IMG/VR virus record: IMGVR_UViG_3300014720_002486
Span: 1-33,449 of that record
DNA length: 33,449 nucleotides
DNA from: a virus
Reading direction: 5' to 3' (one strand)
Within the stretch, counting starts at the first letter, position 1, and each line of letters starts with the position of its first letter. Below, piece by piece: positions 1 through 33,449 of the stretch. The translations under genes and the position numbers were made by a program. The notes beneath the pieces are model-generated. The model did no database searches. It was not told where the DNA came from and worked only from the letters and a program-made list of their open reading frames with translations.

Positions 1-1
1 A

Positions 2-499
2 AAGTATGGAGCGTACACCAAGGCTAATTTTCAACCTTGGTGTGGATCGTTTGTGAACTGGTGTGCAAACGAAGCAGGAGTCAAAGTTCCAAACACAGTC
101 TACACTCCAGGTGGAGCAGCAGCATTTAAGAAATCAAATTCATGGATTGATGGTGATGTTGCTGATCCTGAGCCAGGAGATATTGCTTATTTTGATTTCC
201 CCTCAGATGGCGTTGATCGTATATCTCATGTCGGAATTGTCGTTAAAGATAATGGCGATGGCACAGTTTGGTGCGTTGAAGGCAATACTTCTGGAGATGC
301 AAAAGGAAGCCAAAGAAATGGTGGAGAGGTTTGTAAAAAACTTCGTGCATATAAGAAAAATAAAAAAGGTGTAATGATTTCAATTGTAGGATTTGGTAGA
401 CCTAAATTTGGATCATCCCTTAAGCAAACACCTTTAAAAACTAAAAATGTTAATAACAATAAAAAAGTTTGTAAAACTTGTGGACAGACAATAGAATAA
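2..499 (+). CDS. CHAP-domain endolysin (5' end missing)
   Basis: C-terminal 165 residues of a cysteine/histidine amidohydrolase-peptidase, expected to cut host peptidoglycan at lysis. The frame is open to the left edge, so the true start lies outside the window. Visible motifs are PWCGSFVNWC with the likely nucleophilic Cys at fragment residue 14, SHVGIV with the catalytic His near 76, and EGNTSG with the third polar residue near 93. This Cys-His-Glu/Asn order is typical of CHAP domains. The last 20 residues are Asn/Lys-rich and end in a CxxC (VCKTCGQTIE), perhaps a metal-binding tail. A GTG at 53 lies inside the catalytic motif and cannot be the real start. Whether further cell-wall binding domains precede it is unknown. 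Confidence 0.88.
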   Translation, partial: KYGAYTKANFQPWCGSFVNWCANEAGVKVPNTVYTPGGAAAFKKSNSWIDGDVADPEPGDIAYFDFPSDGVDRISHVGIVVKDNGDGTVWCVEGNTSGDAKGSQRNGGEVCKKLRAYKKNKKGVMISIVGFGRPKFGSSLKQTPLKTKNVNNNKKVCKTCGQTIE

Positions 500-520
500 T
501 TTATTTTTAGAAAGATTATA

Positions 521-1399
521 ATGAATAGTCAGATATTTAAAACAAATATTGTTTTTGGCTCCACGCCTATTGGAAATCCATATGACATTTCTTTAAATAA
601 TATAATGCATATCAATAATGCCGATATTATTTTAATAGAACATCAACGGGAGTTTGATTTTTTTATTAATAACTATAATAAAATTAAACAAAATAATTTT
701 TATTTTCCAGAAATTAATGTTAAAGCAAAAATATATGAATATAACTTAGAAGATGATTATTTTTATCGTCAAAAAATATGTAAGGAATTAATAAAAAAAT
801 CTGAAGATAAAAAAATATTATGCATTTCAGATGAAGGATCTTCTATATTTTTAGAACCAGCAAGTCTGTTTAAACATTTATGTGTAAAAGAAAATAAAAA
901 TTTTTCAGTTCTTTCTGGACCAAACTCTGTTATTTCTGCAGTAACAAATTCTATTTATAATTTTACTAGTTTTACTTTTTTAGGTACATTTGATGATATA
1001 GTTTATGATGAATTTAAAAAATTTAACATAATTAAAATGTTAGATCCTGATATCTTAATAGATCGAGCACATGCTTATATTTTTTTAATTAATGGTCCAC
1101 AAATGCTGAATGGAATAAAATTTTTATATGATAATTTTAATAATGACTGGTTAATTGATTTTGCAATTAATTTAACAACAAATACTGAAACCCATATATA
1201 TTCCACTATTGAAAAATTTTATTCTATGGTAAAAAATAATAATAATAAAACATTTTTTGAGAATAAAATATATGAAAATAGATTTGCTATCACACTAATT
1301 TCAAAATCATATGATTATTTACCAGATCCAGAAAAATTTTATAACTTAAATAAATCTGATATTTTAGTTTTTGAGCACAAAAATATACATGAATTGTAA
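521..1399 (+). CDS. Divergent RsmI/tetrapyrrole-methylase-like protein
   Basis: 292-residue protein of the SAM-dependent tetrapyrrole (corrin/porphyrin) methylase superfamily, closest in layout to RsmI, which 2'-O-methylates C1402 of 16S rRNA. The N-terminal GSTPIGNPYDIS (residues 13-24) matches the RsmI opening motif. The central motif normally reading DxGxPxIxDPG is degraded here to SDEGSSIFLEPAS (about 103-115), followed by LSGPNSVISA (131-140) in place of PGPSA. Changes in the SAM-binding loops raise the chance of altered or lost catalysis. It is one of four paralogues in this window. It starts 21 bases after the lysin and has only a weak purine stretch upstream. Function in the phage is unknown. 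Confidence 0.7.
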   Translation: MNSQIFKTNIVFGSTPIGNPYDISLNNIMHINNADIILIEHQREFDFFINNYNKIKQNNFYFPEINVKAKIYEYNLEDDYFYRQKICKELIKKSEDKKILCISDEGSSIFLEPASLFKHLCVKENKNFSVLSGPNSVISAVTNSIYNFTSFTFLGTFDDIVYDEFKKFNIIKMLDPDILIDRAHAYIFLINGPQMLNGIKFLYDNFNNDWLIDFAINLTTNTETHIYSTIEKFYSMVKNNNNKTFFENKIYENRFAITLISKSYDYLPDPEKFYNLNKSDILVFEHKNIHEL

Positions 1400-1413
1400 T
1401 TTTTTATGTTTAA

Positions 1414-1422
1414 TGATATACT
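1414..1422 (+). promoter_or_regulatory. Extended -10 promoter TGATATACT
   Basis: TGA followed by TATACT, 26 bases before the ATG at 1449. The predicted transcript has a short leader carrying a GGAG ribosome site (1437-1440), so this unit, unlike many in the window, is not leaderless. Confidence 0.5.
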
Positions 1423-1448
1423 AGATAAAGCATATTGGAGATAAAAAA

Positions 1449-1970
1449 ATGACATGCATTGCTGTAGTCAAACAAGATAATAAAATTTTTATGGCTGGTG
1501 ATCGTGGGGCATCAGATGATGATAATATTATGGCTATTGTTGCTCCTAAAGTTTGGAAAACTGGACCTTATCTTTTTGGTTATGCAGGAACAATGGATGG
1601 AGAAAGAATTCGTCATAATTTTAAACCACCAATGCCAGAAGGAAATTTAGATAAATTTATGTATACTAAATTTGTAAAATCACTTAGAACTTTTTATGAA
1701 AATTGGTGGGTAGATACAACTAAAGATGCAGATTTTGGAATGATTATTTGTATTCGTGGCAGAATATATGAACATAATGCAATAGATATGTCATTAACAC
1801 AATATCAACAGCCATATTTATGCATGGGGTCTGGGGCAGCATATGCTTATGGATCTCTATATTCAACACAAAAACAAAAAAACGCAAGAAATAGAGTAAG
1901 GCAGGCAGTTGCTGCAGCAATTGAGTATTCTCCCTCTTGCAAGGGGCCAATAGATACGGTAAGTATATAA
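1449..1970 (+). CDS. Proteasome beta/HslV-like Ntn-hydrolase
   Basis: 173-residue protein resembling HslV or a proteasome beta subunit. It begins MTCIAVV, so removal of Met would expose Thr as the N-terminal nucleophile without a propeptide. Counting that Thr as 1, Asp falls at 17 (in AGDRG) and Lys at 33 (in APKVW), the expected proteasome catalytic positions. A later GSG (127-129) resembles the GSGxxYA segment of HslV. Known HslV and beta subunits assemble into ring peptidases fed by HslU or a proteasomal ATPase; no ATPase gene is visible here, so it may use a host partner or act alone. It has its own promoter and GGAG ribosome site. The fold is fairly certain, the role is not. Confidence 0.78.
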   Translation: MTCIAVVKQDNKIFMAGDRGASDDDNIMAIVAPKVWKTGPYLFGYAGTMDGERIRHNFKPPMPEGNLDKFMYTKFVKSLRTFYENWWVDTTKDADFGMIICIRGRIYEHNAIDMSLTQYQQPYLCMGSGAAYAYGSLYSTQKQKNARNRVRQAVAAAIEYSPSCKGPIDTVSI

Positions 1971-1973
1971 TAA

Positions 1974-2630
1974 ATGGTTAATACAGATAAATACTTTAAT
2001 ATTTGGTATAAGTCTTTTACAGAGTCTTTTATAAATATTAATCAAAACTCTAATATTCGTCCAGACTGGTTAGAATATATATATGTTTTACAGGGTGAAT
2101 ATGCTAATTCTATTATTAAACCAATTAATCATTATGTAGAAAAATTATATATTAAACCAAAATTAATTAGTATTAATAATAATAAAGTAGTATTGCAACA
2201 AAAAAATCATGCAGAAATTTTTTTATTAAAAATGAATTTTGAGAATAAATTAAAGGCATTGGACAGACCACATATGAGACAATTTTATATGTCAGATCAA
2301 AAAAAAGATATTCCTGGTAATAGGTTTCATCAAGTCTATAGATTTTATATACCTTGGTTTTTAGATGAAGATAACATTATAATTAAGATAAAGCAACCAG
2401 AAAATTCTCCATTTATTATTGAAGAAAAAGAATATACAACTAAAAAATATAATATTGACAATAAATATGTAGATCCTGAAATGGTTTTTTTTAATTTTTC
2501 AAGTTTTGGATCACACATGATAGATGAAGAATACGGTAGAATTAAAAGGCTATCTCCAATGTTTAATTTAGAGTTTGAGGTTGATGATATAATTGTAAAC
2601 AAGATAAGGGAGTTTTATGTCAACAATTAA
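1974..2630 (+). CDS. Unknown protein, 218 residues
   Basis: No family recognised. Soluble-looking, Lys/Asn/Tyr-rich, without signal peptide or membrane segment. It contains an aromatic stretch (VYRFYIPWFLDED, about 121-133) and an acidic C-terminus. It begins 3 bases after the HslV-like gene and overlaps the next gene by 14 bases, so it is probably translated in the same operon. Reading frame and low-GC codon use match its neighbours, supporting a real gene. Confidence 0.7.
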   Translation: MVNTDKYFNIWYKSFTESFININQNSNIRPDWLEYIYVLQGEYANSIIKPINHYVEKLYIKPKLISINNNKVVLQQKNHAEIFLLKMNFENKLKALDRPHMRQFYMSDQKKDIPGNRFHQVYRFYIPWFLDEDNIIIKIKQPENSPFIIEEKEYTTKKYNIDNKYVDPEMVFFNFSSFGSHMIDEEYGRIKRLSPMFNLEFEVDDIIVNKIREFYVNN

Positions 2631-3336
2631 ATTTTATCCATTTAACAAAGATACAGACTTTGCTCCAATTCCAGAGCCAGCATCAAAGGTTGTTCCAGAA
2701 TGGTATAAAAAACAACCAGCATATATAAATGAAGAAGAGGCATTAAAAAAAGGATTTTCTGCATCAACAGTTAAAAGGTGTATGCCTATATTTGATTCAA
2801 TGACTGCTGGATATATTATTAAAATGCCATGTGATGTCTATGTTGATGCAACTAATCCAGAAAAATTAGAAATTTCTTTACCACAACAAATTAAATTTAT
2901 GACTAAAGATATTATATCAACTCATAGTCCAGAACAAGTAAGCCATTATCCTATAGATAAAAGTAAATATCATTCTCAATTATTTAGAGTTCTCCCACTT
3001 TATTCTGTTGGCACTGAAAAAGGATATAGTTGTCTATTTGTTCACCCAATGCACAGAGATGACACTCCATTTAGAGCAGTTCCTGGATTAATTGACACAG
3101 ATGGTTTTATTTCTGATGGTCATTTTTCTTTTCATATTGAAAAAAACTTTAAAGGAATTATTGAAAAAGGTACTCCAATAGTTCAAGTGATTCCATTTAA
3201 AAGAGATTATTATCAAATGGAAATGGTGTCTGCAGAAGAATCTTCTAAAGTATTACAAAAACAAAGAATGTGGCTTAGAACATTTTTTAAAAATGGGTAT
3301 AGGAATTATATGAGATCCCATAAGGAATATAAATGA
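2617..3336 (+). CDS. Unknown phage protein, DUF6065-like, copy 1
   Basis: 239 residues, first of two tandem paralogues. Shared signature: PxPEPAxKxxPEWY near the N-terminus (about 17-30), KxCMPxFDxxTAGY (about 54-68), HPMxRxDxPF (about 142-152) and KGTPIxQxIPFKRD (about 186-199). These features resemble uncharacterised phage proteins labelled DUF6065, but this is from memory and not checked. The conserved His, Asp and Arg residues suggest an enzyme or ligand-binding fold; no catalytic mechanism can be stated. AAGGGA precedes the ATG, which overlaps the upstream gene by 14 bases. Confidence 0.72.
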   Translation: MSTIKFYPFNKDTDFAPIPEPASKVVPEWYKKQPAYINEEEALKKGFSASTVKRCMPIFDSMTAGYIIKMPCDVYVDATNPEKLEISLPQQIKFMTKDIISTHSPEQVSHYPIDKSKYHSQLFRVLPLYSVGTEKGYSCLFVHPMHRDDTPFRAVPGLIDTDGFISDGHFSFHIEKNFKGIIEKGTPIVQVIPFKRDYYQMEMVSAEESSKVLQKQRMWLRTFFKNGYRNYMRSHKEYK

Positions 3337-4109
3337 ATAAAGAAGATAAACCACTAGAGATTACCTTTACTCCTGTATTTACTCCATATGAAAATAAATT
3401 ATTGCCACCAGAGCCTGCTGTTAAGCATTTACCAGAGTGGTATAGAACATTGGCAAAGTTTGGCACGACTAACGATGAAAAAAATTTAAATCCAGTTAAT
3501 CATATAGGATCAGATGGAGCGCTTGTTGCTACTAAAATGTGCATGCCATATTTTGATGCACTAACTGCAGGATATATGTATGTTCTAGAAGATGACTTAT
3601 TAGTAGAATTAAATGAAGATGGCTTTCCTATACTATCTTGGAAAGGAAATGTTTTATTATTAGACAAAAGGCCAACATTAGAAATTGTCCTTCCCAATAA
3701 CACCCACCCACTTCATTTTGGATTTAGAATGAATTGGTTTTATGAAACACCTCCTGGATATTCTGTATTAATTACTCATCCAATGAATAGGTTTGATCTG
3801 CCATTTTATACAATGTCTGGCATAGTAGAATCCGATATTTGGGGTCTACCAGTATTTATTGCATTCTTTTTACAAAAAGGTTTTCAAGGAGTAATTCCCA
3901 AGGGAACTCCAATTATGCAAATAATTCCTTTTAAGAGAGACAATTGGGTAATGAAAGTTGATGATTCTTCAAAAACTTTAGATAAGCATGAAATGGCTGC
4001 AGAAAATAGAAGATCTTTGCTTTATGGATATTATAAAAAACATGCATGGAGAAGAAAAATTTTTAATAAAACTGGTGAAAATAAAGTTGTAAATCATGAC
4101 GATGAATGA
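3333..4109 (+). CDS. Unknown phage protein, DUF6065-like, copy 2
   Basis: 258-residue paralogue of the preceding gene, joined to it by an ATGA start/stop overlap. It repeats PPEPAVKHLPEWY, TKMCMPYFDALTAGY, HPMNRFDLPF and KGTPIMQIIPFKRD in the same order, with an insertion after the first block. Tandem position and clear similarity point to gene duplication followed by divergence. The C-terminal 40 residues are basic. Function unknown; the pair may form a heteromer, but that is inference. Confidence 0.72.
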   Translation: MNKEDKPLEITFTPVFTPYENKLLPPEPAVKHLPEWYRTLAKFGTTNDEKNLNPVNHIGSDGALVATKMCMPYFDALTAGYMYVLEDDLLVELNEDGFPILSWKGNVLLLDKRPTLEIVLPNNTHPLHFGFRMNWFYETPPGYSVLITHPMNRFDLPFYTMSGIVESDIWGLPVFIAFFLQKGFQGVIPKGTPIMQIIPFKRDNWVMKVDDSSKTLDKHEMAAENRRSLLYGYYKKHAWRRKIFNKTGENKVVNHDDE

Positions 4110-4974
4110 AATAACGGTAGGAATTTATTCTTATAAAGGTAAAAAATTGTTTGATACAGTTGACTCTTTATTAAATAATAAAAGTAATAATACAAAAATT
4201 ATAATTAATATTAAAGATCAACATCCAATGGATAGAAGTGATTCTTTTAAAGAAATTATAAATAAATATAATGCTGCAGGATCTTATCATCATGTATTTT
4301 GGGATTGGATAACTAGTCCAATAATTCATAAAGAAGAAATTTTAAGAATTGCTAAAACTGAATATTATCTTTTTTTATCAGACAACATAATCTTTACAAA
4401 AGATTGGGATATCAAATTCATAAATTTTATTAAAGATAAAAATATTGTGTTATCTGGAAATAAAGAATTAAAATTAAATTATAAAAATTTATTTTATATA
4501 AATAAACAAGAAATTAATATTAATGATTTTACTGAAACAAATTATATTAATAGAGACGTTATTTTTGGAAGAACCAGTAGATTTAAACAAATTGGTTTAC
4601 CAAAATATATTAAGTATGACGGAGAAGAAGAAATTCTTTCAATGAAATATTTTATTAATAATATAAATATATATGCAATTCCTACAGAGATATATTCATA
4701 TTCTTGTGAAACTTCTATTAAAAATTTGTATACTCCGTTTCAAACTGGACATAAATATAACGAAGTAATTGATTTAATTAAAAGGGGGCAGAATTCTTTT
4801 GAATCTTTAGAAGTTGATAAAATAAAAGATTTTTGGCAATATCATAATATAGATATAAATAAAATAAAAAAAATACCATTTGAAACTGATGATGTTGCAT
4901 ATGATCCAAACTCATCAAAGTATGATAAAATTGATGGTAGAAGATTTATTGATAAACAAAATACAATCAATTAG
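4096..4974 (+). CDS. Putative GT-A-type glycosyltransferase
   Basis: 292 residues. The N-terminus (ITVGIYSYKGKKLFDTVDSL) resembles the first strand and helix of nucleotide-sugar glycosyltransferases of the GlcNAc-transferase type. A block AKTEYYLFLSDNIIFTKDWD (about 92-111) resembles the strand bearing the metal-binding D-x-D/H, with DN where the motif is expected. Layout is similar to the clearer glycosyltransferase at 11350-12411. It overlaps the previous gene by 14 bases; ATG 4102 is an equally plausible start because it makes an ATGA junction. Acceptor unknown. Confidence 0.55.
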   Translation: MTMNEITVGIYSYKGKKLFDTVDSLLNNKSNNTKIIINIKDQHPMDRSDSFKEIINKYNAAGSYHHVFWDWITSPIIHKEEILRIAKTEYYLFLSDNIIFTKDWDIKFINFIKDKNIVLSGNKELKLNYKNLFYINKQEININDFTETNYINRDVIFGRTSRFKQIGLPKYIKYDGEEEILSMKYFINNINIYAIPTEIYSYSCETSIKNLYTPFQTGHKYNEVIDLIKRGQNSFESLEVDKIKDFWQYHNIDINKIKKIPFETDDVAYDPNSSKYDKIDGRRFIDKQNTIN

Positions 4975-4981
4975 GAGAAAA

Positions 4982-5527
4982 ATGCATAGAATAACAGTGA
5001 TAGATAATTTTATTACACCAGAAGACTCTATAACTTTAATTAATGAAATGGACCGTCCTTCTGAAATTAATCCATATCCAGAATACTATAAAGAAAGATT
5101 TGGCGGTACTGCATTTCCATATAATAAAACTGTGCAAAAATTATTGATTAAATATGGTAATAAATCAAATGAAATGCATCAAGCATTAAATGGTTTTTTA
5201 TCTCCAATTTATGTTTTTAAAGCGTTTGGTTCTCATTGGACAGAAGGTACTGAAGGTAATTTGCATATTGATGCACAAGGGCCAGAGCCATTTATTGAGT
5301 GGAGTACAATTATGTATTTAAATTCTCCTTCTGACTATAATGGTGGAGAAATTTATTTTCCAAATCAAAAGTTTATCTATAAACCAAAACAATATTCTGC
5401 CGTATTTTTTCCAAGTGCTGGCACAGAGTATATTCATGGAATAACAAAAATAAAGTCTGGTCATAGATATACTGCTTTGTATATGCATACAAGTCAAAAA
5501 GATAACGCAGACCCAGATTTTTTATAA
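4982..5527 (+). CDS. 2OG-Fe(II) oxygenase, prolyl-4-hydroxylase type (A)
   Basis: 181-residue dioxygenase using Fe(II), 2-oxoglutarate and O2. The facial triad is readable: HID (LHIDAQGP, about 94-101), distal His in EYIHGI and the 2OG-anchoring Arg in SGHRYTALYMH. YNGGEIYFP (about 120-128) is the usual strand between them. The start is chosen at MHRITV because AGGAG lies at 4973-4977; upstream in-frame ATGs fall inside the glycosyltransferase. One of four such oxygenases here. Substrate unknown: protein side chains, nucleic acid or a small molecule are all possible. Confidence 0.85.
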   Translation: MHRITVIDNFITPEDSITLINEMDRPSEINPYPEYYKERFGGTAFPYNKTVQKLLIKYGNKSNEMHQALNGFLSPIYVFKAFGSHWTEGTEGNLHIDAQGPEPFIEWSTIMYLNSPSDYNGGEIYFPNQKFIYKPKQYSAVFFPSAGTEYIHGITKIKSGHRYTALYMHTSQKDNADPDFL

Positions 5528-5534
5528 AAAATAT

Positions 5535-5607
5535 TGGTCCATAACTCAGATGGTAGAGTGCCGAACTGTTAATTCGGATGTCCCAGGATCGAAACCTGGT
5601 GGACCAG
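5535..5607 (+). tRNA. tRNA-Asn (GTT)
   Basis: Cloverleaf with acceptor arm TGGTCCA/TGGACCA, D arm, anticodon stem CCGAA/TTCGG around loop CTGTTAA (anticodon 5568-5570) and a T arm with loop close to TTCGAAA. No 3' CCA is encoded. It begins 7 bases after the oxygenase stop. Confidence 0.96.
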
Positions 5608-5612
5608 CAAAA

Positions 5613-5686
5613 GGTCCTGTAGTTCAGTTGGTTAGAACGCTACCCTGTCACGGTAGAGGTCGACGGTTCAAGTCCGTTCAGGATCG
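5613..5686 (+). tRNA. tRNA-Asp (GTC)
   Basis: Acceptor GGTCCTG pairs with CAGGATC (one G-U). Anticodon stem CTACC/GGTAG surrounds loop CTGTCAC, anticodon at 5647-5649. T loop GTTCAAGTC is normal. No encoded CCA. Spacing of 5 bases from tRNA-Asn implies one transcript. Confidence 0.96.
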
Positions 5687-5689
5687 CAT

Positions 5690-5762
5690 GGCATCATCGT
5701 CTAGTGGCCTAGGACACCGCCCTTTCACGGCGGTAACACGGGTTCAAATCCCGTTGGTGTCA
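5690..5762 (+). tRNA. tRNA-Glu (TTC)
   Basis: Anticodon arm CCGCCCTTTCACGGCGG is nearly identical to bacterial tRNA-Glu; anticodon 5724-5726. Acceptor GGCATCA pairs with TGGTGTC using two G-U pairs. No encoded CCA. Confidence 0.96.
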
Positions 5763-5775
5763 CAATTAATGAAAG

Positions 5776-5784
5776 TGGTATAAT
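5776..5784 (+). promoter_or_regulatory. Extended -10 promoter TGGTATAAT
   Basis: Lies just after the tRNAs and physically overlaps the first possible ATG (5783). Seven bases separate it from ATG 5792, so that ATG is the likely leaderless start of the next gene. Confidence 0.6.
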
Positions 5785-5791
5785 GAATAAT

Positions 5792-6514
5792 ATGGATAAT
5801 AATGTTTTTATTTGTGGAATAGATATTGGCAACGAATGGGACTTTCCTTTAAGAACAAAACATTATTTAGAAAATTCCGACTGTATTGTTGTAGAGCATA
5901 TTGCAGAATTTAATAAAAGAATTAGGCCACAATTAAATTTACAAAAAAATATTGAACTTTTAGAACTTAATTTTAGTACAAGTCGTACAAAGCCAATTGT
6001 AGACAGGGTTATAGAATTATCAAAACAAAATAAAATAGTTTCAGTTATTGCTAATTCAGGAATGCCAACAATCTATGATCCAGGAACTGAAATTATTCAT
6101 GGACTACAAGAAGAAAAATTAAAATATACAGTTGTTCCAGGTCCATCTGCTATTATTAATGCTTTAGTTGCTTCTGGATTTAATTTAAATTCTTTTATGT
6201 TTGAAGGTGATTGCAATGGTGGAAAAGAAAGATTAGAAAAATTTAATAAGATTAAAGAAAATTTAAAAGAAAATAAAACAGTTGTATTTTTTGAGGTGGT
6301 ACACGAAGCAATTTACCATACAATACAAGATATGCATGACGCCTTTGGTCCAAAAAGTATGGTATCAATATGTATTGATTTAACAAAACCAGATGAAACA
6401 ATTTTTACTGGTAATTTAAAAGAAGCAACAGATTGGGCTAAAAAGTACTCAGAAGATAGAGATCCAAATAATCTTAATGTTAATATTACATATGTTTGTT
6501 ATATAGTTTTATGA
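5792..6514 (+). CDS. RsmI/tetrapyrrole-methylase-like protein (B)
   Basis: 240-residue SAM-dependent methyltransferase-like protein. CGIDIGNEWDFP at the N-terminus replaces GTPIGNxxDIT of RsmI. ANSGMPTIYDPGTEI (about 86-100) and VPGPSAIINAL (about 115-125) are well-conserved SAM-pocket motifs, so this copy looks catalytically competent. The RsmI C-terminal domain is short. ATG 5783 overlaps the -10 element TATAAT, whereas ATG 5792 sits seven bases after it; I therefore choose 5792. It directly follows the tRNA cluster and may be separately transcribed. Target (rRNA, tRNA or a small molecule) cannot be told from sequence. Confidence 0.82.
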   Translation: MDNNVFICGIDIGNEWDFPLRTKHYLENSDCIVVEHIAEFNKRIRPQLNLQKNIELLELNFSTSRTKPIVDRVIELSKQNKIVSVIANSGMPTIYDPGTEIIHGLQEEKLKYTVVPGPSAIINALVASGFNLNSFMFEGDCNGGKERLEKFNKIKENLKENKTVVFFEVVHEAIYHTIQDMHDAFGPKSMVSICIDLTKPDETIFTGNLKEATDWAKKYSEDRDPNNLNVNITYVCYIVL

Positions 6515-6518
6515 TATT

Positions 6519-6527
6519 TGATATAAT
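6519..6527 (+). promoter_or_regulatory. Extended -10 promoter TGATATAAT
   Basis: Perfect extended -10, 24 bases before ATG 6552. The short leader contains AGAAAGG (6536-6542) as a ribosome site, so this gene is leadered. Confidence 0.6.
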
Positions 6528-6551
6528 TAGTATATAGAAAGGTTAAAATAA

Positions 6552-7193
6552 ATGAATCATAAAATATTAGCCCCAGGAATGGTTTATTACACTAATGCAA
6601 TTTCTAATCCAGGCGAAACAATTAATATTATAGAATTAATGCAAAATAAACTTTCTACTGGAATTATTTCAGCAGCACAACCATGGCATGAATGGAATGG
6701 CGCCAATCCAAATACTGAAAAATTTTGTATTAGACATTTTATTGTAGATCCTGAAAAAACAAATTCAAATGATCCTTTATATAATGAAATATGTTTTGTA
6801 TATAGAAATATTTTTGACGGCATAGATAATGCATTTAAACATTACTCTAATGAAATTTATCCAGCAGCAAATAGAAATATAAAGTCGTCAGAAGGAATGC
6901 TTAGTATTTTAAAATATTCAAAGGCTGGCTATTTACCGCCACATCAAGATCAAGGGGTTAGCAGTAGAGTTTTATCTACAGTGGGATATTTAAATGATAA
7001 TTACGATGGAGGAGAAATTTATTTTCCATATGTAAATATTACAGTAAAACCAGAGGCTGGAAGTGTCATCTTTTTCCCATCTAATTTTATATATGTTCAT
7101 GAGGTTAGGCCAATGATGAATGGAATAAGATATGCGGTGCCACAATGGTATCATAGTCTTTCAACTCCTAGGATGTCAACTGGTGAAGAATAA
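6552..7193 (+). CDS. 2OG-Fe(II) oxygenase (B)
   Basis: 213-residue prolyl-hydroxylase-type dioxygenase. Iron ligands: HQD in LPPHQDQGV (about 133-141), then YDGGEIYFP, then distal His in YVHEV, and Arg in NGIRYAVPQWYH for 2OG. The N-terminal 100 residues are less conserved and probably carry substrate specificity. It has its own extended -10 promoter and ribosome site. The 3' end overlaps the GTG start of the SGNH-like gene by 11 bases, linking oxygenase and SGNH/carbamoyltransferase genes in one unit. Confidence 0.87.
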   Translation: MNHKILAPGMVYYTNAISNPGETINIIELMQNKLSTGIISAAQPWHEWNGANPNTEKFCIRHFIVDPEKTNSNDPLYNEICFVYRNIFDGIDNAFKHYSNEIYPAANRNIKSSEGMLSILKYSKAGYLPPHQDQGVSSRVLSTVGYLNDNYDGGEIYFPYVNITVKPEAGSVIFFPSNFIYVHEVRPMMNGIRYAVPQWYHSLSTPRMSTGEE

Positions 7194-8106
7194 TAAATAT
7201 TTAGAATTTTTGTTATCAGAAGAAGATACAAATTTTTTTAAAGATAAATTTATATTAAATAAATTTTTTAAAAATTTTATTAATAACGCTGTATATCATG
7301 ATATAAAAAAAGAAGTATTTTACGAGAATTATGATAAAAACATTAATGCAGATATGATAGAATACAAAATAAATAGATATGGCTTTAGATGTGATAATTT
7401 TAATAAAAAAATAAAAACAGATATTTTATTTGCTGGCTGTTCAGAAACTTTTGGCCAAGGCGGTTCTTTAGAGCAGGCTTGGCCGTTTATGTTAAACAAA
7501 CATTTAAATATTAACAATTATTTTAATTTAGGATTGCCAGGTGCTGGATATCAACAAATAATTCATAATTGCTTACATTATATTGAATATTTTAATATTC
7601 CTAAAAATTTATTTATTGTATTTCCAAATATTGAAAGACATATTATTTATAATTATTTACCAAAAGAAAAAATAAAAAATGATGCATCTACAGATTTTAT
7701 TTTTGATTTAGACAAAAATCCTGGATATTATCCATGGCCACTTTATAGTACTTATGAACAAGATCACTCTCCATATCCGCCTGAATTTAACAATAATGTA
7801 TTTTCTTATAAGACAAAAGTTTTTGAGTTTTCTCAGTCATTAATAATGTTAGAACAAATTACCAAATTGTTAGGAATTAATTTTTGGTGGACTATGACTT
7901 TAGAAATTGATAGAAAAAATATAAATTCAATTAATTTGTTTAATTGTTTTGCTGACTATTCTTTTGATGAGTTAGCAAACTTTGTTACTAAATATAAACT
8001 AAAAAATAAAAATATTAAAAATATTGAGCGTAAACCAGATGCTCATTTTGGAATTGCTGTACACGAGTTTTGGAAGAGTTTATTTTTAGAAAAAGTATTG
8101 TTATGA
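7183..8106 (+). CDS. SGNH/GDSL-like protein (A)
   Basis: 307 residues. FAGCSETFGQGG (about 85-96) corresponds to block I of SGNH hydrolases, with Cys replacing the usual Asp of GDS and Ser kept as nucleophile. NLGLPGAGYQQI supplies block II-like Gly and FIVFPNIER a block III-like Asn. DAHFGIAVHEFW near the C-terminus supplies the D-x-x-H dyad. Known family members are esterases, lipases or O-acetyltransferases. GTG 7183, with AGGA upstream at 7170, is preferred over an upstream ATG buried in the oxygenase gene. Its stop overlaps the carbamoyltransferase start (ATGA). One of three paralogues. Confidence 0.68.
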   Translation: MKNNKYLEFLLSEEDTNFFKDKFILNKFFKNFINNAVYHDIKKEVFYENYDKNINADMIEYKINRYGFRCDNFNKKIKTDILFAGCSETFGQGGSLEQAWPFMLNKHLNINNYFNLGLPGAGYQQIIHNCLHYIEYFNIPKNLFIVFPNIERHIIYNYLPKEKIKNDASTDFIFDLDKNPGYYPWPLYSTYEQDHSPYPPEFNNNVFSYKTKVFEFSQSLIMLEQITKLLGINFWWTMTLEIDRKNINSINLFNCFADYSFDELANFVTKYKLKNKNIKNIERKPDAHFGIAVHEFWKSLFLEKVLL

Positions 8107-9539
8107 TTATATTAGGAATAAATGAAACATCTCATGATGCATCTATTTCATTAATAGAAAACAATAAAATTTTGTTTGCTGGTCATGCTGAAAGATATAG
8201 CAAAACAAAAAATGATTGGTATGTTAATAGCAATTTAATTTCTGATGCTTTGCTATACGGAAAGCCAGACTATATTGCTTATTACGAAAAACCTTTTTTA
8301 AAGGCTTCTAGACTAATGCTAAAGGGTGGGCTAGGAGAATGGAAGCCACGTTTTCATTTAAACAATATACCCAGAATATCATTTAAACATCATTATTCTC
8401 ATGCAGCAGCAGGGTATTATACAAGTAAATTTGATGATGCCGTCATAGTAGTATTAGATTCGATAGGAGAATACAATACCTCTACTATTTGGGTTGGAGA
8501 AGGTTCTTCTATTACACTAAAAGAAAAAATAAATTATCCCTTTAGTTTTGGATTATTTTATTCTGCATTTACTCAATTAATTGGATTAATGCCAAATCAA
8601 GAAGAATATATTATGATGGGAATGGCTGCTTATGGAGATTGGAAAAAATATTATCAAAAAGTTTTATCGTATTTTCCCTCAATACATTATCAGTCTTATA
8701 ATTTTCATAAAGGAATTTTTGATTGGGGTCAAGAAATATTAGAACAAGATAAGTTTGATATAGCAGCAGCAGTACAAAAGATTTATGAATTAAGATTATT
8801 TGATTTTATGGTTCATGCTAAAAAAATTACAGGAAAACATGAATTAGTATTTATGGGCGGATGTGCATTAAATTGTTCAGCCAATACAATGCTGTGGGAT
8901 ATATTTGATGATGTTTGGATTATGCCAAATCCTGGTGATGCTGGATCATCTTTGGGCGCAGCAGCAGCATTGTATGGCAAGCACTTAGATTGGCAAACCC
9001 CGTATCTTGGATTTGATTTGGGTGGTCAATATCCTGTAGATCAAATATTACAAGAATTACTTACTAATGAAATTGCAGCGGTAGCAACAGGAAAAGCAGA
9101 ATATGGTCCAAGAGCATTAGGAAATAGAAGCATTTTAGCAGACCCAAGAGATCCAAACATTAAAGATAAAGTTAATTTAATTAAAAAGCGTGAATTATTT
9201 AGACCCTTTGCCCCAGTAGTTATGGCAGAATATGCAGATAAATGGTTTGATATGGATTTTGATTCTCCATATATGCAGTATGCTGTAAAATGTTTGCAAC
9301 CAGAAAAAATACCATCAGTTGTCCATGCGGACGGAACATCAAGAGTTCAAACAGTAACTAGGGAGCAGCATCAAGGATTATATGATGTTTTAGAAAAATT
9401 TTATAAAGCAACTGGTGTTCCCATATTGCTCAATACAAGTTTAAATATAAAAGGGCAACCACTTCTTAATGATAAAAATGATATAATGGTTTGGGAAAAA
9501 ACATATAAAACTAAAATTATTACAGGAAAGGTTTTATAA
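8103..9539 (+). CDS. NodU/TobZ-type O-carbamoyltransferase
   Basis: 478 residues. The family moves a carbamoyl group from carbamoyl phosphate to a hydroxyl, through carbamoyl-adenylate, on sugars or antibiotics. MIILGINETSHDASISL at the start, the metal-site HHYSHAAAGYY (about 97-107), MGGCALNCSANT (about 252-263) and the YrdC-linked C-terminal motif AEYGPRALGNRSILADPR (about 334-351) are diagnostic. RPFAPVV follows. At 478 residues it is shorter than TobZ/NodU (about 560), so the C-terminal region may be trimmed. The start is set by the ATGA overlap with the SGNH-like gene. It is flanked on both sides by SGNH-like genes. Confidence 0.92.
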   Translation: MIILGINETSHDASISLIENNKILFAGHAERYSKTKNDWYVNSNLISDALLYGKPDYIAYYEKPFLKASRLMLKGGLGEWKPRFHLNNIPRISFKHHYSHAAAGYYTSKFDDAVIVVLDSIGEYNTSTIWVGEGSSITLKEKINYPFSFGLFYSAFTQLIGLMPNQEEYIMMGMAAYGDWKKYYQKVLSYFPSIHYQSYNFHKGIFDWGQEILEQDKFDIAAAVQKIYELRLFDFMVHAKKITGKHELVFMGGCALNCSANTMLWDIFDDVWIMPNPGDAGSSLGAAAALYGKHLDWQTPYLGFDLGGQYPVDQILQELLTNEIAAVATGKAEYGPRALGNRSILADPRDPNIKDKVNLIKKRELFRPFAPVVMAEYADKWFDMDFDSPYMQYAVKCLQPEKIPSVVHADGTSRVQTVTREQHQGLYDVLEKFYKATGVPILLNTSLNIKGQPLLNDKNDIMVWEKTYKTKIITGKVL

Positions 9540-9540
9540 A

Positions 9541-10428
9541 ATGGAAGAAGATAAATATTTTATAGGTAAAGATAGTTATTTATCAATATCTATAGGAACA
9601 ACCTTTTTAGAAAAAAATTTCAACATATTGTCAAATGATCAATATAAAACCTTACATTTATCGGAAATTGTTAGAAACGCTAAAGATAATGGCCTAATAA
9701 ATTACAATTATAATGAATTTGGATATAGATGTGATAATTTTATAAAAGAAAAAGATAGCAATAAAATTAGAATAGTCTTTTCTGGTTGTTCTGAAACCGA
9801 AGGAGTTGGTAATAATATAGAAGATACTTGGTCATTTTTATTTTATAGATATTTATCAAATAATTATAATACTGATGGGTATTTTAATTTAGGTTTATCT
9901 GGAAGTGGATATCAAAAAATAATTAGTAACTTATTAAATTTTATAAAAATATATGACGGGGTTGACTATATATTTATATTATTGCCAAATATAGCAAGGT
10001 GGATTGAATGGATAGATGATTCTTCTGGCTATAAAGAAATTGGATTAGACCCATGGCACAATAAGCCAAAAAGAAAAAATGATACTACTATAAAAAATCA
10101 AAGAGATATCTTAATTAATTTTATTTTAACAATAAGACTTTTTGAATCTTATTGTGAAGAAAAAAATATTAAATTGTTATGGGCCACTTGGGATCAAAAA
10201 GATGAAGATAATTATGATTTTTTATTAAAAAAGAGAGTTTTTAAAAATTTTATTAGAATAGAAAATGATAAAATTTTAGAATCTTTATTAATAGATAAAA
10301 CTAATAATACTAAAAAATTATTAGCAAGGGACGGGCACCTTGGTTTTGGATTTCACGAATTATGGGCAGATGCTTTTATTGATAATTTTATTAAACAAAA
10401 ATTAGGAGAAAATAATGCCAAGATATGA
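9541..10428 (+). CDS. SGNH/GDSL-like protein (B)
   Basis: 295-residue paralogue of the 7183-8106 product. Block I is FSGCSETEGVG (about 79-89), followed by NLGLSGSGYQKI, FILLPNIARW and a C-terminal RDGHLGFGFHELW with the D-x-H acid/base pair. As in the sister proteins, GCS replaces GDS. Another shared segment, NEFGYRCDNF (about 57-66), precedes block I in all three. One base after the carbamoyltransferase stop and preceded by AGGAAAGG, so co-translated with it. It overlaps the FmdB-like gene by 14 bases. Confidence 0.7.
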   Translation: MEEDKYFIGKDSYLSISIGTTFLEKNFNILSNDQYKTLHLSEIVRNAKDNGLINYNYNEFGYRCDNFIKEKDSNKIRIVFSGCSETEGVGNNIEDTWSFLFYRYLSNNYNTDGYFNLGLSGSGYQKIISNLLNFIKIYDGVDYIFILLPNIARWIEWIDDSSGYKEIGLDPWHNKPKRKNDTTIKNQRDILINFILTIRLFESYCEEKNIKLLWATWDQKDEDNYDFLLKKRVFKNFIRIENDKILESLLIDKTNNTKKLLARDGHLGFGFHELWADAFIDNFIKQKLGENNAKI

Positions 10429-10603
10429 TTTTTATTGTTCAAAATGTAATAATACAGTTGAAATATATTTAAATATTAATGATGCATCAAAAGAAAAAAG
10501 TTGTGGAATATGCAAAAATAGATTAACTAAAATTTTTAGTTCAGTATCAGCAATTTTTAATGGCTCTGGATTTTATAGTACAGACAATAGGAAAACAAAA
10601 TGA
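10415..10603 (+). CDS. FmdB-family zinc-ribbon protein
   Basis: 62 residues: MPRYDFYCSKCNNTVE, a second CxxC in CGICK, and SGFYSTDNR at the end, all hallmarks of FmdB-type putative regulatory zinc ribbons. The two CxxC pairs should bind one zinc. TTAGGAGAA precedes the ATG. Biochemical role of the family is not established. ATGA overlap with the next gene. Confidence 0.88.
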   Translation: MPRYDFYCSKCNNTVEIYLNINDASKEKSCGICKNRLTKIFSSVSAIFNGSGFYSTDNRKTK

Positions 10604-11112
10604 GTTTTATAGGTCAAGAATGTCAGGCATTTGATCCAATAATGATTTTGCCAGAAAAGGCAGCAAACATAACAGATCCAATGAAAATGAGCACTTCCTG
10701 TGTTGCTCCAGCATATGTATATTTAGAAGGGTCCAGAGGTAAAAGATTTTTATGTGACTATCACTATTTTTTTGAAAAAGATGTAACAATGTGTAGAACG
10801 CCACATTTATGGCCAGATATATCTAACTATATGATTGAAAGACTTGAATCTATTAAGCAAACTTTTGAGAAATCGGATGGTAATCAAGAAATTAAAAATG
10901 ACATCACATGCTGGTGTAAAAAACAAGCCTATGTTCGAGTAACTAGTAATAGTTTACATAGTGTATATTTTTGTAATTTTCATTATAGAAAATCTTACTA
11001 TAGGCATGTAAGCAACAATATTATTTTTGAAAATGTTTATTCTATAAGGGATGAACGGCATAGATTAGAATTAAGCATTATAGAAGAAATGGAACAGTTG
11101 ACAGTAGTCTAA
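10600..11112 (+). CDS. Unknown Cys/His-rich protein, duplicated module
   Basis: 170 residues with two similar modules, each a Cys-containing strand pair followed by an FCxxH hairpin: first SCVAPAYVYLEG...FLCDYHYFF (about 33-62), second CWCKKQAYVRVTSNS...YFCNFHYRK (about 105-128). The pattern resembles the smaller zinc-binding DUF7455-like protein encoded next door at 11133, so an internal duplication of that fold is likely. Ends in an acidic helix. Probably a zinc-structured protein; function unknown. Confidence 0.68.
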   Translation: MSFIGQECQAFDPIMILPEKAANITDPMKMSTSCVAPAYVYLEGSRGKRFLCDYHYFFEKDVTMCRTPHLWPDISNYMIERLESIKQTFEKSDGNQEIKNDITCWCKKQAYVRVTSNSLHSVYFCNFHYRKSYYRHVSNNIIFENVYSIRDERHRLELSIIEEMEQLTVV

Positions 11113-11120
11113 TAACACGG

Positions 11121-11126
11121 TATAAT
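11121..11126 (+). promoter_or_regulatory. -10 TATAAT, leaderless promoter
   Basis: TATAAT, six bases, then ATG 11133, preceded by CACGG. Spacing puts the transcription start at the start codon, and no ribosome site is possible. Confidence 0.65.
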
Positions 11127-11132
11127 TATAGA

Positions 11133-11357
11133 ATGAACCAGACAATATCATTATCAAAATCAGAAGACGTTTTAAAAGTTACAGATAGGTGTGATACGTG
11201 TCAGGCCAAAGCGCTAGTTCTTGTAAAAGGAGTTACTGGAATACTTATGTTTTGTGGTCATCATTATAATAAAATAATGGATAACGCTGTAGGCTATGAT
11301 AAAATGATGAAATTTGCTTATGAAATTTTAGACAATAGAGATAAAACAAATGAATAA
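11133..11357 (+). CDS. DUF7455-like zinc-binding protein
   Basis: 74 residues. TDRCDTCQAKALVLVKG followed by MFCGHHYNK gives a CxxC plus CxxH zinc site. The arrangement matches small actinobacterial DUF7455 proteins (DRCGAQA...LLFCAHH). In the host these are uncharacterised. Here it is the first gene after a leaderless promoter, heading a unit with a glycosyltransferase, DUF2061 and SNase genes. It overlaps the next gene by 8 bases. Supports an actinobacterial background. Confidence 0.75.
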   Translation: MNQTISLSKSEDVLKVTDRCDTCQAKALVLVKGVTGILMFCGHHYNKIMDNAVGYDKMMKFAYEILDNRDKTNE

Positions 11358-12411
11358 TAATAAAATTTTTGTATCAATTGCTGCTCTTGAAGACCCATCC
11401 CTAACAGACACAATTCGCAACTGTTTAAATAAGGCAAAAAAACCACAAAATATTGTTTTTGGAATTTCTTTACAATATGAAGTTAGCCCATATTTAGACA
11501 ATTTTATTAATCAATGTAGGATTATTAAGCATGACCTTCCAGATTTTGAAAATAATTCTGGTATAGGAATAATTGAAATTAGAAATGCTATAAAAAAATT
11601 ACATAAAGATGAAGATTATTTTTTACAAATTGATGCACATACAGATTTTGCTGAAAATTGGGATGATATTTTAATTCATGATATAAATGAGTTTGACAAT
11701 AAGACAATTATTTCTAAGCAAATTTGTGAAAAAGAAAGAAAAGATGAACTTATTACAAAATTTTCTTTTTCTGAAACAACTCCAATTTTATGTGCTTTTC
11801 CAGAAACTGATATTGAGCAAATACAAAAAAACTTAATTAATAAAAATTATTTTTTAAGTTATCATTTAGCAGGAGGTTTTATATTTACAAAATCAGATTG
11901 GCTTTATAATGTTCCATTAAATAACTATCATAAACAGATATATGAAGAACAAGAGCAGACTATTATTTCTTATTGTCACGGATATAATATTGTTAATCCA
12001 CTTTTAAAAAGACAGGTTATTTTTTCTGGAACCGATAGTAAATGTATTGGCGATTTTGATGAGAAATGGTGGAAATTAAACAAAGTAGATTTAGAAAATC
12101 CTGATTCATGGACATATACAAAAAAATGGATTGAAGACTCTAAAGAAATAATCAATGAAGTTGAAAATTTATTGATTAATGGTCAAAATAGTTTTATGAA
12201 TATTAACAACTGTGCACGTAGTGTTGTTGATTTTTATTCTGCAATTGAATTAGGCAAAGAGTATAAACAATACTTTGCTAAAGTTAAAGGCGGAGCACAT
12301 AAAAATACAACATGGGTTGTTGGCCATAATACAAAAGATAGTCTACTAAAATATAGAGAAAAAAAATCAGATAAATACTTTAAAGGAGATATAGAAAAAG
12401 ATGGATTCTAA
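11350..12411 (+). CDS. GlcNAc-type glycosyltransferase
   Basis: 353 residues. IFVSIAALEDPSLTDTIRNC (about 5-24) and IVFGISLQYE are typical of the GlcNAc-transferase family (PF11397 type). EDYFLQIDAHTDFAENWD (about 93-110) contains the D-x-H metal site of this group. HLAGGFIFTKSDW (about 172-184) corresponds to the acceptor-side loop, and EEQEQTI to the family's acidic catalytic segment. Related enzymes use UDP-GlcNAc on protein or glycan acceptors. Acceptor here unknown; a virion protein, a glycan or modified DNA are possibilities. Confidence 0.8.
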   Translation: MNNNKIFVSIAALEDPSLTDTIRNCLNKAKKPQNIVFGISLQYEVSPYLDNFINQCRIIKHDLPDFENNSGIGIIEIRNAIKKLHKDEDYFLQIDAHTDFAENWDDILIHDINEFDNKTIISKQICEKERKDELITKFSFSETTPILCAFPETDIEQIQKNLINKNYFLSYHLAGGFIFTKSDWLYNVPLNNYHKQIYEEQEQTIISYCHGYNIVNPLLKRQVIFSGTDSKCIGDFDEKWWKLNKVDLENPDSWTYTKKWIEDSKEIINEVENLLINGQNSFMNINNCARSVVDFYSAIELGKEYKQYFAKVKGGAHKNTTWVVGHNTKDSLLKYREKKSDKYFKGDIEKDGF

Positions 12412-12619
12412 TAAAAAAAGTGTTATTAAAACCTTAAGTTGGGAAACATTCCATCTTATTGGTGTTGCTGGAATAATTGCAATTGTAACTTACATAATGA
12501 CTGGACAAGTTGAATACGAATATGCTACATTAGGTGCACTAGGCTATATTGCCTGGGAGTCAATAGGCTATTACATTCATGAAAGAGTCTGGGCTAAATT
12601 TGGAAAGGAGGTAAAATAA
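12401..12619 (+). CDS. DUF2061-like membrane protein
   Basis: 72 residues. SVIKTLSWETFHLIGVAGII leads into a first membrane segment, then a second hydrophobic stretch and a tail GYYIHERVWAKFG that matches the YYxHERxW signature of DUF2061. Probably two membrane passes with short cytosolic ends. It overlaps the previous gene by 11 bases and shares TAATG with the next. Function of the family is unknown. Confidence 0.82.
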   Translation: MDSNKKSVIKTLSWETFHLIGVAGIIAIVTYIMTGQVEYEYATLGALGYIAWESIGYYIHERVWAKFGKEVK

Positions 12620-13005
12620 TGTATGAGTATTATACAAAAATTGATAAAGTTGTTGATGGTGATACTGTCGACGTTTTTATTGATCTTGGATTCAGCGTTT
12701 GGCACAAGGAACGCATTCGTTTGGCAGGAATTGATACAGCAGAAAAAAATACTCCGCTAGGAAAAGCACTTAAAACATTTTTAATTGCAAACCTTGAAGG
12801 AAAAACTATTAAACTTCAAGTAAGCAAGCCAGATAAATATGGTCGGTATTTAGGAAAAATATTTTTAGGTAAAGATTCTACAGTTAGCATCAATGATCAA
12901 TTAATTAAAAGTGGTTTGGCAAAATCATATGACGGAGAATCAAAAGTGGGGCTTTGGACCGAACAAGAACTGTCAAAAACAACTATAGATCTAAAACTAG
13001 TATAG
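12619..13005 (+). CDS. Staphylococcal-nuclease-like (SNase) nuclease
   Basis: 128 residues forming an SNase OB-fold domain without an obvious signal peptide. KVVDGDTVDVFIDLGF (about 9-24) contains the Ca-binding Asp residues, ERIRLAGIDTAE (about 30-41) the catalytic Arg, Asp and Glu, and DKYGRYLGKI (about 72-81) the second Arg. All active-site residues are present. Family members cut DNA and RNA with calcium. Intracellular location suggests nucleic-acid turnover rather than secretion. AAGGAGG lies just upstream. Confidence 0.92.
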   Translation: MYEYYTKIDKVVDGDTVDVFIDLGFSVWHKERIRLAGIDTAEKNTPLGKALKTFLIANLEGKTIKLQVSKPDKYGRYLGKIFLGKDSTVSINDQLIKSGLAKSYDGESKVGLWTEQELSKTTIDLKLV

Positions 13006-13012
13006 GAGAAAA

Positions 13013-13342
13013 ATGAGTACAGAAGAAGAAATTATTCTTGAGTTAGTTGAAAAAGGGGCCTTAGAGGTCACTGGAACTGATGCTGAAACTGGTGAGATTA
13101 TATATAAAGTTACTAGCAAAATGAAAAATATCAACCCTTTGTTATTTAAAGAGCATCAAGATCATGTTCACGATGAGACTATGTTCTTATGGGAACAGGG
13201 ATTTTTGGACATTAATGTAACAGAGGCCAATCCTATAGTTAAGTTAACTCCAAAAGCCTTTAATCCAGATGCCATAATTTCTTTACCATTATTAAAAAGG
13301 CTGGCGCTGGAAGATATAAAGGCAATTCTTTTAAAGAAGTGA
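13013..13342 (+). CDS. Unknown protein, 109 residues
   Basis: Acidic N-terminal helix (STEEEIILELVEKGALEVTG), then an amphipathic region and a C-terminal helix ending in KK. The alternation of helices around a beta hairpin (TGTDAETGEIIYKV) recalls small winged-helix-like phage proteins, but no DNA-binding residues can be named. GGAGAA ribosome site (13003-13008). Translationally linked to the SNase gene. Confidence 0.72.
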   Translation: MSTEEEIILELVEKGALEVTGTDAETGEIIYKVTSKMKNINPLLFKEHQDHVHDETMFLWEQGFLDINVTEANPIVKLTPKAFNPDAIISLPLLKRLALEDIKAILLKK

Positions 13343-13348
13343 TATAAT
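13340..13348 (+). promoter_or_regulatory. Leaderless promoter TGATATAAT
   Basis: Perfect extended -10 (TGA plus TATAAT), six bases before ATG 13355; the TGA of the element is also the stop codon of the preceding gene (13340-13342). Confidence 0.7.
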
Positions 13349-13354
13349 AGAAAA

Positions 13355-14419
13355 ATGCCATATCATGTAGGTGAAAAAGGTTCTCACGGATGCTCAGGAT
13401 ATCCTGCTTTAAAGGATGATGGAAAAATAATGGGATGCCATAAAACAAAAGCAAAAGCAAGAGCACAAATTTATGCTATTAATATTTCTGAAGGAAACAT
13501 AGGAAAAGCAATGCCAGATCTTAAAGAAGGAGATTGGGCGCTAACATCACATGGCGGAGATGAAGAATTTCATATTGGACAAGTTGTTCACGTAATGAGA
13601 GAAGGAATGCTTGGTGTTGAGGGCGGAGAATATACATTAGAGGCCAGTGCCGAAAATCCAGCGGTATTGATTCAATTATACGAACAAGAAGAAGACGGGT
13701 TTTGGGAAGCAACAAGAGAATACTCTGCATGTATGATGTCTTTAATGATTCAAATAGATCCACTTCCACAAGAACCAGAACTAGAAGAGATAGATAAAAT
13801 TGATGCATGTTGTCCAGAAACTAAATCAGATTCTGATTGGGAAACAGTAAAACCAAATAAAGAAAATCCAGAACTAGGAAAGCAAGCACCGTGTTGGGAT
13901 GGATATGTGCAGCGTGGAATGAAAATTAAAAATGGTAAAAAAGTTCCTAACTGTGTTCCTGCACAAAAAGCAGAAGACCTTTGGGAAGATGACGATAGTG
14001 TTACATATGAAACTGATGGAATTGTTAAGGCAGAAGGATATTCACCACCTGCAGGTGCAAGATCTGCAGCACGTAGAGCAATTAAATTTAAAGAAGATGG
14101 CAAGGCAAAAGGTGCTGGAACTTCAGTTGGATGGACTCGTGCTGGTCAATTAGCAAGAGGAGAAACATTATCTTTAGATACAGTAAAAAGAATGTATTCT
14201 TATTTTTCTCGTCATGAAGTAGATAAAAAAGGAAAAGACTGGGCAAACCAAGCAAATCCGTCAAATGGATATATTATGTGGCTAGCCTGGGGAGGCGATG
14301 CAGGATTCTCTTGGTCAAGAAGAATTGTTAATGCACAAAAAGATAAAGGTTTGTTTGCAGATTTTGGAAAAGATTATTCTGCAAATACTAAGATATCTGA
14401 AATTTTTAAAGAGAAATAA
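13355..14419 (+). CDS. Multidomain phage protein of unknown function
   Basis: 354 residues. N-terminal module (1-50): HGCSGYPALKDDGKIMGCHK then a basic Lys/Ala/Arg helix, a motif often seen appended to phage head-protease and portal-associated proteins. Middle region acidic with scattered Cys (DACCPETK, APCWDGYVQRGMK). C-terminal module (about 225-345): PPAGARSAARRAIKFKEDGK, GTSVGWTRAGQLARGE, MYSYFSRHEVDKKG, IMWLAWGGDAGFSW, a block I recognise from actinophage proteins but whose function is undefined. Leaderless start. GC content is higher than in flanking genes. Confidence 0.72.
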   Translation: MPYHVGEKGSHGCSGYPALKDDGKIMGCHKTKAKARAQIYAINISEGNIGKAMPDLKEGDWALTSHGGDEEFHIGQVVHVMREGMLGVEGGEYTLEASAENPAVLIQLYEQEEDGFWEATREYSACMMSLMIQIDPLPQEPELEEIDKIDACCPETKSDSDWETVKPNKENPELGKQAPCWDGYVQRGMKIKNGKKVPNCVPAQKAEDLWEDDDSVTYETDGIVKAEGYSPPAGARSAARRAIKFKEDGKAKGAGTSVGWTRAGQLARGETLSLDTVKRMYSYFSRHEVDKKGKDWANQANPSNGYIMWLAWGGDAGFSWSRRIVNAQKDKGLFADFGKDYSANTKISEIFKEK

Positions 14420-14421
14420 TA

Positions 14422-14586
14422 ATGTCATCAGGACAATATAAAAGACATGATGGTTTTAATCCATGGCAAATAAAAAATGGTTATATTGCCTACGTTAGAA
14501 AAGATGGAAGAATTAGAGATTATTATGACAAAAAAACAAAAACTCCTGTTTCACGGGAAATAGCCAAAAAACTAAATAGTAAATAG
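14422..14586 (+). CDS. Small basic protein, 54 residues
   Basis: Begins 2 bases after the previous stop. Lys/Arg-rich with a beta-hairpin-like core (GYIAYVRKDGRIRDYYDKK) followed by a short helix. Could bind nucleic acid; no family recognised. Reading frame and codon use agree with neighbours. Confidence 0.6.
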   Translation: MSSGQYKRHDGFNPWQIKNGYIAYVRKDGRIRDYYDKKTKTPVSREIAKKLNSK

Positions 14587-14594
14587 GGGCTAAA

Positions 14595-15191
14595 ATGCTT
14601 CCAATTAATTTAAATAGTATTATAGATGCTAAAACAAATAATAAAATATGTATAGGTAAAAATGTATTTAAAAATACTTTGAATTGGCAAGATTTTTATA
14701 AAATTTTTCTTATGGCTTATATGAAAAAAAGAATTGATTTTATTTCTTTTGCATCAATGAATATTGATAGATGCGATGATTTAGGAGAAAATTTTAATCC
14801 TATAATTAAAAAATTATCTGAGATTCATCCAGGAAAATATATAAGTGTTTTATCAATAATACATATGATATCTAAAAATAATATTATAATAGAAAATGAA
14901 TATTATGAAAAATTTTATAAAAATTTTATTAAAGTTAATCCAAATAAAAAACCAGGGGCTGAAAACATTGATGATCCATTTACCCCTACTATCCATAAAG
15001 ATGAAGTTGACGGATTTTTTATTCAATGTGAAGGACAAACAAAATGGAATATTTATTATCAGGAAATACCAGAAACACATATATTAGATAAGGGTGATTT
15101 AATTTTTATACCACATGGCATTTCTCATAGTGTGCTTTCTCTATCACCTAGGGCTGCTTTGTCTATTTCGTTTAGCGATGGGGATGAATAA
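14595..15191 (+). CDS. JmjC/cupin-type oxygenase (A)
   Basis: 198 residues. The C-terminal half is a double-stranded beta helix with TIHKDEVDGFFIQCEGQTKW (about 135-154), where HKDE supplies His and acid ligands, and IPHGISHSV with the distal His (near 178). This matches JmjC/cupin-8 2OG-Fe(II) enzymes. The motif is shared with the 25745-26428 product (HHDETDNLYLQCVGEVTW). N-terminal half is helical and Lys-rich. Known relatives hydroxylate proteins or tRNA; substrate here unknown. Shares TAATG with the next gene. Confidence 0.75.
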   Translation: MLPINLNSIIDAKTNNKICIGKNVFKNTLNWQDFYKIFLMAYMKKRIDFISFASMNIDRCDDLGENFNPIIKKLSEIHPGKYISVLSIIHMISKNNIIIENEYYEKFYKNFIKVNPNKKPGAENIDDPFTPTIHKDEVDGFFIQCEGQTKWNIYYQEIPETHILDKGDLIFIPHGISHSVLSLSPRAALSISFSDGDE

Positions 15192-15643
15192 TGGATATTT
15201 TAATTATACCCCTAATAGTTTTTAATATAGGCTTGACATCTATTCTTGGATCATATATACTATATAAGTTGTTAAAAATAGATAAAAAGAATAGGCGTAA
15301 GAAGTTGTTAGGCTATATGCCAAAATATAGACAAAGCACATTACATCTTAATCTTAAAGAATTTTTACCAACAAACGATCAAATAAAAAAAATTGCCAAG
15401 GTTATGCGGGATCATCCAACACAGTCAAGGCAAAAGTATAGCGAAGAAAGAATAAAGGTTGTGGTTGTTGATCAAAATGCTTATTGGGTACAAGACAATA
15501 AGTTTTATGAAACAGTTATAACTGAAGATGGAGAAATAGATGCTGCAAATGCAAAAGTTATTGATACAGCAAATCTTTCTCCAGAAGATCTTGAAAAACT
15601 TTTACGCATACTAGACGATTTAAAGAAAGGTGAAGAGCAATGA
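15191..15643 (+). CDS. Unknown membrane-anchored protein
   Basis: 150 residues. One N-terminal membrane segment (about 3-28, IIPLIVFNIGLTSILGSYIL) followed by a strongly basic stretch (KIDKKNRRKK), suggesting an Nout-Cin anchor. The soluble part has a helical region, a beta-rich section (VVVVDQNAYWVQDNKFYETV) and an acidic C-terminal helix. No family recognised. Overlaps the next gene by 4 bases. Confidence 0.68.
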   Translation: MDILIIPLIVFNIGLTSILGSYILYKLLKIDKKNRRKKLLGYMPKYRQSTLHLNLKEFLPTNDQIKKIAKVMRDHPTQSRQKYSEERIKVVVVDQNAYWVQDNKFYETVITEDGEIDAANAKVIDTANLSPEDLEKLLRILDDLKKGEEQ

Positions 15644-15990
15644 TGATAGCCATTCAGGGAACTCCTGATTTTAAAGATTATAATATATTTTTACGTGCTA
15701 TGGGTGTTGCCCTTTCAAATATAAACGATGAAGATCCATACTTTTATTTATATACAGCAGGACCAGCAAATATAAATAACTTTGTTCTAGAGTTTACTAA
15801 CTTATCAGAACGTGGAATGAAGTCTAGAGGTAAAAAAATTAAATTTTATAAGGTTGCTCCAAAATGGATAGAGGAAAATCTTAATCAATTTAATTATTTT
15901 GCTTTTTTGAATAATCCAAAACAACCAGTTTCTACATTAGCCAAAAAGGCACAAGATTTTGGTATAGAATTGGGAATTTTTCAATACTAA
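15640..15990 (+). CDS. Possible SLOG-fold (DUF2493-like) protein
   Basis: 116 residues. Starts MMIAIQGTPDFKDYNIF, resembling the nucleotide-binding beta-alpha turn of SLOG/DUF2493 proteins, and continues with YLYTAGPANINNF and KIKFYKVAPKWIEENL, compatible with a Rossmann-like alternation. SLOG domains bind or sense nucleotides such as NAD derivatives. The assignment is weak because the Gly-rich signature is incomplete. Confidence 0.6.
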   Translation: MMIAIQGTPDFKDYNIFLRAMGVALSNINDEDPYFYLYTAGPANINNFVLEFTNLSERGMKSRGKKIKFYKVAPKWIEENLNQFNYFAFLNNPKQPVSTLAKKAQDFGIELGIFQY

Positions 15991-15998
15991 GGAGAATA

Positions 15999-16220
15999 AT
16001 GATAATAAATACTTTAGAAGAAGCAGAAAAAATTGTCAATAATTTTGATGATTTATATTGGGATGGGTGGAATATTGTTTCAATAACTAATAATGACAAC
16101 GCATATAGCAATAAATTTGGTGCTTATCTTAATGGAAGATGGGTTATAAAAAAAACATATTTTATAAATAGAAATGGCTGGAGTTTACCAAACATGTATG
16201 GAGTAGTAAAAAATGGATAA
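15999..16220 (+). CDS. Unknown protein, 73 residues
   Basis: Begins after a good AAGGAG site (15990-15995). Mixed alpha/beta, Trp- and Asn-rich (YWDGWNIVSIT, KFGAYLNGRWVIKKTYF). The repeated aromatic strands suggest a compact beta domain. Eight-base overlap with the following oxygenase gene. Confidence 0.65.
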   Translation: MIINTLEEAEKIVNNFDDLYWDGWNIVSITNNDNAYSNKFGAYLNGRWVIKKTYFINRNGWSLPNMYGVVKNG

Positions 16221-16953
16221 TTTAAATTGGTCACAATATCAAGAATACTTTAAACGATTAGGAAATAATAAAGATAATATTGTTCTTATCAATAATTTTA
16301 TTGAAGATAATGATTTAAAATTAATTAATCAATACCTAGATAGTCATAAAAATGATGATAGTTTTATGGGTGGTAAAGATATTAGAGAAGAACAAGTAAA
16401 GAAAGAAAATTTAGAAGTATACGGTCTTTTAATTAAATACGAAGAAAAAATTTTTAATGAGGCTAAAAAGTTATTTACAGATAAATACAGTATACCACTT
16501 AAGAGACAGGCTGTTAATAGCACACATTTTGTAAAATGGGTTCCTGGAATGAAGTCTGGATTACATTGTGACTGTGAAAAACCAGACGGAAGCCCAGCGC
16601 TGGCTGCCGATTTTTTCAAATACAATGTTTCAGTTTTAATGTATCCAAACGATCAGTATTTAGGCGGAGAAATTACATTTCCCGATTATGATTTAATTAT
16701 AAAACCAAAGGCTGGAGATATGATTTTATTTCCAGGTAACGGTGGATACAAGCATACTGTTGAAACAATTACAGATGGGGTAAGATATACAATGCCAAGT
16801 TGGTACACATATAATATTGAAACCACTGTAGAAAAAAAACATTGGACCTATAAAGACTCTGTGCAATTATGGCCAGAATCAGATATTTTAGATCCAGTAG
16901 GAGATAAAACTAGAGAAAGTTATTTACGTGAAAAATCAAAAATGGAAGAATGA
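16213..16953 (+). CDS. 2OG-Fe(II) oxygenase (C)
   Basis: 246-residue prolyl-hydroxylase-type enzyme. Iron ligands HCD in GLHCDCEKP (about 115-123), LGGEITFPDYD, distal His in GYKHTVE, and the 2OG Arg in DGVRYTMPSWY. All key residues are intact. An unusual C-terminal 45-residue tail (after YTYN) is charged. Overlaps the WhiB gene by 26 bases, so the two are probably translated together. Confidence 0.87.
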   Translation: MDNLNWSQYQEYFKRLGNNKDNIVLINNFIEDNDLKLINQYLDSHKNDDSFMGGKDIREEQVKKENLEVYGLLIKYEEKIFNEAKKLFTDKYSIPLKRQAVNSTHFVKWVPGMKSGLHCDCEKPDGSPALAADFFKYNVSVLMYPNDQYLGGEITFPDYDLIIKPKAGDMILFPGNGGYKHTVETITDGVRYTMPSWYTYNIETTVEKKHWTYKDSVQLWPESDILDPVGDKTRESYLREKSKMEE

Positions 16954-17218
16954 CGCAAACTGTTTAGATTATGACACTAACTTCTTTTTTGATAAATATG
17001 AAGAAGGTAGCGTAGACTTTAAAATTAACATAGATCAGTTTTGTCAAAAATGTCCTATTATAAAAACTTGTTTTGCAAATGGCGTTTCTGGTAAAGAATA
17101 TGGAGTTTGGGGGGGGATATATTTAGAGGCTGGAGAGCCTTCTAAAGAATTTAATTCTCATAAAACTAAAGAAGACTGGAGTAATATTTGGAAACAGTTA
17201 ACTTTAGAAATTAATTAA
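16928..17218 (+). CDS. WhiB-family [4Fe-4S] regulator
   Basis: 96 residues. Four Cys in WhiB order: Cys near 11 (DANCLDYD), then CQKCPIIKTC (C-x2-C-x5-C, about 38-47), followed by the GVWGG turn (about 56-60). WhiB proteins bind an oxygen- and NO-sensitive cluster and contact the primary sigma factor to change transcription; the family is confined to actinobacteria and their phages. The basic AT-hook-like C-terminus of typical WhiB proteins is reduced to scattered lysines. A phage copy could block or redirect host sigma activity, as mycobacteriophage WhiBTM4 does for WhiB2. Confidence 0.88.
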   Translation: MKNQKWKNDANCLDYDTNFFFDKYEEGSVDFKINIDQFCQKCPIIKTCFANGVSGKEYGVWGGIYLEAGEPSKEFNSHKTKEDWSNIWKQLTLEIN

Positions 17219-17223
17219 TAAAT

Positions 17224-17454
17224 ATGTACACAGATGCTATGAAAAGGGTATTTAGATCTATAACCCCACCCAAAAATTTTAAGGTAGATTTAATAGATAA
17301 TGACCACTTTATAACAGTAAGGGCTGATGAGGTGGCCTTTACAAATCTTGAACATGATGATAAAATAGAAGCAGTGAGATATATGATAACAGTTAAAAAG
17401 GCATTAGAAGATCAAGGCGCTATTGTTTTATTAACAAGAAAGGCTGTAAAATAA
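17224..17454 (+). CDS. Unknown protein, 76 residues
   Basis: Compact alpha/beta sequence (NFKVDLIDNDHFITVRADE, then two helices and a final strand AIVLLTRKAV). Stops on the start of the next gene (TAATG). No family recognised. Coding supported by conserved spacing and shared codon use. Confidence 0.65.
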   Translation: MYTDAMKRVFRSITPPKNFKVDLIDNDHFITVRADEVAFTNLEHDDKIEAVRYMITVKKALEDQGAIVLLTRKAVK

Positions 17455-17939
17455 TGCAAACATTTTTACCATCTACAAACTTTGCTTGGGCTGCTCAAAT
17501 GTTAGACTCTAAGAGATTAAATAAACAAATATTAGAAGGCTACCAAATACTTAATGTTTTATCTGGTCAGTCACCTACTGGTGGTTGGCGTAATCATCCA
17601 GCGGTATTAATGTGGAAAAATCATGAAGGGGCGTTGTCTAAGTATTTAGATTATATGATTGCAGAAGCAAAAACACGAGGAATTAAAACAGATAAAAATG
17701 AATTAAATATAAAGGGCTTATTTAATAAAGTCGGTAAATCTTGGAATTATGTTATGCCTAAATGGTTTGATAATGACTTAGATTCAATGCGTATTGTCAC
17801 AACGCATAGAGCAAATTTATTTAAAAAAGATCCATTTTATTATGCTAAATTTCAGTATGCAATAAATAGTCCATATAACACCACATGCTGTTCAACATGC
17901 CAATATTATTGGGTAACACATAAGGATAGAAATGATTGA
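17454..17939 (+). CDS. DenV/MSMEG_6572-like DNA glycosylase family protein
   Basis: 161 residues. MQTFLPSTNFAWAAQMLDSK, RLNKQILEGYQILNVL and WRNHPAVLMWKNHEGAL (about 48-64) match the actinobacterial and phage family annotated as pyrimidine-dimer DNA glycosylase/endonuclease V. The C-terminal half has HRANLFKKDPFYY and a Tyr/Trp ending (YYWV). Ultraviolet-damage repair would suit a surface-water phage. T4 DenV itself is only distantly similar, so activity is inferred from family labelling. Confidence 0.75.
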   Translation: MQTFLPSTNFAWAAQMLDSKRLNKQILEGYQILNVLSGQSPTGGWRNHPAVLMWKNHEGALSKYLDYMIAEAKTRGIKTDKNELNIKGLFNKVGKSWNYVMPKWFDNDLDSMRIVTTHRANLFKKDPFYYAKFQYAINSPYNTTCCSTCQYYWVTHKDRND

Positions 17940-18105
17940 TTTAAGAGGTACACCAACACATGTCTGTATTTGTGGATCAAAAATTTGGAATATAAAAGCC
18001 ATGTTTGAAGATGGCGCTATTGCGTTATACTTTTTAGATATGAAATGTGCAGAGTGTGGTGCCTTGGCAACTGCTCCTACAGAAGTTGATGGGGGAGGAG
18101 TTTAA
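17932..18105 (+). CDS. Small zinc-ribbon protein, 57 residues
   Basis: Two Cys pairs: VCICGS (about 12-17) and MKCAECGA (about 40-47), a classic four-Cys zinc ribbon. It overlaps the previous gene by 8 bases and its stop overlaps the methyltransferase ATG (TAATG). Function unknown. Confidence 0.75.
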   Translation: MIDLRGTPTHVCICGSKIWNIKAMFEDGAIALYFLDMKCAECGALATAPTEVDGGGV

Positions 18106-18800
18106 TGCCTTTAGTTCCAGTAATGCCATTAAATGGTGAAGAAAACATAGAAAATGGTCAAATAGATTGTGCCTACCCCATATCTAAAGAACAACTATCT
18201 GATGCAAAAATAGTAACATCAAGAGAAGACTATATATTAACTTTACCCCAAAATATAAGATATTTAGAAGCGGGGGTTGCCTGGGGGTATTATTCTTTGC
18301 TGGTGGCAGAAAAACTATCTCCATCATCAATAACTCTTGTAGATTGGTATAATCAAGATTTAAAATGCTGGTCTTGGAGAAAATTTGGAGAATGTAAGTG
18401 TACTCCTAAACATGAAATGAAATATGATGGCGCTAACCATATGGATTATATAGCAAAAGAATTTTCTAAATATAAAAATTTAGAATTGATTAAAGGAAAT
18501 GCTGAAGAAATTTTATTAAATTTATACCCAAGTCAAGAATTCGACTATATCTATATTGATATTACCAATGATAGAAAACCAGTTAGACAAACATTAAATG
18601 CTGCAGCAAATTTAGTGGCTGTCGGGGGAGTAATTGGTCTTAATGACTATTTAATTTATGATGGAATTATAGAAAATAGGCCATATGCAACTTATCAAGT
18701 TGTTAATGAATTTTTGTATATAAATAAAAATTGGAAAGTTGATGCTATTGCATTGCATGTTTTAGGGTTTTATGATATATATCTTAAAAGAGTTTCATAA
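18105..18800 (+). CDS. Class I SAM-dependent methyltransferase
   Basis: 231 residues with a Rossmann-fold core: RYLEAGVAWGYYSLLVAEKL (about 44-63) is motif I, ITLVDWYN the acidic end of beta-2 that binds the SAM ribose, LELIKGNAEEIL motif for the adenine pocket, and FDYIYIDITND (about 149-159) the beta-4 strand. Resembles sugar or small-molecule O-methyltransferases of the Methyltransf_24 kind. The following gene encodes an SGNH-like protein, continuing the theme of substituent-adding enzymes. Confidence 0.8.
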   Translation: MPLVPVMPLNGEENIENGQIDCAYPISKEQLSDAKIVTSREDYILTLPQNIRYLEAGVAWGYYSLLVAEKLSPSSITLVDWYNQDLKCWSWRKFGECKCTPKHEMKYDGANHMDYIAKEFSKYKNLELIKGNAEEILLNLYPSQEFDYIYIDITNDRKPVRQTLNAAANLVAVGGVIGLNDYLIYDGIIENRPYATYQVVNEFLYINKNWKVDAIALHVLGFYDIYLKRVS

Positions 18801-19687
18801 TGCATAAAGAATATTTTATAGATAAAGAGTCTGTTGGACCAAATACTAAGGATATTTTTTTAAATCAATTTGATATAACCTGGGCAGAGGGTAAGACAAA
18901 AAATAAAATTTTTACAAAACTTCCTATTGAGAAAATAGAAGATAATCAAGACGATGGATCAATCATATATAAATATAATGATGATTTTTTTAGATGTGAC
19001 AATTTTAAAAAAACACATGAAGGAATTCATATATTGTTTGCTGGCTGTTCTCAAAGCGAGGGGGTTGGAGGTAATATTGAAAATTCTTGGACCAATATTT
19101 TATACAATAAGATTAAAGAAAATAATAAAGTTGATGACTTTTATAGTATTGCAAAGGCTGGTTACGGATGGCAAAAAATAATATCTAACTCATTAATATA
19201 TTTTAGAAAATATGGAACGCCAGACTATTTCTTTATTTTATTGCCAAACGTTGGCCGAATGTATGAATGGGAACCTTTAGAAAATAAATGGCTATACAAA
19301 CAAAAATATCCTGAAATTTTTATAAAAACAATAAAAGAAAAAAATGAAATTGGTTTTTCAGAGTCAGAATATATGAAATCAATTATTGATTTTAAATCAT
19401 CCTGGAATCTCTTTGAAGAGTTTTGTAATTCTAAAAATATTAAAATGCTGTGGTCTACCTGGGATGAATTAGATAATATAAATTATAAAACTATTGGCAC
19501 TTCTGATAATTACATAGAGGTTGCAAATCAAAAAAATATGGAAATATATTTTGAAAACTATATAAAAAATAACAAATTAAAAAATGATGACATGAATAGA
19601 AGGGATGACCATTATGGCACCCTGTATAATAGATATTGGTCAGATAACTACTATAAAGGAGCAAGATCAAGATGGGAAATAAGATAA
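18800..19687 (+). CDS. SGNH/GDSL-like protein (C)
   Basis: 295-residue third paralogue. FRCDNF, then FAGCSQSEGVGGNIENSW (about 79-96) with Ser in GCS, AKAGYGWQKIISNSL, FILLPNVGRMYEW and C-terminal NRRDDHYGTLYNRYW containing the Asp/His pair. It is clearly closest to the 9541-10428 product (shared SEGVG/TEGVG and PNxxRxxEW). Begins on TAATG after the methyltransferase, so translationally coupled. Esterase or acyl-transferase activity is inferred. Confidence 0.7.
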   Translation: MHKEYFIDKESVGPNTKDIFLNQFDITWAEGKTKNKIFTKLPIEKIEDNQDDGSIIYKYNDDFFRCDNFKKTHEGIHILFAGCSQSEGVGGNIENSWTNILYNKIKENNKVDDFYSIAKAGYGWQKIISNSLIYFRKYGTPDYFFILLPNVGRMYEWEPLENKWLYKQKYPEIFIKTIKEKNEIGFSESEYMKSIIDFKSSWNLFEEFCNSKNIKMLWSTWDELDNINYKTIGTSDNYIEVANQKNMEIYFENYIKNNKLKNDDMNRRDDHYGTLYNRYWSDNYYKGARSRWEIR

Positions 19688-19773
19688 AAATTTTAGTTCA
19701 AGGCTTATTTTTAAAAATAAAAATGAGAAAAGTAAGAAAAGAACTAAAAAGACCTAGAAAATATATTTACTAG
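19672..19773 (+). CDS. Possible very small basic protein, 33 residues
   Basis: ATG inside the last codons of the SGNH gene; encodes a Lys/Arg-rich peptide with a short hydrophobic centre (ILVQGLFLKIK). Overlapping start is typical of this genome, but length and low complexity make it uncertain. Confidence 0.35.
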   Translation: MGNKIKILVQGLFLKIKMRKVRKELKRPRKYIY

Positions 19774-19777
19774 GGTG

Positions 19778-19810
19778 TATACTATATATATCCCCTGAAA
19801 AGCGGGATAT
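19778..19810 (+). promoter_or_regulatory. -10 TATACT and leader hairpin
   Basis: TATACT (19778-19783) followed by a stem ATATCCC/GGGATAT (19788-19794 with 19804-19810). Depending on the exact start, the hairpin would sit at the 5' end of the mRNA for the holin-like gene and could stabilise it or gate the AAGGAG at 19827-19832. Confidence 0.45.
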
Positions 19811-19836
19811 GACAATTGTCTAACAAAAGGAGAAAC

Positions 19837-20124
19837 ATGTCAAAGAAATTAGATACAAATCAATTAAAGGCAATGGGCGCATCGTACGGACGCTCTATGC
19901 TAGGTGCGGGGATTGCTCTTTATATGGCTGGAGTGACCGATCCTGCAGATCTTTGGACTGCTTTGGTTGCTGCATTAGCCCCTGTCTTGTTAAGGGCTGT
20001 AAACCCTAATGACAAGGCTTTTGGGGTACTTCCAACTGCTTCTGCAGTAGAGGTAGCACTAAGAGGTATTAAAGCAGATCAAATTAAAAAGAGGGCTGCT
20101 ACAAAGAAATCTGTAAAAAAGTAA
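19837..20124 (+). CDS. Holin-like small membrane protein
   Basis: 95 residues: a hydrophobic stretch from GASYGRSMLGAGIALYMAGV, a polar turn TDPADLW, a second hydrophobic stretch to APVLLRAVNPND, and a Lys-rich tail. This layout and the LLRxVNPxDxAFG segment resemble actinophage holins. ATG 19837 is preferred to an upstream TTG because AAGGAG fits it. It sits in its own unit, with promoter, leader hairpin and intrinsic terminator, and its GC content is well above neighbours, consistent with strong expression. It could also be another abundant small membrane protein. Confidence 0.6.
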   Translation: MSKKLDTNQLKAMGASYGRSMLGAGIALYMAGVTDPADLWTALVAALAPVLLRAVNPNDKAFGVLPTASAVEVALRGIKADQIKKRAATKKSVKK

Positions 20125-20137
20125 TAATATAGTAATT

Positions 20138-20166
20138 AAGGCCATACCAAAAGTGTGGCCTTTTTT
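20138..20166 (+). terminator. Rho-independent terminator
   Basis: AAGGCCATAC pairs with GTGTGGCCTT (one wobble) around a 5-base loop, followed by a T run. Confidence 0.88.
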
Positions 20167-20167
20167 A

Positions 20168-20196
20168 TTGACAATTAATATCAAGAACTGTATAAT
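20168..20196 (+). promoter_or_regulatory. Consensus promoter TTGACA-17-TATAAT
   Basis: Perfect -35 (20168-20173), 17-base spacer, perfect -10 (20191-20196), then six bases to ATG 20203. The strongest sigma-70-type promoter in the window, and leaderless. Confidence 0.85.
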
Positions 20197-20202
20197 TAAT
20201 AC

Positions 20203-21117
20203 ATGATAAAAAAAATTATAACATTAATAAGTATTTCGTTATTTATTTCTACTACGCCAGCAATGGCAATAGAGGGTGGAGAGCCTGTTTATAATGATCC
20301 AAATGCTGTAGCAGTTGGGTTTGATAATCATGGTGGCTGTGGAGGGTTTATGTATACCTCAAGAATATTAATAACCGCTGCACATTGTACTTATGGGGTT
20401 AAACTTCCAAGTTTTGAAACATATAAATTATCTGATAATCAAGTTTTTGTTTGGACAGCAGATAAATTTAATAAAGATCCAATTTTATCAACAAAAATTT
20501 TTAGGCCAAATAATTTTGTTTGGCAAAGAACTGGAGAATATTGGGGCTATGGGAATGATTTTGCAGTTGTAGTTTTATCAAAACCAATTAAAATAAAAAA
20601 TAAAATTTCTTTAATTACTAAAGAAGAATTAGATTTATTTGTCAAAGATAAAACAAAAATAACATTAATTGGGTTTGGCAGGCAGTCTAAAGAAGATTTT
20701 CGAGGCTACAGAAATGCCAGCAAGGCAACTTTTGAACTTATAAGTCAACAAGAGGCAGATATTACAATTAATGAGTATAGGTCTAAATGGGGTCGTGGGG
20801 GCAAGTATGACTATCCAGCACACTTTAAAGTTCCAGTAGGAGCAGTAACCCCTTGTGATGGAGATTCTGGATCTCCTGTTATAATTGAAAATAATGAAAA
20901 AAGAATATTTGTGGGGCCTGTATCTTATATGCTAGGATCAACAAACTGTGGAGCAGATCCATTTTGGGGCAACAATGGTGCAGTACAATCTTTTTATCCC
21001 GCATATATGTTTGCTAATCTTGTTCAGGATGCTGAAAAATATGTTGAAGAAAAATATACAATAAAGGCTGCTAAAGTTATTACTAAATCAAAAGAAAAGT
21101 CAAAGAAAAACAAATGA
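20203..21117 (+). CDS. Secreted trypsin-like serine protease
   Basis: 304 residues. Signal peptide 1-22 (KK, hydrophobic core, cleavage after PAMA) releases a mature N-terminus IEGGEP, which resembles the IVGG end of active trypsin. The triad is complete: His in ITAAHCTY (about 60), Asp in GNDFAVVVL (about 117) and Ser in PCDGDSGSPV (about 225). Two Cys pairs look able to form disulfides. The C-terminal 30 residues are Lys-rich. Thus an exported S1 protease, perhaps acting on the cell envelope, on competing phages or during lysis. Origin from a host gene is likely. Confidence 0.92.
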   Translation: MIKKIITLISISLFISTTPAMAIEGGEPVYNDPNAVAVGFDNHGGCGGFMYTSRILITAAHCTYGVKLPSFETYKLSDNQVFVWTADKFNKDPILSTKIFRPNNFVWQRTGEYWGYGNDFAVVVLSKPIKIKNKISLITKEELDLFVKDKTKITLIGFGRQSKEDFRGYRNASKATFELISQQEADITINEYRSKWGRGGKYDYPAHFKVPVGAVTPCDGDSGSPVIIENNEKRIFVGPVSYMLGSTNCGADPFWGNNGAVQSFYPAYMFANLVQDAEKYVEEKYTIKAAKVITKSKEKSKKNK

Positions 21118-21815
21118 TTAAAATAGTAGTAAACTCTCACCCTAGAACTGGAATTGCTAGACTGTTGGAATATATTAGAATATCTTATAATCGTACAAAT
21201 AAAAAAGAATATGGAGAATATTCTAATAGAAAAGATTTTCTTTTATGGACACATATTCCCGTTATGTTGTTGTCAAAATTTGACGATATAAAACAAATAA
21301 CTATTGTTAGAAATCCAGATGATGTAATACCCTCAGTGTGTGATAAATTAGACTCTGGAGTTGGTCTAGATGTTCACGACGGTCAAATAACTTATCATAA
21401 TACCAATGATAATTTATTTAATACAAAAGAAGATTATATTGCACACACTGTTAATAATGCCTGTATGGAATATCTATCTTATTTAGAAAATACAATAGTA
21501 AATTTTAATAATTTGACTGTATTTACTTTTGAAGATATAGTTAATAATATAGATATTGTTATAAATAAAATATCTTCTTATTTTAATGATGATCATATAA
21601 AATTTAATAAAGATATGATTTATATTTTGGATAAACAAATTCATAATAAATGGGAAGAAGAAGAAAAACAATTTTTAATTAGGGCAAATAGGGGGCCAAA
21701 ATCAAATAAACCAGAGTCTTATTATAAATTTAAAGAAGAATTTTTAAAGAATTCTTTACGAGATAAGATGTTAGAAAAATATAAAATGTTAGTTGATATG
21801 ACTAAAAATCTTTAA
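21114..21815 (+). CDS. Sulfotransferase-like protein (A)
   Basis: 233 residues. VNSHPRTGIARLLEYI (about 5-20) corresponds to the 5'-phosphosulfate loop and ITIVRNPDDVIPSV (about 61-74) to the 3'-phosphate site with Arg and Ser used for PAPS binding. The remainder is helical and Lys-rich. ATGA overlap with the protease stop. Acceptor unknown; no PAPS-synthesis genes are visible, so donor would come from the host. Convergent with the oxygenase at 21802-22413, overlapping it by 14 bases. Confidence 0.72.
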   Translation: MIKIVVNSHPRTGIARLLEYIRISYNRTNKKEYGEYSNRKDFLLWTHIPVMLLSKFDDIKQITIVRNPDDVIPSVCDKLDSGVGLDVHDGQITYHNTNDNLFNTKEDYIAHTVNNACMEYLSYLENTIVNFNNLTVFTFEDIVNNIDIVINKISSYFNDDHIKFNKDMIYILDKQIHNKWEEEEKQFLIRANRGPKSNKPESYYKFKEEFLKNSLRDKMLEKYKMLVDMTKNL

Positions 21816-22413
21816 ATTTTATAAAATATGATAAATTAAATCTAGTATTATTTTTATTTTCTGCAACTCCATGAATATAATAATCATTTCCAGGAAACAT
21901 GACAAGCATTTTAGGTTTAGGCTTAATGTTTATTTTTTTATCTGGGAAATATAACTCCCCACCATCATAGTTATCATTTAAATAAATCAAACTGGCAAGA
22001 TGTCCCGTCCAATGAAAGGGCAGGTCTTCTCCAGACTTTCTAATGCTATCTAAATTATTAAAATCAGTATTTGAATATTGGTCGACGGGGGTAACTTCAA
22101 CAATATCAGTATGCGGTTGCATGCTTGAGCCTTCTGGATGAACAAAAAGACAAACTTCATTGCCATCGTCTATAAAATCTAAACCATATAGTTCTTTTGC
22201 TTTTTCTTTTAAAATAATTTTATATTTATTAAAAATTTCAGATATTTCAAAAGGAAGTGGTTGATAAACATGATGGTCTTTAGTTTTAAGTTTAGAATTA
22301 ATTTCTTTAGTAAAATCTAACAACTTATCAAAAGAGTTTTCATCTAAAAAGTCTTCAATAATTTTAATATTATTTGTATCTGTTCCTATTATTTTTGATA
22401 TTGGATCTATCAT
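21802..22413 (-). CDS. 2OG-Fe(II) oxygenase (D)
   Basis: 203 residues on the minus strand. Ligands: HTD in MQPHTDIVEV (about 107-116), YDGGELYFPDKK, distal His in YYIHGVAE and Arg in NTRFNLSYF for 2OG. Complete active site. It starts from a leaderless promoter and diverges from the second sulfotransferase gene, with start codons only 43 bases apart. The ends of this gene and the first sulfotransferase gene overlap, so the three genes form a compact oxygenase/sulfotransferase module. Confidence 0.88.
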   Translation of the reverse strand: MIDPISKIIGTDTNNIKIIEDFLDENSFDKLLDFTKEINSKLKTKDHHVYQPLPFEISEIFNKYKIILKEKAKELYGLDFIDDGNEVCLFVHPEGSSMQPHTDIVEVTPVDQYSNTDFNNLDSIRKSGEDLPFHWTGHLASLIYLNDNYDGGELYFPDKKINIKPKPKMLVMFPGNDYYIHGVAENKNNTRFNLSYFIKFKDF

Positions 22414-22419
22414 AATATG

Positions 22420-22450
22420 ATTATATCATAAATATAGACCATGATATAAT
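22420..22450. promoter_or_regulatory. Divergent leaderless promoter pair
   Basis: Minus strand: TATAAT at 22425-22420 with TGA before it, six bases to ATG 22413. Plus strand: TGATATAAT at 22442-22450, six bases to GTG 22457. Both spacings are exact. Confidence 0.75.
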
Positions 22451-22456
22451 GATATA

Positions 22457-23158
22457 GTGATTAATTTAAAAATACTAATAACATCTGCCCCAAGATCTGG
22501 ACATGCTTGGTTTGCTTATTATTTAAAACGAACTTTATATCATAGTAAATTAATAGATATAGGCAATAGTTTAATAGAAAGAAATAATTATCCCCTAATG
22601 TTGGATGGAATTTTTAATAATGCTGTTCAAACAACTGTATGGAGAAGGCCAGACCAAGTAATTCCATCAAATGGTACAAAATTTTTAGGAGGGCTTGGAA
22701 TTAACTATTCACAAGGATTGGTAATGCCAGTAGAATTAGATCAATCTGGAGTTACCATTCCTGGAGTAGTTGATGAACAAATAAGACAATATATGCGATG
22801 GGCTGAAGGCTTAAACAATAACTTAAATAACATTGTTCCATTTACTTTTGAGCAAATAACACAAGATCCAGAAATGGTGTGTAATTTTTTTATTAAATAT
22901 TTTAATTTAAACGATATCAATGTTAATGATTTTAATTTTGATGATTTGTTTAATTCTGCCTATATAGATATTTTTCAACATATAAAAGTTGATAAAAATT
23001 ATAGTAACGCTATGCCAATAGAGGAAAAACCAGAGGTTTATTATGAAATACAAAAAGAAATGGTCAAGGATAATAAATATCATTTTGCTTTAAGTAAATA
23101 TGAAGAAACATTAAATAATATAAAGCATAGACAGTCTATTCTTTTTAATAGTTATTAA
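22457..23158 (+). CDS. Sulfotransferase-like protein (B)
   Basis: 233 residues with a GTG start fixed by the promoter spacing. ITSAPRSGHAWFAYYL (about 7-22) is the 5'-phosphosulfate loop; VWRRPDQVIPSNG (about 57-69) is the 3'-phosphate motif. It is a paralogue of the 21114-21815 product in length and motif order, including VIPS. The 3' end overlaps the opposing HNH gene by 14 bases. Sulfation of a glycan or protein is inferred only. Confidence 0.75.
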   Translation: MINLKILITSAPRSGHAWFAYYLKRTLYHSKLIDIGNSLIERNNYPLMLDGIFNNAVQTTVWRRPDQVIPSNGTKFLGGLGINYSQGLVMPVELDQSGVTIPGVVDEQIRQYMRWAEGLNNNLNNIVPFTFEQITQDPEMVCNFFIKYFNLNDINVNDFNFDDLFNSAYIDIFQHIKVDKNYSNAMPIEEKPEVYYEIQKEMVKDNKYHFALSKYEETLNNIKHRQSILFNSY

Positions 23159-23423
23159 TTCCAAACCTTCTATTATAAGTTCTAATACGATGACAATTGG
23201 CACAAACAACTTCACATTTTTCAATTTCTCTAGTTATTGCTTTCCATGAAAACCCATCTCTGATCATTTGAGAAACATTATATTTTTTATCTTTAATATG
23301 ATCAAAATCTAAAATAATATGATTTTTAATTCCACAGTCTTTGCAGCCAGTATTTTCTTTAATTTGAGCAAGTTTATCTCTAAATTGTTTTTTTTGTCTA
23401 TGTTCAAGTTCTTTTTTAGTCAT
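23145..23423 (-). CDS. HNH endonuclease
   Basis: 92 residues from ATG 23423. CKDCG, DFDHI (the catalytic H-containing strand), then VCANCHRIRTYNRR give a zinc-stabilised beta-beta-alpha-metal fold with C-x2-C pairs. The N-terminus is basic and helical. Such small free-standing HNH proteins in phages are homing endonucleases, packaging nicking enzymes or unknown. The extended -10 lies 10 bases upstream, giving a very short leader. A structured RNA candidate lies directly upstream. Confidence 0.85.
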   Translation of the reverse strand: MTKKELEHRQKKQFRDKLAQIKENTGCKDCGIKNHIILDFDHIKDKKYNVSQMIRDGFSWKAITREIEKCEVVCANCHRIRTYNRRFGINNY

Positions 23424-23433
23424 AGATAAATGT

Positions 23434-23442
23434 ATTATATCA
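23434..23442 (-). promoter_or_regulatory. Extended -10 TGATATAAT for HNH gene
   Basis: Minus-strand TGATATAAT, ten bases from ATG 23423, preceded by TTG. Confidence 0.55.
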
Positions 23443-23452
23443 AACAATTAAG

Positions 23453-23566
23453 AAGCCTCACGTAGAAATTCAAGCACTTAGGCCCAAGTTATATGAGAGG
23501 TAACTATTCCATCCCAAGGTCTACGTGAGGCATGCCAGATATTTATTGTCGCTGTCTCCCCGACAA
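23453..23566 (-). ncRNA. Candidate structured RNA with 12-bp closing stem
   Basis: Perfect inverted repeat GCCTCACGTAGA/TCTACGTGAGGC (23455-23466 with 23520-23531) encloses 53 bases containing a smaller hairpin around ACTTAGGCCCAAGT (23477-23490). A second hairpin TTGTCG/CGACAA (23546-23551 with 23561-23566) precedes it on the minus strand, directly after two overlapping TATAAT elements (23566-23576). No ORF covers it and GC is far higher than in flanks. Orientation is inferred from the promoter. It is not a tRNA: no T loop or anticodon arm. Could be a regulatory RNA or riboswitch. Confidence 0.45.
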
Positions 23567-23576
23567 TTATATTATA

Positions 23577-23996
23577 CTACTTGATTTCGATTGTCTTTGG
23601 CTTTTTATCTTCTGGAACTATGCGTTCAATGTTAATATTTAACATACCGCAACAAATTTCTGCTCCAGTTACTTCTAGATATTCGCCTAAAGCAAATGTA
23701 CGAGTAAATTTACGAGAAGCAATTCCTTTATGAACAACCTCTCCTTCTTCTGTATCATTAGTTTCGCCCTTAATAATTAATGTTCCATTATCTACAGAAA
23801 CATTAAGGTTTTCTTTATCAAGTCCAGCAACAGCCAAAGATAGTTTATATGTATCTTCGTCTACTTTAATAATGTCATATGGCGGATATGCCTGACGTGT
23901 TGCTAGATTATGTACTGTATTAAAACGCTCCAATTCACGATTGAAGCCAATAAAAAATGGATCCTGAAAAAGATCCATAGCAAATTTACTTACCAT
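23577..23996 (-). CDS. HSP20/alpha-crystallin small heat-shock protein
   Basis: 139 residues starting at ATG 23996, which has AAAGGAG upstream; an upstream TTG at 24017 lies inside the ribosome site and is rejected. N-terminal FAMDLFQDPFFIGF, then a crystallin domain with YPPYDIIKVDEDTYKLSLAVAG, and the consensus CGMLNINIERIVPE near the end, finishing in KTIEIK (IxI tail). ATP-independent holdase. Cyanophages also carry HSP20, probably to protect host or virion proteins. Confidence 0.93.
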   Translation of the reverse strand: MVSKFAMDLFQDPFFIGFNRELERFNTVHNLATRQAYPPYDIIKVDEDTYKLSLAVAGLDKENLNVSVDNGTLIIKGETNDTEEGEVVHKGIASRKFTRTFALGEYLEVTGAEICCGMLNINIERIVPEDKKPKTIEIK

Positions 23997-24054
23997 TTTT
24001 TTCTCCTTTTTAAGCAAGTTATTTTATACCCCCCATTTGAGCAGGTACATATCT

Positions 24055-24063
24055 ATTATATCA
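24055..24063 (-). promoter_or_regulatory. Extended -10 for HSP20
   Basis: Minus-strand TGATATAAT whose TGA is the stop codon of the preceding methylase gene. Predicted leader of about 50 bases ends in AAAGGAG before ATG 23996. Confidence 0.6.
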
Positions 24064-24786
24064 TAAGCAGTTAGAGTTCAGTCTACTTTCGGGGACTACA
24101 AAAATAGACACTTTGCTATCATCAAAAATAGGATTATCTGTTAATATTTCTTTAACCTTAACAATATTATTAGAAATAATTAATTCTGTATCCATTGAAA
24201 TGTTAATTCCTATACATATTTCTACATTAATAGAAAAAATTAATATAATATCATTAATAATATCTATTAAAACATTATTTATGTTATTATTTCTAATAAT
24301 TAAAGACATAAAAGGCCTATCAAAATTATGTAATTTTTTAAATAATTTTAGTCTTTCATCTCTGTCTAACGGGATATATCTTTCAAAAACAAAGCCTTCA
24401 CAGCATAAGCCACTTAATATGGGGAGTGTAGAAATTATTGAAGGACCAGGAATAGCGGTATGTTTTATTTTATTTGTAATTGCATATCTTGCTATTTTAG
24501 TTCCTGGATCAGTAATTCCAGGCATACCCTCTCCAGCAATATAAACAATATTTTCATTTTTTTCAATGTGTTCTTTAATTTTTTGAAATATATTTTCTTC
24601 ATCTAAACATGGCCACTCTAAAATTGTTTTATTTTTAAATATTTCTTTATCTTTAAAATGACTTTTAACTTGTGTTATGCTTTCCATAATAATAAGATTG
24701 CTTTGTTTTATTGCATCTAAAGTTTTACTTGGAATATCCGAAACGTTTCCAATATTAATGCCTGCAAAAATAATTTTTGGTGTCAT
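24061..24786 (-). CDS. RsmI/tetrapyrrole-methylase-like protein (C)
   Basis: 241 residues. AGINIGNVSDIPSKT (about 7-21), AGEGMPGITDPGTKIARY (about 84-101) and IPGPSIISTLP (about 112-122) are the SAM-pocket motifs of the RsmI group. Followed by a divergent FERYIPLDRDERLKL where RsmI has GFLPxK. Active-site loops look intact. It starts 2 bases after the next paralogue, on the same strand, so it is the third gene of a leaderless operon (25708 to 24061). RNA target unknown. Confidence 0.85.
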   Translation of the reverse strand: MTPKIIFAGINIGNVSDIPSKTLDAIKQSNLIIMESITQVKSHFKDKEIFKNKTILEWPCLDEENIFQKIKEHIEKNENIVYIAGEGMPGITDPGTKIARYAITNKIKHTAIPGPSIISTLPILSGLCCEGFVFERYIPLDRDERLKLFKKLHNFDRPFMSLIIRNNNINNVLIDIINDIILIFSINVEICIGINISMDTELIISNNIVKVKEILTDNPIFDDSKVSIFVVPESRLNSNCL

Positions 24787-24788
24787 AA

Positions 24789-25523
24789 TTAATCAATCGA
24801 TGTCCAATATTCTATATTTTCTACCACTCTATTGGATTTAATACAAACTACAATTAAAACATCTTTATTAAATTCCATATATTTTTTCATAGGGTCTATA
24901 ACTCCAGAGGCATCTCCATATATTAAATATTCATCATTTCTGGTTAAATTAATTCCAATAAAAATTTGAGTGCCGTTTTTAAATATATCTTCAATTTCTT
25001 CTAAAGTTTCTATAATTCGTGTTTTTGATTCTAAAAATACTAAGGTTCTATCTGCAACAGAAGCACTTTTTAATAAAGATTTTTTTTGTTCTAAATCTTT
25101 TGGCAAATACCCATAATAATTAAAATTATTTGTATCAAATGTTGATAAAGACAATCCAGTAATTGCCACGTTAGGCCCAGGCAATACAGTAGTAAGTATT
25201 TGATTTTTAATAGCCTCTTCAACTATCTCTCTTCCTGGATCAGTTATTGTTGGCATTCCACAATCAGAAACTAAAAGTACTGTTTTGTTATTTTTTAAAT
25301 AATTAAAAGTTTTATTTTTTGTATCTTCAAATGTATCGTCATATTGTAATTGAATAATTTCTTCGGTATGTTTTAAATTAAGAGAATAGCAAAAATCAAT
25401 AAAAAATTGTTTATTTTCCGCTACAACCACATCACATGTTTTAATTGCATGAATCATTCTTAAAGATATGTCTTGTGGATTACCAATTGGCATACCACCT
25501 AAAATTAAACAGCCATTGCCCAT
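24789..25523 (-). CDS. RsmI/tetrapyrrole-methylase-like protein (D)
   Basis: 244 residues and the most RsmI-like of the four: LGGMPIGNPQDISLRMIHA (about 8-26), VSDCGMPTITDPGREI (about 84-99), LPGPNVAITGLSLS (about 113-126) and FYGYLPKD. Only the C-terminal small domain of RsmI is missing or shortened (RsmI is about 285 residues). RsmI plus RsmH modify C1402 in the ribosomal P site, so a phage copy could tune host translation. Overlaps the preceding 61-residue gene by 1 base. Confidence 0.88.
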   Translation of the reverse strand: MGNGCLILGGMPIGNPQDISLRMIHAIKTCDVVVAENKQFFIDFCYSLNLKHTEEIIQLQYDDTFEDTKNKTFNYLKNNKTVLLVSDCGMPTITDPGREIVEEAIKNQILTTVLPGPNVAITGLSLSTFDTNNFNYYGYLPKDLEQKKSLLKSASVADRTLVFLESKTRIIETLEEIEDIFKNGTQIFIGINLTRNDEYLIYGDASGVIDPMKKYMEFNKDVLIVVCIKSNRVVENIEYWTSID

Positions 25524-25708
25524 TATTTTTTAATACTTTCAGTATAATTGTCTACAGCAATAAGAATTTGATTTATATATTCTGTATATGGAACATCTAA
25601 AATAATATTATCATTATCTATTTTTAATATTTTTATTTCTTTTCCCATATTAAACAGTATATCAGATATAACCAACTCTAATTGACTTCTTATTGTTGAC
25701 TCTGACAT
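25523..25708 (-). CDS. Small acidic protein heading methylase operon
   Basis: 61 residues, two helices around a beta hairpin (KILKIDNDNIILDVPYTEY). No family recognised. Leaderless promoter, 1-base overlap with the methylase gene downstream; may regulate or partner it. Confidence 0.7.
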   Translation of the reverse strand: MSESTIRSQLELVISDILFNMGKEIKILKIDNDNIILDVPYTEYINQILIAVDNYTESIKK

Positions 25709-25714
25709 AATATT

Positions 25715-25738
25715 ATTATATCATCATTGTGATATAAT
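25715..25738. promoter_or_regulatory. Palindromic divergent leaderless promoter
   Basis: ATTATATCA (25715-25723) and TGATATAAT (25730-25738) form a perfect 9-bp inverted repeat separated by 6 bases. Each arm is an extended -10 with exactly six bases to its own start codon (25708 minus, 25745 plus). Confidence 0.78.
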
Positions 25739-25744
25739 AAAAAT

Positions 25745-26428
25745 ATGGATTTAACTCTTGATATTATTTCTAAGGCTATAGAAAACAATATGCCTGTGTT
25801 TATTCCAAATTATGAAACAGATTTTGAAAAATTAATAAATTGGGAAAATGCTGCACGACATTTTAAAATAGATTTAGAAAAGCCAGATCAAAGCATTAAT
25901 CATCATTTTCATACCACAAAAGGCTATGCTCATTTTATGGATAACTATAATTTTTATTTAGATCATGTGCATATTATAGAACCAAAAGTTAAACATTTAG
26001 CAAAAAAAATACAAGAGGCTCACCCTAAAAAAAGAATTTCTACGGCTACAACTATTGCTACTACAAATAAAGAATTTGGTAGCGAAGGGTATAATCAAAT
26101 AAAAAAGATTATGTTAGATTATTATACTAATGTTAATCCCAATGCTGCAATGGCACATCATGAGCCAAGCATTCATCATGATGAAACAGATAATTTATAT
26201 TTACAATGTGTGGGAGAGGTCACTTGGGTGGTAGATAATATAAGTTATAAGATTAAACCAGGAGATGCTATTTTTGTTCCAGCGTTTACTGAACATATAG
26301 TACATTTTGATGTTGTTCCACGTATGGCATTAATTATGAATTTTTTAAGCGATAGAGTTGGAACTCCTAGTTTACCAAAGTTTGATGAAGAAACTGGCAA
26401 AACATACTACGAGTATAACAAAAAATAA
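25745..26428 (+). CDS. JmjC/cupin-type oxygenase (B)
   Basis: 227 residues, paralogue of the 14595-15191 product. IHHDETDNLYLQCVGEVTWV (about 139-158) carries the His and Asp iron ligands, YKIKPGDAIFVPAFTEHIV the distal His, and PRMALIMNFLSD the closing strand. The N-terminal half is helical, with NHHFHTTKGYAHFMDNY, a His-rich stretch that could add metal contacts. Leaderless start. Its stop is immediately followed by the convergent thioredoxin stop. Confidence 0.78.
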   Translation: MDLTLDIISKAIENNMPVFIPNYETDFEKLINWENAARHFKIDLEKPDQSINHHFHTTKGYAHFMDNYNFYLDHVHIIEPKVKHLAKKIQEAHPKKRISTATTIATTNKEFGSEGYNQIKKIMLDYYTNVNPNAAMAHHEPSIHHDETDNLYLQCVGEVTWVVDNISYKIKPGDAIFVPAFTEHIVHFDVVPRMALIMNFLSDRVGTPSLPKFDEETGKTYYEYNKK

Positions 26429-26680
26429 TTATTTTGTATATTCTTTTAATTGATCTATAGTAATTAATCCAACATGTCTATACTTAACAACATGGTTTTC
26501 ATTTGTAAACAATAATGTTGGTACTGATAATACAGACAACTCTTTAGCCATTTCTGGATAATGGTCAACATCGATTACATTGTATTCAATATCTGGATTT
26601 CCATTAATAAAAGAAGCAACTATTGGTTTAATTTGTTGACATGGTTTGCACCAATCAGCGGTAAAGTGTAGTATAACCAT
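26429..26680 (-). CDS. Thioredoxin
   Basis: 83 residues. FTADWCKPCQQIKPIV (about 5-20) includes the redox WCxPC centre, and SVPTLLF (about 53-59) the cis-proline loop. Shorter than E. coli thioredoxin (about 108), with the first strand trimmed, as is usual for phage copies. Likely reduces a phage enzyme or host partner. Leaderless promoter immediately upstream. Confidence 0.93.
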   Translation of the reverse strand: MVILHFTADWCKPCQQIKPIVASFINGNPDIEYNVIDVDHYPEMAKELSVLSVPTLLFTNENHVVKYRHVGLITIDQLKEYTK

Positions 26681-26686
26681 TTAATT

Positions 26687-26695
26687 ATTATATCA
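26687..26695 (-). promoter_or_regulatory. Leaderless promoter for thioredoxin
   Basis: Minus-strand TGATATAAT, six bases (26681-26686) before ATG 26680. Confidence 0.72.
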
Positions 26696-26706
26696 TAATA
26701 GTTAAA

Positions 26707-26793
26707 TTATGATAATAATACAGAAATGATAGCAAATGAAAATATAAGATAAACTAATAGCATAGTGCTTTGTTTAGACTTTTTATCATCCAT
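26707..26793 (-). CDS. Membrane microprotein, 28 residues
   Basis: Charged start (MDDKKSKQS) then one membrane helix (TMLLVYLIFSFAIISVLLS). Preceded by AAGGAG with 8-base spacing and overlapping the upstream gene by 8 bases, which supports real translation despite its size. Confidence 0.62.
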   Translation of the reverse strand: MDDKKSKQSTMLLVYLIFSFAIISVLLS

Positions 26794-26965
26794 TCTGATT
26801 CTCCTTATCTGCAAAAGCGTTATATACTCCAGTTTGCAAAGATCTTCTAATAAACTCTTGTTGTCTTTCAAACTTACTATATAATGGTTTATCTTTTAAT
26901 CTTTTTTTGTTTTTTAAATACCGTTTTTGTTTTCTTTTAGATATATCTTTATTATTTTTTTTCAT
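26786..26965 (-). CDS. Small basic protein, 59 residues
   Basis: First half is very Lys/Arg-rich (SKRKQKRYLKNKKRLKDK), second half helical and mixed-charge. Likely nucleic-acid binding. AAGGAA precedes the ATG, which overlaps the upstream zinc-finger gene by ATGA. No family recognised. Confidence 0.65.
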   Translation of the reverse strand: MKKNNKDISKRKQKRYLKNKKRLKDKPLYSKFERQQEFIRRSLQTGVYNAFADKENQNG

Positions 26966-27075
26966 TTATGTTCCTTCATATGTCTACTTAAGGTGTGACT
27001 TGCAAATATACCCCATCTAACTTGTATGGCTTTATTGCACTCAGGGCATATAGCCAATCTATCTGCTACTGTCAT
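26962..27075 (-). CDS. Zinc-finger microprotein, 37 residues
   Basis: CPEC near 10-13 followed by HTLSRHMKEH (about 27-36) gives C-x2-C-x13-H-x4-H-x3-H, like a single C2H2 or treble-clef knuckle. Leaderless start from TGATATGAT with exact six-base spacing. Heads a three-gene microprotein operon. Confidence 0.65.
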   Translation of the reverse strand: MTVADRLAICPECNKAIQVRWGIFASHTLSRHMKEHK

Positions 27076-27081
27076 ATACCC

Positions 27082-27122
27082 ATCATATCAGGTTTTGATT
27101 CGTATTGCAAGAATGGTATAAT
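27082..27122. promoter_or_regulatory. Divergent leaderless promoters
   Basis: Minus: TGATATGAT (27090-27082), six bases to ATG 27075. Plus: TGGTATAAT (27114-27122), six bases to ATG 27129. Confidence 0.72.
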
Positions 27123-27128
27123 AAAAAT

Positions 27129-27458
27129 ATGCAACTAACAGATCAGGCAAAAGATAAAGTAACAGAACTTATTAAAGATAGTCAAATAACTATGCCAGAT
27201 CATAAATTATTTTTAAGAGTAGCCGTTCAGCCTGGAGGATGTTCTGGCTTGAGATATCAAACCTACTTTGACTATGAGGAAAAAGACGGGGATCAAATAA
27301 TCTCATATCAATCCTTCAACCTACATATAGATAAAATGTCGTGGCCTTACCTACAAGGCTCCACAATGGATTTTGAAAATACTATCCAGAAACAAGGTTT
27401 TACAATAGACAACCCCATGGCTCAAGGCTCCTGTGCTTGCGGTGACAGTTTTCACTAA
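27129..27458 (+). CDS. A-type Fe-S carrier (IscA/ErpA/HesB family)
   Basis: 109 residues. PGGCSGLRYQ (Cys near 39) and GSCACGDSFH (C-x-C near 103-105) provide the three Cys ligands of the family. A TTG at 27105 is in frame, but the -10 element lies between it and ATG 27129, so translation must begin at 27129. A-type carriers pass Fe-S clusters to target proteins; here the phage WhiB is one plausible client, but that is inference. Confidence 0.93.
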   Translation: MQLTDQAKDKVTELIKDSQITMPDHKLFLRVAVQPGGCSGLRYQTYFDYEEKDGDQIISYQSFNLHIDKMSWPYLQGSTMDFENTIQKQGFTIDNPMAQGSCACGDSFH

Positions 27459-27459
27459 C

Positions 27460-27488
27460 TTGACAAATTTTAGGTTGTCCTGTAACAT
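27460..27488 (+). promoter_or_regulatory. Promoter TTGACA-17-TAACAT
   Basis: Perfect -35 (27460-27465), 17-base spacer, -10 TAACAT (27483-27488), seven bases to ATG 27496. Supports the shorter start of the next gene. Confidence 0.65.
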
Positions 27489-27495
27489 AGATAGA

Positions 27496-27624
27496 ATGAG
27501 TAAAAGAAATAGGTTTGAACGCAAACTAGACGAGTATAATCATACTATGGAACTTATTAGAACCATTGTACCTGTCTTGGTTCTTACGTTGCAAATAATA
27601 ATATTATATAAGTTGGTTAAATAA
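27496..27624 (+). CDS. Membrane microprotein, 42 residues
   Basis: Basic N-terminus MSKRNRFERKLDEYNHT, then one membrane helix TIVPVLVLTLQIIILYKLV. A longer reading frame from 27433 would cross a consensus promoter, so the start is placed at 27496. Near-leaderless. Function unknown. Confidence 0.65.
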   Translation: MSKRNRFERKLDEYNHTMELIRTIVPVLVLTLQIIILYKLVK

Positions 27625-27625
27625 T

Positions 27626-27766
27626 ATGACTGAGATGACTAGCGTTGGACAAGACCGTTTAGATCAAGAACCTGAATTAGAGGACGATCAAGAATTTGAA
27701 TGGGAAAGTGAGGGGGGCAGCGTTGCTAGGCCTCCAATTAAAATAAAGGGTTCGTTGATTGTTTAA
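27626..27766 (+). CDS. Small acidic protein, 46 residues
   Basis: One base after the previous stop. Glu/Asp-rich middle (EPELEDDQEFEWESEGG) and a short hydrophobic end (IKIKGSLIV). Probably disordered. Such acidic miniproteins are often inhibitors in phages, which is speculation here. Confidence 0.55.
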   Translation: MTEMTSVGQDRLDQEPELEDDQEFEWESEGGSVARPPIKIKGSLIV

Positions 27767-27810
27767 TCTCCGTCTTGTGGAATTAATGACATTAGAAATT
27801 AAAAATTTGG

Positions 27811-27858
27811 CGACAGAGTTCGGCGCAAAATAGAGGGTTTAAGTTCGGCGAAAAATAG
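27811..27858 (+). repeat. Short direct repeats TTCGGCG(C/A)AAAATAG
   Basis: GAGTTCGGCGCAAAATAG and AAGTTCGGCGAAAAATAG (27816-27833, 27841-27858), spaced 25 bases start to start. A partial third match, TTTGGCGACAG, lies just upstream. Confidence 0.55.
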
Positions 27859-27867
27859 AAAAAGTAA

Positions 27868-27904
27868 ACTAATTTATGCACCTAACGGTGCACTATAGGT
27901 TAGT
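27868..27904 (-). terminator. Hairpin terminator of microprotein operon
   Basis: TGCACC/GGTGCA perfect stem with 4-base loop (27877-27892), nested in an outer ACTAA/TTAGT stem. On the minus strand it is followed by T-rich sequence, so it likely ends the leftward unit 28234-27900. Confidence 0.65.
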
Positions 27905-27974
27905 ATTTCTTAATAATGCTGAATATAGCATATGAGATTAATAGGGCTAGTGTTAAATTGAAAAGGGTATTCAT
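27900..27974 (-). CDS. Membrane microprotein, 24 residues
   Basis: Single hydrophobic helix (NLTLALLISYAIFSII) with a KKY end. TAATATG junction with the upstream gene implies termination-reinitiation. The stop lies in the terminator hairpin. Confidence 0.52.
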   Translation of the reverse strand: MNTLFNLTLALLISYAIFSIIKKY

Positions 27975-27975
27975 A

Positions 27976-28122
27976 TTAATATTCTAGCAATATCCAAAAA
28001 GGACCTATATCAATAATCAAATTGTATTTGTCAATACTAAAACCAAGGCCAAACCTTTTATTAAATCCAATCCCTATCCAAACCTTATTACTCAAACGCC
28101 ATTCTTTGTATTTAGGTTCCAT
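27976..28122 (-). CDS. Small protein, 48 residues
   Basis: Aromatic, beta-rich sequence (NKVWIGIGFNKRFGLGFSID, then IIDIGPFWILLEY). AAAGGA lies before the ATG. Two AAGGTTTG repeats fall inside it. Coupled to neighbours on both sides. No family recognised. Confidence 0.58.
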   Translation of the reverse strand: MEPKYKEWRLSNKVWIGIGFNKRFGLGFSIDKYNLIIDIGPFWILLEY

Positions 28123-28123
28123 A

Positions 28124-28234
28124 TTAATCCTTTAAATTAATTGGGGTATTTTGATCAACACCAGAGGTCATAAAGAAAAAACAGGCCACATAGCCAATAA
28201 AGAAACTAAGTAACATAAGTAGTGCAGTCATCAT
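28124..28234 (-). CDS. Membrane microprotein, 36 residues
   Basis: MMTALLMLLSFFIGYVACFF is a membrane helix; the tail TSGVDQNTPINLKD is polar. Leaderless start six bases after TATAAT. First gene of a three-microprotein unit linked by TAATATG. Confidence 0.58.
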   Translation of the reverse strand: MMTALLMLLSFFIGYVACFFFMTSGVDQNTPINLKD

Positions 28235-28240
28235 TCTCCC

Positions 28241-28249
28241 ATTATAGCG
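28241..28249 (-). promoter_or_regulatory. Leaderless promoter CGCTATAAT
   Basis: Minus-strand TATAAT (28246-28241), six bases to ATG 28234. Confidence 0.62.
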
Positions 28250-28345
28250 GACAGTTTTAAGACTTGTCCAGGTCCTATCCTGATCTGTTCATTTAGAGAC
28301 GTTGTCAGGCTCTACATTTTCGTCTGGCTTTTGTTAAGCATTATA

Positions 28346-28374
28346 AGTATATCGAAGGCTAAAAGGTTTGTCAA
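28346..28374 (-). promoter_or_regulatory. Promoter P1: TTGACA-17-TATACT
   Basis: Perfect -35 (28374-28369) and good -10 (28351-28346). The -35 is formed by an AAGGTTTG octamer plus TCAA. It would produce a leader of about 100 bases before the microprotein operon, containing only a 9-codon ORF (28341-28312). Confidence 0.6.
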
Positions 28375-28381
28375 GTAAGAA

Positions 28382-28390
28382 TGGTAGAAT
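28382..28390 (+). promoter_or_regulatory. Leaderless promoter TGGTAGAAT
   Basis: Extended -10 with six bases to ATG 28397. Its -35 position overlaps the octamer at 28363, which also forms P1 on the other strand. Confidence 0.6.
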
Positions 28391-28396
28391 ATTACT

Positions 28397-28567
28397 ATGC
28401 TATCTTCAAACCAATCTATCGAGATTTTGCTATATAAATATGATATGGCAAATAGACAAAAAATAATAGATCGCCTAGCGCCTACGCTTTATCAATTGGC
28501 TGAGGGTCATTGCCATCTAACCAAAGAGTTGGTAGATGCTATTCTATCTGACATCAAAAACGCATAA
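28397..28567 (+). CDS. Small helical protein, 56 residues
   Basis: Almost wholly helical: SIEILLYKYDMANRQKIIDR, then LYQLAEGHCHLTKELVDAIL. Could be a dimeric helical regulator. Higher GC than the plus-strand genes to the left. Leaderless start. Confidence 0.62.
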   Translation: MLSSNQSIEILLYKYDMANRQKIIDRLAPTLYQLAEGHCHLTKELVDAILSDIKNA

Positions 28568-28594
28568 CGGCAATTTGGGCGGGTATATAGAAAA

Positions 28595-28603
28595 TGCTAT
28601 AAT
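28595..28603 (+). promoter_or_regulatory. Extended -10 TGCTATAAT
   Basis: Nine bases before ATG 28613, giving at most a 2-3 base leader. Confidence 0.6.
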
Positions 28604-28612
28604 ATTCCTAGT

Positions 28613-28807
28613 ATGTGCTCTATATGTAACAAACCCCTTATACCGATAGTGTATGGTTTTGTAGGCAAAAAATATCTGGATGCTCATAAGAAAGGTTTGA
28701 TATTTCTGGTTAGTAGAACATATCACCGAAAGTCTGATCCATTGTCATATTGCCCAGAATGCCATGAATGCTATGATGAGGATGTTCCCTTACCCCCGCT
28801 TTTTTAG
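28613..28807 (+). CDS. Small zinc-binding protein, 64 residues
   Basis: MCSICNKPLIPIVYGF then CPECHECYDEDVPLPP: CxxC near 2-5 and C-P-E-C near 44-47, consistent with a zinc ribbon. The middle is basic (KKYLDAHKKG, RTYHRKSD). Octamer copy at 28692 lies inside the gene. No family recognised, but the four-Cys spacing favours a real protein. Confidence 0.65.
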   Translation: MCSICNKPLIPIVYGFVGKKYLDAHKKGLIFLVSRTYHRKSDPLSYCPECHECYDEDVPLPPLF

Positions 28808-29141
28808 GCTCTCTAATAGCCTTATATGGCTTGATATGATGGTTTGAGGGTTTGTCATAAGCAAAAAATATATTACTGATAACATTTTTATCTGACTGTG
28901 GTGAGTAGTGGAGAATAGTGGTGGGTAATGGAGCGTTTTTATCGTAGGCATCGTAATGTCTTTAGCGCCCAAACCTCCAAACCTTCCTATCCCCAAACCT
29001 TCATAGCCCCTTATACCACACATAAAAAGGTTTGTCAAATCCTATAAAAATCCAGGAAAAATTTAAATAAATCGTAAAAAGGTTTGAAAAAGTTTTAAAA
29101 AGATTTAAAAACCAGATAAAAAGGTTTGTTATATATAGGGG
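28808..29141. other. 334-base gap rich in octamers
   Basis: No convincing gene. Contains five exact AAGGTTTG octamers, near-matches (ATGGTTTG, AGGGTTTG), a purine-rich stretch with repeated TAGTGG/TAATGG (about 28899-28932), and promoter P2. A minus-strand frame (29038-28790) is open, but its composition is unlike a protein. Confidence 0.5.
29010..29038 (-). promoter_or_regulatory. Promoter P2: TTGACA-17-TATAAG
   Basis: Minus strand -35 (29038-29033), 17-base spacer, -10 (29015-29010). As in P1, the -35 is part of an octamer copy and the spacer begins AACCTTTT. The following ATG (29004) opens only a 5-codon frame, so the product may be an RNA. Confidence 0.5.
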
Positions 29142-29336
29142 TTATTTTGTGTCGCTTTGTCGTCCCCGCCTGAAAAAACGGCGGGAGTTAGCAACATGTT
29201 TATAGGTTCTAGTAATAGGAGAGAAGGCAAATTGTACGGCATGAATTATTTTCTCTTCAACTTCCCGCTCATGTTGAGATACAGGTTGTCCATGAGATTG
29301 TCTTAAATAGTTTTTAGCAAAATGTCTTGGACTCAT
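29142..29336 (-). CDS. Small basic protein, 64 residues
   Basis: SPRHFAKNYLRQSHGQPVSQ, an acidic helix (HEREVEEKIIHAV), then an Arg-rich end (SRRFFRRGRQSDTK). Leaderless start with exact spacing supports a real gene. The 3' end contains a perfect CCCGCC/GGCGGG hairpin (29165-29170 with 29180-29185). Possible nucleic-acid-binding protein. Confidence 0.62.
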   Translation of the reverse strand: MSPRHFAKNYLRQSHGQPVSQHEREVEEKIIHAVQFAFSPITRTYKHVANSRRFFRRGRQSDTK

Positions 29337-29342
29337 ACTGGA

Positions 29343-29351
29343 ATTATATCA
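29343..29351 (-). promoter_or_regulatory. Leaderless promoter with two octamers upstream
   Basis: Minus-strand TGATATAAT (29351-29343), six bases to ATG 29336. Two octamers (29359-29375) cover the spacer and -35 region. Confidence 0.68.
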
Positions 29352-29390
29352 TGATATTAAGGTTTGAAAGGTTTGGAAAAAACGGCGGGA

Positions 29391-29522
29391 TCAACCAGAA
29401 TACATATACTTAAAGTGTATTCTACAAGTATCTATTATCAAACCTTCATAGTCAGATACATATAAAGCATCTCTATTACAGAAATAGCATTTAGTTTGCT
29501 TTGGGCATATAAGGTTTGACAT
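29391..29522 (-). CDS. Zinc-finger microprotein, 43 residues
   Basis: CPKQTKCYFCNRDALYVSD followed by IDTCRIHFKY. The CxxC plus CxxH pattern resembles the DUF7455-like protein at 11133. Leaderless start, six bases after TGATATAAT. One octamer covers codons 2-4 and another lies at codons 26-28. Confidence 0.65.
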   Translation of the reverse strand: MSNLICPKQTKCYFCNRDALYVSDYEGLIIDTCRIHFKYMYSG

Positions 29523-29528
29523 ATATCG

Positions 29529-29537
29529 ATTATATCA
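29529..29537 (-). promoter_or_regulatory. Leaderless promoter flanked by octamers
   Basis: Minus-strand TGATATAAT, six bases to ATG 29522. Octamers at 29544 and 29559 lie in the spacer and just beyond the -35 position. Confidence 0.68.
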
Positions 29538-29638
29538 GATAGAAAGGTTTGGGATATAAAGGTTTGATATCGTAATAAAGTTCAGGGATTTTTTGAACAA
29601 CCTTCTTAATGTCTAAAAATGTAAGGTTTGTCGGCCCG

Positions 29639-29860
29639 TTACTCTGACTCAGGCTCTTTGTCTAAAATCTCATCTAAAGAAGTAAAACCAGTATCTTCTA
29701 TTTCTAATGAGGCTAGAAATAAATGCCAAGTCTCATCAATATATACTTCCGCTTTTGGGGATATATCAACTACATCAGTAGAAATAAGATAAGCAAGAGG
29801 TAGTCCTATATCATTGTAGTCCATGAAATCTTCAAGCGCCTCATCTTCACGATAGTTCAT
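29639..29860 (-). CDS. Small acidic protein, 73 residues
   Basis: MNYREDEALEDFMDYND start, a central amphipathic segment (YIDETWHLFLASLEIED) and an acidic tail. ATG 29860 has AGGTGAG upstream; an in-frame TTG at 29923 would overlap the preceding gene by 38 bases and is less likely. No family recognised. Confidence 0.62.
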   Translation of the reverse strand: MNYREDEALEDFMDYNDIGLPLAYLISTDVVDISPKAEVYIDETWHLFLASLEIEDTGFTSLDEILDKEPESE

Positions 29861-29885
29861 CCAGAACTCACCTAGTATCTTACAT

Positions 29886-30092
29886 TTATTCTGTAGGTTG
29901 GTCAAGATTTTCAACTCCCTCAATTTGCTGTCGTTCTAGTATAGCACTATTAGAAACAACTTGAAACTTAGTGAACATATTTCTTGAAGCAATCCTAGCA
30001 ATATATTTTCCTATCATGTAGTCATCAAGTTCCCAATGGGATATTAAATCCAAAATACGCTTGGCTACTTTTTCGTTATCAGATTGTCGCAT
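29886..30092 (-). CDS. Small helical protein, 68 residues
   Basis: NEKVAKRILDLISHWELDDY then IGKYIARIASRNMF, predicted helices resembling a compact DNA-binding or adaptor fold, followed by an acidic tail. ATG 30104 overlaps the -10 element, so ATG 30092 is chosen. Cotranscribed with the gene downstream. Confidence 0.62.
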   Translation of the reverse strand: MRQSDNEKVAKRILDLISHWELDDYMIGKYIARIASRNMFTKFQVVSNSAILERQQIEGVENLDQPTE

Positions 30093-30102
30093 AGAACCTT
30101 TC

Positions 30103-30108
30103 ATTATA
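30103..30108 (-). promoter_or_regulatory. -10 TATAAT
   Basis: Minus strand TTGTATAAT, ten bases before ATG 30092. Overlaps the alternative ATG 30104. Confidence 0.5.
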
Positions 30109-30122
30109 CAAGATTAAAGAGA

Positions 30123-30157
30123 GATAGGCAAGTAGATAAGGCGACCACCTGCCTATC
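30123..30157 (-). terminator. Hairpin after the 131-residue gene
   Basis: Perfect 8-bp inverted repeat GATAGGCA/TGCCTATC with a 19-base loop, followed on the minus strand by TCTCTTTAATC. Likely ends the leftward unit before the next promoter. Confidence 0.55.
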
Positions 30158-30169
30158 CCTTGGCGGTAT

Positions 30170-30565
30170 CTAAGGGAGAGGATCCTTAGCACCATGGAAT
30201 GTAGAGGCATTGCTGCTCTCTACAAGATTAGTGTGATAAGAAATAAAACTATCAATTGAATGCGTTCCCGTTTCATCACTAACAGTATTTTTCTGCAGGT
30301 CAATTAATATAGGATGGTCCACAAAATCCATTGACATATTAGGATTACATGCATATAAACCAAACCCCGTTTCATCCATAACGGAATCCTTTAGTAGATG
30401 ACTGATAGCCATCCGTGTATAGTATTCAGTGTCACCTTTACGTACCGCTGCATGTTGCAGGGCCTGCGCTAGGTCCTTATACATTTCATACTCGCCCCAA
30501 TGGCTATATAGCGCTACCGCTAAATTTTCTTGTTGTTTAAATATAAATGTGCACCGTGCTCCCAT
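30170..30565 (-). CDS. Conserved-looking phage protein, 131 residues
   Basis: Begins MGARCTFIFKQQENLAVALY and contains SHWGEYEMYKDLAQAL, TEYYTRMAISHLL and ETGFGLYAC. I recall similar early proteins in actinophages (GARxTFxFxQ...SHWG) without known function. Overlaps the upstream 52-residue gene by 1 base (TAATG). GAGGAAG provides a ribosome site. Confidence 0.72.
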   Translation of the reverse strand: MGARCTFIFKQQENLAVALYSHWGEYEMYKDLAQALQHAAVRKGDTEYYTRMAISHLLKDSVMDETGFGLYACNPNMSMDFVDHPILIDLQKNTVSDETGTHSIDSFISYHTNLVESSNASTFHGAKDPLP

Positions 30566-30723
30566 TACTCTTCCTCATTTTTCTCTATTAGATTTGGAAC
30601 TATTGATAGTTGGTTTTCTATCTCACGATAGATGCTTTCTTCGTCCTCGTTGTCAGTCTCATATTCAAAGTTCATGTAATCTCCAGTTGGTTCAAAGATT
30701 ACTTCAACTTCCCATTTGGCCAT
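30565..30723 (-). CDS. Small acidic protein, 52 residues
   Basis: AKWEVEVIFEPTGDYMNFEY then a very acidic helix (DNEDEESIYREIENQL). TAATG junctions at both ends strongly support coupled translation. The beta-hairpin start resembles small phage early proteins. Function unknown. Confidence 0.68.
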   Translation of the reverse strand: MAKWEVEVIFEPTGDYMNFEYETDNEDEESIYREIENQLSIVPNLIEKNEEE

Positions 30724-30902
30724 TATTTTACCTCCATAATATCGGTCGCTTCTACTGGCTCCCAGTCTACTGCGTAACTCTCGATACCTAGCGGAAGTTT
30801 TTCATGAAAGACCATTTGTTCAGCCTCTTCTATACTACTAGCCTCTAGGTTTGGAATATAGTAGTAAGTAGTTCTTAGTGCCTCTATATTATATTTAGGC
30901 AT
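30723..30902 (-). CDS. Small protein, 59 residues
   Basis: PKYNIEALRTTYYYIPNLEA then a helix (SSIEEAEQMVFHEKL) and a strand (IESYAVDWEPVEA). This beta-alpha-beta pattern with 'EASSxEEAEQ' is common in small phage proteins. Overlaps the upstream gene by 8 bases. Function unknown. Confidence 0.68.
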   Translation of the reverse strand: MPKYNIEALRTTYYYIPNLEASSIEEAEQMVFHEKLPLGIESYAVDWEPVEATDIMEVK

Positions 30903-31137
30903 TGTTTCCTCTCTGTCTAGTTTTTACATCAAGTCTAGCAAATCCTAGACTATATGTCAAGGAGTATAAATCTACAAGGGCGTCCTGGTAGCCCTGACTA
31001 TAAGACTTATCCTCAAACTCTTTGTTTTCCCACTCATACATAAGGTTCTTTAACTCTCCATGCATGATATCTATTAAATCTATACTAGTATCATTTACTG
31101 CCTTTAAGGCCTGGGGGGACAAATCACTTGGCTTCAT
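30895..31137 (-). CDS. Small helical protein, 80 residues
   Basis: From ATG 31137: MKPSDLSPQALKAVNDTSID, then helices (IDIMHGELKNLMYEWEN, SQGYQDALVDLYSLTYSLGF) and a basic end. The ATG overlaps the Api92-like gene by 14 bases; the longer frame upstream is a shadow of that gene. No family recognised. Confidence 0.66.
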   Translation of the reverse strand: MKPSDLSPQALKAVNDTSIDLIDIMHGELKNLMYEWENKEFEDKSYSQGYQDALVDLYSLTYSLGFARLDVKTRQRGNNA

Positions 31138-31834
31138 GTCCACATTCCTCCCCTTGATATAGAGCGTATTTGCATGAAGGACAAACTGCTGAATCACAAT
31201 CCTCGCAGATTGGGAAGTCATCATCAGATGTCTCATCACAGTTATTACATTTTTGTGTATATGAGTTTATCTCAGTGATAAGCCCTTTGTCAAATTGATA
31301 CTCGCCACCCCAGCCAGATTCTTCCTCATATTCTAAGTTTATTGTTAGGTCAGGGTATTGTTCAGATAGTTTAAGAATAATAGGAACAGGTGGTGACCAA
31401 GCGGTATTAATCCTATAAAATAAAGATTCGCTAGATTCCTCTACCAACTCAGTCTCAGGATACTTTTCTCCGTCATGAACAGCAACATCCCACTTAGTGC
31501 CCCAGTTAGTTGTATTCCAGTTATACCAAGATTTGTCAACTTTGGCTATCTCTTGTGTATCTTTCCACCAGTCTTTATGACCTACATCCAACTCAGAATT
31601 CTTTGGCTGCTTTAGATAATCTTCCTCAGTAATTCCTGCTTGTCTATGATTATAGATATTGTGGAATGCAAATACAGGATTAGAATACATACTTTCTGAT
31701 AATTCCATTTTACCTGTTGTCTGATTCCATGAATCATGCTTTTGCACGAATGGTCTATTTAGCATACGCTTTACATCCGCAATGAGTTCAGGCTCGCCTG
31801 TAATTAGAACACTATTAAAACACCAGTTTGGCAT
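31124..31834 (-). CDS. Api92/DUF1281-like protein
   Basis: 236 residues from ATG 31834, chosen because GAGAGGAAA precedes it. Opening MPNWCFNSVLITGEPELIAD is the signature of Api92/YubB-like ferredoxin-fold phage and plasmid proteins. NTTNWGTKWDVAVHD and FYRINTAWSPPVPIILKLSE follow, also typical. The C-terminus adds a zinc ribbon: CNNCDETSDDDFPICEDCDS and CPSC. Function of the family is unknown; often carried near early or anti-defence genes. Confidence 0.86.
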   Translation of the reverse strand: MPNWCFNSVLITGEPELIADVKRMLNRPFVQKHDSWNQTTGKMELSESMYSNPVFAFHNIYNHRQAGITEEDYLKQPKNSELDVGHKDWWKDTQEIAKVDKSWYNWNTTNWGTKWDVAVHDGEKYPETELVEESSESLFYRINTAWSPPVPIILKLSEQYPDLTINLEYEEESGWGGEYQFDKGLITEINSYTQKCNNCDETSDDDFPICEDCDSAVCPSCKYALYQGEECGHEAK

Positions 31835-31863
31835 TTTATTTCCTCTCGTTGTTACTTGATACA

Positions 31864-31872
31864 ATTCTAGCA
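31864..31872 (-). promoter_or_regulatory. Extended -10 TGCTAGAAT
   Basis: Minus strand, 29 bases before ATG 31834. The leader carries GAGAGGAAA. Confidence 0.5.
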
Positions 31873-31898
31873 AAAATCTGGGAAAAAAGCAAGTCTTC

Positions 31899-31979
31899 CG
31901 TAATGAAATAAAAAATCTACTTAGGTTCGGCAAATATTTTACTCTTACGTAATGAAATAAAAAATACAATTAGGTCGGC
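31899..31979 (-). repeat. Two 32-33 bp direct repeats
   Basis: 31899-31931 and 31948-31979 both read CGTAATGAAATAAAAAAT, then TAGGT and CGGC, with a few differences, 49 bases apart start to start. They lie upstream of the Api92-like gene's promoter. Confidence 0.72.
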
Positions 31980-32022
31980 CCCGCTTTTTGAAGGGGAGCA
32001 GTTTATACACTTGCTCAGGTGT
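31979..32022 (-). terminator. Hairpins downstream of DUF932 gene
   Basis: ACACTT/AGGTGT with loop GCTC (32007-32022) and CCCC/GGGG around a 10-base loop (31979-31996). T-rich sequence follows on the minus strand inside the repeats. Possible transcription end for the DUF932 unit. Confidence 0.45.
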
Positions 32023-32031
32023 TGAGATTAT

Positions 32032-33051
32032 TTAAGCAGAAATCTCTAGCGTAGAGTTAACAATAGTTAACAAACGATTTTTTTCTGCATTAGTCATTGG
32101 GTCAAAGCCAGAAGCAGCAGATAAAATGCCTTCTTGCTTGCCACGCTTACCAGAACGATACCAGTCTAAACGCTCAGTTAGTGCATTGAAAGCACCCCAC
32201 GCAGTATTAGCAATCATTCCGTTAAACTCACCAGTGTAAATATCGTTAATCAAATCAACTTTATTTTTCCACTTAGTAGTTGCCAATTTAGAATCTTCTT
32301 CAGGCTTAAGATAAGCAGCAAGAATAATATCGTTAAATTGTGTTGCAGTAATCTCCTTTTGTATCATGAGATTTGCTAACTTAGAGAATTCGTCCATATA
32401 TGCATTAGCCATGCCTAGTGCTTGGCGAGCAACTTGGATTTTACCCTCAGCAGATTGTGTATGGCGAATCTTGAAAGATTGCTTGACACCATCTTTTTTC
32501 TTAGTGCGATTAAGTGCAACATTAAGAGTGTTAGCACAAACCACACGAACAGGAGTAACACTTGCTTGAATTGCAACAGAGCCATCATGTGATGTATTGA
32601 TTAGCAAATAAGTGTTAATCTTATCAGCAACACCATTTGGGTCTAGGATTGTTTCACGCTCAAGAGCAAGAGAGCCAAACACTACACGCCCACCCTTAAG
32701 AGAGCCAGCGGTTTCCCATCTTCCACCACCATCAAGAAGATTATCACCAAATGCAAATAGGTCTTCATTTTGTAGTGGAACATAACGCTCACCCACAACA
32801 CCCAAAACATCAGTTTGTGATTTGTTTGCAGGATTAGTGCGAACAACATATTGATAAGATTTATCACTTGTTAATGTAGATGGGATAATTAAATCCTCTA
32901 GTCTAACATTCCAGTTATGCAGATTTGCTAGTTCTAGCATTTGTTTAGTATTGACCTCATCTTGAAAGACAGTGCCAAGACCATGCCACGCAGGTTCACG
33001 CAATGACGCAAAACTTGCAACGCCATCAAATGATTCTATTTCATGAGCCAT
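32032..33051 (-). CDS. DUF932 phage/plasmid protein
   Basis: 339 residues. MAHEIESFDGVASFASLREP followed by AWHGLG (about 21-26) and VVGERYVPLQNEDLFAFGD (about 85-103) are diagnostic of DUF932 (TIGR03299-like). RVVCANTLNVAL, IRHTQSAEGKI and a C-terminal YRSGKRGKQEG stretch follow. Role unknown; often highly expressed early in phage and found on plasmids. AAAGGA precedes the ATG. Confidence 0.92.
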   Translation of the reverse strand: MAHEIESFDGVASFASLREPAWHGLGTVFQDEVNTKQMLELANLHNWNVRLEDLIIPSTLTSDKSYQYVVRTNPANKSQTDVLGVVGERYVPLQNEDLFAFGDNLLDGGGRWETAGSLKGGRVVFGSLALERETILDPNGVADKINTYLLINTSHDGSVAIQASVTPVRVVCANTLNVALNRTKKKDGVKQSFKIRHTQSAEGKIQVARQALGMANAYMDEFSKLANLMIQKEITATQFNDIILAAYLKPEEDSKLATTKWKNKVDLINDIYTGEFNGMIANTAWGAFNALTERLDWYRSGKRGKQEGILSAASGFDPMTNAEKNRLLTIVNSTLEISA

Positions 33052-33078
33052 TTTTTTCCTTTCGATTGCTTTTAACTA

Positions 33079-33087
33079 ATCTTATCA
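33079..33087 (-). promoter_or_regulatory. Extended -10 TGATAAGAT
   Basis: Minus strand, 27 bases before ATG 33051; the leader contains AAAGGA. Confidence 0.55.
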
Positions 33088-33182
33088 TTTAATAACATTA
33101 AAGTCAACTAAGACTATAATTTGGGGGATCTTAAACACAATCGTAACAAAACGGACATTTCGGGCGGGTCGGCAATTACGAG

Positions 33183-33240
33183 GGGCCAGTTTTAAACCAT
33201 GGCCCAGGGTTTACTACAGCGGGAAAGAAGGTAAGCGCTG
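33183..33240. other. Two hairpins in intergenic DNA
   Basis: GGGCCA/TGGCCC (33183-33188 with 33200-33205) and CAGCG/CGCTG (33217-33221 with 33236-33240). No T run follows on either strand, so terminator function is uncertain. Confidence 0.35.
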
Positions 33241-33247
33241 CAGAGTG

Positions 33248-33449
33248 TTAGTAAGACTCTTCTAGAGACACATCATCCACAGTAAGATCAGCGTCGTAGT
33301 CATATGAACTTAGATCTACATCAATTGTTACATTGCTTAGATCAAAGTCTGCAATTTCTGACAGCGGTACATTAATTGTTCCACTAAATGAAACACTTCC
33401 TGTAACTTCAATTTGTTTTATAGGATTAAGTTTGAAGTGATCTGCTAAC
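33248..33449 (-). CDS. Unknown acidic protein (5' end missing)
   Basis: Last 66 residues, open to the right edge. Sequence alternates hydrophobic and polar residues (IEVTGSVSFSGTINVPLSEI, then VTIDVDLSSYDYDADLTVDD), suggesting a beta-rich acidic C-terminus. Stop TAA at 33250-33248. No family recognised. Confidence 0.65.
   Translation of the reverse strand, partial: LADHFKLNPIKQIEVTGSVSFSGTINVPLSEIADFDLSNVTIDVDLSSYDYDADLTVDDVSLEESY

Follow-up and report, generated by a model that had tools for sequence, protein, structure and literature searches.

The array and its surroundings

The DNA analysed here (the window) is the whole of a 33.4-kb IMG/VR record, probably a fragment of a genome; relatives of 104-122 kb are present in IMG/VR. 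It carries a gene for WhiB; in studies of freshwater phages, whiB has been taken to mark Actinobacteria (PMC6802176). The hosts of these phages are probably Actinobacteria, in the case of the window freshwater ones, and the DUF932 protein of the window is at most 52% identical to those of Streptomyces phages such as Navo, Persimmon and Paradiddles (Samistivirus). The array region described below has no match in named phages, and in phages and plasmids the corresponding module of a relative found no matches other than short ones of low score. A DnaB-like helicase, a primase and a PolIII alpha-like polymerase, named by eye from their sequences, are common to all seven relatives compared. No DnaA gene was found in ten related contigs (86-122 kb), and a search restricted to tyrosine integrases (Phage_integrase) was positive in 0/10 related contigs of the same size range but in 14/14 controls. 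The window also encodes an Fe-S cluster biosynthesis protein of the HesB/ErpA type (27105-27458; Pfam Fe-S_biosyn, E 1e-16), three tandem tRNAs (Asn, Asp and Glu; 5535-5763), a carbamoyltransferase (8070-9539), a 2OG-Fe(II) oxygenase (16213-16953), a trypsin-like protease (20203-21117) and four ORFs resembling, by reading, paralogous RsmI-type tetrapyrrole methylases (521-1399, 5783-6514, 24061-24786 and 24789-25523). The features of main concern are these:

16928-17218: WhiB gene
28050-29630, both strands: array of 16 AAGGTTTG octamers, by exact search
28363, 28692, 29027, 29079, 29121, 29359, 29368, 29511, 29544, 29559, 29623, plus strand: the 11 AAGGTTTG copies in this direction
28050, 28079, 28978, 28994, 29439, minus strand: the five AAGGTTTG copies in the other direction
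28346-28374, minus strand: second promoter, TTGACA-17-TATACT, with an octamer at 28363-28370
28839-28854, plus strand: variant sites ATGGTTTG and AGGGTTTG, adjoining the core
28871-28957, minus strand: origin-like core, read leftward, with a geometry fixed in 52 distinct related loci
28871-28879, minus strand: TCAGTAATA of the core, with an AT-rich stretch immediately past it
28907-28913, minus strand: CTCCACT in the pyrimidine tract of the core
28951-28957, minus strand: ATTACGA of the core
28970-28977, minus strand: variant site GAGGTTTG
29010-29038, minus strand: promoter TTGACA-17-TATAAG aimed into the core and kept in relatives; the octamer at 29027-29034 overlaps its -35 end
29639-29923, minus strand: gene for a 94-aa protein, adjoining the array and present in 381 related contigs
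29886-30104, minus strand: gene for a 72-aa protein with a predicted three-helix fold

An earlier note made from the sequence had reported 16 exact octamers here, 11 in one direction and five in the other, far more than chance would give, and exact search returned the same coordinates and strands. The whole window holds 19 copies of AAGGTTTG where 1.83 are expected (100 dinucleotide shuffles, sd 1.28, maximum 5), so that about 0.1 would be expected in the 1.6 kb of the array. The copies outside it number three (12788, 14346 and 23162) rather than the two that had been noticed, and each lies within a predicted gene; octamer density outside the array thus differs from that within it. The genome-wide motif count that the note had proposed leaves the cluster in the array region standing alone in relatives of ~100 kb. 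In four relatives (G001, G003, G011 and G014) the sites beyond the array region are almost all in coding sequence, and two relatives lacking an array (G012 and G016) have no excess of sites. Orientation is mixed in relatives too, as in the window.

Conservation, register and word changes

In related contigs fetched via DUF932 or the neighbouring Fe-S protein, clusters of as many as 14 octamers in 1.6 kb occupy the same location, which is kept even where the Fe-S proteins are just 59-72% identical. With the 94-aa neighbour as query, 381 relatives were found, of which 80 were fetched. All counts across these loci concern related sequences and are not independent events. In an alignment of 14 relatives, the identity of site columns was 0.886 vs 0.769 for other columns, a value matched by 20 of 2000 circular shifts; conservation of the octamers thus exceeds that of the surrounding DNA, where the earlier note had considered that it might fall short. 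Among 193 aligned sites only ~8 bp are conserved. It is close to certain that the array region is a real, conserved and functional cis-element.

The sites follow a register. In 89 dereplicated arrays, GGTTTG sites in the same direction are spaced by 8, 15-16, 23 or 31 bp, while almost none are 10-11 or 20-21 bp apart. Direct 8-bp tandems occur among the copies, opposed close pairs prefer GGTTTGNCAAACC and gaps between units are frequent, and the ~8-bp register persists across degenerate units. This suggests units packed side by side, ~8 bp each, and not helically phased.

The word itself varies, the dinucleotide leading GGTTTG being AA, AT, GT or GG according to lineage. The 117 distinct loci comprise 61 arrays of the AA type, 18 AT, nine mixed and one GG, together with 28 loci that have few or no sites; in further arrays the word has diverged, to ATGTTTG or TTTGGGG for example. 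Most AT-type loci fall in one supported clade of the DUF932 tree. When three loci of different types (L041, AT; L042, GG; L194, AT/GT) were aligned, homologous sites were found to keep GGTTTG while several leading dinucleotides had switched together, in DNA that is otherwise alignable around them and although the DUF932 proteins of L041 and L042 are 97% identical. A change of specificity in a binding protein would be expected to leave such parallel changes at homologous sites, and the concerted change of word between lineages suggests a coevolving DNA-binding protein.

The proteins encoded next to the array were considered as cognate binders after those of contigs G020 and G022 were found to diverge. 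Across 73 loci, at matched DUF932 identity, the identity of the 72-aa and 94-aa proteins is hardly lower between site types than within them, which supports neither as the binder. The 72-aa protein is modelled as three helices (AlphaFold2, mean pLDDT 86.7), and a fold search with this model gave no match in the PDB. Both genes diverge very fast (~45% identity where DUF932 is 85-95% identical), irrespective of site type, and in a lineage with ATGGTTTG sites (L174, L186, L200 and L206) the 72-aa family ends in QYRLF, resembling a sliding-clamp-binding motif that the window copy lacks. A family of 121-131 aa (window 30170-30565) does track the presence of arrays (41/47 vs 3/15), a correlation confounded by ancestry, and was set aside as well. 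RHH_1, the only RHH family searched, was found in 0/10 relatives, with positive controls.

The origin-like core and its promoters

Near the middle of the array, in noncoding DNA, lies a module whose geometry is fixed in 52 distinct loci: taking CAGTAAGAT as position 0, ATTACGA stands at about -79 and YTCCACT at about -56, -49, -39 and -29. Many loci have DnaA boxes (TGTGGATAA) at about +15, about +27 and further on, all in the same direction, amounting to 2-6 per core, 9-12 bp apart and beside an AT-rich stretch. In loci picked by a neighbouring protein and not by boxes, 57 exact DnaA boxes were counted in 53 x 150 bp after CAGTAA, or 7.2/kb vs 0.020/kb elsewhere (~350-fold). A scan of viral contigs for the core pattern with a DnaA box, the octamer being left out of the pattern, gave at least 120 matches, most of which, where the flank suffices, carry NNGGTTTG arrays; the link between core and array is therefore not an artefact of locus choice. 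The same pattern was matched once among 84,980 cellular species (one genome each), which indicates that the core is not a copy of an oriC of these species; the single match (L390:2391-2413) lies in a metagenome bin assigned to Chitinophagaceae, on a contig that is perhaps a misbinned phage.

On the strength of the relatives with DnaA boxes, the core is probably a replication origin, and the replisome-like genes of relatives, unaccompanied by a DnaA gene, speak for this as well. Two results count against this reading. Canonical DnaA boxes are absent from the window core, unlike many relatives, and the lineage of the window has lost them. GC skew, which the earlier note had put forward as a check, tracks the coding strand and does not mark an origin. 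In 28 of 117 loci the core is kept although NNGGTTTG sites are few or missing; this counts against our best reading of the array and shows that the core does not depend on the array. ATTACGA is kept even in relatives without NNGGTTTG arrays; as a second recurrent motif (also GACATTAAGAA then AAAAAATCCC), it is spread through the noncoding region of the array (28951-28957, 29570-29576 and 29604-29611), and in promoters it often occupies the -10/start or the -35.

The note's claim that octamers overlap at least five predicted promoters stands for two strong ones on the minus strand. Most of the other predictions carry no evidential weight, since a consensus scan returned 28 promoter-like sites where shuffled sequences give 19.6 +/- 5.2. 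The two strong promoters (28346-28374 and 29010-29038) share an identical TTGACAAACCTTTT operator geometry. Relatives usually have a TTGACA-(16-18)-TANNNT promoter aimed at the core, whose position (about -172, -115 or -85) varies with lineage. Of 83 such promoters in arrays of seven or more sites, 74 are overlapped by GGTTTG, vs 33.9 by random placement; these 83 come from related loci and hence are not 83 independent events. The overlap is achieved variously, to the left of the -35, to its right or in the spacer. The actinophage context (WhiB) and this overlap with a conserved promoter agree with the note's suggestion of regulator-type sites.

Possible roles of the array and comparison with known systems

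Judged from sequence comparison, the best single mechanism would be protein control of transcription towards the origin. The octamers would be binding sites for a cooperatively binding protein, probably phage-coded (a host-coded binder is a possible alternative), that packs along the DNA at ~8 bp per unit around a replication origin and covers a promoter aimed into it; occupancy would shut or time this promoter, hence transcription through the origin, and may also aid assembly of the origin complex. There are good grounds for expecting that the octamers bind a cooperative protein, and we lean, with less assurance, towards the combined statement that a cooperative, lineage-specific protein on the octamers covers the origin and governs its promoter. 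That the searches yielded neither an RHH_1 protein nor a small neighbour tracking site type counts against this statement.

The most serious rival, in our view rather unlikely, is that the array is only a cluster of transcriptional operators, through which a repressor or timing factor acts on a few early promoters between gene blocks; there would be no origin, and the DnaA boxes would act in transcriptional control or to titrate host DnaA. The location of the array between gene blocks, the overlap of sites with core-ward promoters and the operator geometry common to two window promoters all fit such a cluster, but a core of fixed geometry with 2-6 DnaA boxes in one direction by an AT-rich stretch exceeds what operators need, the sites cover 1.6 kb, well past the promoters, and other promoters of the genome have none. 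In the heptad arrays of pSM19035 (PMC9499535), too, short repeats that point either way adjoin one another over promoters; this likeness, with the 8-bp register, would suit a partition centromere in a phage-plasmid. This is very improbable: a ParA-type ATPase (AAA_31) was found in 0/10 relatives but in 14/14 control genomes, and no RHH_1 protein was found in 10 relatives. No more credible is a structured RNA or another RNA-level element encoded by the region, for which the promoter aimed into the core and a window strand folding slightly better than shuffles (z -1.67) could be invoked, against sites in both directions, no consensus pair among 18 relatives (RNAalifold) and no Rfam match. Chance or functionless repeat slippage might account for the direct 8-bp tandems; that it explains the array is scarcely conceivable given 19 copies vs 1.8 expected, conservation above background across more than 100 arrays, a register maintained through degenerate units and the overlap with promoters.

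Returning to control by a protein coating the origin, a bolder extension, which we regard as doubtful, is that the array is a specificity code embedded in the origin, each lineage having its own 8-bp word and a matching protein as its reader. All copies change together even in close relatives, so that in a co-infection one phage would either control the replication of the other or fail to. If true, the code would act like the immunity types of temperate phages, here in apparently lytic actinophages. More broadly, the core is a candidate origin common to a large group of uncultured phages, probably of Actinobacteria. Its compact signature (ATTACGA, CTCCACT repeats, CAGTAAGAT and DnaA boxes) lends itself to searches, and the natural variants of the array across lineages open to comparison the joint change in specificity of a protein and a dozen or more sites.

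Among known systems, the stoperators of cluster A phages were the resemblance first proposed. In L5 and TipsytheTRex these are asymmetric 13-mers, more than 20 of them throughout the genome and oriented with transcription, to which a repressor binds as a monomer; the phages are temperate (PMC6550527, PMC9283540). Such phages carry an integrase or parABS. The present sites, likewise in an actinophage, are like them in being many copies of a short site, some on a promoter -35, with a consensus that drifts between lineages. They are unlike them in being 8-mers on an 8-bp register, in both orientations, in one cluster at an origin-like core (one per genome in the longest relatives), and no integrase of the tyrosine type or L5-type repressor was found in relatives; the repressor of TipsytheTRex, a near-identical relative of L5 used in its place, had no match in 11 relatives, in a search without positive control. 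On genome distribution, orientation, site size and register, stoperators are thus rejected, and the TGTCAAG shared with the L5 site comes from the -35 hexamer TTGACA, read on the complementary strand together with flanking bases. The likeness is limited to the logic at the promoter.

Iterons of an origin, the other possibility raised in the earlier note, fare better as to place, with an origin-like module at the array centre, than as to form, the classical 17-22 bp, helically phased repeats being at odds with the 8-bp register; the genes next to the repeats, where an iteron initiator would lie, are two small ones that do not track site type. The lambda origin has four 19-bp iterons bound by O, and transcription passes through its region (PMC3985674). 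Our candidate is like it in having repeated sites at the origin and transcription directed through the region, and unlike it in its 8-bp units over 1.6 kb, in the host-type DnaA boxes of relatives and in having no known initiator. Closer in form are the met boxes of MetJ, short units of the 8-bp class packed side by side. The omega protein of pSM19035 binds 7-bp units packed in the same way (PMC9499535). As in the omega and MetJ arrays, units of 7-8 bp, pointing either way, adjoin one another over promoters, but here gaps are common, an origin-like core is enclosed, and neither RHH_1 nor ParA was found in relatives. Bacterial oriC has DnaA boxes beside an AT-rich stretch. The window lineage departs from it in being without canonical boxes, whereas in many relatives the core is like oriC, with TGTGGATAA boxes that all point the same way, at intervals of 9-12 bp, near an AT-rich stretch.
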